This document shows positions 1 to 52,034 of a stretch of 52,034 nt of DNA, one piece after another. This DNA is from a virus. The notes under the pieces are model-generated. The model had not been told where the DNA came from, did not search any database, and saw nothing but the letters and a program-made list of their open reading frames with translations. The stretch spans positions 1-52,034 of IMG/VR virus record IMGVR_UViG_3300024346_000096; one strand, written 5' to 3'. Positions within the stretch are counted from its first letter, which is position 1. Each line of letters begins with the position of its first letter. Position numbers and translations under genes: made by a program.

Positions 1-675
1 TTTAATAACTTTACCTATATTCATTATTAATAAGCCACCAAGAATACCAGCTATAGCTCCGCCATTTTCTTTTAGTATTTCTCCAGCTTTACCAAACTCT
101 CCAGCAAAGACATTTTCAACTACCTCTACCATGTCTCCAACAAAGTTTAGAATTTTAGTCAGGCCTGCAGCAAAGGCTTGAGGATTAAGTAAAAGAGTAG
201 CCAAACCAGCAATACCAGCTAAGAAGCCACCAGATTCTTTTACCTTACCACCAAAGCCTTCAATACCTTTAGCCATTTTACCAAGTAATGAATTAGCTTC
301 ATCTTGTTTCTTTATGGCTTCTCGTCTATCTTCTTCAGACTTTACACCAGCCTTTATAGTTTCTAATTGATCTTGGGCTGAGTTTAAAAGTTCTTGGTCA
401 AATGGTAATCCTTGCTCTTGTAATGCTACTTGTTCTTGCATTACAGCGTTAACGTTAGCAAAACTTTCCCTGAGTGCGGCGGAATTTTCATTTGAATCAA
501 TACCTAGACTTCCTTCCAAGGCTTTAATCGATTTTTCGACGTCGACATTAGCATCAACACTCTCTTCTACATTTCGAGATTGTTGTCTCATTTCGGCAAC
601 TAGTTCCTCAAGAGATTTACTCTGTTCTTCTAAAATATCTCTATTGTCTGTGTTATTTGTATTGTCGTCGGCCAT
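1..675 (-). CDS. Tape-measure-like / large virion protein, N-terminal part (runs off window)
   Basis: This is an open frame of 225 codons from an ATG at 675 down to the left edge with no stop, so only the N-terminus is seen. An AAGGA-like ribosome site lies upstream. Residues 1-130 are polar and rich in E, Q, K and R and look like a long coiled coil (for example ILEEQSKSLEELVAEMRQQS). From about residue 145 there are glycine/alanine-rich hydrophobic segments (GGFLAGIAGLATLLL, GGAIAGILGGLLIM) that could span or insert into a membrane. This coil-then-hydrophobic plan is typical of tail tape-measure proteins, and in many tailed phages the tape measure lies just downstream of a frameshifted chaperone pair, as here. 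I did not recognise a specific family. A gp29-equivalent role is inferred; another baseplate-hub or structural protein is possible. Confidence 0.5.
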   Translation of the reverse strand, partial: MADDNTNNTDNRDILEEQSKSLEELVAEMRQQSRNVEESVDANVDVEKSIKALEGSLGIDSNENSAALRESFANVNAVMQEQVALQEQGLPFDQELLNSAQDQLETIKAGVKSEEDRREAIKKQDEANSLLGKMAKGIEGFGGKVKESGGFLAGIAGLATLLLNPQAFAAGLTKILNFVGDMVEVVENVFAGEFGKAGEILKENGGAIAGILGGLLIMNIGKVIK

Positions 676-679
676 TTAA

Positions 680-796
680 CTAATCCTTAAATTTGCTATC
701 GATCCAACATTTACCATAATAAAGAATACCTAACCAGATGGAGAATAACACTCCATCAAAGTAAGATAATGTGTTCCACGCTTCTACTGGATCCAT
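680..796 (-). CDS. 38-residue single-span membrane peptide
   Basis: A short frame starts at ATG 796 directly after the TAA stop of the upstream gene (TAA immediately followed by ATG) and ends at TAG 680-682, five bases before the next gene. The translation begins MDPVEAWNTLSYFDGVLFSI and has one hydrophobic stretch (GVLFSIWLGILYYG, about residues 15-28) flanked by acidic N-terminal and basic C-terminal residues (IDSKFKD). Its own ribosome site is weak, so it is probably expressed by translational coupling to the EF-hand protein. Function is unknown. A small holin, antiholin or assembly factor is conceivable from size and topology only. Confidence 0.55.
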   Translation of the reverse strand: MDPVEAWNTLSYFDGVLFSIWLGILYYGKCWIDSKFKD

Positions 797-1120
797 TTAT
801 TTTTTCTTTCCCATTGCTTGTGTACCAAAGAAAGCAGCAACAATACCAGCAACAGCTACAAAATAAGTAGGTGCCATATCGCCTAATGTTTCTTGGGCTT
901 GATCTAAACCAGCTAGTGATGCAATAACAACAGCGAATGGATATAACAATAATCCACCAAGGGCAAACCATGTCATGTTACGTTGTGCATCTCGCATCGC
1001 GTCAGCATCTTCTAGCTCTTTACGTTTAAACTCTAAGTATAATGCCTCTTCAGCCGCACTTACTTTACCATCACCATTTGTATCTGCTGGATGGAAAGTT
1101 TCTTTTACTTCTTCTGTCAT
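797..1120 (-). CDS. EF-hand membrane protein, 107 residues
   Basis: The N-terminal soluble part carries a canonical EF-hand loop at residues 13-24 (DTNGDGKVSAAE) with acidic or oxygen ligands at loop positions 1, 3, 5, 9 and 12. A charged helix (KRKELEDADAMRDAQRN) follows, then two hydrophobic segments at about 49-72 and 85-103, ending in a basic GKKK tail. It therefore looks like a two-span inner-membrane protein with a calcium-binding head. Its ATG (1118-1120) overlaps the stop of the gp51-like frame as ATGA, so it belongs to the same operon as gp26. The family is not one I can name. Holin-like or membrane-signalling roles are guesses. Confidence 0.7.
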   Translation of the reverse strand: MTEEVKETFHPADTNGDGKVSAAEEALYLEFKRKELEDADAMRDAQRNMTWFALGGLLLYPFAVVIASLAGLDQAQETLGDMAPTYFVAVAGIVAAFFGTQAMGKKK

Positions 1121-1260
1121 CTCTTTTGTTTCCTATTCTGTTCAGCTATTCGCTCATTTTCTTCTCTGATCCATTGTTGAAGGAGTGCTACGTATATCTC
1201 CCTTTCCCACGGTATCATATCTTCTAGTTCTGTTAAACTATACTTATGATGTTGCATCAT
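1117..1260 (-). CDS. 51: gp51-like C-terminal domain, probably read by -1 frameshift from gp26
   Basis: In the -1 frame relative to gp26 there is an uninterrupted reading frame from the slippery run at 1314-1320 to the TGA at 1117-1119. From the first ATG (1260) it encodes 47 residues, including LTELEDMIPWEREIYVALL and a charged helix (EENERIAEQNRKQKR). The WEREIYV-type motif resembles the C-terminal parts of frameshifted tail assembly chaperones and the short gp51-like proteins of marine T4-like phages. No ribosome-binding site precedes ATG 1260 or 1257, which argues against independent initiation. The frameshifted extension would add 65 residues to residues 1-238 of gp26, giving a protein of 303 residues. 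The expected role is assisting baseplate-hub or tape-measure assembly. The gp51 label is by position and size and is less certain than the frame itself. Confidence 0.6.
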   Translation of the reverse strand: MMQHHKYSLTELEDMIPWEREIYVALLQQWIREENERIAEQNRKQKR

Positions 1261-1307
1261 CGAAAAGTTAGTTTTATAATAATTAACTAGTGTATCATGT
1301 GAAAGGG

Positions 1308-2027
1308 CTAGATAAAAAAACTTTGTACGCCTTCCAATGTTAGTTCTTGTTCATGCTTACAAGTAATACAACTAAACTCTACCTTATGCTTTAATGTAGG
1401 CAATGAACTAAAGAACTCAGTAATCTTTGCAAACTGCTCAGAGCTTAATCCCTCAATAAAATCATTTAACTCTTTTTCAGTTTGATTTTTACAATCCCAT
1501 ACTTCATCGCTATTAAATATACTCTTCATACATCTAGTAATAAGCTGTAGTGTTAGTTTCATTTGCTTATCCGGAGATGTTTTCTCTGGATTGTATTCCA
1601 TTTTACTAACTGTGTCTAGTGAGGGATACTCAAATTCTATTCCGATATCTTTAGTTACCATTACATGTTTATCTTTAGGTAACTCGGTCATCTTGATATT
1701 GTCTAGGTTTATTTCAATTGGTGTGAGTGCTTTACATTCTTCACATTTCAATTGAAGGTTTACCGATTCACCTACCGATTTTGAACGTAGTCTTAGGAAT
1801 AATTCCTCTAGATCAAAACTTGTAAGTTTATTAATATCAATATCATCAAATATACAGGCTTTTAATATATCTTTTAAAGCCTTTATCATCATTTTATTAT
1901 CCTTTGATTCCATCGCAACCATAAGGATCTTTTCTTCTTTAACTAGGAAAGGTCTAAATTCAACTTCCTGGCCAGTACTCGGAACTGTCACACTATACCG
2001 ACTACTGTTTACAATTGGCAAAGCCAT
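1308..2027 (-). CDS. 26: gp26-like baseplate hub / tail assembly chaperone
   Basis: A 239-residue protein starts at ATG 2027 behind an AAGGAGT ribosome site and reads MALPIVNSSRYSVTVPSTGQ. It resembles the T4 gp26 family of marine myoviruses: an N-terminal region binding or modifying the hub, and paired cysteines (CEEC near residue 110 and CITC near residue 220) that could form a zinc-ribbon-like pair. T4 gp26 (208 residues) is needed for central hub assembly. The end of the gene carries a T7 run just before the stop that leads into the gp51-like frame, as in the lambda G/GT chaperone pair. It is in the leftward late operon, 30 bases after the gp54-like gene. Confidence 0.75.
   Translation of the reverse strand: MALPIVNSSRYSVTVPSTGQEVEFRPFLVKEEKILMVAMESKDNKMMIKALKDILKACIFDDIDINKLTSFDLEELFLRLRSKSVGESVNLQLKCEECKALTPIEINLDNIKMTELPKDKHVMVTKDIGIEFEYPSLDTVSKMEYNPEKTSPDKQMKLTLQLITRCMKSIFNSDEVWDCKNQTEKELNDFIEGLSSEQFAKITEFFSSLPTLKHKVEFSCITCKHEQELTLEGVQSFFI
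1314..1320 (-). promoter_or_regulatory. Candidate -1 ribosomal frameshift slippery heptamer U UUU UUU
   Basis: On the minus strand seven consecutive T residues are phased as agT TTT TTT ATC TAG, five codons before and including the gp26 stop. This fits the X XXY YYZ rule exactly: after a one-base backward slip both tRNAs re-pair with UUU UUU and the next codon is UAU. The shifted frame stays open for 65 codons. A weak inverted repeat (AGTTA/TAACT) lies downstream, but I see no strong pseudoknot. Confidence 0.65.
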
Positions 2028-2057
2028 AATTTACTACTCCTTCATTTCAAATATAAT

Positions 2058-2705
2058 TTAAAAAATATCTAATAATGTTTCTGGTATCGCAGCTTTAAAT
2101 GCACTTGCTGTACTACTTAATGCTCCTTCCACTACATATTTATCGTATGCAAATACTACAGTTAAGCGCGTAAATTCTTCGTCCTGTGCACTTAATGCAA
2201 TTGCTGATACGTCAATGGGATATGCCTTCTCTAATTTAACACCAAAGACTGGAATATCTTGCTGATTTAGCTGTTGTATAACTATATCAGTCGAGTAATC
2301 ATTTTTATAGCCTAGCTGATAACCTTCAGTGTCAACAATGCTAGACATCCAAGTCTCAAAAAGTGTTTTAGCATAATAGTCGTTCGTTACAATAAAGTGC
2401 ATCGTAACGTCACCGTCAATACTAGTGTATGGAAATTTGTTACTCTGGCGATCTGACGCATAGTCTATTGTTGAGAAGCTACGAGAAGGTAATGTGACTT
2501 GTTCACATAGAATTGCTATGTCACGAGGATCATATATGGATTGCCTAATGCCCGCACTCTCACCAGATAACAAACGGCCAACAATTTGTTCTACATCGAT
2601 TCCTATCAATGGCTGTGTTGGAGGTGTGAATAATACTTGGAATCTATTATTCTTAGCAAGGCCACCCTTTTTGGATATTACCGCTTTTAGTTTATCTACG
2701 CTCAT
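2058..2705 (-). CDS. 54: gp54-like baseplate tail-tube initiator (tail-tube fold)
   Basis: This 215-residue protein follows the same plan as the gp19 tail tube at 49073: an N-terminal FQVLF strand, CEQVTLPSRSF, DVTMHFIVTNDYYAKTLFETW, a QLNQQ helix segment and a late KAYPIDVSAIAL strand followed by TVVFAYDKY. In T4-like phages a second tail-tube paralogue is gp54, the protein on the baseplate that starts tube polymerisation together with gp48. The gp48 gene lies just across the divergent promoter region, which supports the assignment. Its ATG overlaps the last base of the upstream gene. A different tube-fold protein cannot be excluded. Confidence 0.65.
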   Translation of the reverse strand: MSVDKLKAVISKKGGLAKNNRFQVLFTPPTQPLIGIDVEQIVGRLLSGESAGIRQSIYDPRDIAILCEQVTLPSRSFSTIDYASDRQSNKFPYTSIDGDVTMHFIVTNDYYAKTLFETWMSSIVDTEGYQLGYKNDYSTDIVIQQLNQQDIPVFGVKLEKAYPIDVSAIALSAQDEEFTRLTVVFAYDKYVVEGALSSTASAFKAAIPETLLDIF

Positions 2706-3295
2706 TAGCTCCTCGCAATACTAATTGATTCTTTCCAGATCTTAGCTTTACCAGCTTTCTTAAACTGCTCTGTTGGTAAGAAGATAGCGATTTGCCATTC
2801 GGTCATCGGTACTCTTACGATACGAGATCTAACATGCTCATTTAAATAACTCTTAAAGCATGGTTTAAATTCTTTATACTTCTTTGTCGACTGTATTAAA
2901 TCATAGCGCAATTTAGTTAAACGTGATTTATCAGTTAACGTCTTAGGTCCAAGGTTCATTAATTGATCTAAAAATTCAGCCCTTATATCAGGTCTTAGGT
3001 AATGTAGATTCAAACCTTGGAAACCGTTTTTATTAGCATCCACCATAATCGTTAAAGGAAACCTATCGTAATAGGGTAAGGTCTTCTTATGTTTAGGGTC
3101 ATAGAAGTACATAAACATGTTACCATAAACTAGTTTAGATGTAGGTTCTAATGCCTTATCCTTTAATAATGCTTGCCGAGCAGGCATCTTTAATTTTTCA
3201 ATATTATCTTTAAACCAGTCTTGGGACTCTTTAGTCCGTGCCGTAATACCAGACCGAAATGCATTTGCTTGTAGTGTATCGAATAGTGAAGCCAT
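2705..3295 (-). CDS. 2: Possible DNA end protector (gp2-like)
   Basis: A 196-residue basic protein. The central block GNMFMYFYDPKHKKTLPYYD followed by FPLTIMVD and GLNLHYLRPDIRAEFLDQL matches my recollection of proteins annotated as T4-like DNA end protector gp2 (T4 gp2 is 274 residues). Gp2 binds the ends of packaged DNA and protects them from host RecBCD on the next infection. The neighbour is the head-completion protein gp4, and in T4 genes 2 and 4 are also adjacent. A late promoter box lies exactly six bases before the ATG. Without a database comparison the name is tentative; the protein being a conserved T4-like virion or completion protein is safer. Confidence 0.55.
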   Translation of the reverse strand: MASLFDTLQANAFRSGITARTKESQDWFKDNIEKLKMPARQALLKDKALEPTSKLVYGNMFMYFYDPKHKKTLPYYDRFPLTIMVDANKNGFQGLNLHYLRPDIRAEFLDQLMNLGPKTLTDKSRLTKLRYDLIQSTKKYKEFKPCFKSYLNEHVRSRIVRVPMTEWQIAIFLPTEQFKKAGKAKIWKESISIARS

Positions 3296-3300
3296 ATAAC

Positions 3301-3308
3301 TATTTATA
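3301..3308 (-). promoter_or_regulatory. T4-type late promoter TATAAATA (minus), six bases before the gp2-like ATG
   Basis: TATTTATA on the given strand reads TATAAATA leftward. The predicted start, six bases after the last A, coincides with the A of the ATG at 3295, so a transcript from here would have no leader. The box lies immediately after the gp4 stop codon. Confidence 0.6.
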
Positions 3309-3755
3309 TCAACTCTTTAGTAGTTTTATGCCTAAATTCTTTAATGTGTCTTCCGTCCATATCTGAAACTTCCAACCTTTGTGTTTAGCATATTGATCAG
3401 CCGCAGTCCACTTAGACGTATTCTTAACGTAGGTCGTAACCTCATTAATGTATCTCTTGGTTTTACGTGCTGGTTTTTTTGGAGCAACCGTTTCTTTCTT
3501 TGGTTTGATTTCTACAAGTATAATATCTTTATTGTCAAACTCTACAAGAAGATCAACAAAGTAGCGATGTAGTTTACCATCAGTATTACACTTATAAGGT
3601 ACAACAATCTCTTCGCTATTCCATCGTTTAACTCGTGGGTTGTTTTCACACCATTTAAATGCTTGACGTTCCCACAAAGATCTGTATGTTACCTTGGTTG
3701 GATCGCCTAAATACTTCTTGGTATCTTTAATCGTGTATTTTCCCTTGTAAGCCAT
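3309..3755 (-). CDS. 4: gp4-like head completion protein
   Basis: A 148-residue protein (T4 gp4 is 150) with the conserved start YRSLWERQAFKWCENNPRVKRWN, then FVDLLVEFDNKDIILVEIKP. The pattern of WE(R) followed by D and ExK within beta strands is the TnsA/restriction-endonuclease-like core seen in the gp4 family. T4 gp4 completes the head after DNA packaging, before tail joining. It is the first gene of the leftward operon and lies about 40 bases after a late promoter on the minus strand. Basic, lysine-rich insertion PKKETVAPKKPARKTKR lies in the middle. Confidence 0.85.
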   Translation of the reverse strand: MAYKGKYTIKDTKKYLGDPTKVTYRSLWERQAFKWCENNPRVKRWNSEEIVVPYKCNTDGKLHRYFVDLLVEFDNKDIILVEIKPKKETVAPKKPARKTKRYINEVTTYVKNTSKWTAADQYAKHKGWKFQIWTEDTLKNLGIKLLKS

Positions 3756-3774
3756 AAATTACCTTTCCATTCAT

Positions 3775-3782
3775 TATAAATA
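3775..3782 (+). promoter_or_regulatory. T4-type late promoter TATAAATA for gp48 and the baseplate genes
   Basis: An exact TATAAATA lies 36 bases before the gp48 ATG in the divergent intergenic region. The predicted start is near 3788, leaving room for the AGAGGA ribosome site. Confidence 0.8.
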
Positions 3783-3799
3783 AAGTTATATTAAATAGT

Positions 3800-3807
3800 T
3801 ATTTATA
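3800..3807 (-). promoter_or_regulatory. T4-type late promoter TATAAATA (minus) for gp4 and the leftward operon
   Basis: TATTTATA on the given strand is TATAAATA leftward, with the predicted start near 3794 and gp4 starting at 3755. It faces the rightward box at 3775-3782, so the two promoters point at each other and their transcripts overlap by a few bases. Confidence 0.75.
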
Positions 3808-3817
3808 AGAGGAAAAT

Positions 3818-4624
3818 ATGTCATCTATTATAGTATTTCCATCAACACTTGGCGAAAGCGTCACGAAGGGCGGTAATCACGTATCCTTTGAGATCATCGG
3901 AGGTGATGAGTTTAGCGACGGCGTATTTAAATTACACTTATTCATACCTTCAGGTTTTGCATTAGGCGACGGTGCTAATTTTGGTAGCATAGATTTAGGT
4001 GTCATTAATGCTGCAAAAGATATGATAGCTAAGGACAAAAAGGGTAGCAATACTAATGTAGGAGAGCTAGAAGCTACAGCAATCGGCTCAGCACTTTTAA
4101 ACAAGATGGGAATTGGTGGTGATTTAAATGCTGCTGGTGCAACGGCTGCTAAGGCTGGTGTTGCTATTAATCCTCAAACAACTCTTACCTACGAAGGGGC
4201 TAATATTCGAACGTTTGATATGAGCTTTCAGCTAGTCGCATCGAGTGCTAAAGAAGCTGAAACTATTCGTGTTATAGAACATACCTTTAGAAAATATATG
4301 TACGCTAAAAGAGAAGGCGATTTTGCGTTAAAGTATCCACCCCTCTTTAGAGTTAAATTTATGAAAGGTAAACAGGTCAATAAATTTTTACCATTCCTGT
4401 ATGATTCATATTTAACTAGTTTAAACGTAACATATAACAGTGATGGAAACATGTATCATAAAGATGGTGCACCAACTGACGTTACTATTGCACTGTCATT
4501 CCAAGAACAAAAACAACTTACCAGAGATGATCTATATCATGTGCCAGGTGAAGGCGAAAGCGAAAAGCCTCCTACTCTAGTTCAACAAAACTTCGATTAC
4601 CCTGAAGCTAAAAGCGGAGATTAA
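3818..4624 (+). CDS. 48: gp48-like baseplate tail-tube cap
   Basis: A 268-residue protein (T4 gp48 is 364). Typical family features are the middle NPQTTLTYEGANIRTFDMSF, then AETIRVIEHTFRKYMY, LKYPPLFRVKFM, SLNVTYNSDGN, HKDGAPTDVTIALSFQE and QLTRDDLY. Gp48 sits on the hub and, with gp54, forms the platform on which the tail tube polymerises. It starts at ATG 3818 behind AGAGGA and is the first gene of the rightward baseplate operon. Gp53 follows after three bases. Confidence 0.85.
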   Translation: MSSIIVFPSTLGESVTKGGNHVSFEIIGGDEFSDGVFKLHLFIPSGFALGDGANFGSIDLGVINAAKDMIAKDKKGSNTNVGELEATAIGSALLNKMGIGGDLNAAGATAAKAGVAINPQTTLTYEGANIRTFDMSFQLVASSAKEAETIRVIEHTFRKYMYAKREGDFALKYPPLFRVKFMKGKQVNKFLPFLYDSYLTSLNVTYNSDGNMYHKDGAPTDVTIALSFQEQKQLTRDDLYHVPGEGESEKPPTLVQQNFDYPEAKSGD

Positions 4625-4627
4625 TTT

Positions 4628-5461
4628 ATGAGCTTTTTTAAACAATTTCCCTTAGTCAATTATGACATAGGACTAGATGGATCTATTACCAAAATGGTAA
4701 ATATATTTAGATCGGTTAGGCCAATTCAAAACTATATAGACAATCCTTCACTATACAAGTTTTATCAAATTGAAAACGGCGAACGGCCAGATATTATATC
4801 TCAAAAGTTATATGGAACACCAGATTTTTATTGGACCTTTTTTGTTGTAAATGAATTTTTACATGATGGTTATAAAGTATGGCCAATGAGCCAAGAGCAA
4901 ATGCTAAAATATTTAAAGTCTGAATATAGTGGATATGCAGTAAACACTAGAATATCATATACTGACAACAATATTCAAAACTCATTAGCAGGTAACTTCA
5001 AGCTAGGTGAAACTATTACTGGTGAAACTTCAGGTGCGATTGGAACCCTAACTAAAAAGAACATAGATTTAAATCAACTAGTTATACAAAATATGACTAG
5101 TAGCTTATCGTTTAACGGTAGAAAATATACTAGTGGTGCGTATGATAATACCAGTAGTTTACCATTTGAAAAAATAACAGGATCCACATCAAGAGACCAA
5201 GTTCAATCATACGATGTATGGCCTTATGCTGAAGCGCCTCACCACTATTATATCTTAGATGAAGACGGAACCGAAAGAGAATACACACCTGACATATTTA
5301 TTAATAACCAAGAATACACAAAGACGAGTGAAGAATTATCATATATTAGCAATCGGCAATATGTTTATAACCTAAACGATCAAAGATCTAAAATACGTGT
5401 CATTAATCCTAATATGATTGGAGAGTTTGTAGATACTTTCGAGAGATTAATTAATGAGTGA
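4628..5461 (+). CDS. 53: gp53-like baseplate wedge protein
   Basis: A 277-residue protein (T4 gp53 is about 196). The N-terminal 110 residues carry the family signature: FPLVNYDI, NPSLYKFYQIENGERPDIIS and LYGTPDFYWTFFVVN, a LysM-like fold that links adjacent wedges in T4. The additional length is largely an insert at about residues 122-190 (GNFKLGETITGETSGAIGTL and following), a beta module seen in other virion proteins of this window. The C-terminal part HHYYILDEDGTEREY resumes the family. The last eight bases overlap the gp27-like gene. Confidence 0.85.
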   Translation: MSFFKQFPLVNYDIGLDGSITKMVNIFRSVRPIQNYIDNPSLYKFYQIENGERPDIISQKLYGTPDFYWTFFVVNEFLHDGYKVWPMSQEQMLKYLKSEYSGYAVNTRISYTDNNIQNSLAGNFKLGETITGETSGAIGTLTKKNIDLNQLVIQNMTSSLSFNGRKYTSGAYDNTSSLPFEKITGSTSRDQVQSYDVWPYAEAPHHYYILDEDGTEREYTPDIFINNQEYTKTSEELSYISNRQYVYNLNDQRSKIRVINPNMIGEFVDTFERLINE

Positions 5462-6815
5462 TATATCAAAAAATAGGGTTGGTTCTGATGGAGTAGCATC
5501 TACTCCTACAACTTATCAAATTGGCCATTTAAAAATACAAGCTAGCAATAAAGAACATGCCGGCAATGGCAATTCGTATGAATATGATATTACTAATCTT
5601 CTTGCATATTTTGAAATAAACGAATCTTTAAATTCCCCTAATCTTGAGGTTATTTTATCCATAGGTGATTCAATAAATCTAGCCGAAACTATTAATTTGC
5701 AAGGTAACGAAAAGCTAGAGTTATATGTTTATAGAAAGCAACCTAAGCCTGGCAAACCAGGTAGCGATAAGAAAACATTTACACTCAATTTAAGAGTTGC
5801 TGAAATATTCGATTATGTTCGTCCTAAGCCAGGATTGACTACATATACCATAAGAGCTGTTAGCGAATACGTGTATCTTAATAGTTTGAAAAAGCTGAAA
5901 ACCGCATTTCATGGTTCTCCTACGGATTTAATCGCACAAATTTCGAAAGGTGATTTAAAAATATCCGAAGATGGTAAAGACTTTTCGAAAGGGTCTAAAA
6001 ACATAATTAGAGGAATATTTCCTAATATACATCCATTGTCTGGTATACATTGGCTGCTTAGACATGCATTTGATCAAAGTACTCCGTATTTTTACTATCA
6101 AACTCTAGCTGAAGACGGAAAGGTAAGACTTAAATCATATAAACAACTATTAAATGAAGACGAATATTCTAAATATAAGTTAGTTCCATTTAGTGATCCC
6201 AATGTTGAATTGGAAACGCGAGAAGGATATGAATATGAAAGATCTCTCATAAGAAAAATTACTTCCAAATATAATCAAGGTAAATTATTATCAGCTCATC
6301 ACGGTGCGTATGCTTCTACTATGCATACTATCGATATTTCTAATAAGCACTACAACAAAAATGTTTTTAACTATGATAATTCATCGATGATGAAATTGAA
6401 TAAAAATAAATCATTTGCTGAAACTGATCGTACTAAAATATCTGATAGCGGATTAACAGACTCTATAGATTCTAAACATTACTTTGTATCTTTAAACTCT
6501 AAGGCTTATGATGAGACAGGTAACTATACATCTCCTGTGCCAATCGATTTACAAAAGACTATGTCTTATATAGAAAACTTACATTACCAAACACATGAAA
6601 TACAAATAGCTGGAGATTTTGATTTAAGAGTCGGCCATAAAATAAAAATTGAGGTTAGAAGAACAGACTTAGAAAATAAAGGTTCAGGTGTTGATAAATT
6701 ACAATCTGGTGTATATTTAATTACACAAATCGTACATAGATTTAAAGACGGCTTTTACCAAGATATAACAATACAGAAAGATTCAAGTGAGGTGGATTTA
6801 AATGCTACAAAATGA
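5454..6815 (+). CDS. 27: gp27-like baseplate hub protein
   Basis: A 453-residue protein with a TYQIGHLKIQ start, a domain with ILSIGDSINLAETI, LELYVYRKQPK and LNLRVAEIFDYVRPKPG, then GIHWLLRHAFD and a C-terminal IQIAGDFDLRVGHKIKIEVRR. These are hallmarks of the tail-hub fold shared by T4 gp27, Mu gp44 and VgrG first domains. It lies between gp53 and gp5, and its end overlaps gp5 by 14 bases, which fits a gp27-gp5 complex translated together. T4 gp27 has 391 residues. The assignment rests on context and fold-like motifs more than on close identity. Confidence 0.65.
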   Translation: MSDISKNRVGSDGVASTPTTYQIGHLKIQASNKEHAGNGNSYEYDITNLLAYFEINESLNSPNLEVILSIGDSINLAETINLQGNEKLELYVYRKQPKPGKPGSDKKTFTLNLRVAEIFDYVRPKPGLTTYTIRAVSEYVYLNSLKKLKTAFHGSPTDLIAQISKGDLKISEDGKDFSKGSKNIIRGIFPNIHPLSGIHWLLRHAFDQSTPYFYYQTLAEDGKVRLKSYKQLLNEDEYSKYKLVPFSDPNVELETREGYEYERSLIRKITSKYNQGKLLSAHHGAYASTMHTIDISNKHYNKNVFNYDNSSMMKLNKNKSFAETDRTKISDSGLTDSIDSKHYFVSLNSKAYDETGNYTSPVPIDLQKTMSYIENLHYQTHEIQIAGDFDLRVGHKIKIEVRRTDLENKGSGVDKLQSGVYLITQIVHRFKDGFYQDITIQKDSSEVDLNATK

Positions 6816-8226
6816 TATGTTCGTAGGCGGACAATTTAGCTGGTTTACAGGTGTTGTCGAGGATCGTTTTGACCCGTATGAAATGAATAGAGTAAGAGTT
6901 CGATGCTTTGGTTATCATTCAGATAGTAAAGCAGATGTTAAAACAGAAGATTTGCCTTGGGCTACAGTTATGATGCCTACCACATCTTCTGGTACTTCCG
7001 GTATAGGCGATACTCCACACGGTTTAATGGAAGGTTCATGGGTAGTCGGTTTCTTTAGAGATGGACCATCAGCACAAGATCCTATTATATTAGGTTCTAT
7101 TGCTGCTGTAAATAGCCCTCGACCAAAAACATTAGGTTTTACTGCTGATGAGTACCCTCGTGGTGAATATCAAAATAATTCTGATATAAACTTTGCTGCA
7201 CGTGAATCGATGTACGAAGACTCTAATCAGCTAGAGGCAAGAGAATCATTAGATCGGCCAGCTGTACAGACTGCAAGACCAGCAAAGGTATCGTCAGTGG
7301 CAGAAGATAAAGCAGCATCTTATTATGCAGAACAGCCATGGACAGAACTACCAGCCATGAATGAACATGTGCCAGAGTATCCATATAATAAAGTAAATGA
7401 ATCAGAAGCCGGCCATGTAACAGAAGTAGATGATACTCCTGGCTTTGAGCGTACGAATCGTTTACACGCTTCTGGCTCCTACGAAGAAATATATAACGAC
7501 GGCACTCGACAAGTTAAAATTGTTGGTGACGATTATGAAGTTGTAATTAATAATAAAAATATCCATATTCGTGGTAATTGCTCAATGACAGTTGATGGTG
7601 ATCTTCGCCAAATGGTATATGGCAATTATCACTTGCAAGTAGAAAAGGATATGACAGTTAACGTTAAAGGTTCTGTACAAGAAATGATTGGCGGTAATCG
7701 TGAAACAGAAATAGTACGTAGCCGTTCAACTAACGTAGGTGTAGATGATAACCTTAGTGTTATGAATAACTCTACCACAAATGTTATTAACGATAAGCTA
7801 TTAACTGTCGGTAATGATAACACAACATCTGTTACAAATAATATGGCCACAACAGTTTTAAATAATAAGACTATAATGAATGCTGGTACATTCGGTCATA
7901 CATCACTTGGTAATTATACATTAAGTGTTAATGCTAATCAGACAATCGGTGTGGTTGGTACATTAGGAGAAACCATTGATGGTGCAGTAACTGAAACGTA
8001 CAGTGCTAATCAAACGACAAATGTTACTGGTATATTAGATATAGATGCATCAGCGTCTATGACTATAGATTCTCCTAATGGAAGTATTGATCTACCTGCA
8101 GGTAATATTACATCTAATGACGTTACATTACATACTCATACACATACAGAAGTACCAGGTACTGGTGGAGCATCAAGTCCAAGTCCAGCGACGCAAGAAA
8201 CAACTGCGCCAACAAGTGGAACATAG
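6802..8226 (+). CDS. 5: gp5-like baseplate spike, without lysozyme domain
   Basis: A 474-residue protein (T4 gp5 is 575). Residues 8-115 are an OB-fold: FTGVVEDRFDPYEMNRVRVR, then DLPWATVMMPTTSS, HGLMEGSWVVGFFRDG and DPIILGSI. Residues 125-225 are a proline- and acidic-rich linker. From about 225 there are repeating short strands (YEVVINNKNIHIRG, MTVDGDLRQMVYGNYHLQVE, MTVNVKGSVQEMIGG), the triple-stranded beta-helix needle. The T4-type lysozyme domain is absent. The tip contains TLHTHTHTEVPG, an HxH pattern that in other phage spikes binds a metal ion. It should form the membrane-puncturing needle under the hub. Confidence 0.85.
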   Translation: MLQNDMFVGGQFSWFTGVVEDRFDPYEMNRVRVRCFGYHSDSKADVKTEDLPWATVMMPTTSSGTSGIGDTPHGLMEGSWVVGFFRDGPSAQDPIILGSIAAVNSPRPKTLGFTADEYPRGEYQNNSDINFAARESMYEDSNQLEARESLDRPAVQTARPAKVSSVAEDKAASYYAEQPWTELPAMNEHVPEYPYNKVNESEAGHVTEVDDTPGFERTNRLHASGSYEEIYNDGTRQVKIVGDDYEVVINNKNIHIRGNCSMTVDGDLRQMVYGNYHLQVEKDMTVNVKGSVQEMIGGNRETEIVRSRSTNVGVDDNLSVMNNSTTNVINDKLLTVGNDNTTSVTNNMATTVLNNKTIMNAGTFGHTSLGNYTLSVNANQTIGVVGTLGETIDGAVTETYSANQTTNVTGILDIDASASMTIDSPNGSIDLPAGNITSNDVTLHTHTHTEVPGTGGASSPSPATQETTAPTSGT

Positions 8227-8235
8227 GAGATATAA

Positions 8236-9099
8236 ATGAGTTTATGTGGTAATAATAAAGCCTTAGATGATTTAAAGGCTAAACAATTAGAATTAGACGG
8301 ACTGCTTGGCGGTGGTAAAGATTTACTTGGCGATATGGAAGCTAAGTTAAATGCTATGAAAGCTGATTTAGAATCCTTTAAACCTGAGTTACCACAGGTT
8401 GATAGCCTGCAATCCATGTTGAGTGATTTAACTGGTTTGACTAATCCTCTTGATAAAGCTGCATCCATTGCTGAATTAAAAGCAAAGTTTGGAGCAGCCT
8501 TAGATATAGATGCCCTTCTAGTACAATTAGGATTAGACGATATATTTAGCTTTGAGAAGCCAGATATATGTGCACTAGTTCCTAACGTAGAAGCTTCTGC
8601 TGATGGTACTGTAAAGGAACAACCAACAGAGCCTAAGGTTCCTGAAGAACCACCTGTAGCTGAAGAGCCAGTAGCGCTCTCGCCGTCTGATTTAGAGTAT
8701 GGTAATAAGCGTGTTTTAATTCGATCTCTTAAACTCGCTAATGGCACACTTAAAAATTTAATGCATTTACAAATAGGGCCTTTAATTGGTAGTAAGAAAA
8801 AAGCTATTGAAATTATGTCTATTATATACCCAGAGTTTCATAAGTCTATAGCTGAAAGCAATGGTACAACATTTAATGAGTTAAAGTATTTTGACTATAC
8901 AGAAGCTGAATGGCAAAATAAAAAGGCCAGGACATTAAAAAAATACCCTGACGCAGAACCATACATTGGCACCTTTGTAGATTTAGTAAGAGAAAAGTTC
9001 GATGAATCTTTAGATGATGGAATAGTAACAACATTCGATGAAGCATGTACCCAAGCAGTAGCAAGACAACAGGCTAAAATAGCTAATACATCGACTTAA
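8236..9099 (+). CDS. Uncharacterised protein between the spike and gp25
   Basis: A 287-residue protein starting behind AGGAGATATAA. Residues 1-60 form an acidic, leucine-rich coiled coil (LDDLKAKQLELDGLLGG). A further helical block follows, then a proline/glutamate hinge (about residues 126-150, EQPTEPKVPEEPPVAEEPVA). A C-terminal compact domain contains LMHLQIGPLIGSKKKAIEIM, PEFHKS, YFDYTEAEWQNKKARTL and a late EACTQAVARQQAKIA helix. No family recognised. Its place in the operon between the spike and the wedge component gp25 suggests a baseplate or hub role. No catalytic motif is evident. Confidence 0.75.
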   Translation: MSLCGNNKALDDLKAKQLELDGLLGGGKDLLGDMEAKLNAMKADLESFKPELPQVDSLQSMLSDLTGLTNPLDKAASIAELKAKFGAALDIDALLVQLGLDDIFSFEKPDICALVPNVEASADGTVKEQPTEPKVPEEPPVAEEPVALSPSDLEYGNKRVLIRSLKLANGTLKNLMHLQIGPLIGSKKKAIEIMSIIYPEFHKSIAESNGTTFNELKYFDYTEAEWQNKKARTLKKYPDAEPYIGTFVDLVREKFDESLDDGIVTTFDEACTQAVARQQAKIANTST

Positions 9100-9103
9100 C
9101 AGG

Positions 9104-9111
9104 TATAAATA
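9104..9111 (+). promoter_or_regulatory. T4-type late promoter TATAAATA, six bases before the gp25 ATG
   Basis: An exact TATAAATA lies between the uncharacterised gene and gp25. The predicted start coincides with the A of ATG 9117, so its transcript would be leaderless for gp25. AAAGG lies only one base from the ATG, too close for a good ribosome site. Confidence 0.6.
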
Positions 9112-9116
9112 AAGGT

Positions 9117-9578
9117 ATGACTAATATAGTAAACAACGGCAAAATACATTCACCCTATGCACTATCGGATAAAACGATAAGGTCTAGTAGCATCGCGCGT
9201 CAAAAGGGATATAGTGATTTAGATTTATCGCTGAGACTGCATCCTATCCGTAAAGATATCGTACCATTAAAGGACGATCAGGCTTTAAAAAACTCGGTAA
9301 AGAATTTAATATTGACTAACTTTTTTGAACGGCCGTTTCAATCAAATTTAGGTGGAAACTTAAGAGGAATACTCTTTGAACCGGCTGATGCTATTACTGA
9401 ATTAGCATTAGAAGATAACATTAAGCGGGTATTAAAGAAAGAACCAAGAATAAAAACTCTTTTTGTAGAAGTAACAGATTTAGCTGATAATAACGCATAT
9501 AGAATCACTGTTAAATTTTTAATTAAGCAATTTGACACAGCCTCACAGGTTGAAATTGTATTAAGAAGGTTAAGGTAA
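9117..9578 (+). CDS. 25: gp25-like baseplate wedge protein
   Basis: A 153-residue protein (T4 gp25 is 132). It has the conserved DLDLSLRLHPIRKDIVPLKD, ALKNSVKNLILTNFFERPF, and GNLRGILFEPAD. The conserved EPR motif (KKEPRI) that latches the sheath-initiating core bundle lies near residue 110. Gp25 is the structural start point for sheath assembly and connects gp6, gp7 and gp53. The start ATG 9117 gives the expected N-terminus and six bases separate the stop from gp6. Confidence 0.9.
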   Translation: MTNIVNNGKIHSPYALSDKTIRSSSIARQKGYSDLDLSLRLHPIRKDIVPLKDDQALKNSVKNLILTNFFERPFQSNLGGNLRGILFEPADAITELALEDNIKRVLKKEPRIKTLFVEVTDLADNNAYRITVKFLIKQFDTASQVEIVLRRLR

Positions 9579-9584
9579 AATAAT

Positions 9585-11462
9585 ATGGCATCAAATTTAA
9601 ACGTTACAGAATTAGATTTCGATCAGATTAAAGATAATCTAAAAAACTTTTTAAAGCAGCAGTCGGAGTTTAATGATTATAACTTCGAAGGCAGCGGATT
9701 GTCGACACTGTTAGATGTACTTGCATATAATACTCATTATAATGCTGTAGCTGCTCATTATTCTCTTAATGAAGCATTCCTTGATTCTGCTCAAATTCGT
9801 GGTAATGTAGTAACACGTGCAAAATTGCTAGGGTATGTTCCAAGGTCAGTTATAGCACCTAGAGCTACAATTAGTATTTCGGTAGATGCTACGGCCTCTG
9901 CAGCTGAGCAAAGACCAACCGAATTGACACTACCGCGCGGTACAAAATTTACCACAACCGTACAAGGTGAATCCTATGATTATATAGCACTGGATTCGCA
10001 TACAGTTACAATAAGCAGTAATAACGAATTTGTATTTAATGATGTAGAAATTGCAGAAGGCACATATAAAACAGTGCAGTATAGAGTTGATAACGATATT
10101 GAAAGTCAAAAATTTCAAATTCCTGATATTGAAGCTGATATATCTACTCTTAGAGTTAGAATCCAAGCTAACGAAAAATCAGCTGCTAGTGATATGTATA
10201 ATCGTTTTGAATCTTTGTTAAACTTGGATTCTTCTTCTAAAATATACTATATACAAGAAAATACTAGTGAAAAATACGAAGTGTATTTTGGTGATAATGT
10301 TATTGGTGCTAAACCAGAAAATAACAATGTTGTTACACTTGATTATGTGTATACACATGGCCCTGAAAGTAACGGTGCTGATTCTTTCCAGTTTACTGGA
10401 ACTCTAGCTAAGCCAGATGGCCAGCAATTGGTAGAAGCTACATATTCTACTCCAACATCTATAGCAGCTGCTGGTAGTGGTGCTATACGTGAATCGATTG
10501 AATCTATTCGCTTTAATGCTCCTCTAACATTTACAGCACAAAATAGAGCGGTAACTTCAGACGATTATAGGGCTATTATTCTTAAATCGTTTGCTAATAT
10601 TGCTTCTATCTCAACGTGGGGTGGGGAAGATAATGAGCCGGTTGATTTTGGTCGTGTTTATATTTGTATTAAGCCTCTTACTGAAGCGGTATTAACACAA
10701 CAGGAAAAGGATACTATTATTAACTCTGTACTTAAAGGTAAGAATATTGTATCAATTACACCTGAGATTGTAGATCCTAATTTTACAAACCTAGAATTAG
10801 ACGTATTCTTTAAGTACAATCCAAACCTTACTGACCGATCTTCAGCTGGATTACAAGGTATAATACGAGATACTATTTCTGATTACAACTTTAACCAGTT
10901 AAATAAATTTGATGGAGTATTCAGATATTCTCAGTTATTACAATTAATTGATAGTGCTGATCGATCAGTTTTGAATAGCACAGTTAGACCATATATGTTT
11001 AAAAATATATCAGCTAAAACTGATATTTCTAAAAATGATTTTACGCTATCATTTGCATCACCAATATTTCAAGCAGGTGAATCAACAGAGCATGTAATTA
11101 AATCTACGCCATTTAATATCAACGGTATAGCTAATTATTTTGGAGATGTTCCAATTGATGGATCAACTGACAGAAGGGTAATAGCGTATCGCGTAGTTAA
11201 TGGTAAGAATATCACAACATTAAACGATGTTGGAAAAATTACACCAGCTGCTGGCTTAGTTAGAATTAATAACTTTATCATCGATGCTGATACTGAAATT
11301 AAAATTACGGTTACACCAAACAGTTTGGATATTGCGCCTAAACGCGATCAGCTATTAAATATAGATCAAACTTATGTTACTATTACGCCTGAGGTTGATA
11401 CTATCGCTACAGGCGGTGCTTCTGGAACTATTGATTATACCACTAACTCAAGGTTAAGATAA
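9585..11462 (+). CDS. 6: gp6-like baseplate wedge protein
   Basis: A 625-residue protein (T4 gp6 is 660). The N-terminus NVTELDFDQIKDNLKNFLKQ, then FNDYNFEGSGLSTLLDVLAYNTHYNA, HYSLNEAFLDSAQIRGNVV and AKLLGYVPRS is the gpJ/gp6 family signature. A central RAVTSDDYRAIILKSFANIASI block with WGGEDNEPVDFGRVYI follows. Gp6 dimers form the inner iris of the baseplate. It follows gp25 as in T4 and overlaps nothing; gp7 starts two bases after its stop. Confidence 0.92.
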   Translation: MASNLNVTELDFDQIKDNLKNFLKQQSEFNDYNFEGSGLSTLLDVLAYNTHYNAVAAHYSLNEAFLDSAQIRGNVVTRAKLLGYVPRSVIAPRATISISVDATASAAEQRPTELTLPRGTKFTTTVQGESYDYIALDSHTVTISSNNEFVFNDVEIAEGTYKTVQYRVDNDIESQKFQIPDIEADISTLRVRIQANEKSAASDMYNRFESLLNLDSSSKIYYIQENTSEKYEVYFGDNVIGAKPENNNVVTLDYVYTHGPESNGADSFQFTGTLAKPDGQQLVEATYSTPTSIAAAGSGAIRESIESIRFNAPLTFTAQNRAVTSDDYRAIILKSFANIASISTWGGEDNEPVDFGRVYICIKPLTEAVLTQQEKDTIINSVLKGKNIVSITPEIVDPNFTNLELDVFFKYNPNLTDRSSAGLQGIIRDTISDYNFNQLNKFDGVFRYSQLLQLIDSADRSVLNSTVRPYMFKNISAKTDISKNDFTLSFASPIFQAGESTEHVIKSTPFNINGIANYFGDVPIDGSTDRRVIAYRVVNGKNITTLNDVGKITPAAGLVRINNFIIDADTEIKITVTPNSLDIAPKRDQLLNIDQTYVTITPEVDTIATGGASGTIDYTTNSRLR

Positions 11463-11463
11463 G

Positions 11464-14400
11464 ATGGCTGAAAATAACTCACCTGGTTATATAGAGGCAA
11501 TTGCTTCTAGTAAAAGAAAGTCTAAAGAAGATCTAAGAATTGATCAATTAATTCCTAGTGAAATTTTACAAGATTCCGGTGAGAGTGGAATTAAGTTATT
11601 ATTAGAAAAGTATTATGAGTTCATGAATATAGACGAATTCATATACAGCGACAACGAAACCCACACTGATCTAATTTTAGATAATAAAGCTACTTTTAGA
11701 ATTAGAGATGCATCTAATGATAATAATCAATTTTATACAGATGAAACTGGTGGATCTTCTACTCTAACTATTACTTCATTCGATGAATTTCTTCCAAAAG
11801 CCGCATCCTTTGATGGTACATCAACAAGCATTATCAACACAACAGAAAACACTATTCTTTTAACTGCTGATCAGCAGGCTGGTATGCCACTAGGATCAAT
11901 AGTTAGATACAATGCGACTAGTGGTCAGACTGTCGGTAATTTAGAGCACCATAAAACTTATTATATTGCGTATAGCTTCGGCGGTAAAATTAAATTATCT
12001 GAAACATTAAATGGAAATATTCTTAATATTAGTGCAGTAGCTAGTGGCGGAAATCATAGCTTTTCTGGTATATCTAAAACCATTAATGTGGGTATATCAG
12101 CAAATAATATAGCAATAAGCAATGGTAATGAATTGCCAGGATCACTTAAAAAATCTGAGTCTGATATTGGTAAAACATTAACAGTAAATGGATTGGGTGC
12201 ATTCAATGGCTTAAGCGCTAATATTACAACACCCATAACCAATTGGGTTGGACCAGGGCCTTCTTATATTTTAAATAGCATTGAAGATGCTATGGACATC
12301 GATAAAAATTCTGATAGTGAAATAGATACAACTAATCAGTATTTAGAAATGATGCAAAAAGAAATTGCTGCAGCTATACCAAGAAGTGTATCTACTGTTA
12401 ATCTAAATAAAAATACCCTCTATAAAAGAATTGTTGACTTCTATAAAATTAGAGGCTCGTCAGATTCTATAGAAACATTCTTCAGACTATTATTCAATGA
12501 TAGTGTTGAAGTTAGTAAGCCGTATGACAATACTTTAGTTCCATCAACAAGTGATTGGAGCAATGACACTGAGCAGTTTATTAGTACTAAGGGATTTCTT
12601 TCTGAAAAGAAAATTAGATTGCACGATAGTTATCGCTATCAAAAATATTCTTATCTAATTAAAACTGGTAAAAACCTAGAAGATTGGGAAAATGTATTTA
12701 ATAGGCTAGTTCATCCAGCTGGATTTATATTCTTCGGTGAAATTTTAATTCTATTAGAAAATATACGAGCTAATGAATTATCCTTTGGCGATAATACAAA
12801 AATTGTTACTCGACAAACTAAAGATCCTCAAACTGGTTTACCAGTAATACAAACTATTCCTGCATATGGTAATGATAAAGATGAAAAAAGATTTACATTA
12901 TCTTCAATGCCAGGAATCCAACCTGGCATCATTGGAATTGAAGACATCCCATTGCTAGTTAAAGCAATTGCTAGACTGTATGGTCCTAAACCAGAAGCTT
13001 TCAACTTTGCGGCCGCGTCAGCATCTCCAATACTTGATAGCAATGGTACAATTACTTCTTTTGATATTATTCAAAGTGGTTCAGGTTATACAACTGCACC
13101 ATCAACTGCGGCCGGCAGTATTACAGTTACTGGTACTAATACAACGCCTGCTAACGTAACATCAGTAATTGATTCCAATGGTAAGATTGAGTCAATTACT
13201 ATTAATAACGGTGGTGCTGGATATACCAGTGCGATTGGTATATCCATAGCTAATCCAATTGACAGTGATGGTAATACCCTTACGCAATTATCACATATTA
13301 ATATGAATCGACTATATGGCAAAAAGTTTAGACAAAAGCCTGCCATATACATCGAACCACCTCAAGCAAAGGATGCTGATGATCTTCCATTAGCAACTAA
13401 TGTTCAAGCTTCTGCTGAGTTTAAGTTACAACCTACTGGTGTCGAGCATATAAAGGTTACGGATAGAGGAAGTGGATATACTTCTAGCCCTGGTGTAACC
13501 TTTACTGATCCACATGTATATTATACTGCTGCTCCGTTATTCTCTGATGATTTTACAAATGCTTCAGTTTCTACATCAAATTACGATAGCTGGAGAAATG
13601 TTCCTCCAGGCAATGGCGAATCAGCTACGCATACTATCTCTATTGAAGACGATCCAGATGATAATACCAATAAAGTTTTAAAAGTTCAAACTGATAATGG
13701 CCAAGACACTAATGCGTCTGGTAGTGCCGGTGGAGCAGTTAATTTATTATCTAAGTGGTATCCAGATAATATACACATTACTCAAGGGAATGTAATTAAA
13801 CTAAAATTTAGGGCCAAGGTTCCATCAAGTGGCGGAGCTACTCAAGTAAAAGCCGCGTATTCGACTAGTCAACACGGTAATTCTAATTGGAAACCGTTTA
13901 CACCAACCACGGAATGGCAAGACTTTGAATTTGAGTATAGCATTTCTGCTGAGGCGATTACTAACGAAGATTATATTGCTTTTCAAGGGGATGGTTCTAA
14001 TGGCATCGTATATATTGACGATGTTAAAGTTATTATTAAGAAAGATTACCCCCAAGCGACAGCGATAATAAATAATCTTGGACAAATAGATGGCTTAAAG
14101 ATAGCACACTCGGGCAGTGGATATAGGTTTAAACCTATTGTAACTATCGTTGGCACTGCTCAAGGCGAAGCTTATATGCAACCTTCTGAAATAGCAAGTG
14201 TGCATATAATTAGCCACGGGCATGGATATGTTCGTAATCCTGATGTTAGAATAGCGTCAGACATGCAAGCAGAAGAACGCGTAGTTGACGAAACGATTAA
14301 GCTGATATTATCTTTAAATCACATCGATGACGGATCAAGTATAATTTACGACAATAGCTATTACGGTCGTAAGGGTGATGCGTACTATACAACTAGTAAA

Positions 14401-14508
14401 AAATTCGATTTAAATCAGACTATTCAACAATTTGGTAGTCAAACGATTGAATCAAACAATATAAATAACATAAATAAATATAACATTAATTCTTTTTTCA
14501 AAAAATAG
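11464..14508 (+). CDS. 7: gp7-like baseplate wedge protein with jelly-roll insert
   Basis: A 1,014-residue protein (T4 gp7 is 1,032). The N-terminal LRIDQLIPSEILQ and LLEKYYEFMN, then the block VSTVNLNKNTLYKRIVDFYK followed by IRGSSDSIETFFRLLF, and the late RLVHPAGFIFFGEI, are typical of marine gp7 proteins. Residues from about 530 hold five GSGY-type repeats (SGSGYTTAPS, GGAGYTSA, RGSGYTSSPGV, SGSGYRFKPIV, HGHGYVRNPDV). Residues 693-859 form a separate beta domain (DDFTNASVSTSNYDSW through YIDDVKVII) resembling CBM4/9-type carbohydrate-binding jelly-rolls. The protein bridges gp6 and gp8 in the wedge. The assignment as gp7 rests mainly on order and the N-terminal half. Confidence 0.75.
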   Translation: MAENNSPGYIEAIASSKRKSKEDLRIDQLIPSEILQDSGESGIKLLLEKYYEFMNIDEFIYSDNETHTDLILDNKATFRIRDASNDNNQFYTDETGGSSTLTITSFDEFLPKAASFDGTSTSIINTTENTILLTADQQAGMPLGSIVRYNATSGQTVGNLEHHKTYYIAYSFGGKIKLSETLNGNILNISAVASGGNHSFSGISKTINVGISANNIAISNGNELPGSLKKSESDIGKTLTVNGLGAFNGLSANITTPITNWVGPGPSYILNSIEDAMDIDKNSDSEIDTTNQYLEMMQKEIAAAIPRSVSTVNLNKNTLYKRIVDFYKIRGSSDSIETFFRLLFNDSVEVSKPYDNTLVPSTSDWSNDTEQFISTKGFLSEKKIRLHDSYRYQKYSYLIKTGKNLEDWENVFNRLVHPAGFIFFGEILILLENIRANELSFGDNTKIVTRQTKDPQTGLPVIQTIPAYGNDKDEKRFTLSSMPGIQPGIIGIEDIPLLVKAIARLYGPKPEAFNFAAASASPILDSNGTITSFDIIQSGSGYTTAPSTAAGSITVTGTNTTPANVTSVIDSNGKIESITINNGGAGYTSAIGISIANPIDSDGNTLTQLSHINMNRLYGKKFRQKPAIYIEPPQAKDADDLPLATNVQASAEFKLQPTGVEHIKVTDRGSGYTSSPGVTFTDPHVYYTAAPLFSDDFTNASVSTSNYDSWRNVPPGNGESATHTISIEDDPDDNTNKVLKVQTDNGQDTNASGSAGGAVNLLSKWYPDNIHITQGNVIKLKFRAKVPSSGGATQVKAAYSTSQHGNSNWKPFTPTTEWQDFEFEYSISAEAITNEDYIAFQGDGSNGIVYIDDVKVIIKKDYPQATAIINNLGQIDGLKIAHSGSGYRFKPIVTIVGTAQGEAYMQPSEIASVHIISHGHGYVRNPDVRIASDMQAEERVVDETIKLILSLNHIDDGSSIIYDNSYYGRKGDAYYTTSKKFDLNQTIQQFGSQTIESNNINNINKYNINSFFKK
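14460..14467 (+). promoter_or_regulatory. T4-type late promoter TATAAATA inside the end of gp7, for gp8
   Basis: An exact box lies within the last codons of gp7, 62 bases before the gp8 start. The region is a run of ATAAATA-like units. The predicted start is near 14473. Coding sequence could produce this by chance, but its place just before a gene start favours a real promoter. Confidence 0.55.
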
Positions 14509-14529
14509 AAAACTATAGGATAAACTAAA

Positions 14530-15906
14530 ATGGCCGCTATAATTACAACACCATTTAGGATCAGAAATGCTGAAAACTTTAAAGCTGATGTTACTTCTAG
14601 TAATGTATACATTGGTATTGGTAAAGCAGATGCTTGGTCAACTAATGTAAGCGATACTTCTGATACTGTTGAGTCAGTCCCGGGAGATCACATTGACGAT
14701 GCATTTAATGCTCAACAGAATCTGATCGGACTTAAAAAGGTTGGTACCGGTAACATTTCTCATGTAGTTCGAAGAATTGACTGGGCTGATGGTAAAGTAT
14801 TTACCGCATATGATTCTAGCAATACTAATTTGTACAATGATGATTTTTACTGCTTAACATCTGAATTTAAAGTATACAAATGCGTTATCGGTGGACCAAG
14901 TGGATCGACCGTACAGCCTAACCATACTACTGCAGATATTACTGGATATGGCGATGGTTATTATTGGAAATATATGTACACAATTATTGCTGCTGATTCC
15001 GAAGCGTTTTTAACGAATTCATTTATGCCAGTTAAGACTCTAGTGTCGGATCCTGGCTCTAACTCAGCTGACGCAGGCCAATGGAATAACCAGCAAAGCT
15101 CAGCCAGTAGTGCCACTGTTCAAGGTATTGAACGTTTAGTAATTACAAATGGCGGTAGTGGCTATTCTGCAGCCGATAACTTTAATTTTGGAACATTATC
15201 AAAAATTACAGGTGACGGCACAAATGCTGCATTTACTAACGGCGATGTTACTGTTACTAACGGTGCTATTACTAGCATTGAAATTAATGCTCCAGGCAGT
15301 GGCTATACTGTAGCAGATGTTGTTATTGGATCTGACGGCCCTGGTGCAAATGCAACGGCCAGAGCTGTTATTGCCCCAGTCGGAGGACACGGCGTAGATC
15401 CTGTTTCTGAACTAGGTGGATTCTTTATTGCAATTAATACTCAGTTAACTGGTGTCGAAGTAACAGCCGATAACGACTTTAGACAAGTTAGCATTATTAA
15501 AGATCCTAAGAAGATTGACGGCAGTGCTATTACTGCTACAACAGTACAAACATTAAAGTATTTACATACGACCACATCTATTACTAACTTTTTACCAGAT
15601 ATGAGAGTTCAGGGTAATACTAGTGGCGCCGTAGCATATGTAGCATTTACTGATACTACTAATAACAGAATTTACTTTTATCAAAACGAAAAAACTGGTT
15701 ATGGTACTTTTCAAAATAGCGAAGTAATTACTTCTACACCCGGCAGTCACACCGCTACGTTGCAGTCGACCGCAGTAGTCACAGACACTAGTGCAGGTGG
15801 GCCGTATGACGTTGGTACTGGTGATGTTTTATTCTTAGAAAACAGACAACCTATTAACCGAAGTGCCACACAGATTGAAGATATTAAATGTATTATTGAA
15901 TTTTAA
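14530..15906 (+). CDS. 8: gp8-like baseplate wedge protein with two inserted modules
   Basis: A 458-residue protein (T4 gp8 is 334). Family features are ITTPFRIRNAENFKADV, YIGIGKADAW, GDGYYWKYMYTI and FLTNSFMPVKTL. The extra length comes from two GSGY repeats at about 203-280 (ITNGGSGYSAADNF and APGSGYTVADVVI), like those in gp7, and a module at about 350-412 (NFLPDMRVQGNTSGAVAYVA), related to the GETITG module of gp53 and gp13. The protein connects gp7 and gp10-like parts of the wedge. It starts behind AGGATAAAC. Confidence 0.88.
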   Translation: MAAIITTPFRIRNAENFKADVTSSNVYIGIGKADAWSTNVSDTSDTVESVPGDHIDDAFNAQQNLIGLKKVGTGNISHVVRRIDWADGKVFTAYDSSNTNLYNDDFYCLTSEFKVYKCVIGGPSGSTVQPNHTTADITGYGDGYYWKYMYTIIAADSEAFLTNSFMPVKTLVSDPGSNSADAGQWNNQQSSASSATVQGIERLVITNGGSGYSAADNFNFGTLSKITGDGTNAAFTNGDVTVTNGAITSIEINAPGSGYTVADVVIGSDGPGANATARAVIAPVGGHGVDPVSELGGFFIAINTQLTGVEVTADNDFRQVSIIKDPKKIDGSAITATTVQTLKYLHTTTSITNFLPDMRVQGNTSGAVAYVAFTDTTNNRIYFYQNEKTGYGTFQNSEVITSTPGSHTATLQSTAVVTDTSAGGPYDVGTGDVLFLENRQPINRSATQIEDIKCIIEF

Positions 15907-15921
15907 AAGAGAGAATATTAA

Positions 15922-18900
15922 ATGGCTATCACCAATGTAAAAAATAGTTTTTCCGATTATACCTTTGATGATTTTGATGAAACTAAAAATTATCAACGGA
16001 TATTGTTTAAGCCTGGATTTGCAGTCCAGGCCAGAGAGCTTACACAATTACAAACCGCGCTGCAAGCTCAAATTGATAAACTTGGACAATTTGCATTCTC
16101 TGACGGCCAACGAGTAATTAATGGTCATCCAACATTAAACGTCGATTTGGATTACATTAAGATTGAACCTCAGCATAGCGGTAGCGCCGTTACTAATCCT
16201 GAGTTATTTCTAGGATCAGTTATAACTGGTTCTGCTAATGCAACTAACCAAGTTACAGCTACTGTTATTCATGTTGAAGCTGCAACTGACACGGATCCAA
16301 TTACACTATATCTTCAATATACATCTTCAGGTGGTGCAAATAGAAATATTTCTAAATTGGTTGCTGGAGAAAGTATTTCGGGTCCAGTGATTGTAGGTGG
16401 TTCTACTATAACCAAAAGCGCTACAATAGGCGGTGGTGCTGGTAGTACTATTGCTAATGCAGATAATGCGGTTGGTGTTGGATCTCAAGTTTCTATAAGT
16501 GAAGGTGTATACTTTATTAGTGGAAATTTTGTTCACATCCCAGCAGCTTCACTAATTTTAGAAAAGTATACTAATTTAGCCAACTATATTGTTGGACTTC
16601 AAATTTCTGAAAGCGTAGTTAACTCAAGCACCACTGGCCATACTGGGTTATTAGATAATGCAAGCGGCAGCACTAATGCTTCAGCGCCTGGCGCCGATCG
16701 CTATGTTATTGATACAACCTTAATTAAGCAAGCTGTTACTGATGATGATCCGGCCGGGATTATAGCGAGAGCTAATGCACTTATCGGTGTCGACAACTAT
16801 ATTCATCTTCTTACAGTAAAGAATGGCATATCATTTTCTAATGTTGAAGCTAATGTTGATACTGAGTTAAATAAACTTTTAGCTGAAAGAACGGAAGAAG
16901 AATCTGGTAACTACACAGTTGATCCGTTTGTTTTAGATATTAAAGAAGATAAAAACGAAAATGGTAACTTTGGCCATTCTGCTACCGGCGATACCGATAA
17001 AATATTCGTAGGCATCGAGCAAGGTGTTGCGTATGTCGAAGGCCACAGAATCCAAACTGCTAAAAACGGGGAAGTTAGATTAGATAAACCTCGAGCTAAT
17101 GACACCGAAGTTGTTGCAGAAACTATTCAATCGGTTGGATATGGTAACTTTATCGAATTAGTAAAAGCTGAAACCGAAGGCGTACCAGATATTACAGATC
17201 TTTCAACACTTGAGCTCTGGAATGATGCGACTGCAGGTGCTTCTGGAGCAGGTGCTGGTACTCAAATTGGTACCGCACGTGTTAGAGATATGAGATATGA
17301 TAGCGTAAAGGATGTTTATAGATTATTTATCTTTGATATCAAAATGACCTCAGAGTCGTTTGGTGCGGTTAAGGCTGTTAAACAGGAAGATTCAAACACT
17401 AATGACACTTTTAATGCTAAATTGAGCACCCCAGGTAAAGTATTCCAAGCTGCTAATAACTCATTAGTCTATAAACTTCCAGCTAATGCAATTAGTACTC
17501 TTAAAGATGGATCTTCTCATACTGTTGATGCTGACTTCAGAGTAGAGGTTGTATCTTCAGCTAGTGTAACTGGTGGTGCCGTAACGGTAGCACTTGGAAC
17601 TCCTTTAGCTAATAAAAATGATGTTTTAGTATATTCTGGTGATGCTGACACATCTGGATATCCTAGAAGAGTTCATGCGTTAGGCGCTGGCAATTTTGCT
17701 GGCACTGTAAGCGTTGGTGATTCATCAATGGCCTTACAGAATCTTGACGCATCACTTAATGGTCAACAATTGGTAGTTATGTTTACTACTAGAAAAACTA
17801 ATACGGCTGCTAAAACAAAAACTTATACACTAAATGCAACTAAAACGTTTTCAATTTCTGGCGGTAGCATAGCTTCATCTTATACCTTAAGCGCACATGA
17901 CGCTGTTAACTTACACAGTGTTCAGAGAACAGCAAACAGCGGCGGTACTGCTATATCTCCAGCTGAAGATTTTACTGATTCGTTTATTTTAGATGGTGGC
18001 CAAAGAGATAATTTTTATGATACTGGTAAGGTTGTTGTTAAGCAAGGTGCTATATTACCTAATGGAACTTACACTATAACCTTTGATCATTTTCAACACG
18101 GTGGATCAGGCGATTACTTCTCTGTAGATTCATATATACCTGGAACCACAGGCCTATCGACTGTCTATGATTTAATTCCAAACTATAAGGGCACATCTCT
18201 CAGAGATGCTATTGATTTTAGGCCGACGAAAAAGATTGACAATGATTCTTTTGTTACAACTGGTACTGGCGGCGCGGTTACCTTTACTAGCGGTATTTGT
18301 CCATCTGAAGGTTCTATTGAATTAAGGTTAGAGTATTATAAAGGAAGAATTGATAAGCTATTCTTAAATAAACGAGGCGAATTTGTAGTTATTAAAGGTA
18401 TAGCAGATAGAAAACCTGTAGCACCTGAAGGCATCGAAGATGCTATTCATTTATATACGTTCATTCTCAATCCTTATGTATTCGGCGTACAAGACGTAAT
18501 TGTTATCCCAATAGATAATAGACGATACACAATGCGCGATATAGCAAAAATAGATAAGAGAGTTAAGAATTTAGAATATTATACTTCGCTTTCTTTGCTT
18601 GAAAAGTCAGCAGCACAGGCTGATATTAGTGATAGCATAGGTGACGTAAGATTTAAAAACGGATTTATTGTAGATGGATTCTTTGGCCACAATGTTGGTA
18701 ATCCATCTAACCCAGAGTATTCAGTATCAATTGATTCTAAAAATGGAATACTGCGACCAAAGCACGATACTAAATCTGTAAATATAATTAGAAAAACCAG
18801 TGATTCTAGTTCAAGTTCCACGAATGTTGCAAGGGCTGCAGCTGATAAAAATTCGAATAAATGTACTACTTCAGTCTCTGGTGGTATTGTAACTCTTCCA

Positions 18901-21567
18901 TATACAATTAGAACTGAAATAGATCAACCTTATGCATCTTATGCTGAATTTGTTAATCCATACAATGTAATTGCGTGGGATGGAACAATGAAGCTTTCAC
19001 CAGAATCTGATGAATGGAAGGAAGTAGATCAGCGACCTGATGTTATTGTTAATGATAATAGTCAGTATGATCAATTTGTTGCTATGGCTAACGCTGAAGG
19101 TATTTTAAATACTGTTTGGAATGAATGGGAAACAAATTGGACCGGTGAAGAAATACTAAGCGAGACTTCGTATACTGATACAATTGATATGCGAGTAGGG
19201 GATAACGAAGCCAGGGTCGAGCGACAAACTGGAACAACCAATTCACAAGATAAGTGGTTTGCAGACGTTACAACTAATATCACTGCAATAAAAACCACTT
19301 CAACTCAAACTCGGTCTGGTACTCAAGCTTCTATAGAATCTTCAACTCAATCAAAAGTTATTGGTAACTTTACAGTTGAGACTAGCTATATACCATTTAT
19401 GAGATCGCGTAAAGTATACTTTGATGCACAATTATTAAAACCTAATACTAAAATGTATGCATTCTTTGATGGTGCTGACGTAACATCTTACTGTAAGCAA
19501 GAAATGGCTGGTGCGGCGCACGCAGATTCAGACTTTGTGGAATTTAGCTCTATTGTTAATGGCAATGCTTCTGTAACATATAAAGGTGCTACATCGCATA
19601 ACAACGCCACTTCAGGAACTGGAGGTGGTGTACTAACCACTGACGCTTCAGGGCGATTGATTGGTTCACTTATTATTCCAAATAATTCTACGTTTAGATT
19701 TAAAACGGGTACTAAAACGTTAAAGCTTACTGACTCATCTACTAATAACACCGGCGCTTTAGAAGATGAAACAACTTCGGTTATTGAAAATTATTATGCT
19801 CAAGGTTTATTAGAAACTAGACAAAGAACTATCATTAACACTAAAGTTCCTCGTATTGTTCACAAAGAACTACGCAAAAGCAGAACAATTACAAGCAATA
19901 GAACCGATGTATCTCACGAACTGGTTAAGTACTATGACCCTATTGCAGAGTCATTTGTGGTTGATACTGATGGCGGAATTTTTACAACTGGTGTTGAATT
20001 ATTCTTTAATAAAATTGACCCATCCATTCCAGTTACAGTCTCGATCAGAGAGGTTCAAAATGGTATACCAACTCAAATAGTAATACCAGGAGCAGAAAAA
20101 ATTGTATATCCATCTGATATTGTTTCAGGCACTGCGTTTACAACATCAAATTATGATGTGGCTGATGCTAGTAATGCTACTGAGATAAATTGGGATTTTC
20201 CAATTCACCTGAAACAAGGTAAGGAATATGCAATTGTTTGTATTTCTAACTCAGACAAATATAAAGTATTTGTTGCCGAAACCAGTAAATTTGACTTAAC
20301 AGATACTAGTTTTAGAATTACTAAGCAACCATTTAATGGAGTGTTTTTCACCTCGGCTAACGCTTCGACCTGGTCGCCAGAGCAAAATAAAGATCTTAAA
20401 TTTAAGCTAAAGAGAGCTTCGTTTAGCACTAGTGCATGTACTATGAATTTAGTCAATGACAAATTGCCATTAGATGCTTTGCCTAATAATCCGTTTACAT
20501 TCTTAGGAAACGTCGATGGAAATAGCACAAGAATACGAGTTAGCCATCCTAACCATGGAATGTATGGAGTAGAGGCATCCATCGGCCAAGCGATACACAG
20601 TGTTAGTATTTCTGGTGTAGCTGGAACGGTGAATGGTGTCGTAGCTGCTAGAATAAATGGAAACCATAACGTTGTTGGCGGAAGTCAAACACTAGATAGT
20701 TATGAAATTATAGTTGGTGCGTCTGGATCCACGGCTCAAATTACGGCTGGTACTGTAGGTTTAGCTGGAGGTGGTGCAAACATAAAAGCTTCTTCAAATA
20801 GACCATATAATATTCTAAAATTAAGCAGTTCAACTATTGAATTTAAAGACTCTACTATTTCTTATAAAATGAAAGGAGCCACTGCTCGATCACAAGATAG
20901 TAATAATGTAACTTTAGATAGTGCATATACTATACTTCCAGCTGGTACAGACTATAAGCCAATTTTAGCAAATAAGAATATGGTAATGGAGCAGCCAATG
21001 CTTGTAGCATCTGATAGAAATCAAACCTTTGCTAACATTGGCAGTGAATCATTCCAATTAGTATGCACATTTAAAACTGAAAATGAAAATGTAAGTCCTG
21101 TATTAGATCTTAATAGAACATCACTAATTACTGTAAGTAATAGAATAAACGATGCAACAACATTATCATCTAACTATGGCACTTATCACGTAGCCGATAC
21201 TAAGAGTACTAACACTACTAATGATGCTAAGTATATTACTAAAACCGTGGAATTAGATTCATCTGCAGAAGAGATAGATATATATCTTAATGCAAATAGA
21301 CCAAATCATAGTAATATCGATGTATTCTATAAGGTTGGTCAAGACGATGCTGTAATTGGCGACGAAGACTGGACTTTACTTGAACCAGAAAGTGCAATTC
21401 CAATTAACGATAACGGAGTTTATAGTGAAGTTCATTACGTAAAAGACTTCGGTCAATTAGCAACTCCAATAACATTCAGTAAATTTATTATTAAGATTGT
21501 CTTAAGATCTCAAAATAGTTCTAATGTTCCAACCGTAAAGGACTTTAGAGCAATTGCAACACTATAA
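15922..21567 (+). CDS. Very large DUF4815-type virion structural protein
   Basis: An 1,881-residue protein. The N-terminus (FDETKNYQRILFKPGFAVQA, then RELTQLQTALQAQIDKLGQF and RVINGHPTLNVDLDYIKI) is the DUF4815 domain of large marine-phage baseplate or fibre-anchoring proteins. A module at about 94-172 (LGSVITGSANATNQ, ESISGPVIVGG) repeats the GETITG-type pattern. A central conserved block (GTSLRDAIDFRP, DIAKIDKRVKNLEYYTSLSL) and a C-terminal half with PIAESFVVDTDGGIFTTGVE and GVEASIGQAIHSVSISG follow. It sits where T4 has gp9/gp10, so it probably joins the fibres to the wedge. The exact T4 equivalent is not established. Confidence 0.75.
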   Translation: MAITNVKNSFSDYTFDDFDETKNYQRILFKPGFAVQARELTQLQTALQAQIDKLGQFAFSDGQRVINGHPTLNVDLDYIKIEPQHSGSAVTNPELFLGSVITGSANATNQVTATVIHVEAATDTDPITLYLQYTSSGGANRNISKLVAGESISGPVIVGGSTITKSATIGGGAGSTIANADNAVGVGSQVSISEGVYFISGNFVHIPAASLILEKYTNLANYIVGLQISESVVNSSTTGHTGLLDNASGSTNASAPGADRYVIDTTLIKQAVTDDDPAGIIARANALIGVDNYIHLLTVKNGISFSNVEANVDTELNKLLAERTEEESGNYTVDPFVLDIKEDKNENGNFGHSATGDTDKIFVGIEQGVAYVEGHRIQTAKNGEVRLDKPRANDTEVVAETIQSVGYGNFIELVKAETEGVPDITDLSTLELWNDATAGASGAGAGTQIGTARVRDMRYDSVKDVYRLFIFDIKMTSESFGAVKAVKQEDSNTNDTFNAKLSTPGKVFQAANNSLVYKLPANAISTLKDGSSHTVDADFRVEVVSSASVTGGAVTVALGTPLANKNDVLVYSGDADTSGYPRRVHALGAGNFAGTVSVGDSSMALQNLDASLNGQQLVVMFTTRKTNTAAKTKTYTLNATKTFSISGGSIASSYTLSAHDAVNLHSVQRTANSGGTAISPAEDFTDSFILDGGQRDNFYDTGKVVVKQGAILPNGTYTITFDHFQHGGSGDYFSVDSYIPGTTGLSTVYDLIPNYKGTSLRDAIDFRPTKKIDNDSFVTTGTGGAVTFTSGICPSEGSIELRLEYYKGRIDKLFLNKRGEFVVIKGIADRKPVAPEGIEDAIHLYTFILNPYVFGVQDVIVIPIDNRRYTMRDIAKIDKRVKNLEYYTSLSLLEKSAAQADISDSIGDVRFKNGFIVDGFFGHNVGNPSNPEYSVSIDSKNGILRPKHDTKSVNIIRKTSDSSSSSTNVARAAADKNSNKCTTSVSGGIVTLPYTIRTEIDQPYASYAEFVNPYNVIAWDGTMKLSPESDEWKEVDQRPDVIVNDNSQYDQFVAMANAEGILNTVWNEWETNWTGEEILSETSYTDTIDMRVGDNEARVERQTGTTNSQDKWFADVTTNITAIKTTSTQTRSGTQASIESSTQSKVIGNFTVETSYIPFMRSRKVYFDAQLLKPNTKMYAFFDGADVTSYCKQEMAGAAHADSDFVEFSSIVNGNASVTYKGATSHNNATSGTGGGVLTTDASGRLIGSLIIPNNSTFRFKTGTKTLKLTDSSTNNTGALEDETTSVIENYYAQGLLETRQRTIINTKVPRIVHKELRKSRTITSNRTDVSHELVKYYDPIAESFVVDTDGGIFTTGVELFFNKIDPSIPVTVSIREVQNGIPTQIVIPGAEKIVYPSDIVSGTAFTTSNYDVADASNATEINWDFPIHLKQGKEYAIVCISNSDKYKVFVAETSKFDLTDTSFRITKQPFNGVFFTSANASTWSPEQNKDLKFKLKRASFSTSACTMNLVNDKLPLDALPNNPFTFLGNVDGNSTRIRVSHPNHGMYGVEASIGQAIHSVSISGVAGTVNGVVAARINGNHNVVGGSQTLDSYEIIVGASGSTAQITAGTVGLAGGGANIKASSNRPYNILKLSSSTIEFKDSTISYKMKGATARSQDSNNVTLDSAYTILPAGTDYKPILANKNMVMEQPMLVASDRNQTFANIGSESFQLVCTFKTENENVSPVLDLNRTSLITVSNRINDATTLSSNYGTYHVADTKSTNTTNDAKYITKTVELDSSAEEIDIYLNANRPNHSNIDVFYKVGQDDAVIGDEDWTLLEPESAIPINDNGVYSEVHYVKDFGQLATPITFSKFIIKIVLRSQNSSNVPTVKDFRAIATL

Positions 21568-21767
21568 TGAAAAGAATAAAAGTAGAAGATAATTTGAATT
21601 TAGAGCGTGATCGGTCGTCTAGTGCTATTATAAATAATAGTGAAACAGCATATAAGCAGCGACTTAAGCAAAAACAAGCAAGAAAAAAAGGCGTTGACGA
21701 AATTGCCGAAATAAAATCCGAACTAGCTGAAATAAAAGCATTACTAAAAAAATTAGGTGGTAACTAA
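21567..21767 (+). CDS. Small coiled-coil protein, 66 residues
   Basis: This small gene overlaps its upstream neighbour's stop and its downstream neighbour's start by one base each, so translation is coupled. The sequence is very basic in the middle (YKQRLKQKQARKKGVDE) and ends in a heptad-like helix (IAEIKSELAEIKALLKKLG), strongly predicted to form a coiled coil. It may act as an adaptor or chaperone for trimeric fibre assembly, or a small virion linker. No family recognised. Confidence 0.75.
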   Translation: MKRIKVEDNLNLERDRSSSAIINNSETAYKQRLKQKQARKKGVDEIAEIKSELAEIKALLKKLGGN

Positions 21768-24700
21768 TGGCCAATGAAACAAAAATTTCAAAAACTAATA
21801 CATTTGAAGAATGGAGACATAAGACGAATGAGATTTCGTTTGATGTTGGTGGTAATGATTTATTAGATGAAAGATTATCTAATAGATTATATACTTACAA
21901 TAGCGTTAGTGGGACAAATCAAAATATCATCACAGGTAATGATAATACTCCAGCTACTGCTCAGACATTAGATTTTGAAATTCTTCCAGATACAAAGTTA
22001 GACAATACTAGTGGTTATATCATTCTTGCTGATGGTACAAGTATTACAAGTCTTGTCGCTAACTCAACAATAACCCAAGATGGGGGATTTAATGCAAGTA
22101 TTGTTTCCGCTGTTACGGTTGATAATAAGCCTAAGATTTTAGTAACTAATAGTACTGGGACATTCGATTCAACTGAAGCATTGAAGATATCTGGCAGTGA
22201 AGTTGTAAGCGCCTCTAATGTTATTCGCCAAGTTACAGAATCATATAGATCTGGATCTATTGTTGTAAAAAGCACCGATGGCTCTACAATTACTACTCAT
22301 TTAAATGATTTAAGTGCAACTGGTTATCATATACCTAACGTGTCAAGTAGAATCACGTTAACTGGATCACCTACAGCTAAGGTTGTTCCTCTAACCGAAG
22401 GAACTGTAGTTTATCAAGGCAACCAGCAATCAGTTAGCGCGACCGAAGCAGAAGTGGCTGCACATGCCTCGACTACATTTGTTGGAACCATTTATCACGC
22501 AAATGACAATTACATATACCTAAAAACAACTAGTGGCACGTTTAATAAAGCTAACGGCGTTAAACTAGTTGGATTAGCAAGTGGTTCTAATTTAGCTCAA
22601 AGCTATTTTGATGTCGATCTAGAGCCTTATGGAACAAGCACTAGAGGCCAATTTATTGAATTTAATAGTGGTTTATCTGCTGGGCTTAATGTTACAATAT
22701 CAGCCAGAGATTTAATAACTGTAGTAAATGAACTTCAAACCGATGTCGGTAAAATTGAAGATTTAACTACAGACGCTGCGGATGTTACACTTTCTATTAA
22801 CGAGCTAGAAGATGCAGTTCGTGGCACTAGCGCAGATTATACATTAGCTACTGATTCTGCCTCTGGGCTTATTGGTGGTGTTAATGAACTAGAAGCTGCA
22901 TCACGTGGTGATAGTTCTGCTACCAATTATACTGTAACTACTGAGTCGACCGAAGGATTTGCTGGTGGTATTAATGAACTTGATACTGCACTTAGATCTG
23001 CTACAATGCAATCTAGTAATGCTTTGGTATCTGCTACTCTTACTACTACGGCCAACGATATCACTACTGCAATTAATGAACATGACGCTGAATTAGGAAC
23101 TATTACATCACAACATATGGGAACAACAGCTTCTAATGTGGGTGACGCTATTGCTGAAATTGAAGGCCAAATTGGTACAGAAGATATCTCAGCTATCGAT
23201 GCTGGTGATACTAGCAACACAATATATGGAGCTCTAAACCAATTGCATGGTGAAATCGGTGCTGCAGATATTAGTGGAATTTCAGGCACTGATAATACAA
23301 TTTCAACTGCGTTAAACCAGTTACACGATGAAGTAGGTAATGTTGGCAGTGGATTAACTGGATTAACAGCTACTGATCTAACCGCAGCTGTAGACGAATT
23401 AAGAACGGATATTGGTGACGTAGGAACTAGTGGTGCAACATTAACTACTAATACTAACATTGTAGCTACTGATCTTACAGCTGCAGTTGTTGAATTGGAT
23501 ACTACTATTGGTTCGGGTGTTATTACAGGCGTCGGCACTGAAGCAGCCGGACTTGGTAACTTAACCTCTGCTATTAATGCAATTGACGCTGGATTAGGTA
23601 ATGCTACTAGTTATAACGTTCATCACTACGGCGCTAATACTGTAGCCGAATCATTAACTAAATTACAAAGTGGTTTAAGTAGCAATGATGATGAAATTTA
23701 TGATATAATGCAAGCTATTGATGGCGGCCGACCTGGAACCATTAGATTAGTAAACAACGCTACCATTCCAGCATCCTATGCAGCAGGTGATGTTCTTACA
23801 CAGAGCGGTGGATTTAGAGCAACGATCGTTGCTGGCGGAATAAACAACACAAATAAAACTATCAACGTTAGAGACATCACTGGTATATTTAGCTCTTCTC
23901 AAAATATAACTAATAGTGGTAAGACTACCATTAGTGCTAATAGCGTTAATGCAATGGATAAAGTTGACACTACAATTTCTGCAAATGGAATAGGTGCAAC
24001 AACTATCAAAGGTGCACTTGAAGAATTAGCACTAAGACAAATTATAGCGGGTGATGGCCTAGCTGGTGGTGGTAATCTATTTAGTAACAGAACACTTGAT
24101 ATAGAAATAGCTGGTGGCGGTGGACTATCATTCAATGTATCAGCGCCGGTTAATGCTAATGTCGGGGCTACGGCACAATGGAAAGGATTTCAAACTGTTA
24201 GTGCTATTGTAAATACTAATGAAAAAGGCACCAAGCTCTTTGATGATGGGCCCTTTACCAATGCTGCTCGAGTTGCTAATCAAAAATTTGCTGTTAGCGG
24301 TAGTAGTGGTAATATTACACTTGCACCCAATACTCAGATCTTCGAAGATGACACTATGACAGACGGGGTTGATCTGAACACAGTTATTGCTAGAAACTCG
24401 GCTGATGACGATGGTGGAATATACCTTGAAGCATTTAATTTCCTAGAAAATAATTCTTGGAGAAATAGAACATTAACATTTAGTGGTACAATCGATACTA
24501 AAACTTTACATAGCAGATACTACGTAAAGGCATTTATCAAATATCTAAATTCAGATGACGATTATAATTTAATAGAAGAAGTTGAAGTTGATCTTAAAAC
24601 CGCGGCTAATGATACCTTTTCTATATCATTAGCAATTCCTGATGGTGGTAATATTGTACCTCAAGTAGGTTTTGTTGTCGGTGGTGTTAATACTTCTGCA

Positions 24701-27700
24701 ACAGATCAAGCAGCAATTGCTGGTACTTCTATAGTAGCATCTAATGTCCAGCTATCTGTAAGTGCTGCGGCTGGTGGTGGTCAATTAGCAGTAGACAGTA
24801 GCGTTATTAGAACTGGTGATTCTGGCGGCACCGCGTTAAATCAAACATTTAATAGTAATATTAACTTTAGTTCGAGTAACACCTTAACGTTCCCAGCTGG
24901 CTCTACACTAGATGTTTCAGCTGGTTCTATATTAATCGGCGGTGGTGGTGAAGTTGACGTAGCTTTCGATACAGCATTCTTAAAACTGCAGGCCGGTACT
25001 GCAACACACGGCGTAAAGGTAGATAGAAGTCAAGCCGCTATGGGGGCGCTTTATAGTAATCTTATTCCTTCACAGGCTACGGTAATTAGTGCAGGAAACG
25101 ATGCTGAAATAAAATGGAATGAAGGCCAGGTTATCGCCGCCAAAGGTCATAGAGCTTGGCAGGTTACTGGCTTAACCAGTGGTGCAACTCCATCGGCTCA
25201 AACGGTTGACCTAGTAACATTCTATAATGCTGGTGAATTGCTTGCTAATACTAGTGAAATTACTACAACCTGGGATGCTAATGCTAATACATTTTCCTCA
25301 GCACTTGGCACTTCAGGTGTCACTGCTGGAACCGTTGGTTCTGCTACATCTATTCCAGTTATTACTGTAGATAATAAGGGAAGAATTACTGCAACGAGCA
25401 CGGCCGCTATTACTACTACTATGAATATAGCAGCAGATAGCGGTGACGATCGAGCAATTGATCTTGCGGCTGATACCTTTACAATAGCTGGTACAAGTAG
25501 TGAAATTACAACCACAATGGTTGCAGATGACGATTCTACAGTGGATACTATACAGATTGGATTGCCGGCCAGTGTAACTGTTAGTAGTAATTTAACCGTA
25601 AGTGGTGCTGCAGCATCAACAAGTAGCACTACTGGTGCTTTAACTGTAGCAGGCGGTGCTGGTATCGGTGGTGATTTATACGTTGGCGGTAACTTACAAG
25701 TTGACGGAACACAAACAATTTTCAACACCGAAACGATAACCGTTGATGATAACATAATCGTATTAAACGATAATAAGGAAGGTGACGCCGGAACAGAAAA
25801 GGCCGGTATTGAAATTGAACGTGGCAATGACGCTAATGTACAGTTGCGATGGAATGATGATGGCGATGTTTGGGAATTAACAGTAGATGGTACAAATTAT
25901 AGCACAATTATTACAGAGGCTACTGACTACGATAATTGGGTATTAGCAAGTGGTACTACTGCCGGAACTGCTAATATTAGTAATGGAAATACCGTTACAT
26001 TTAGTGCAGGTACTGGCCTCACCACTTCGCGCAGCTCGAAAACCATAACTTACGCACATGCTGACACCTCGACAGTTGCAACTGTTGACAATAGTGATGG
26101 TAACGTATTACAAGATATTGGATTTGATACTTTTGGTCACGTTACATCAGTCGCAAGCACTGATCTGGATACTCGTTATATAAGATCATTCGATGTCCGA
26201 GACGGTGATGGTACTGAAAAGGTAATAACACAAAATGAAGTATTTAAGTTTAAAGAATTAACTGGTGATGGTGCGACGATTGATATTAATTTTCAGACCG
26301 ATGGTACCATAGGCACAGGTGCAGATGAGCAAGTATCACATATACTAGGCTTTAAAATTACAAATAATGATAAGGGTTCAGGGCAGAATATCTTTAAAAA
26401 TGTTGCTGTAAATCCAACTATCGATGGTGGGCATACTTTTACTGATACAGGAACTATAGCAGCTGGTTCTAATACAGATACATTTACTTTCTATCCTGAT
26501 TCGGGTATTGATATTGACGTAGATGCTACTAATAAGTCTATTAAAATTAAAAATACGTCGTTAGGATCTAATCAAAATATCTTTAAAACCATAAAGGCCT
26601 TTAATCATGGTGAGGCCGGCACTCAAATTGGTTCAGATATTACAGCTGGATCAAACAGTAGTACGTTAAACTTTAAAGAAGTTCAGAAGAGCAGTACAAC
26701 CGGTATCGAATTATCTATAATTGGTACTGATACTATTGGAATTGCCCACGCAGACACCTCGACGCAAGCTAACATTAGCAATACCGGTACTACAAATAAA
26801 TTTATCCAGAATTTAACATTCGATGCATACGGTCACGTCACTGGCCAGACAAGTGGTACAGTGTCAATTGGTAACGGAGTACTTACATTAGCAGGTGGTA
26901 CTCTTCTTCATATTAATGAAGATGATAAAAGCTTTAGTGCAAACCAGATAGGTAACCAAACTATTACGCTTGATCACGATGCTGTTACGCGTACTAATAC
27001 CACTGCTACGGGAAGCTTATCGGCTAGTGGAACCTTTACCGCTATAACAGGTCTAACGAGCAGCGCCGAAGGACATATAACCGGCGCCGAAACTAAAACA
27101 TATACTCTTCCAGCAGATAATAATACAACATATTCCGCACATGCCGGAGGCGGATTAAAGTTAGTCGGAAATCCTAGTACCCAATTTAAGCTTAACGGTG
27201 CTGGTATCGGTAATAATGTAGATTTAAATACTCATACAACGACTGGGTACTTTGTCCAAGCGACTAATGATAACGTAAATGAAGGTAATAATTATCCGCC
27301 GATTCCAGGTATTGCTACTAACGATGCTAATAATACTGCGGGTGCTGGTGTATTACACGTAATAAATGCTCACGATTTAGCCGACTCTACTGGCTCGCCG
27401 ACCGCTCATATCATTCAAACATATTATGAATATAATACCACTAATGTATGGGTGAGATATTACTACACCAACACCTGGACTGCCTGGAGAAACTTGGCAC
27501 AAGATACTAACACTAATACTCAGTTGACTACTGCTCAAGTTAGAGGAAAATTTAGCGGCAGTGGTGTCAATACCAGTACAGGCGTTATTACCAACACCCA
27601 GTACAGTGTAGGTGATAACGGCCTAACCCAAAAGAATTTCACCACTACTCTAAAAAATAAGCTGGATGCTATAAGTGCCAGTGCTGATGTTAACCAAAGT

Positions 27701-28372
27701 GCCTTCTCTCATGTCCAACCTCAGCTTAACAGCGTGAATTATGGCACCAAGGCCTCGGCCGACTCTGCGACAGATACTCTTACTCTTAATGGATTAAGAG
27801 GTATGGTGGTCAACGGCACGGACAATGACCTACTTCAGATATTTCCAGCACATAATAGAACATATGACAGCGGTACTACCGATCAGGTCATCGGCCATAC
27901 TTTTCATAAGACGATGTACGACGTATCCTATGGCATCAGGTGGTTCAGTGGGGCTAGTGCTGCAACAGAGGTTATGAGGCTTCTCAGAGATTCAGGTGAT
28001 TTACACGTTAAAGGTAATATTATCGCTTACTCATCAACTGTACCATCTGATGAAAGACTAAAAGATAATATTGAAGTTGTCGATAACGCTCTAGATAAAG
28101 TATCACAATTAAAAGGTGTTACATTTGATTGGAAGAAAGATGGTAAAAAATCTGCTGGTCTTATTGCACAGGATGTAGAAAAAGTATTGCCTTCAGCGAT
28201 ATATGAAACCGAAGTTGGCTTCGAAGATCCAGACCAAGACAGCGAACCGTATAAAGTTGTTGCATATTCTCAGGTAACATCTCTTTTAGTTGAAGCTATT
28301 AAAGAACTTAAAGAAGAAAATAAATTGCTTAGAGCTGATCTTGAAGAACTAAAAAGCATAAATAATAAGTAA
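21767..28372 (+). CDS. Giant tail fibre with pyocin-knob-like and S74 chaperone ends
   Basis: A 2,201-residue fibre. The N-terminus (NTFEEWRHKTNEISFDV) is a typical fibre attachment start. GETITG-like modules occur at about residues 84-150 and 656-725. About ten 25-32-residue repeats with core INELD, LNQLHGEIG or VDELRTDIG lie around 22750-23600 and suggest a helical shaft. Near 25690-25900 there is a shaft module shared with the other fibres. A pyocin-knob-like domain lies at about 27240-27510 (AGAGVLHVINAHDL, WVRYYYTNTWTAWRNL). From residue 2094 (SDERLKDNIEVVDNALDKV, GLIAQDVEKVLP) is the S74 intramolecular chaperone, which trims itself at the Ser after trimerisation. Probably a long side fibre. 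Confidence 0.88.
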   Translation: MANETKISKTNTFEEWRHKTNEISFDVGGNDLLDERLSNRLYTYNSVSGTNQNIITGNDNTPATAQTLDFEILPDTKLDNTSGYIILADGTSITSLVANSTITQDGGFNASIVSAVTVDNKPKILVTNSTGTFDSTEALKISGSEVVSASNVIRQVTESYRSGSIVVKSTDGSTITTHLNDLSATGYHIPNVSSRITLTGSPTAKVVPLTEGTVVYQGNQQSVSATEAEVAAHASTTFVGTIYHANDNYIYLKTTSGTFNKANGVKLVGLASGSNLAQSYFDVDLEPYGTSTRGQFIEFNSGLSAGLNVTISARDLITVVNELQTDVGKIEDLTTDAADVTLSINELEDAVRGTSADYTLATDSASGLIGGVNELEAASRGDSSATNYTVTTESTEGFAGGINELDTALRSATMQSSNALVSATLTTTANDITTAINEHDAELGTITSQHMGTTASNVGDAIAEIEGQIGTEDISAIDAGDTSNTIYGALNQLHGEIGAADISGISGTDNTISTALNQLHDEVGNVGSGLTGLTATDLTAAVDELRTDIGDVGTSGATLTTNTNIVATDLTAAVVELDTTIGSGVITGVGTEAAGLGNLTSAINAIDAGLGNATSYNVHHYGANTVAESLTKLQSGLSSNDDEIYDIMQAIDGGRPGTIRLVNNATIPASYAAGDVLTQSGGFRATIVAGGINNTNKTINVRDITGIFSSSQNITNSGKTTISANSVNAMDKVDTTISANGIGATTIKGALEELALRQIIAGDGLAGGGNLFSNRTLDIEIAGGGGLSFNVSAPVNANVGATAQWKGFQTVSAIVNTNEKGTKLFDDGPFTNAARVANQKFAVSGSSGNITLAPNTQIFEDDTMTDGVDLNTVIARNSADDDGGIYLEAFNFLENNSWRNRTLTFSGTIDTKTLHSRYYVKAFIKYLNSDDDYNLIEEVEVDLKTAANDTFSISLAIPDGGNIVPQVGFVVGGVNTSATDQAAIAGTSIVASNVQLSVSAAAGGGQLAVDSSVIRTGDSGGTALNQTFNSNINFSSSNTLTFPAGSTLDVSAGSILIGGGGEVDVAFDTAFLKLQAGTATHGVKVDRSQAAMGALYSNLIPSQATVISAGNDAEIKWNEGQVIAAKGHRAWQVTGLTSGATPSAQTVDLVTFYNAGELLANTSEITTTWDANANTFSSALGTSGVTAGTVGSATSIPVITVDNKGRITATSTAAITTTMNIAADSGDDRAIDLAADTFTIAGTSSEITTTMVADDDSTVDTIQIGLPASVTVSSNLTVSGAAASTSSTTGALTVAGGAGIGGDLYVGGNLQVDGTQTIFNTETITVDDNIIVLNDNKEGDAGTEKAGIEIERGNDANVQLRWNDDGDVWELTVDGTNYSTIITEATDYDNWVLASGTTAGTANISNGNTVTFSAGTGLTTSRSSKTITYAHADTSTVATVDNSDGNVLQDIGFDTFGHVTSVASTDLDTRYIRSFDVRDGDGTEKVITQNEVFKFKELTGDGATIDINFQTDGTIGTGADEQVSHILGFKITNNDKGSGQNIFKNVAVNPTIDGGHTFTDTGTIAAGSNTDTFTFYPDSGIDIDVDATNKSIKIKNTSLGSNQNIFKTIKAFNHGEAGTQIGSDITAGSNSSTLNFKEVQKSSTTGIELSIIGTDTIGIAHADTSTQANISNTGTTNKFIQNLTFDAYGHVTGQTSGTVSIGNGVLTLAGGTLLHINEDDKSFSANQIGNQTITLDHDAVTRTNTTATGSLSASGTFTAITGLTSSAEGHITGAETKTYTLPADNNTTYSAHAGGGLKLVGNPSTQFKLNGAGIGNNVDLNTHTTTGYFVQATNDNVNEGNNYPPIPGIATNDANNTAGAGVLHVINAHDLADSTGSPTAHIIQTYYEYNTTNVWVRYYYTNTWTAWRNLAQDTNTNTQLTTAQVRGKFSGSGVNTSTGVITNTQYSVGDNGLTQKNFTTTLKNKLDAISASADVNQSAFSHVQPQLNSVNYGTKASADSATDTLTLNGLRGMVVNGTDNDLLQIFPAHNRTYDSGTTDQVIGHTFHKTMYDVSYGIRWFSGASAATEVMRLLRDSGDLHVKGNIIAYSSTVPSDERLKDNIEVVDNALDKVSQLKGVTFDWKKDGKKSAGLIAQDVEKVLPSAIYETEVGFEDPDQDSEPYKVVAYSQVTSLLVEAIKELKEENKLLRADLEELKSINNK

Positions 28373-28387
28373 ATAGGATAAAAGAAC

Positions 28388-28723
28388 ATGGCGATTGTTT
28401 CAAATTTAGTAATAGACCAGGGATCAACTTTTTCTGCTGACATCGATGTAACTGATCGCAATGGCTCTGTTCTTAATCTTTCTAATTATACTACTGCAGG
28501 CCAGATCAGAAAAACATATAGTTCATCTACTTCAGTTGCATTCACCACATCAGTTTTTGATGCCGCGGCTGGAACTGTACGCATTCAATTATCGTCTACG
28601 CAAACTGCAGGAATGAAAGCAGGTAGATACTTATACGATATTGAAATTGTATCACCTGATAGTCAAGTTACTAGAATTATTGAAGGACAAGTGGAAATAA
28701 CTCCTGGCGTAACGAGAGCATAA
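28388..28723 (+). CDS. BppU-like Ig-fold accessory tail protein
   Basis: A 111-residue protein. The pattern DQGSTFSADIDVTDRNGSVL, NLSNYTTAGQIRKTYSS, then AGTVRIQLSSTQT and GRYLYDIEIVSPD resembles the N-terminal beta-sandwich of siphophage baseplate upper proteins (BppU_N) and small cyanophage proteins of unknown role. It lies directly after the giant fibre, behind AGGATAAAAG. It is probably a fibre-associated virion protein. The family match is from pattern only. Confidence 0.65.
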   Translation: MAIVSNLVIDQGSTFSADIDVTDRNGSVLNLSNYTTAGQIRKTYSSSTSVAFTTSVFDAAAGTVRIQLSSTQTAGMKAGRYLYDIEIVSPDSQVTRIIEGQVEITPGVTRA

Positions 28724-28727
28724 TCTA

Positions 28728-29327
28728 ATGTCTATCAAAGCTAAGATAAGACAAACCAGTAATTTAAAGGGTAAGCATACTTTAAATAATCAACTTGTGT
28801 CTCAAACCGTTAAGCTTAGCGCAGCTGGTTTATCACTTGGCGACTTGGTTAATGTTAACCCTATCGGCCAAGTTAATAACGGTGTTTTAAAGTACGATTC
28901 TAGCAATAATGAATATATTGTAGCACTACCACCAAATTTACTAGTAACAGCTGATACTAACGATGATGGTAATACTGGGGTAGTAATAGGAACTGATGAT
29001 TTACGATTAGCTGGTACTGGAAATCAGCTTACAACCACGCTATCTAATGACACCGTAACGTTTGCGCTTACGAACGATGTAATCATACCCAATAATCTTA
29101 CTGTTAATAATGATCTAACAGTAACGGGCACTCTTAATATCAATACCGCTTTAGACATTGCTGATGGTGGTACTGGTCTTACTGCAGTTACTGATAAGTC
29201 TATAATGACAGTAACTGCAGGTGCGATTTCATTCCTCACAAATGCCACTGAAGGAGCTATTGTTCAGTTCGACTCAAGTGGTGATCCCATATCTTCTACG
29301 CTTATTGATGGCGGATCTTACGACTAA
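28728..29327 (+). CDS. Short fibre-like structural protein
   Basis: A 199-residue protein. Its N-terminal part (LGDLVNVNPIGQVNNGVLKY) and then NNLTVNNDLTVTGTLNINTA and ADGGTGLTAV are motifs seen in phage fibre shafts and their connectors. It starts five bases after the upstream stop, with no strong ribosome site, and ends just before a late promoter. It probably forms a small fibre segment or attaches to one of the long fibres. A specific family is not recognised. Confidence 0.65.
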   Translation: MSIKAKIRQTSNLKGKHTLNNQLVSQTVKLSAAGLSLGDLVNVNPIGQVNNGVLKYDSSNNEYIVALPPNLLVTADTNDDGNTGVVIGTDDLRLAGTGNQLTTTLSNDTVTFALTNDVIIPNNLTVNNDLTVTGTLNINTALDIADGGTGLTAVTDKSIMTVTAGAISFLTNATEGAIVQFDSSGDPISSTLIDGGSYD

Positions 29328-29339
29328 GATTCTTTTCCT

Positions 29340-29347
29340 TATAAATA
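29340..29347 (+). promoter_or_regulatory. T4-type late promoter TATAAATA for the second long fibre
   Basis: An exact box begins 75 bases before the TTG start of the fibre gene. The predicted start is near 29353, so the leader includes both palindromes described separately. Confidence 0.75.
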
Positions 29348-29358
29348 GATCTATATAA

Positions 29359-29372
29359 ACCGTATATACGGT
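29359..29372. repeat. 14-bp perfect palindrome in the fibre leader
   Basis: The sequence ACCGTATATACGGT is its own reverse complement. It lies in the predicted leader between the late promoter and the TTG start. In RNA it would form a short hairpin; in DNA it could be an operator or recombination site. Confidence 0.6.
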
Positions 29373-29386
29373 GGTTAATTTATAAA

Positions 29387-29398
29387 CTCTATATAGAG
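29387..29398. repeat. 12-bp perfect palindrome in the fibre leader
   Basis: CTCTATATAGAG is a second perfect palindrome, centred 27 bases downstream of the first, with the AGGAG ribosome site starting ten bases after it. Both palindromes have a TATATA centre, suggesting a related role. Confidence 0.55.
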
Positions 29399-29421
29399 AT
29401 TGAACATAGGAGAAGCCAACA

Positions 29422-32400
29422 TTGGCCAGAAAAACTGACATCAGACTCAGACGGTCGGCGGTAGCCGGCTCAGTTCCAAGCGAAAACCAACTTAATCTTG
29501 GCGAATTAGCTATTAATACGGCTGATGGTGCTTTGTACTTCAAGAAACGTGATAGCAGCGATAATGAATCAATTATTACCGCTCACGATAACAATATCTT
29601 ACACATCGATAGTACTAATGCTCGCATTGGTATTGGTACGCTTACGCCATCTAGTAAATTAGATGTTGCTGGTGGCATTATTGCTTCTGGTGACTCAGCG
29701 TTTGGTGCTACAGCTGTTACTGCTGATGGAAGCAAAAGAACTGTACATATAAATGACGATACACATGGATCTGCTCTTAGGTTATCTCAAGGATCAAATG
29801 GCTCTCTTATAAGATATGATGATACTAATGGCATGCAAGTTGGTACCGTCGCAAGCAAAGCTTTAAAACTAGAAACGAATGATACCACAGCTGTTACAAT
29901 TGGAACCGATCAAAAAGTTACTCTTGCTGATGAATTAGTATTAGGTAATAATCAAGGTATCTATTTAAGTGGTTCTGATGATGGAAATACAACAACATCT
30001 AGTAAATTGTTTAGAGCTACTGGTAATGCTACAAGATTAGAATATTATAATAATTCTTTTGTTTTTGATGCTAAAGATAATAGAGCATTTGAACTTAGAA
30101 ACCAAAACGATACTCCTATATTCAAGGTAACGGTTGCTGGTGAACTTGCTAATTTTGATGGCCTAGGCGGAGCAGCTGATACTAATATTGAAAATAGCAT
30201 AGTAGCAGTTAACAACGGTGACTTAAGTATTGTTAATGGTGCGTTAAATGTCGGTGGTGTTGAACGTATCAATAATGCTGGTGATATTACGGGTAGAGAT
30301 TTAATTCAAGCTAGAACTGACGGTTTCCTTGCAGTTTTTGGTGATATAAAACATCGTAAAGATCTTCAAGTTATGAACTCTACATCCGATGGTTGGACTA
30401 CTTGGCTTGATAGAAATAGCGGTACTCCTAATATACAAAATATCAACAATGTTACAATGGCTGGTGTACTTTCTGGTCCATCAACGTTTTATATCGATCC
30501 AGCGCCTGCTGATACTGTAGACGACGCAACTGTCGATACTGGCACAGTTGTAATTGTAGGTGACTTACGTGTTAGTGGTACTACGACTACAATTAATTCA
30601 ACTGACATAAGCATTGCTGATGTAAATCTTACTTTGGCACAAGGATCTACTCAAGCATCAGACGCAAATGGAGCTGGTATTACTGTTGATGTTGGTACAA
30701 ATGATCCGGTAATCACTGATCCTACCTTTACATATACAAGTGCTATCGATAGCTGGAATATGAATAAAGATCTAAGGATTGCTACTGGTGGCGCTGATGC
30801 AACCTTTATGGTTGGTAGAGATCTTACAGACGAATATATTAAAATAGAAGTTCAAGATTTAAATAACGTTATTACTGCAAGTCAAGACGCTGATGCTGAT
30901 CAGCCTAATCCTGGTGATGTAAGTGATCATAAGTTTATTTTAAATCGTACATTTGCTGGTACTGGCGAAAGCGACTTTGTTGTTCAAAAGGATGGAACTG
31001 ATCAGCTCGTTATCGACAAAGATGGAAATGTAGGTATTGGAACAAATAATCCAGCTCAGAAGTTGCATGTAGCGTTTTCTAATGATGAGACTGCTTTCTC
31101 TGGAGGGACTGCAGGTGCTTGGGGAAGCGATGGAATAATAATTAATAATACTCATGCTACTGTCGGCACTATGGCCATGTTACAGCTCAGAGCGGGTGAT
31201 GCAGATGTTCATATTGCTAATATAAGACAAGGAACAGACGACGGTGATCTAGGGTTTTTCTTTGAAGGTACAGAAAAGGTAAGATTTACAAATGATGGTA
31301 ATGTTGGTATTGGTACTGATGATCCTGGTTATAAGCTTGAAGTCGCGGGTGATGCCTTTTTATCTGGAAACACTAATAGAAGTATATTTTTTGGTGGTAC
31401 TAATACTTTTGTTGGAGAAGATAGTAATAGTAATGTACTAAAATTAAGAGGCGGTGGCAGTGATTCTGCGTCTACAGTTTATATTGATGCTGGTGGTGAT
31501 ATTGGTGTAGGAACATCCAACCCTAGCGCTGGTTTACATATTGAAAGAAGAGGCGACGCGCCGAACTATGCCGGTTCCGCGAAGATTAAATTAGAAGGTG
31601 GCAGTACAGCGATTGAACTGAATAGAGGTACGATCAATCAGTCACAAAATATTTTCTTCAAGACCTTAGATGTGGAAAAGTGGAAATTATATCAAAAAAC
31701 TAGCAACATTAGTAGTGATACGATTCATATGTACGATTCAGTTGGATCGAGCGATTTGATGACATGGAAAACGGGTGGATATGTTGGTATTAGTAACACT
31801 GATCCTATTAGAAAATTAGACGTTGCTGGTACTATAGGCTTTAAGGGTCTACAAGGTAGTGGGGGCGTGGGTGGAGCCGTTCCAGACTTTACTAAACATA
31901 CCTGGATAGAAAATAATACTAGTGATGCTGGTGACACATGGCATAAGGTTGGTACATTTACTTTACCAGACAATCCTTATTCTGGAATATCACTCATGGT
32001 TGAAACGGTGTATCCAGGATCTAATCATGGTGGGTATGATTATAATGGCTATGTTTGGTTTAATAAAGTTTCTGTTCAGAGAAATGGTAGCACTAATGGC
32101 ACGGTAGAACTTGATACTGGTTCTGTTCAAGGTCCAGAAAGTTCTAAGCTAAGACTTCATAGAAATAGTGTTAGTGAATGGGAATTGCAAATTAGGTCTG
32201 TTATTGATAATCAATCTCTTTATGCTGATATTACGCAATTGTCTTCTGCTGGAGGCGCTTCATTTGATCTTCAACAAAGCATAACTGCCGGATCGACTGG
32301 TGGTACAACTATTACTTCTCCACATGTGTGGGGAACAACCGAAGATAGCGCTCTTACCCATACATTTGGGCAATTACAAACTTCAGGTCGTATCATATCT

Positions 32401-34017
32401 AACGGCACAATTGTTGCCAACGGCGTAGGTACATACGATCCTGATGGTGATGGCCTAAACTTACCTGACGGGGATAATACTGCGACCGATGCAGCTATTG
32501 CAATACCTCGAGGTAAGCGTATTGTAGGTGCGCATGACGGATATATTAGAAATATTATAGGTTGGATGGATGATACTCATATTGATATAGGGGAGACTAA
32601 TACCGCTTTAATTAATAGAATTAATTTATTACCTGGCCATTCTGGATTTGTTGAAATACTAAATAGTAGGGATTCAGTTGCAGATAATATTAATGATCAC
32701 GCTAAATTAAAAATAAAAGATGGTTGGAATAGTACACAAGGCAGCCAAACCGCTTGGACCGCAGGGCAGATTGTAGCAGGCATTGAGCTAGATTCAAGTG
32801 ACACTAGTGGTAACTCAGGCAGTGATAGTGCACCACGATCTACAATAAATCTTGTTTCAGAAACCACCGATGCTTCTGCAACTGCTCTTACATTTGGTAC
32901 AAAGGGTGATGTATCAGGTGCTCCAATCGAAAGATTGAGAATTGATTCAACCGGTAACGTCGGTATTGGTACTAGTTCGCCAGACTTTTCCTTGGCTGTC
33001 GGAAATGACTCAGATTCTTTCAACTATGTATCTATTAGGGCTTCTAACACAGGTAATGCAGGTTACTTGTTCTCAGACGCGGACGACGCTGATGTAGGTT
33101 ATGTAAATTACAGTCACGAAACGAATCACATGGGTTTAGGAACTAATGGCTCAGAGCGTATGCGTATTGACTCTAGCGGACGCGTGGGTATAGGTACTAC
33201 TAGTCCTGACTCATTGCTTGAAGTAGTTGGTGCTGACCCCATACTAACTGTTAGAGATACTTCTACAGGATTTGCAGATTCACACGCTACGTTGCGTCTT
33301 GCGGAAAGTGGTTCAGGGGACACCTTGAATCAATACTATGATGTTGCGCTTGATGCAGGACAATTCACAATAAGCGACCATACATCTGAACGTATGCGTA
33401 TAGACTCATCAGGCAACGTAGGTATAGGTACTGATCTTCCATTAGATTTACTACACATTAACTCTGACACAACAGACGCAAGGCTTTTACTAGACGGTCA
33501 TACTAACTTTGATGCTGAGTTGAAGTTTGCTGAGAATGGTTCTGTTAAGTACACAGTAGGACATGATGCGGCTACAGATTCTTTTAGAATTGGTACAACT
33601 AATGTTGATACTAACCCAAGACTAGTCATCGACTCATCAGGCAATGTGGGTATTGGAACGACTAGTCCTAGTGCTATATTGCAAGTGGAAAGTTATGGCA
33701 TCGAAACGACTTCAACCGATACCTCTGCTGTAACACAAGTAGGAATTACAACATTTAAGAAAGCAGAATTTAGATCAGCTAAGTTTATGGTACAAGCTAC
33801 GAATACAACAGATAGCACATATATGATAGCTGAAATTTTACTAATACATGATGGTACTACTCCATCAATAACTGAATACGGCATTATATTTACAGGATCT
33901 GCTAGAGAAGCTACGTTTGATGCTGATATTAGCGGAGATGATGTACGATTACTTGCAACACCAGGAAGTACTGATGATATTACATTTAGAGTAGTATCTC
34001 ACCAAATACTTGTATAA
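29422..34017 (+). CDS. Long tail fibre with nine VGIGT repeats, TTG start
   Basis: A 1,531-residue fibre. The start is TTG at 29422, nine bases after AGGAG; the next residues (ARKTDIRLRRSAVAGSVPSE, NQLNLGELAINTADGALYFK) are the usual marine fibre N-terminus. There are nine copies of a VGIGT-x-x-P-x-x-x-L-x-V motif (for example VGIGTNNPAQKLHVA, VGIGTDDPGYKLEVAG, VGIGTTSPSAIL), a beta-rich shaft repeat. The stretch 32940-33660 uses CGT arginine codons and reads SERMRIDSSG twice, unlike the AGA-rich first half. The C-terminus (QVGITTFKKAEFRSAKFM to RVVSHQILV) looks like a small binding domain. No S74 end is present. Confidence 0.85.
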   Translation: MARKTDIRLRRSAVAGSVPSENQLNLGELAINTADGALYFKKRDSSDNESIITAHDNNILHIDSTNARIGIGTLTPSSKLDVAGGIIASGDSAFGATAVTADGSKRTVHINDDTHGSALRLSQGSNGSLIRYDDTNGMQVGTVASKALKLETNDTTAVTIGTDQKVTLADELVLGNNQGIYLSGSDDGNTTTSSKLFRATGNATRLEYYNNSFVFDAKDNRAFELRNQNDTPIFKVTVAGELANFDGLGGAADTNIENSIVAVNNGDLSIVNGALNVGGVERINNAGDITGRDLIQARTDGFLAVFGDIKHRKDLQVMNSTSDGWTTWLDRNSGTPNIQNINNVTMAGVLSGPSTFYIDPAPADTVDDATVDTGTVVIVGDLRVSGTTTTINSTDISIADVNLTLAQGSTQASDANGAGITVDVGTNDPVITDPTFTYTSAIDSWNMNKDLRIATGGADATFMVGRDLTDEYIKIEVQDLNNVITASQDADADQPNPGDVSDHKFILNRTFAGTGESDFVVQKDGTDQLVIDKDGNVGIGTNNPAQKLHVAFSNDETAFSGGTAGAWGSDGIIINNTHATVGTMAMLQLRAGDADVHIANIRQGTDDGDLGFFFEGTEKVRFTNDGNVGIGTDDPGYKLEVAGDAFLSGNTNRSIFFGGTNTFVGEDSNSNVLKLRGGGSDSASTVYIDAGGDIGVGTSNPSAGLHIERRGDAPNYAGSAKIKLEGGSTAIELNRGTINQSQNIFFKTLDVEKWKLYQKTSNISSDTIHMYDSVGSSDLMTWKTGGYVGISNTDPIRKLDVAGTIGFKGLQGSGGVGGAVPDFTKHTWIENNTSDAGDTWHKVGTFTLPDNPYSGISLMVETVYPGSNHGGYDYNGYVWFNKVSVQRNGSTNGTVELDTGSVQGPESSKLRLHRNSVSEWELQIRSVIDNQSLYADITQLSSAGGASFDLQQSITAGSTGGTTITSPHVWGTTEDSALTHTFGQLQTSGRIISNGTIVANGVGTYDPDGDGLNLPDGDNTATDAAIAIPRGKRIVGAHDGYIRNIIGWMDDTHIDIGETNTALINRINLLPGHSGFVEILNSRDSVADNINDHAKLKIKDGWNSTQGSQTAWTAGQIVAGIELDSSDTSGNSGSDSAPRSTINLVSETTDASATALTFGTKGDVSGAPIERLRIDSTGNVGIGTSSPDFSLAVGNDSDSFNYVSIRASNTGNAGYLFSDADDADVGYVNYSHETNHMGLGTNGSERMRIDSSGRVGIGTTSPDSLLEVVGADPILTVRDTSTGFADSHATLRLAESGSGDTLNQYYDVALDAGQFTISDHTSERMRIDSSGNVGIGTDLPLDLLHINSDTTDARLLLDGHTNFDAELKFAENGSVKYTVGHDAATDSFRIGTTNVDTNPRLVIDSSGNVGIGTTSPSAILQVESYGIETTSTDTSAVTQVGITTFKKAEFRSAKFMVQATNTTDSTYMIAEILLIHDGTTPSITEYGIIFTGSAREATFDADISGDDVRLLATPGSTDDITFRVVSHQILV

Positions 34018-34020
34018 ATA
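34013..34020 (+). promoter_or_regulatory. T4-type late promoter TATAAATA overlapping the fibre stop codon
   Basis: The box contains the TAA stop of the second fibre gene. The predicted start is near 34026 and the third fibre starts at 34058 behind GGTGGAGAG. Confidence 0.7.
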
Positions 34021-34057
34021 CTAATAACATAACCTAAACGGTGGAGAGTGAAACCGC

Positions 34058-37000
34058 ATGGCAACCGAAAAGAACTTTAAAGTCAAGAAAGGCCTAGACG
34101 TTAAGTCTGGAGTCGTCACAGTCGAAAATGCACCTACTAGTAATGCTGCTGATTTAGTAGTATTAAAAGATGGTACAAACGAAATCGGTAAGATAAAATA
34201 TAGCGCAACTGACAATCTTGCGATATATGCTTCTGCGACGGACCATGCGGGTATTAATTTTATTGAAAGTGCTATCATTCCGATGTCAGCCGGCACTGAA
34301 ACTAATGATGCTATTTCATTAGGTGATTCAACTAGAGCATTTAAAGATCTTTATCTATCTGGTGATCTTAATGTTGCAGGTGCGATTAATTCTACATCTA
34401 CTAGTGCAACCAATCTAGAAATCGAAGATATAACCATTACTCTTAATAAGTCAGACTCGGATTCTTCGAGTGCGGCTAACGGTGCTGGTATCGTTATTCA
34501 AGATGCTGTAGATGCATCAACTGATGCTAGCATTTTATGGAATACGACTAATGATGAATTTGATTTTAGTAATGGAATAACAGTTAATGGTGATATAAGT
34601 TTACCAGATCATATTACTGAGGTAACTGGTGAAAATGCTGTGGCTGAAGATTCTGCTAAAATTAAGTTAGGTGCTAGCGATGATTTAACAATTTACCATG
34701 ATTCAGCTGGCGGAAATAGAATTGACTCTGATGGCCATTTACGGATAAACACATTTAATGCTGGTAACGAAGTTATTATTGTAGATAAGTCTACGGCTAC
34801 GGCAAAAACTGTCGCAGCATTTGGTCGCAATGGAAACTTAAATCCATCAGTAAGACTATACGAAGATGGCAATATACAGGTTGAACTTTCAAGTGGCGTT
34901 ACTCGATTTTACGGCGATGTTAGAATTGAAGATGGAAATGACTTTACCAATATAACACCTACAGTTGATACTGGTATTAAAGGTCAAGCATTAAAATATG
35001 GTGATGCTAATAAAGCCATACTACAGTTTGATGCTCCTGCTTGGACACTCTTTACTGGACACGATCCAGATGGTGCTGGAGCTGGAGCTGCTATTGACGC
35101 TGAACTGCTTCGAATGACAGCTGGTGGTAATTTTGGCGTAGGCACATTCGCTGATGGCGCAGAACCAACTCATCATTTGCATTTATTGAGTACTACAGCT
35201 AATACGAATACCGCTGAAGACATTGTAAAAATTGAATCCAAGAGTTCCAATACAACTGCTGCTGGATTTGGTGCAAACATTTTATTTAACGCAGAACGTG
35301 CAGATGGCGCTCAGCAAGATCAAGGTAGAATTGGATTTATCGCAAATACAAATACCGGCACTGTTCTTTCATCTGACTTTGTTATTAGTACTGCAACAGA
35401 CGGAACCATTACTGATAAGGTATGGGTTAAAGACGACGGCAGAGTTGGACTTGGTAATAGTTCTCCTGATGCTGATGCTAGATTACACATTTCACATTCT
35501 CTTCCGAGAATTATTTTCCAAGATAGTGATGGGACAAACCAAAAGGGAATGTTCGAGCAATCCGGTGCAACGTTAGGTCTTATTTCACAAAATAATACAA
35601 CCAATGGTGCAATACAATTTAGAGGTTTTAACGGTACTACTACGGTTAATTATGCTGGCTTTGATAGTTCTGGTGTATTAACTCTTGGCGATATCGTATT
35701 TCCAACTGCTAAGGGTACCGCTGGCCAATCATTAGTAATGAATGCTGGGGCTACTGCCTTAGAGTTTGGTACACCAGCAGTAGATAATATTACTAAGGAT
35801 AACACTAGTGTAGCAATTACTGATAATGGAACTGACGCAGGGTCAATTACAGCAACAGTCGATGGAACTGCAATAGCCGTAATTGATGGTGATGGTATTA
35901 CTGTTACTGGTGATGTTGAAGCGTCAGAGTTTATTGGTGATGTTCGAGGAGCAGTATTATTTAAAGCTAAGGCTAGTGAAAACCTAGCCAAAGGCGATGT
36001 TGTTTATATTGATCAATATGAAGCAAACGGTAATCAAACAAAAGTTGCTAAGGCTAATGCAAGTGATGCGGCTAAAATGCCAGCATTTGGTATTGTAGCG
36101 GCCGCGGCTAATGCTAATGCAAATGTCAATGTTTATACCTTTGGTACTCTAAGCGGATTAGATACTTCAAGCTTTTCGGTTAATGACGAGCTATATGTCT
36201 CGGCTACAACTGCTGGGGCTTTAGTTGATACCGCGCCAGCCGGAAGTGCAAACCTTATTCAAAAAATTGCAAAGGTACTTCGTTCAGATGGTAGTGCTGG
36301 CTCTATTAAAATCATGGGTGCTGGTAGAACTAATGCTACTCCTAATCTCGATGAAGGTAAGATATTCGTAGGTAACGCATCAAATAAGTCTGTTCAGGTT
36401 GACGATACCATAACAGTTGATATGGCGAATGATAAAGTCGACGTAGTTGGAGATGTAAAACTGCCTGAAGGTGGCGGCTATTATGTTCAAGAGACTGCAA
36501 AAAGAGATAGTAATAATGTTGCATATGCTGCAGGGGATGCAGCTGGATTTGAACACAAAGATTCAGTTAAATTATATTCAGTGTCTGACGAATCAGTATT
36601 AGACCTATTTGAAACAAAAAGTGATGGTTCAGGCGGATTTATTAGACGACACTCATCTAGGATTCGAAGTGGCGGCAACTCTTATTTTCTGAGGCCTGCG
36701 AATTTTGGTATTGTTGCCGGTACTTCTCAAGTTAGTATTAAACCTATAGCTGATTCGAATAATAAACATCACATAGCGTTTTATTCGGATAATAGTAATA
36801 CTGGCGCAAATAATGGGACGATAGGATACATAAAGAGCCGAGAAAACGCTACTACAGATACTACTTCATCGCTTGAAATAGTTCTTTCGCGCCTTGTTGG
36901 ATCTACTATTACAGACAACATTATACTATCTGCCGATCCAGATACTACAAGCTCTATTGGTGGTGATTTAGATGTTGTTGGTACATTTACAGCTGGTAAC

Positions 37001-37696
37001 ATAGCCTCGGACGCTAAAATAGCAACTGGGTCATATATATTACCTAATGCTATTGGTACTGCTGGACAAGTATTAGCATATCCCGATGCCGGCACTGAAT
37101 TAGAATGGGTCACTCGCGGTGTGGATTTTGATGAAGTTCCTTCAGCTATGCAAACATTAGCTAGGACGATGGGTTGGGTTCCTGGATACAATAATAATGT
37201 TGAATCATCTGCTATTTGGAATATTGATGAGAACGCACTAGAGTTTACAACTGAAGCTTCGGCCTCGACCGGAGTAGTCCATAAAGCATTTTTTGTGAGA
37301 GCCGGAGAATCAATAAACGTTAGTTTACCAATAAAGGGCGATACTACTGCCGGTAATGCTGGTGTTAGTATACTTCTATATCAGTATCTTGCTACTAGCA
37401 CCCTGCCAGCTGGTAAAACTCATGTTGTAGATAGTGCATCATATAGTACTGCTCAACAGGCTGCTGCAGGTCACGCGGGCGGCGATACTGGTTATGACGC
37501 TAATAGCGGAAATTGGCAAACGTTTTCTATTAGTCAAGCTAGTGTTGATGAGGATACTTGGATTAGCATATCGGTTACCGTGACTTCATCATATATTAAT
37601 GGTGGAATTAGGAAGCTTTACTTAAAAGACCCACACATTGAAGTTAGCAGTGCTACCAAGCAAGATATGATAGCTTTGCAATACATTTTTGGATAA
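34058..37696 (+). CDS. Third long tail fibre with barrel and jelly-roll-like end
   Basis: A 1,212-residue fibre starting ATEKNFKVKKGLDVKSGVVT. Near residues 110-175 there is the shaft module shared with the other fibres (INSTSTSATNLEIEDITITL then NGAGIVIQD). One VGLGNSSP repeat occurs near 35445. Residues 633-760 form a beta-barrel-like module (LAKGDVVYIDQYEANGNQ, FGIVAAAANANANVNVYTFG). The C-terminal region (RAGESINVSLPIKGDT, WISISVTVTSSYINGGIRKL) is rich in alternating beta strands like a binding jelly-roll. No S74 chaperone is visible, so this fibre may depend on a separate chaperone such as the one at 42057. Confidence 0.82.
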   Translation: MATEKNFKVKKGLDVKSGVVTVENAPTSNAADLVVLKDGTNEIGKIKYSATDNLAIYASATDHAGINFIESAIIPMSAGTETNDAISLGDSTRAFKDLYLSGDLNVAGAINSTSTSATNLEIEDITITLNKSDSDSSSAANGAGIVIQDAVDASTDASILWNTTNDEFDFSNGITVNGDISLPDHITEVTGENAVAEDSAKIKLGASDDLTIYHDSAGGNRIDSDGHLRINTFNAGNEVIIVDKSTATAKTVAAFGRNGNLNPSVRLYEDGNIQVELSSGVTRFYGDVRIEDGNDFTNITPTVDTGIKGQALKYGDANKAILQFDAPAWTLFTGHDPDGAGAGAAIDAELLRMTAGGNFGVGTFADGAEPTHHLHLLSTTANTNTAEDIVKIESKSSNTTAAGFGANILFNAERADGAQQDQGRIGFIANTNTGTVLSSDFVISTATDGTITDKVWVKDDGRVGLGNSSPDADARLHISHSLPRIIFQDSDGTNQKGMFEQSGATLGLISQNNTTNGAIQFRGFNGTTTVNYAGFDSSGVLTLGDIVFPTAKGTAGQSLVMNAGATALEFGTPAVDNITKDNTSVAITDNGTDAGSITATVDGTAIAVIDGDGITVTGDVEASEFIGDVRGAVLFKAKASENLAKGDVVYIDQYEANGNQTKVAKANASDAAKMPAFGIVAAAANANANVNVYTFGTLSGLDTSSFSVNDELYVSATTAGALVDTAPAGSANLIQKIAKVLRSDGSAGSIKIMGAGRTNATPNLDEGKIFVGNASNKSVQVDDTITVDMANDKVDVVGDVKLPEGGGYYVQETAKRDSNNVAYAAGDAAGFEHKDSVKLYSVSDESVLDLFETKSDGSGGFIRRHSSRIRSGGNSYFLRPANFGIVAGTSQVSIKPIADSNNKHHIAFYSDNSNTGANNGTIGYIKSRENATTDTTSSLEIVLSRLVGSTITDNIILSADPDTTSSIGGDLDVVGTFTAGNIASDAKIATGSYILPNAIGTAGQVLAYPDAGTELEWVTRGVDFDEVPSAMQTLARTMGWVPGYNNNVESSAIWNIDENALEFTTEASASTGVVHKAFFVRAGESINVSLPIKGDTTAGNAGVSILLYQYLATSTLPAGKTHVVDSASYSTAQQAAAGHAGGDTGYDANSGNWQTFSISQASVDEDTWISISVTVTSSYINGGIRKLYLKDPHIEVSSATKQDMIALQYIFG

Positions 37697-37707
37697 AAAT
37701 AAAAATA

Positions 37708-38076
37708 ATGACTACTGAGAATATAAGCTTAAATACTAAAACAGGTGCAGATATAAACCTTGCTACTAAAATGTTATCAGTGCCGATGAATACTGGCACT
37801 GATACTGGTATACCCACTGGGTCCGGCAAGCTTATAATTATTGAAAATATTATGGTAACTAATGTTTCACAAAAAGCATGTGAATATATACTTACATACG
37901 AAAATACCTTTAGCAGTTATAGTAATAGGTTATTTGTTGTAATGGTAAATCCGAGTGAAAGCGTAATTTTAGCTAAAAAAACTCAGCCAGTGATTGGTAG
38001 CAATAGAACATTTTTTCATAAAGCAAGTGCACCAAGTGCCTTAACTGTTGTTTATTCATATAGAGAGCTTAGCTGA
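37708..38076 (+). CDS. Small tail accessory protein, paralogue 1
   Basis: A 122-residue protein and the first of six similar-sized genes. Its shared core is SESVILAKKTQPVIG (residues 83-97), preceded by an I-x-x-I-x-V-x-N strand pattern (IIIENIMVTNVS) and followed by LTVVYSYREL. The start ATG 37708 has only an A-rich leader and no clear ribosome site. The gene overlaps the next as TGATG. No known family; it is probably a beta-sandwich structural or adhesin-tip protein. Confidence 0.7.
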   Translation: MTTENISLNTKTGADINLATKMLSVPMNTGTDTGIPTGSGKLIIIENIMVTNVSQKACEYILTYENTFSSYSNRLFVVMVNPSESVILAKKTQPVIGSNRTFFHKASAPSALTVVYSYRELS

Positions 38077-38585
38077 TGGGTATAGTTAGAAATCTTATAG
38101 CAGGAAGTGACTTTGGTGTTAGTCACAGGTACGGAACACTAAGAGTAGGAGAACCGGTTTATTCGGTAGCGGTCGATGGGACCACTGGAGAACCAGAACA
38201 TCACACTGGAACTCTCCTAGCTGTAAAGGATGTAAAAGTTACCGGTGGCCAGGGGGTTGTTATTCGAAATGACGTTGGTCGGGTTACACGTCTTTGGGTT
38301 ACTAGTAGATATACAGCGAGTTCCTCTAAAGACTTTCTTCTTACAGTTGTAATACTGGAAGGACAAACCGTAAAGGGTTATATCGCAAAAGACCTTAAGG
38401 TTTATGCAGGGACCTCTGTAAATTTAGTTGATAAAGAACAGCCAATACACCTATCATCGGATGCAGAAATGAAAATACACGCCCATGTTAAATATGATGA
38501 TGGATCAACTGTATCTGGGCCTATTACTGTATTTTATGCATCATGCATTTCAGAAATAATCAGTAATAATACTGATGCTACGTAG
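38076..38585 (+). CDS. Small tail accessory protein, paralogue 2
   Basis: A 169-residue protein, longest of the six. The core at residues 112-127 (GTSVNLVDKEQPIHLS) matches paralogue 5 (NTAVTLIDKSNTLWLN) very well. The N-terminal 60 residues, starting MGIVRNLIAGSDFGVSHRYG, are unique to this member and may attach it to the particle. It ends with MKIHAHVKYDD and a SGPITVFYASC strand. The function is unknown. Confidence 0.7.
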   Translation: MGIVRNLIAGSDFGVSHRYGTLRVGEPVYSVAVDGTTGEPEHHTGTLLAVKDVKVTGGQGVVIRNDVGRVTRLWVTSRYTASSSKDFLLTVVILEGQTVKGYIAKDLKVYAGTSVNLVDKEQPIHLSSDAEMKIHAHVKYDDGSTVSGPITVFYASCISEIISNNTDAT

Positions 38586-38608
38586 CATAAATGAGGATTA
38601 TATAGAGT

Positions 38609-38998
38609 ATGTCTTTTAAAGTACCATCAAGCATAAAGCCGATTGTATATTGCACTACCGTTGAAAACGATGGGCAATGGCAAACTGTTGCCAATACTGA
38701 TAGTCCAACTAATGCTAATCAAATTATACAAATTGATAGCATTAAAATAAATCATACCTACAGCAGTGGTGTGCATACACTTCAATTACGTGCAAATCTT
38801 GGTGGCACTGCTACAGTATTCTTAGACCAACATCTTTTTAACGACAACACTTTAATTGCGCTACAGGCTGAAACACCTATATATTTAAATGGTGGAGATT
38901 ATCTTGAGATGAGATTATTCGATGAGAGTGGATATACCGGCACACCATATAGCGAGCTTGCTAATGTTATAATGACGGGTTGGGAGATCTTAAAATGA
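38609..38998 (+). CDS. Small tail accessory protein, paralogue 3
   Basis: A 129-residue protein behind GAGGA. The shared core reads NTLIALQAETPIYLN (residues 80-94), after an IIQIDSIKINHTYSSGVHT strand-turn-strand and a TVFLDQHLF strand. The end GWEILK overlaps the next start as ATGA. The sequence similarity to paralogues 2 and 5 is weak but the order of strands is the same. Confidence 0.68.
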   Translation: MSFKVPSSIKPIVYCTTVENDGQWQTVANTDSPTNANQIIQIDSIKINHTYSSGVHTLQLRANLGGTATVFLDQHLFNDNTLIALQAETPIYLNGGDYLEMRLFDESGYTGTPYSELANVIMTGWEILK

Positions 38999-39408
38999 GT
39001 GTTGCACCACAAAGCCATATTGTAAGTTGGAGTGCTAATATGAGTAGTGTCGGGTCTCCAGTCACCTTTAACCGTACTTCCTTAGGCGAATTTACAGTAC
39101 CAGATTCGGCTATGGTTCAAAGCATAATTTCGATTAGAGTTGTTAACAGTGATACTAAAGCATATAGTATAAATGGATATTGGTGGGATCCAACAACATC
39201 GCTAAAATTAGGTAATATTACACCTGGCTTCGTGGCAATTCCACCTATGACAACCTTATATTTAAAGGGGGCATCAGAGTATGCTCATCATGAAGCTGAT
39301 ATAAGATTTCTAATGGGGGGTCAGAGTACCGGGCCGAATGGAACTAACCAAAAATTTCTTACAGTAACCGTAACCGCATCATACGCGTACGCAGACGGAA
39401 GGCGATAG
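38995..39408 (+). CDS. Small tail accessory protein, paralogue 4
   Basis: A protein of 137 residues starting MSVAPQSHIVSWSANM. I chose the ATG at 38995, overlapping the previous TGA as ATGA, with GGGAG 8-12 bases upstream; a TTG further up (38980) is in frame but lacks a ribosome site. The core is less typical (TTLYLKGASEYAHHEA), preceded by VQSIISIRVVNSDTKAYSIN, and it ends FLTVTVTASYAY. Membership of the family is likely but weaker than for its neighbours. Confidence 0.62.
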   Translation: MSVAPQSHIVSWSANMSSVGSPVTFNRTSLGEFTVPDSAMVQSIISIRVVNSDTKAYSINGYWWDPTTSLKLGNITPGFVAIPPMTTLYLKGASEYAHHEADIRFLMGGQSTGPNGTNQKFLTVTVTASYAYADGRR

Positions 39409-39412
39409 TAAA

Positions 39413-39832
39413 ATGACTAGCACATTAAGCAAATTTACATTTAGCGATAATTTTTTAGATGTTAATATGGAATACGCTCCAGTTACTCGTTCTATGGTAA
39501 GGTTTACCAGTAATAATCAAACCATTACAGTGCTTCAACCAGCAGCTGGGGAAGGGCCTGTAAGAATAGATAGTTTAACCTTAAGTTTGTATACTAATAG
39601 CTATGGTTATGGGTTTCAGTTATACGTTAAAAATACTGATACAAATCATATCACTTACTTAATACGAAATATGTTTGTAGCAGAAAATACTGCAGTGACT
39701 CTAATAGATAAAAGCAATACGCTTTGGCTTAATGACGACAACATGGTCCTAATGGCTTATATACAAAGTGTTCAGACTGGTGCTACTGATTTTCCTACTA
39801 TTAGCTTTTCTTCTACTAAATTTGAGAAATAA
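39413..39832 (+). CDS. Small tail accessory protein, paralogue 5
   Basis: A 139-residue protein. Residues 92-107 (NTAVTLIDKSNTLWLN) form the core shared with paralogue 2. Upstream is the strand VRIDSLTLSLYTNSYGYGFQ, and downstream MVLMAYIQSV and FPTISFSSTKF. It starts four bases after the preceding stop with no evident strong ribosome site, so translation is probably coupled. Confidence 0.7.
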   Translation: MTSTLSKFTFSDNFLDVNMEYAPVTRSMVRFTSNNQTITVLQPAAGEGPVRIDSLTLSLYTNSYGYGFQLYVKNTDTNHITYLIRNMFVAENTAVTLIDKSNTLWLNDDNMVLMAYIQSVQTGATDFPTISFSSTKFEK

Positions 39833-39843
39833 GGTATAATATA

Positions 39844-40218
39844 ATGCCAAAATTACATGATATTGAAGGCTATGAGCTTAAACACCTTTCTGGTTCTGCT
39901 CAAGTTAACTCAGCAAAGACCATTACTACTAATGGCTTTGCAAACGCCCACCGGTATATATCTGGTCTCATTACTAACACTGATTCGTCTCAGGTAATTG
40001 ACGTAGTTGTTTATTATTCAGATTACAGCAATAGTTTTGCTGAGTCAGCATTGTATAGTGCAAGATTGCATCCAAATGAAACTATAAATATTTTTTCAAA
40101 GGATATGCCATTTGTATTAGCTAGGGTTGAATCTTTAAAGTTAAAGTTTATTGGCCAAGCTGGATGCAGTGATCTTTCATATTACATTAGCTACGAATAT
40201 TTTTTAGGAGTGATATAA
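39844..40218 (+). CDS. Small tail accessory protein, paralogue 6
   Basis: A 124-residue protein with the core NETINIFSKDMPFVLA (residues 78-93), the strand YISGLITNTDSSQVIDVVVY and a final SYEYFLGVI. It ends exactly where the next gene begins (stop, then ATG 40219). A weak AAGG lies eleven bases before the start. Together with the others it forms a tight operon downstream of the fibre genes. Confidence 0.7.
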   Translation: MPKLHDIEGYELKHLSGSAQVNSAKTITTNGFANAHRYISGLITNTDSSQVIDVVVYYSDYSNSFAESALYSARLHPNETINIFSKDMPFVLARVESLKLKFIGQAGCSDLSYYISYEYFLGVI

Positions 40219-41172
40219 ATGCCGTATAATCACTATAAAAATAAATCATTTATACTCGGTGGCGACAGACTAGAAGATAATCGATTTTTAAGCCCAGGCA
40301 TTGTGGATATGGATATGAAAATGCGGGACAATAGTCCTAAGCATACAATCAACCATACAGGAGTAGGATCAGCATTAGATGCATTAAATTCTGCCTCAGG
40401 TCACAATAACCAAGCCGTATTAACCGCAATACAGAGCGTAGAACCTAATGCAAAGATTTGGGCTATACCGCATAGAAGTCTTGGAGTATTTGAAAGCCTT
40501 TCGGCGCATACTGGTTCTACTGGTAGTTTGCCAAATAGTGGTACATTTTCTAAGGGTTTATTTGATGATCCAGCCACATATTCAATTGCTCCGTCTAATT
40601 TTCCAGGTTTAACTTCAGGTTGTTTGTGGTATTGTATATCACTATTTACATCTACAGTTTCAGGTGTTGGTAGCGCTCATGTTGGTGATATATATATTAA
40701 TTATAGGCAAGAAAAGGCTACTGGAAGTAATGGCTTATCATCTTTGTTTTCTCCAGTTATGGTGCGTCCCACAGAGGGCTTTGCTGTTTATGGGGAATAT
40801 AGTGGGGATGCTAATGCTGATGCGGGGTTTGCTCAAGCCTTTACATCGCACCGGTCAGGTACTATCTTTTCTTCAGGCCAAGACTCTGGCTCTAATGGTT
40901 ACCATTCTAGTTCAAAATTTTCAAATCAAGACGGCGTATGGGGGTTTAGGGAAGAGCAAGTTCTTGATGGACATGGGCTGCTGGGGAGTACCTTAAACGG
41001 TAGTAGTGCTATGCAATTGGCTTCGCCTTCGGCTACCTATGGTGCTGATACCTTTGGTATTCAAAACTATAGATCAACGGATAGCTTGGTGAATGATATT
41101 TATTGGGCTGGCAATAACCCTATTAGCAATGATGACAATTGGCGTGCATACATATGGAGTGTATTTGAATGA
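40219..41172 (+). CDS. Possible receptor-binding or fibre-tip protein A
   Basis: A 317-residue protein behind AGGAGTGATATAA. The N-terminus (MPYNHYKNKSFILGGDRLED) looks like a virion-binding segment; the rest is rich in G, S, N, Y and W (GLFDDPATYS, GCLWYCISLF, VWGFREEQVLDGHG, IYWAGNNPISNDDNWRAYIW), typical of surface-exposed adhesins. The short helical start and the later beta pattern suggest a compact head domain. It overlaps the next gene as ATGA. Function is inferred from place and composition only. Confidence 0.65.
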   Translation: MPYNHYKNKSFILGGDRLEDNRFLSPGIVDMDMKMRDNSPKHTINHTGVGSALDALNSASGHNNQAVLTAIQSVEPNAKIWAIPHRSLGVFESLSAHTGSTGSLPNSGTFSKGLFDDPATYSIAPSNFPGLTSGCLWYCISLFTSTVSGVGSAHVGDIYINYRQEKATGSNGLSSLFSPVMVRPTEGFAVYGEYSGDANADAGFAQAFTSHRSGTIFSSGQDSGSNGYHSSSKFSNQDGVWGFREEQVLDGHGLLGSTLNGSSAMQLASPSATYGADTFGIQNYRSTDSLVNDIYWAGNNPISNDDNWRAYIWSVFE

Positions 41173-42044
41173 AGGGTAATCTTGGAAGAGTAGGTGCAGT
41201 AAGAAGCATAGACGATGCACGCAATTACGGTGGCCATGTCGACCTGGCTGACATTCATAATACTCGTGAAGAAAAGCAGATATTTAAAAACGAAAGGGAG
41301 AACTATCGCTGGCCCTTTAGTTCGTTAGATACAGTTTCAGATTTATACAATGTTTGGACTTCGGTGAAGTGCAACCGCGCGATTAATAGCCAAACATATA
41401 TGAACGGCGGGAATGCTGATTATAGCGGACCGTTTGACGTAACTGAACAGTTTTTTAGAGTAACTCCTGGCAATTATAAACTTTACTTAGCACACGTAAT
41501 AACGTTATCTGGTAAGTTATTTAACAACGATACTCCTATAGGAGGTGTGCAAATTTTAGATGCTAAGGGTGAAGTTTTACATTTTATCGCATGCAATGCG
41601 GCCGAAGATAAATGGGAAACTCAAAGTACTGAGCAAAACATTTATGCAGCACCCACTGTACCCAGCGGTTACAGTGCTGGTGGCTGGAGTACTCCTGCTA
41701 ATCTTAGTAATACCCAGACTGGACTATCAAAACGATTTTCTTATGCGAGTTATACAAGTAGCCAGTATACCGGAGCTGACAATGGAATATCTACTAATGG
41801 TTTAGATACAACACCAATGACTGTTGGCGACGGTACAATGCCGCAAGGGCCCGCTCATACACAGTACATGTATAGAGAAACATCGAGCCCAACATCAGCA
41901 AACAGTTGGGCAATTTGCAGAACTAAGGACGCTTACGCTATACCTGCATTTGGTTCTATAAGAATAGCTTATGCTATTACAATTCCAACTGAAGATATTA
42001 GCGATATAGATCCCAATGGGACATTCAAGACAGCTTTCTACTAG
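41169..42044 (+). CDS. Possible receptor-binding or fibre-tip protein B
   Basis: A 291-residue protein. It begins MKGNLGRVGAVRSIDDARNY and has several aromatic, glycine-rich strands (FFRVTPGNYKLYLAHVITLS, YSAGGWSTPANLSNT, YMYRETSSPTSANSWAICRT, FGSIRIAYAITIP). Like its neighbour it looks like a beta-rich tail-tip protein rather than an enzyme; I see no active-site motif. It lies directly before a fibre assembly chaperone, in a place where receptor-binding proteins are often found. Confidence 0.65.
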   Translation: MKGNLGRVGAVRSIDDARNYGGHVDLADIHNTREEKQIFKNERENYRWPFSSLDTVSDLYNVWTSVKCNRAINSQTYMNGGNADYSGPFDVTEQFFRVTPGNYKLYLAHVITLSGKLFNNDTPIGGVQILDAKGEVLHFIACNAAEDKWETQSTEQNIYAAPTVPSGYSAGGWSTPANLSNTQTGLSKRFSYASYTSSQYTGADNGISTNGLDTTPMTVGDGTMPQGPAHTQYMYRETSSPTSANSWAICRTKDAYAIPAFGSIRIAYAITIPTEDISDIDPNGTFKTAFY

Positions 42045-42056
42045 AGGAACAAATTA

Positions 42057-42494
42057 ATGACATTTTACACTAAAAACGGATGCTATCCAAGACATTTACC
42101 TGAAATTCTAGAAATGCCTAATGGTGAAATCCGAACTGACTCATCTACTTTTACAGATGAAGAACTAGCCTTAACTGGCTGGACTGAAGCTCCAAGTCAT
42201 CCGACCGATTTCGACCCAGAAGTTCAAATTATGGATTGGAATACCGAAACTTCTAATTATGAAGTAATAGATATTCCACAGAGTGAGTTGGATGCGAGAG
42301 AAGCATTTGGTTGGCTAGGGCTTAGAGGCGAAAGAAACGAAATATTATCACAAAGTGATTATATGGTAATTAAAGCGTACGAAACTGGAACAACCCTAGA
42401 TTCCGAATGGGCTACCTATAGACAAGCTTTACGTGATTTACCCAGCAGCACTAGTGATCTTAATGCTGTGGTTTGGCCCACTAAGCCTTCATAA
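42057..42494 (+). CDS. Tail fibre assembly chaperone-like protein
   Basis: A 145-residue protein. The C-terminal domain (ARE..GWLGLRGERNEILSQS, then DYMVIKAYETGTTLDSEWAT and YRQALRDLP) is the signature of the phage tail assembly chaperone family (PF16778-like), in which a WxxxRxxRdxLLxxSDw-type motif is usual. The N-terminal half (TKNGCYPRHLPEILEMPNGE) contains short sequence matching fibre-chaperone N-termini. Such proteins help fold and trimerise host-recognition fibres. It is the last gene of the fibre block, behind AGAGGAAC. Confidence 0.78.
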   Translation: MTFYTKNGCYPRHLPEILEMPNGEIRTDSSTFTDEELALTGWTEAPSHPTDFDPEVQIMDWNTETSNYEVIDIPQSELDAREAFGWLGLRGERNEILSQSDYMVIKAYETGTTLDSEWATYRQALRDLPSSTSDLNAVVWPTKPS

Positions 42495-42496
42495 CA

Positions 42497-42504
42497 TATA
42501 AATA
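42497..42504 (+). promoter_or_regulatory. T4-type late promoter TATAAATA, upstream copy, for gp13
   Basis: First of two exact late boxes in the gap between the fibre chaperone and gp13. The predicted start is near 42510. Confidence 0.72.
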
Positions 42505-42509
42505 AACCA

Positions 42510-42517
42510 TATAAATA
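42510..42517 (+). promoter_or_regulatory. T4-type late promoter TATAAATA, downstream copy, for gp13
   Basis: Second exact box, 13 bases after the first, with a predicted start near 42523. The gp13 ribosome site AAGAGG and ATG follow. The two boxes are in tandem on the same strand. Confidence 0.72.
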
Positions 42518-42540
42518 TAGTAAAGTAAGAGGTGTTTTAA

Positions 42541-43509
42541 ATGGCAAAACCAAACAGTAGAGCAACTTTAATTGATTACTGCCTTAGAAATCTAGGTGCA
42601 CCAGTAATTGAAATTAATGTTGACGACGATCAGCTAGATGATAGAATAGACGAAGCTCTACAATTCTATCAGCACTATCATGCAGATGCCATTGAAAAAG
42701 TATTTTTAAAGCATAAAATTGACTATACTAAGTTTACAATGACTTATACGGGAGAGACTCAAGCACTCACTGTTGGTGAAACTATTACTGGTGATAATGG
42801 TGCTACTGCTAAGATATTAGCTAAAAGCGACACTAATGTTATAGTCATAGGCAGTTATAATCCAAGTGCAGGTGCATTCGTTAATGGCACTGTTATAACT
42901 GGTGGTACTTCTACCAATTCTGCTACCATATCGATTGTCCATCCTGGTGCTATTGACTACGGCTATATTCCAATTCCAGAGTTAGTAACTGACGTTATTC
43001 GGGTTCTTCCAATTAGAGATCATAGCTCGAGCACAAGCCTTTTCGATGTTAAATACCAAATGCATCTAAACGATATGTATAGTCTTGGTTATATGGGTAG
43101 TCTACTAGAATATACTATGGCCAAAGAATACTTAGCCACACTTGATATTCTTATTGATTCAGACGATAAGTTTGTCTCATTTGATCGACACCAAGATCGT
43201 TTAAGAATTGATATGGATTGGGCTAATGAAGTTTCAGTTGGTGGTTATATTGTAGTTGAAGCTTATCGAATTATTGATCCAGGTACATTTACTGATGTGT
43301 ATAACGATTACTTCTTAAAGAAATATGCTACGGCACTCGTTAAGAAACAATGGGGTGCAAATCTAATAAAATTTGAAGGTATGACAATGCCTGGCGGGGT
43401 TACTTTCAACGGTCGCCAATTGTTTGATGATGCCGTTGAGGAATTGCAAAGACTAGAAGAAGAAGTCAGATTAAACTGGGAACAGCCAGTTGACTTCTAT
43501 ATAGGATAA
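42541..43509 (+). CDS. 13: gp13-like neck protein
   Basis: A 322-residue protein (T4 gp13 is 309). It has the family signature YCLRNLGAPVIEINVDDDQL, DDRIDEALQFYQHYHADA and the later DVKYQMHLNDMYSLGY. A GETITG-type module is inserted at about residues 75-131 (LTVGETITGDNGATAKILA, NGTVITGGTSTNSATIS). Gp13 and gp14 form the neck that closes the filled head and joins the tail. It is the first gene of the right-hand operon. Confidence 0.92.
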   Translation: MAKPNSRATLIDYCLRNLGAPVIEINVDDDQLDDRIDEALQFYQHYHADAIEKVFLKHKIDYTKFTMTYTGETQALTVGETITGDNGATAKILAKSDTNVIVIGSYNPSAGAFVNGTVITGGTSTNSATISIVHPGAIDYGYIPIPELVTDVIRVLPIRDHSSSTSLFDVKYQMHLNDMYSLGYMGSLLEYTMAKEYLATLDILIDSDDKFVSFDRHQDRLRIDMDWANEVSVGGYIVVEAYRIIDPGTFTDVYNDYFLKKYATALVKKQWGANLIKFEGMTMPGGVTFNGRQLFDDAVEELQRLEEEVRLNWEQPVDFYIG

Positions 43510-43512
43510 TTA

Positions 43513-44454
43513 ATGCCTAGAAACGTATACTTTTCCCAAGCCGTTAGATCAGAGCAAAATCTATACGAAGATTTGGTAATAGAATCACTTAAGATATTTG
43601 GACAAGACGTCTATTATATTCCGCGTACTCTCGTTAATCGCGATAGCATTCTAAACGAAGATCCTGCTTCTAACTTTGATGATGCTTACCTAATGGAAGC
43701 ATACATTGAGAATGTCGATGGCTTTGAAGGAGCAGGTGATTTATACCAGAAGTTTGGTCTTGAAATACGAGATGAAGCTTCATTTGTCATTTCACGTAAA
43801 GCATGGAATAATATGATTGGTGGTTACGAGAGTCAAATAAGACCACAGGAAGGTGATCTATTATTCTTACCAATGACTAACTCATTCTTTGAGATTACAT
43901 TCGTAGAGCATGATAAGCCATTCTACCAGTTATCTAACTTACCAGTTTATAAACTTACGTGTTCACTCTTCGAGTATAACGATGAGAAATTTGAAACTGG
44001 CCTTGACGTTATTGATGATACTATGGGCGCAGAAGCTTATCTGGTTGGAATGGATGTATCTGTTACAGCTGCAGCACACTTTGAGCAAGGCGAGGTTATA
44101 ACACAAACCTTGATTGATGCTGATGGCGATACTCCAGCAATTAATGTGTTTGGAACCGTTCAAACAATAGTTAAAACATCAGACACTGTTGCGACCTTAG
44201 GGGTATCTAATGTTGGTGTAACTGGTGCTAGTGATTATAGACAATTTGTGGTATCAGGTACCAAAGGATTAGTTGGAGCAGAATCTACTAATACTTGTTA
44301 CATTACTAAAGTATACGACGTAGGCGATAACGACGCTGAAAACTTTATGGCAAATGATGGTGACGCTCAAAACGTAGCAATGGAATCATTTGCTGACAAT
44401 TTCTTAGACTTTACGGAAGCAAATCCGTTTGGTGATCCTTCGGAGAACTTTTAA
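43513..44454 (+). CDS. 14: gp14-like neck protein
   Basis: A 313-residue protein (T4 gp14 is 256). It begins MPRNVYFSQAVRSEQNLYED and has IFGQDVYYIPRTLVNRDSIL, FGLEIRDEASFVISRKAW and RPQEGDLLFLPMTNSFFEI, the gp14 family core. Residues 188-268 (HFEQGEVITQTLIDADGDTP, VVSGTKGLVGAESTN) look like a further copy of the module found in gp13, and would explain the extra length. It works with gp13 in the neck. The gene begins three bases after the gp13 stop and overlaps gp15 by one base. Confidence 0.92.
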   Translation: MPRNVYFSQAVRSEQNLYEDLVIESLKIFGQDVYYIPRTLVNRDSILNEDPASNFDDAYLMEAYIENVDGFEGAGDLYQKFGLEIRDEASFVISRKAWNNMIGGYESQIRPQEGDLLFLPMTNSFFEITFVEHDKPFYQLSNLPVYKLTCSLFEYNDEKFETGLDVIDDTMGAEAYLVGMDVSVTAAAHFEQGEVITQTLIDADGDTPAINVFGTVQTIVKTSDTVATLGVSNVGVTGASDYRQFVVSGTKGLVGAESTNTCYITKVYDVGDNDAENFMANDGDAQNVAMESFADNFLDFTEANPFGDPSENF

Positions 44455-45221
44455 TGTTTGGTGGACATTTTTATCATGCTACAATGCGTAAATCTGTAGC
44501 AGTATTTGGCACATTATTTAATAACATTAGCGTTATTAGAAAGGCAGCAGATGGTGGTGTTCTTAATCAAGTTAAAGTTCCATTATCGTATGGCCCTAAG
44601 GCTAAGTTTCTCTCTAGATTAGATCAAGAGCATGGTAGGAACCAACCAGTTGCGTTAAAATTACCTAGAATGGGATTTGAAATTACATCTCTAAGTGTAG
44701 ACTCTACTCAAAAATTAGCTAAATATAATAAGATTGTAGAATCTAATGCTTCCGATTCTACAAAAAAGAAGGTAATCAAACAGTATACGTCATACGATAT
44801 AGGAATATCATTGTACGTTATGGCTAAAAACCAAGACGACGGATTGCAAGTAGTAGAACAAATACTTCCATACTTTACACCAGATTATACTGTATCAATC
44901 CGACCAGTTGATACATTTGATTATAAGCAAGATGTTCCAATCATTTTAAACAGTGTCGACATTAGTGATGAATATGAAGGTGATTACACTACACGTAGAG
45001 TTCTTGTTTATCAGCTAGACTTTACAATGAAAATGAAATTTTATGGGCCGACAAATGATAATGCTAATATTATTAGATCAGTATTTGTCGATCTAGAAAA
45101 ATTTGGAACTAACGATAATACAGAAAGATTTGAAGAAATTGACTTTACAGTAGGATCTTCGGACACGGCAGAAAGTTTTACTGTAACCACAACAATTGAT
45201 AATGACCCTGCGATAGATTAA
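44454..45221 (+). CDS. 15: gp15-like tail terminator / sheath stabiliser
   Basis: A 255-residue protein (T4 gp15 is 272). Hallmarks are FYHATMRKSVAVFGTLFNNI, VPLSYGPKAKFLSRL, LPRMGFEITSLSVD and YTSYDIGISLYVMAKNQDDG. Gp15 forms a hexameric ring at the top of the tail tube and sheath, stops tube growth and binds the neck. The end (GSSDTAESFTVTTTID) is probably flexible. Confidence 0.93.
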   Translation: MFGGHFYHATMRKSVAVFGTLFNNISVIRKAADGGVLNQVKVPLSYGPKAKFLSRLDQEHGRNQPVALKLPRMGFEITSLSVDSTQKLAKYNKIVESNASDSTKKKVIKQYTSYDIGISLYVMAKNQDDGLQVVEQILPYFTPDYTVSIRPVDTFDYKQDVPIILNSVDISDEYEGDYTTRRVLVYQLDFTMKMKFYGPTNDNANIIRSVFVDLEKFGTNDNTERFEEIDFTVGSSDTAESFTVTTTIDNDPAID

Positions 45222-45224
45222 AAT

Positions 45225-45638
45225 ATGGATAAATTAGATAAGATGCGCAATTCACTGGAAAAGAATCTTCCGGTTAAACCACAGGCGCCCGAAGTAATTG
45301 AAGAAAAAGACATAAAAGATGATTATGAATTTTCACGTGATACATATCGGGACTTAATTAGAACTGGAACACATTCACTAGATTCACTTGCAGAACTTGC
45401 GAGAGAGTCGGAACATCCCCGTGCGTTTGAAGTATTGTCTAAATCTATAAAAGATATTGCTGATACTACAGAAAAACTAATGGCTCTTCAGAAAGCAAAG
45501 AAAGATTTAACCAAAGACGATAAGCAAGAAGAAGCTCGACGAGTGACTAATAATAATGTATTTGTAGGTTCTACTACAGACCTACAGAGAATGTTGATTG
45601 ATAATAATAAGATTATAGATGCAGAAGATCAAGAATAA
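45225..45638 (+). CDS. 16: gp16-like small terminase subunit
   Basis: A 137-residue protein (T4 gp16 is 164). The central block DYEFSRDTYRDLIRTGTHSL, DSLAELARESEHPRAFEVLS, KSIKDIADTTEKLMALQK is the helical core that makes the terminase ring; the end has NNVFVGSTTDLQRMLID. In T4 the small subunit recognises the genome and regulates the large subunit. Its last 20 bases overlap the gp17 start, coupling the two. Confidence 0.9.
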   Translation: MDKLDKMRNSLEKNLPVKPQAPEVIEEKDIKDDYEFSRDTYRDLIRTGTHSLDSLAELARESEHPRAFEVLSKSIKDIADTTEKLMALQKAKKDLTKDDKQEEARRVTNNNVFVGSTTDLQRMLIDNNKIIDAEDQE

Positions 45639-47229
45639 TGAGTTTGGTTATCTAGGAAATCCATCAGTAAAACGAGATGGCGTAGAAACACAATTCACAA
45701 AAAAAGAAGTTATAGAATACGCAAGGTGCATGAAAGATCCTTCGTATTTTGCTAAGACTTACTTAAAGGTAATCTCACTTGATAGTGGTTTAGTACCATT
45801 TAAACTATATCCGTATCAAGAAAAAATGTTTGATCATTTCAATAAGAATAGATTTTCTATTGTGCTAGCATGTAGACAGTCTGGTAAATCTATTTCATCT
45901 GTTGGTTATCTATTATGGTATGCATGTTTTCACCCTGAGAAGACTATTGCAGTTCTAGCAAACAAAGGTGCTACGGCGAGAGAAATGTTAGCTCGTGTAA
46001 CACTGATGTTGGAAAACTTACCGTTCTTTTTACAGCCAGGTTGTAAAGCACTCAACAAAGGTTCAATAGAGTTCTCAAATAATTCTAAGATTATTGCCGC
46101 GGCTACCTCAGGTAGTTCTATTCGTGGTCTATCGATTAACCTACTATTCCTAGACGAGTTTGCATTCATTGATAATGACGCTCAATTCTATACTTCAACA
46201 TATCCAGTAGTATCGTCTGGTAAAGATACAAAGATTATTATTACATCTACCGCAAATGGTATTGGTAACGTATACCATAAGCTATGGGAAGGTGCTACTC
46301 AAGGGACAAACGAATTTAAATCATTCCGTGTAGATTGGTGGGATGTTCCAGGCCGAGATAAGGCATGGAAAGAACAAACTGTCGCTAATACATCAGCTTT
46401 ACAGTTTGATCAAGAGTTTGGTAATACATTCCATGGACGAGGGAATACACTAATCGATGCTAATCATTTGTTAGCTCAAAAATCAGTAGACCCGATGTAC
46501 TATAAAGAAAATATTTCGATCTATAAAGAGCCACAAGAAGGTCACGAGTACGTAATGTTGGTCGATGTTGCAAAAGGTAGAGGCCAGGATTATTCTACCT
46601 TTAATATTATAGATGTGTCAACACAGCCGTTTGAACAAGTTGCGGTATATCGCGATAATACGCTATCACCTATGCTGTTTCCTGATATCATATATAAGTA
46701 TGCAAAGACATTCAACGAAGCTTATGTGGTTATTGAGAGTAACGATCAGGGTGCTGTAGTTTGTAATGGATTATACTACGACTTAGAATACGAAAATATC
46801 TTTGTAGAATCTTCAATTAAGAGTAATGCTATTGGTGTTACTATGACAAGAAGAGTAAAGCGTATTGGTTGTTCTACAATTAAAGATCTGATTGAGCAGA
46901 AGAAGCTTATCGTGTATGATTCAGATACAATTATTGAGATGTCGACATTTGTTTCAAGAGGTAGTTCATATGAAGCATCGTCTGGTAATCACGATGATCT
47001 AATGATGAACCTAGTGCTATTTGGTTGGTTTATTTCAACAGATGTCTTTGAGAACTTAACCGATATTAACATTAAAGGATTGCTTTATAAAGAGCGATTG
47101 GCTGAAATACAAGACGATATGCTTCCTTTTGGATATATAGACGATGGAACAACAGCCGTAGAAAGCGGCCAGGGGGATGGACTAGGCAATGTTTGGTATG
47201 AACATTCATTTAGAGGAATTGAAGATTAA
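45619..47229 (+). CDS. 17: gp17-like large terminase (packaging ATPase and nuclease)
   Basis: A 536-residue protein (T4 gp17 is 610). Walker A is CRQSGKS (residues 85-91), Walker B LLFLDE (175-180), and the coupling motif ITSTANG (208-214). The RNase H-like nuclease has D316 (VMLVDVAKGRGQDYST), the ESNDQG segment near 373-378 and the HDD pair at 458-460. It drives genome packaging through the portal and cuts the concatemer. The start ATG 45619 lies inside gp16; a start later in the sequence would remove the conserved N-terminal residues. Confidence 0.96.
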   Translation: MQKIKNNEFGYLGNPSVKRDGVETQFTKKEVIEYARCMKDPSYFAKTYLKVISLDSGLVPFKLYPYQEKMFDHFNKNRFSIVLACRQSGKSISSVGYLLWYACFHPEKTIAVLANKGATAREMLARVTLMLENLPFFLQPGCKALNKGSIEFSNNSKIIAAATSGSSIRGLSINLLFLDEFAFIDNDAQFYTSTYPVVSSGKDTKIIITSTANGIGNVYHKLWEGATQGTNEFKSFRVDWWDVPGRDKAWKEQTVANTSALQFDQEFGNTFHGRGNTLIDANHLLAQKSVDPMYYKENISIYKEPQEGHEYVMLVDVAKGRGQDYSTFNIIDVSTQPFEQVAVYRDNTLSPMLFPDIIYKYAKTFNEAYVVIESNDQGAVVCNGLYYDLEYENIFVESSIKSNAIGVTMTRRVKRIGCSTIKDLIEQKKLIVYDSDTIIEMSTFVSRGSSYEASSGNHDDLMMNLVLFGWFISTDVFENLTDINIKGLLYKERLAEIQDDMLPFGYIDDGTTAVESGQGDGLGNVWYEHSFRGIED

Positions 47230-47242
47230 ATTGTTAGAGTTC

Positions 47243-47260
47243 GTTTATTTATAAATAAAC
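47243..47260. repeat. 18-bp perfect palindrome containing a late promoter
   Basis: The sequence GTTTATTTATAAATAAAC is its own reverse complement and contains the gp18 late box on the forward strand and the identical box on the reverse strand. It lies 13-30 bases after the gp17 stop. A site able to bind the late sigma factor in both directions is one possibility. Confidence 0.7.
47250..47257 (+). promoter_or_regulatory. T4-type late promoter TATAAATA for the tail sheath gene
   Basis: An exact box in the 91-base gap between gp17 and gp18, predicted start near 47263, with AAGAGGATAAA as the ribosome region. The sheath and tube genes need high expression, and the promoter is in the expected place. 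Confidence 0.8.
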
Positions 47261-47320
47261 AAGTGAAGAATAATTCGTATTATGATACATATTAACTAAC
47301 TCATTTAAGAGGATAAAGCG

Positions 47321-49060
47321 ATGGCATTTCAAGTATCACCAGGCGTCCAAGTCAAGGAAATTGACGCAACGGGCGTAATACCTGCCGTATCTACTTCAAT
47401 TGGTGGATTCACAGGAGCTTTTAATTGGGGTCCAGTTGAAGAAATTACACTCGTGTCGTCTGAGGACAACATGGCGTCGATTTTTTCTACACCAGCAGAC
47501 TCTGATACAGCAAAATACTTTTTAACCGCGGCATCATTTCTAAAGTATGGAAACGCGTTAAAAGTAGTAAGAACAGTTGGAACAGCCGCCCGTAATGCAA
47601 ACGGCGGTGGACAAACTTCCTTAGTAGTTAAAAACGAAGCAGCTTATGATAATGCTTCTTTAGGTACCTCCGGAGAATTTATAGCAAAATACCCTGGCGC
47701 ATTAGGAAACAGTCTTCGAGTAGATGTTTGTTATTCATCTTCAAGTAATGCATCATTTAACGGTTGGGGTTTTAAAGGAGAGTTTGACTCAGCACCCACA
47801 ACTAGCGATTCAGCTAAGGCATTAGGTTATGACGGAGTAACTTCAGTCGGTGGTGTAACAAGAGCATTAGCTGATGATGAACTTCATGTTGTAGTGTATG
47901 ATGGCACTGGAGAAATTACTGGTACTCCAGGAACACTGCTAGAAAAGTTTGCCTATTTATCTCAGGCAAGCGATGCTAAGGATTCATCTGGAAGTAGCGT
48001 GTATTATGCAGATGCTATTACTAATAGATCCAAGTGGGTATCATTTGCTGGTCACTTAACTGCAACATCTAATGCAGGTTCAACGTTTAATACAGTTGGC
48101 GGCGGCTTTGCTGTTAATGGTACTACAGTTGCAACTGACATTTTGGCTAATGGCGTTGACGATAACACACTAGAAGTTGCTGATATACAGCGTGGTCTAG
48201 ATTTATTTAATGATTCTGAAACTATTGATGTAAATCTACTATTTGCATATCCGGATACAAATGGTTCTAGAGACATAGGTAATTATCTAATCTCTGTTGC
48301 AAATGGCAGAAAAGATTGCATGGCGTTTATTTCTCCACCAATCGAAGACACTGCACAAAGTAACGATCCTTTAGCCGATGTATTAGCTTATGTCAATGAA
48401 GGTGTGGGAATTACTTCTAGCTCATATGCTTCAATCGATTCTGGTGCAGTATATGTTTACGATAAATACAACGATGTATATCGTTGGATTGGAGCTGCTG
48501 GTTTAACTGCAGGTCTTTGTGCTAACACTGATCAAGTTGCAGATGCATGGTTCTCACCGGCTGGTGTTAATCGTGGTCAATTGCGAGGTGTAACAAAGCT
48601 AGCATTTAATCCTACTCAAGCTCAAAGAGATTCTCTCTATAAAGCTAGAGTTAATCCTATTGTATCGTTCCCTGGACAAGGCACTATGCTTTATGGTGAT
48701 AAAACATTACTAAGCAGACCTTCAGCGTTTGATCGAATTAACGTACGTAGATTGTTTATTACATTAGAGAAGGCAATTAGCACTGCAGCAAAAGCACAGC
48801 TATTTGAGTTTAATGATGAATTTACCCGTTCACAGTTTAGAAATATGGTTGAGCCGTTTTTGCGTGATGTTAAGGGCCGACGTGGATTGACTGATTTCTT
48901 GGTTACGTGTGATGAGACTAATAATACTGGTCAAGTAGTTGATTCTAACAGCTTTGTTGCAGATATCTACATTAAGCCGGCGAGATCTATTAACTTCATT
49001 ACACTAAACTTCATTGCAACAAGAACTGGGGTTGACTTCTCTGAAGTCTCCGGCGGTTAA
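47321..49060 (+). CDS. 18: gp18-like contractile tail sheath protein
   Basis: A 579-residue protein (T4 gp18 is 659). The N-terminal FQVSPGVQVKEIDATGVIPA, STSIGGFTGAFNWGPVEEIT and the C-terminal ISTAAKAQLFEFNDEFTRSQ, RNMVEPFLRDVKGRRGLTDF plus DIYIKPARSINFITLNFIAT are very typical of sheath proteins. The C-terminal sheath fold is complete, so it should polymerise around the gp19 tube and contract. It is followed after 12 bases by gp19 with a strong TAGGAGG site. Confidence 0.97.
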   Translation: MAFQVSPGVQVKEIDATGVIPAVSTSIGGFTGAFNWGPVEEITLVSSEDNMASIFSTPADSDTAKYFLTAASFLKYGNALKVVRTVGTAARNANGGGQTSLVVKNEAAYDNASLGTSGEFIAKYPGALGNSLRVDVCYSSSSNASFNGWGFKGEFDSAPTTSDSAKALGYDGVTSVGGVTRALADDELHVVVYDGTGEITGTPGTLLEKFAYLSQASDAKDSSGSSVYYADAITNRSKWVSFAGHLTATSNAGSTFNTVGGGFAVNGTTVATDILANGVDDNTLEVADIQRGLDLFNDSETIDVNLLFAYPDTNGSRDIGNYLISVANGRKDCMAFISPPIEDTAQSNDPLADVLAYVNEGVGITSSSYASIDSGAVYVYDKYNDVYRWIGAAGLTAGLCANTDQVADAWFSPAGVNRGQLRGVTKLAFNPTQAQRDSLYKARVNPIVSFPGQGTMLYGDKTLLSRPSAFDRINVRRLFITLEKAISTAAKAQLFEFNDEFTRSQFRNMVEPFLRDVKGRRGLTDFLVTCDETNNTGQVVDSNSFVADIYIKPARSINFITLNFIATRTGVDFSEVSGG

Positions 49061-49072
49061 TAGGAGGAATAA

Positions 49073-49600
49073 ATGGCTATTTTAGGCGTAGACGATTTTA
49101 AATCTAAGTTGACTGGCGGTGGCGCTAGATCAAACATGTTTAAAGTCACATGTAACTTCCCGGGTTATGCCCAGGGTGATGTTGAATTGACTTCTTTCCT
49201 ATGTAAAGGAGCCAACTTACCAGCATCAATTTTAAATCCAGTTGAAGTAAATTTCCGTGGTAGAAAATTACAAATGGCAGGTGATCGTACATTTGAACCA
49301 TGGACAGTAACCATCATTAATGATGTTGACTTCAGTGTTCGAAATGCTTTCGAAAGATGGAGTAATGGTATTAACCAACACGTTGACGGACGCGGTTTGG
49401 CTAATCCAACTGAATATATGGCAGACATGATTGTTGAACAACTCAACAAGAATGGAGAAGCTGTAAAACGCTACGATATTAGAGGGACTTTCCCAACTAA
49501 TATTTCTGAAATCGAGTTGAATTATGATAACGAGAATCAGATCGAAGAGTTTACAGTGGAGCTACAAGTTCAGTACTGGGAATCAGATACTACTTCTTAG
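49073..49600 (+). CDS. 19: gp19-like tail tube protein
   Basis: A 175-residue protein (T4 gp19 is 163). It has FKVTCNFPGYAQGDVELTSF, CKGANLPAS, GRKLQMAGDRTFEPWTVTII, NDVDFSVRNAFERWSNGINQ and a C-terminal ISEIELNYDNENQIEEFTVE strand, all hallmark tail-tube features. Hexamers stack to make the rigid tube through which DNA passes. The paralogue at 2058 shares the same fold. Confidence 0.96.
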   Translation: MAILGVDDFKSKLTGGGARSNMFKVTCNFPGYAQGDVELTSFLCKGANLPASILNPVEVNFRGRKLQMAGDRTFEPWTVTIINDVDFSVRNAFERWSNGINQHVDGRGLANPTEYMADMIVEQLNKNGEAVKRYDIRGTFPTNISEIELNYDNENQIEEFTVELQVQYWESDTTS

Positions 49601-49606
49601 TAAGCG

Positions 49607-49614
49607 TATAAATA
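49607..49614 (+). promoter_or_regulatory. T4-type late promoter TATAAATA for the portal gene
   Basis: An exact box just after gp19, predicted start near 49620. The transcript would begin within four bases of a GC-rich hairpin. Confidence 0.75.
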
Positions 49615-49623
49615 CTATTAGAC

Positions 49624-49644
49624 GAGGGGGAACTAATCCCCCTC
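49624..49644 (+). promoter_or_regulatory. 5-prime-terminal hairpin in the portal leader
   Basis: GAGGGGG and CCCCCTC pair perfectly over seven bases with a seven-base loop (AACTAAT). It lies immediately downstream of the predicted late start and upstream of the gp20 ribosome site AGGATAAAG. No T-run follows, so a classical terminator is less likely than an mRNA-stabilising structure. Confidence 0.65.
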
Positions 49645-49667
49645 CGATAATATTATAGGATAAAGAA

Positions 49668-51155
49668 ATGGCAGAGTTTTTTGGATTTGAAATAAAGCGA
49701 AAAGGTGGCGAAGAACCCATCAGGCCATCGTTTGTACCTAATACAGACGAGGACGGTGCTGGAGTAATTCAGGCCGGTGGTCACTTTGGAGCTTACGTCG
49801 ATCTTGATGGCGACAAGGCTAAATCAGAAATTGATTTAATTTATAAATATCGTGACGTGGCTACTCAACCTGAGTGCGATGCTGCAATTGATGATATTAT
49901 TAATGAAGCTATTGTTGGTGGTCATGATGATACACCAGTGAGATTAGTATTAGATGAAGTTGAAACATCTGATTCTATTAAGGAAGCAGTGACAGAAGAG
50001 TTTAAAACTGTACTTAAATTATTAAATTTTAATGCTTATGCTCACGATATTTTTAGACGATGGTATGTAGATGGTAGATTACCTTATCATATTATTATCG
50101 ATAAAGATAAAGCAAAGGGCGGGATTAAAGAACTAAGGTATATTGATCCAACCAAACTTAGAAAAGTTAAAGAGGTCGAAGAAAAGAAAGATCCTAGGAC
50201 TGGCGCTAATGTAGTAGTTAGTCAGAAAGAGTTTTTCTTATTCCAAGACGATAAGCTTAATTCTAATAATGAAGGCATTAAGATTCATAAAGATTCAATT
50301 GCCTATTGTACGTCAGGGGTATTAGATCCTTCGCGTAAACGAATTTTAAGTTATTTGCAAAAGGCGCTGAAGCCAGTTAACCAATTGCGAATGATGGAAG
50401 ACTCACTGGTTATTTACAGAATCAGTAGAGCACCAGAACGTAGAATCTTCTATATTGATGTTGGTAACTTGCCTAAAGGTAAAGCTGAAGAATATTTGAA
50501 GAATATCATGAGCCAGTATAGAAACAAAATGGTTTATGATGCTAATACCGGTAACGTTAAAGACGATAAGAAGCACATGTCAATGCTAGAGGATTTCTTT
50601 CTACCACGAAGAGAAGGTGGTAGAGGTACAGAAATTACTACATTGCCCGGCGGTGAAAACCTTGGACAGATAGATGATATTCTATATTTCCAGAAGAAGC
50701 TTTATAAGTCTTTAAATGTACCTTCACAAAGATTAGAGCAAGAAAGTAACTTTAGTCTTGGTAGATCTACTGAGATCTCGAGAGACGAAGTTAAATTTAA
50801 GAAGTTTATTGATCGCCTAAGAAAGCGCTTTAGCGATATATTCATGCAACTACTTAAAACTCAGCTTATCCTTAAAGGTATTATCACAAGAGATGATTGG
50901 CACAATTGGAAAGAATCAATTACATTTGATTTTATTGAAGATAACTACTTTGCAGAATTAAAAGAAGCTGAGATCTGGAGAGAAAGATTTGATATGCTAG
51001 CGACCGTTGACGAATATGTAGGTAAATACGTATCATACGAATGGATTAGAAAGCATGTATTAAAACAATCTGACGAGGACATAAAAGAACTTAAAGCTCA
51101 GATTGCGGACGAAGTAAAAAGTGGCGAAATTGATGTAGAAGACGAAGATTTTTAG
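49668..51155 (+). CDS. 20: gp20-like portal protein
   Basis: A 495-residue protein (T4 gp20 is 524). Key blocks are KSEIDLIYKYRDVATQPECD, AIDDIINEAIVGG, RRWYVDGRLPYHIIIDKDK, LRYIDPTKLRKV, YRISRAPERRIFYIDVGNLP, EYLKNIMSQYRNKMVYDANT and SNFSLGRSTEISRDEVKFKK. The portal is the dodecameric ring through which DNA enters and leaves, and is a common marker gene for T4-like phages. An alternative late box within the coding part (49842) is probably chance. Confidence 0.96.
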   Translation: MAEFFGFEIKRKGGEEPIRPSFVPNTDEDGAGVIQAGGHFGAYVDLDGDKAKSEIDLIYKYRDVATQPECDAAIDDIINEAIVGGHDDTPVRLVLDEVETSDSIKEAVTEEFKTVLKLLNFNAYAHDIFRRWYVDGRLPYHIIIDKDKAKGGIKELRYIDPTKLRKVKEVEEKKDPRTGANVVVSQKEFFLFQDDKLNSNNEGIKIHKDSIAYCTSGVLDPSRKRILSYLQKALKPVNQLRMMEDSLVIYRISRAPERRIFYIDVGNLPKGKAEEYLKNIMSQYRNKMVYDANTGNVKDDKKHMSMLEDFFLPRREGGRGTEITTLPGGENLGQIDDILYFQKKLYKSLNVPSQRLEQESNFSLGRSTEISRDEVKFKKFIDRLRKRFSDIFMQLLKTQLILKGIITRDDWHNWKESITFDFIEDNYFAELKEAEIWRERFDMLATVDEYVGKYVSYEWIRKHVLKQSDEDIKELKAQIADEVKSGEIDVEDEDF

Positions 51156-51173
51156 TCTTGACATCTAATTTTT

Positions 51174-51181
51174 TATAAATA
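51174..51181 (+). promoter_or_regulatory. T4-type late promoter TATAAATA for the head-core genes
   Basis: An exact box lies 18 bases after the gp20 stop, with a predicted start near 51187 and GAGGA just downstream. A TTGACA (51158-51163) and a second TATAAA (51182-51187), 18 bases apart, overlap this site and could form a host-type promoter. Confidence 0.7.
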
Positions 51182-51199
51182 TATAAACGAGGAACAGAA

Positions 51200-51367
51200 A
51201 TGTCTATAGAACAAATGATTACTGATTTGAAAGGTGGCAACAATGTTGCTGCTGGCCGAAACTTTAACAGTGTAATGGCTGATAAGTTAACCGCAGCTCT
51301 AGATGCAAAGAAGATCGAAGTAGCTTCTACATTGCAAGATAGAGCACAATCACAAGAGGAAAAATAG
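51200..51367 (+). CDS. 67: Small gp67-like prohead core protein
   Basis: A 55-residue frame that starts behind GAGGA. It reads MSIEQMITDLKGGNNVAAGR then NFNSVMADKLTAALDAKKIE and ends DRAQSQEEK. It is an alpha-helical, charged small protein in the place of T4 gp67, between the portal and gp21. Its stop TAG shares a base with the next GTG start. In T4, gp67 is an abundant internal scaffold component; this protein is shorter (T4 80 residues) and the name is by position and composition. Confidence 0.7.
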   Translation: MSIEQMITDLKGGNNVAAGRNFNSVMADKLTAALDAKKIEVASTLQDRAQSQEEK

Positions 51368-51594
51368 TGATTACCTTTGCAGATCTACAAGAAAAGTTAA
51401 AACTACAGCGTGGTGAAAAGGTTGTAAAGACCTTTAAATCGCCAAAGAAAAAGAAGGATATATCCATTACCGATTTTGGCGGTAAGGGCTTTATGCTTTA
51501 CTATGATGGTCAAGCTGTAGACGATTCTGTATATGATTCTGTAAAGGATGCGGAAACTTCAGCTAAACAACTAATGAAAATGCTGGAGAGATAA
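51367..51594 (+). CDS. 68: gp68-like prohead core protein, GTG start
   Basis: A 75-residue protein. It begins at GTG 51367, overlapping the TAG of the upstream gene (TAGTG). It is basic, with a TFADLQEKLKLQRGEKVVKT segment, KSPKKKK, and the late SVKDAETSAKQLMKML helix. In T4, gp68 (141 residues) is another scaffold component in the same position, so a head-core role is likely, but sequence similarity is not sufficient to be certain. Two bases separate it from gp21. Confidence 0.65.
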   Translation: MITFADLQEKLKLQRGEKVVKTFKSPKKKKDISITDFGGKGFMLYYDGQAVDDSVYDSVKDAETSAKQLMKMLER

Positions 51595-51596
51595 AA

Positions 51597-52034
51597 ATGA
51601 AATTAATTGCAGAATATATTGATAGCGATTTACAAGTTATCGAAGAAAAGGTTGGTGGTAAAAAGTCACTAACCATTGAAGGTGTTTTCATGCAAGCCGA
51701 TTCTAAAAATAGAAATGGTCGTATATACGATAAGGCTATCTTAGAAAATGCTGTTAATAAATACATTAAAGAACAAGTAAAGACTGGTAGAGCGGTTGGT
51801 GAATTAAATCACCCTGATGGACCGACTATCAATCTTGACAAAGTTTCACATAAGATTACTGAACTCCGTTGGGACGGAAGTAATGTTATAGGAAAAGCAT
51901 CAATCTTACAAACTCCAATGGGAAAAATTGTAGAAGGTTTACTAGAAGGGGGTGTTAAGCTTGGTGTATCAAGTCGTGGTATGGGAAGCCTTGTGCAGAA
52001 GAACGGCGCGCAACATGTTGGTAAAGATTTTATG
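51597..52034 (+). CDS. 21: gp21-like prohead protease, N-terminal part (runs off window)
   Basis: 146 codons are seen, open to the right edge. The start MKLIAEYIDSDLQVIEEKVG is followed by IEGVFMQADSKNRNGRIYDK, GELNHPDGPTINLDKVSHKI and GVKLGVSSRGMGS. His72 in the NHPDGP motif and Ser126 in the GVSSRG segment match the catalytic histidine and serine of the T4 gp21 type herpes-assemblin-like proteases. It processes the scaffold and major capsid protein after prohead assembly. The remainder of the gene, including the conserved C-terminus, is outside the window. Confidence 0.94.
   Translation, partial: MKLIAEYIDSDLQVIEEKVGGKKSLTIEGVFMQADSKNRNGRIYDKAILENAVNKYIKEQVKTGRAVGELNHPDGPTINLDKVSHKITELRWDGSNVIGKASILQTPMGKIVEGLLEGGVKLGVSSRGMGSLVQKNGAQHVGKDFM

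Follow-up and report, generated by a model that had tools for sequence, protein, structure and literature searches.

A predicted −1 ribosomal frameshift at the end of gene 26 in T4-like phages and its probable replacement by gene duplication in the T4 branch

The gpG and gpGT proteins of phage lambda (Phage_TAC_2) are a short product and a rarer version of it extended by −1 frameshifting, encoded by a gene between those for the tail tube (V) and the tape measure (H). HK97 possesses a comparable −1 frameshift pair, gp13/gp14 (Phage_TAC_1; PDB 2OB9), ahead of its tape-measure gene. To our knowledge, T4 has long been cited as an exception without such G–T frameshifting. A published listing counts its gp26 and gp51 among the chaperones of hub assembly, gp51 being needed for assembly yet absent from the virion (PMC3004832). 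They come from separate genes: gene 26, on the minus strand, codes for 208 aa and gene 51, on the plus strand, for 249 aa. Among the relatives of T4, the gp51 of cyanophages was described as having only about 20% of the length of other gp51 proteins and that of Aeh1 was reported missing (Sullivan et al. 2010, PMC3037559).

Here, we analyze a viral DNA of 52,034 nucleotides (IMG/VR record IMGVR_UViG_3300024346_000096; hereinafter the window, in its full length), for which a −1 frameshift joining gp26 to a gp51-like domain had been predicted. From comparison of this locus with its relatives, we hold it very probable that a single gene gives rise to two tail-assembly chaperone forms via −1 frameshifting, and that the T4 branch duplicated this gene and lost the slip site. 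A search of mostly open-access literature yielded no account of a gp26/gp51 frameshift and no paper naming gp26 and gp51 as short and long forms; prior notice elsewhere is possible.

The gp26 locus and its slip site

All features of the window considered here lie on the minus strand. The gp26-like ORF (1308..2027) codes for a protein of 239 aa, the unshifted short form, which in a profile search matches PF12322 (T4_baseplate) over positions 3–218 of 219 (E = 1.7e-63; 214.7 bits, the curated cut-off being 24.5). In frame 0, it ends with ..CAA AGT TTT TTT ATC TAG, wherein the slippery heptamer T TTT TTT (1314..1320) stands in X XXY YYZ phase, one codon ahead of the stop TAG (1308..1310). After a slip of one base, the −1 frame reads TAT CTA GCC CTT TCA CAT.. 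and is translated as YLALSHDTLVNYYKTNFSMMQHH...KQKR, comprising 65 codons closed by a TGA (1119–1117). This extension (1117..1314, with base 1314 being read twice) is a gp51-type C-terminal domain: it matches positions 56–120 of 121 of phrog_634 (‘baseplate hub assembly catalyst’, gp51; E = 1.4e-30). Thus, the phased run of seven Ts, the TAT that follows the slip, the 65 open codons down to 1117 and the gp26- and gp51-like identities all agree with the original prediction. It had named the −1 frame ATGs at 1260 and 1257 as the only ones; both are present, but a third at 1218 had been overlooked. No ATG, GTG or TTG precedes these three in the −1 frame.

We propose that most ribosomes would translate gp26 and terminate at 1310–1308, while a fraction of them, at some presumed efficiency, would shift backwards by one base at T TTT TTT and append the 65 residues, resulting in a gp26–gp51 fusion of about 303 aa with the predicted junction peptide ...LEGVQSFFYLALSHDTLVNYYK. 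The structural model of the window gp26 has a pLDDT of 87, and the long form, modeled confidently by AlphaFold (pLDDT 92), is predicted to have the extension as a helical add-on.

Conservation of the heptamer and selection on the −1 frame

Related IMG/VR loci were fetched with gp26 alone as the query, making their choice independent of the slip site. The 80 closest relatives all retain an in-phase T TTT TTT, with the frame-0 stop coming one codon after it in 79 and immediately after it in one. Widening the set with S-PM2, pf16 and nt-1 queries and with cultured phages resulted in 245 loci, which form 92 clusters at 80% amino acid identity. Every one of these has an in-phase T TTT TT[T/C/G], distributed by cluster as T TTT TTT in 49, T TTT TTC in 42 and T TTT TTG in one, with no mixing of versions within any of them. 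Among the hosts named in the records for these phages are Prochlorococcus, Synechococcus, Pelagibacter, Methylophilales, Vibrio, Rhizobium, Caulobacter, Ochrobactrum, Pseudomonas, Stenotrophomonas and Desulfovibrio, to which junctions read later add Aeromonas (Aeh1, 65) and Sinorhizobium. Codon usage at the site is equally constrained: all 92 clusters use TTT as the first Phe codon, as compared to a 69% background (P about 1e-15), and the codon preceding it (Ser/Asp/Asn/Ala/Thr) ends in T in all 92 (P about 1e-22), both P values assuming independence of the clusters and thereby being upper limits on the surprise.

The extension lies in the −1 frame at all heptamer loci bar a single isolate. 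In Synechococcus phage S-SCSM1 (L085, 2480–2680), T TTT TTC is intact and extra bases shift the gp51-type extension, here with its own ATG, to another frame; either the sequence contains an error or frameshifting has truly been lost. Both the heptamer and the open −1 frame predicted for the window are conserved in related loci. Homopolymers are error-prone, and an assembly or sequencing error could in principle conceal an intact fused gene. Yet the same frame relationship recurs in 245 independent loci, extends to the T6C variants and is shared by the finished genomes of cultured phages (P-SSM2, S-PM2, Aeh1 and phiM12); this comparison refutes the error reading, whose remaining probability is negligible. 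Transcriptional slippage on the T run would result in mixed mRNAs, some with the fusion in frame, and the presence of a homopolymer accords with it. However, the runs are merely 6–7 Ts long, about half of the clusters have T TTT TTC with a different Z base, and the codon phase is invariant, which together make this mechanism very improbable.

Start codons and selection bear on how the −1 frame is translated. From the upstream −1 stop through the 12th codon past the slip, 72 of the 92 clusters lack any ATG and 55 lack any ATG, GTG or TTG. In the clusters without an early start, dN/dS over the 16 codons leading up to the first ATG is 0.09 in the −1 frame as opposed to 2.45 in both other frames (249 locus pairs from 61 clusters). 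These values indicate that purifying selection acts strongly on the −1 frame of the stretch right after the slip and thus that this stretch is translated in that frame, which ordinary initiation cannot achieve in clusters lacking an early start codon. A programmed −1 ribosomal frameshift at the end of gp26, as originally predicted, is accordingly strongly supported by the conservation of the heptamer, the frame and the selection among relatives.

The principal competing explanation is termination–reinitiation, wherein the extension would be a separate small gp51 started near the gp26 stop. A separate gp51 is indeed annotated in P-SSM2, S-PM2, nt-1, AF3 and Cr30, and nt-1, AF3, Cr30 and Marzo have TAATG or TGATG overlaps at the gp26 stop; moreover, in 17 of the 92 clusters an ATG lies 2–3 codons after the slip, such that reinitiation could also yield a free extension there. 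Nevertheless, most clusters, including the window, have no suitable start codon, conserved residues precede the first ATG, the heptamer is conserved even in loci with an ATG, and T4 gp51 is itself the fused form. As a general account of the extension, we hence regard reinitiation as improbable. It is probably the mechanism in the Ackermannvirus-type phages K364 and BX-1, where the gp26 stop lies within a TAATG and the heptamer is missing. Together with Salmonella phage SFP10 (L096, 3242–3246), where the sequence at the stop is TAATT and could provide an AUU start, they make up three phages of this type (L095, L096, L098) with a −1 gp51-type extension and no heptamer; these have lost or never had it and seem to initiate the extension at the stop codon. 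Separately, four phages (L086, L087, L088 and L094) combine the heptamer with a TAATG or TGATG overlap at the gp26 stop and may make both the fusion and the free extension.

Turning to frameshifting at the heptamer, its short:long ratio would be set by a downstream RNA stem and perhaps also by a Shine–Dalgarno (SD)-like sequence. In the clade of the window, RNAalifold detects a stem whose predicted 5′ arm, CCCUUUC-A-CAUG (1296..1307), begins 6 nt after the heptamer and pairs with a 3′ arm, CGUG-G-GAAAGGG (1200..1211), about 84 nt away. In a whole-arm swap test that corrects only partly for relatedness, the true arm pairs exceed in stability those made by exchanging arms between clusters (z −5.4); of 190 further arm pairs, a single one has a lower z, and the sole equally stable pair overlaps the stem itself. 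The stem is part of the minimum-energy structure in 28 of 42 clusters, and the fold of the window's own sequence has a z of −2.9. Two covarying third positions rank 38 and 237 of about 1800 and are individually unremarkable; thus, it is the whole-arm test rather than single covarying positions that argues for the stem. The TTTTTTC groups lack this downstream stem, and an Rfam scan of positions 1000–1500 of the window returned no match. On the 5′ side, a strong and suitably positioned SD-like GGAAGG (1330..1335) lies 9 nt upstream of the heptamer. A purine run of this kind, centered ~12 nt upstream, reaches −4 kcal/mol or lower in 85% of clusters; under synonymous resampling its mean rank is 0.49 (Wilcoxon P = 0.01). 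This points to the run being mostly a by-product of conserved [K/R/E]-Gly codons, with a role as a stimulator being possible.

Two-gene and one-gene states of the PF12322 family

Both T4 proteins match PF12322 end to end (gp26, 8.8e-64; gp51, 3.9e-52). T4 gp51 runs about 48 residues beyond this domain into a region that matches the extension family, with phrog_634 aligning to its residues 147–246, and the alignment places the end of T4 gp26 (..RGLKEFFELL) at the slip position, with T4 gp51 continuing through it. Thus, T4 gp26 is the short form and T4 gp51 the long form: by sequence, they correspond respectively to the unshifted product and to the frameshifted product fixed in one frame. The original prediction had taken T4 genes 26 and 51 to be split genes and perhaps derived. 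Rather than being one gene halved, they are evidently paralogs that arose by duplication, each with a whole PF12322 domain; the T4 state is still best read as derived.

A genome-wide search recovered two PF12322 copies in T4, Aes012, Acj9, 44RR, 31, avDM1, Kc304, TDDLMA and the L104 genome, and one copy in 20 other genomes, including KVP40, nt-1, Aeh1, 65, phiM12, P-SSM2 and S-PM2. The heptamer is absent from all seven of the two-copy genomes read at the junction and is kept in 17 of the 20 single-copy genomes, a distribution suggesting that T4 replaced the frameshift with a gene duplication. An intact gene 51 without a slip run, which the original prediction had named as counting against it, does exist, but only in phages holding a second full-length copy, and the frameshift is hence not refuted by it. 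T4-type gp26 and gp51 form sister clades in the tree (support 98/91), and the Straboviridae contain both states, with two genes in T4 and Acj9 and one in KVP40, nt-1, Aeh1 and 65. The simplest history would be that of an ancestral single frameshifting gene that was duplicated once in the T4 branch. There, one of the duplicate copies would have kept the short form and the other become a single-frame long form, with the slip site being lost once the long form was fixed in this way.

Two further loci deserve mention. Vibrio phage TDDLMA (L093, 1311–2653) has short-form and in-frame long-form genes in tandem on the same strand. We considered an independent second duplication in this phage and did not retain it: the tree sets its pair apart, but a single clade of duplicates is not rejected (p-AU 0.485). 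In a T4-type record (L108, 2501–3246), stops interrupt the gp51 frame close to its end, an indel in the record being the likely cause.

We consider it probable that gp26 and gp51 serve T4 as its G and GT, that their ancestor frameshifted, and that the T4 branch swapped recoding for duplication, in which case the T4 ‘exception’ would be derived and the essential but unexplained gp51 would be a long tape-measure chaperone. Such a history would account for the published remarks that T4 lacks G–T frameshifting and would offer a clear case of programmed recoding giving way to duplication and division of labor. It would also explain the short gp51 of cyanophages and the apparent loss of gp51 in Aeh1. 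In the latter phage (L278, 117500–120500), gp26 has T TTT TTC followed by a −1 extension, LTLVNDSVYDLFNVNYEM.., indicating that gp51 is present there, contrary to its reported absence. By the same token, hundreds of cyanophage gp51 annotations probably have wrong starts and should instead be represented as the frameshift fusion.

Relationship to known tail assembly chaperones

Upstream of gp26, the window codes for a tail-tube-family protein (2058..2705; phrog_45, E = 1.2e-36). On the other side, the TGA of the extension overlaps the ATG of a gene for a small protein of 107 aa with no family match (797..1120), and beyond it lies the start of a tape-measure-like protein with a coiled coil and then hydrophobic segments (1..675), which is cut by the contig end. 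This last gene is complete in the locus L001 (515 aa), and the genes at the corresponding position in Cr30 and OC give matches to tape-measure PHROGs. Thus, the downstream tape-measure-like gene of the original prediction is present, but as the second rather than the third gene after the extension. The order tail tube–gp26/extension–tape-measure-like gene is that of lambda V–G/T–H; taken with the listing of the T4 proteins as chaperones, it supports the predicted analogy, whereby gp26 and the gp26–gp51 fusion would be a G/GT-type pair of tail assembly chaperones. Their short and long forms would act on hub and tape-measure assembly, their presumed partners, as gpG and gpGT do on gpH.

As in lambda, the window gene would give a short product and a rarer −1 extended one, from a gene likewise flanked by those for tail tube and tape measure; like T4 gp51, the lambda proteins are required for assembly, with absence from the virion being known for T4 gp51. 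The systems differ in the heptamer, which is GGGAAAG in lambda (PMC4810235) as against TTTTTT[T/C/G] here, in the larger domain of the present family, many members of which have Cys pairs, and in the baseplate hub of the phage. Profile comparison, which had been proposed as a check, gave no sequence match to known tail chaperones, lambda G and HK97 gp13 included. HK97 gp13/gp14 resembles the window in being a −1 frameshift pair preceding the tape-measure gene; with the model of the window gp26 as query, chain B of 2OB9 had the highest probability (prob 0.60) among the PDB matches listed by Foldseek, a fold match that is not significant (E = 0.78; TM 0.42 on a 104-residue target). The T4 proteins, in contrast, are homologous to the window pair through PF12322, and differ from it in being encoded by two genes on opposite strands instead of one, and in having no slip site where the window gene has one.
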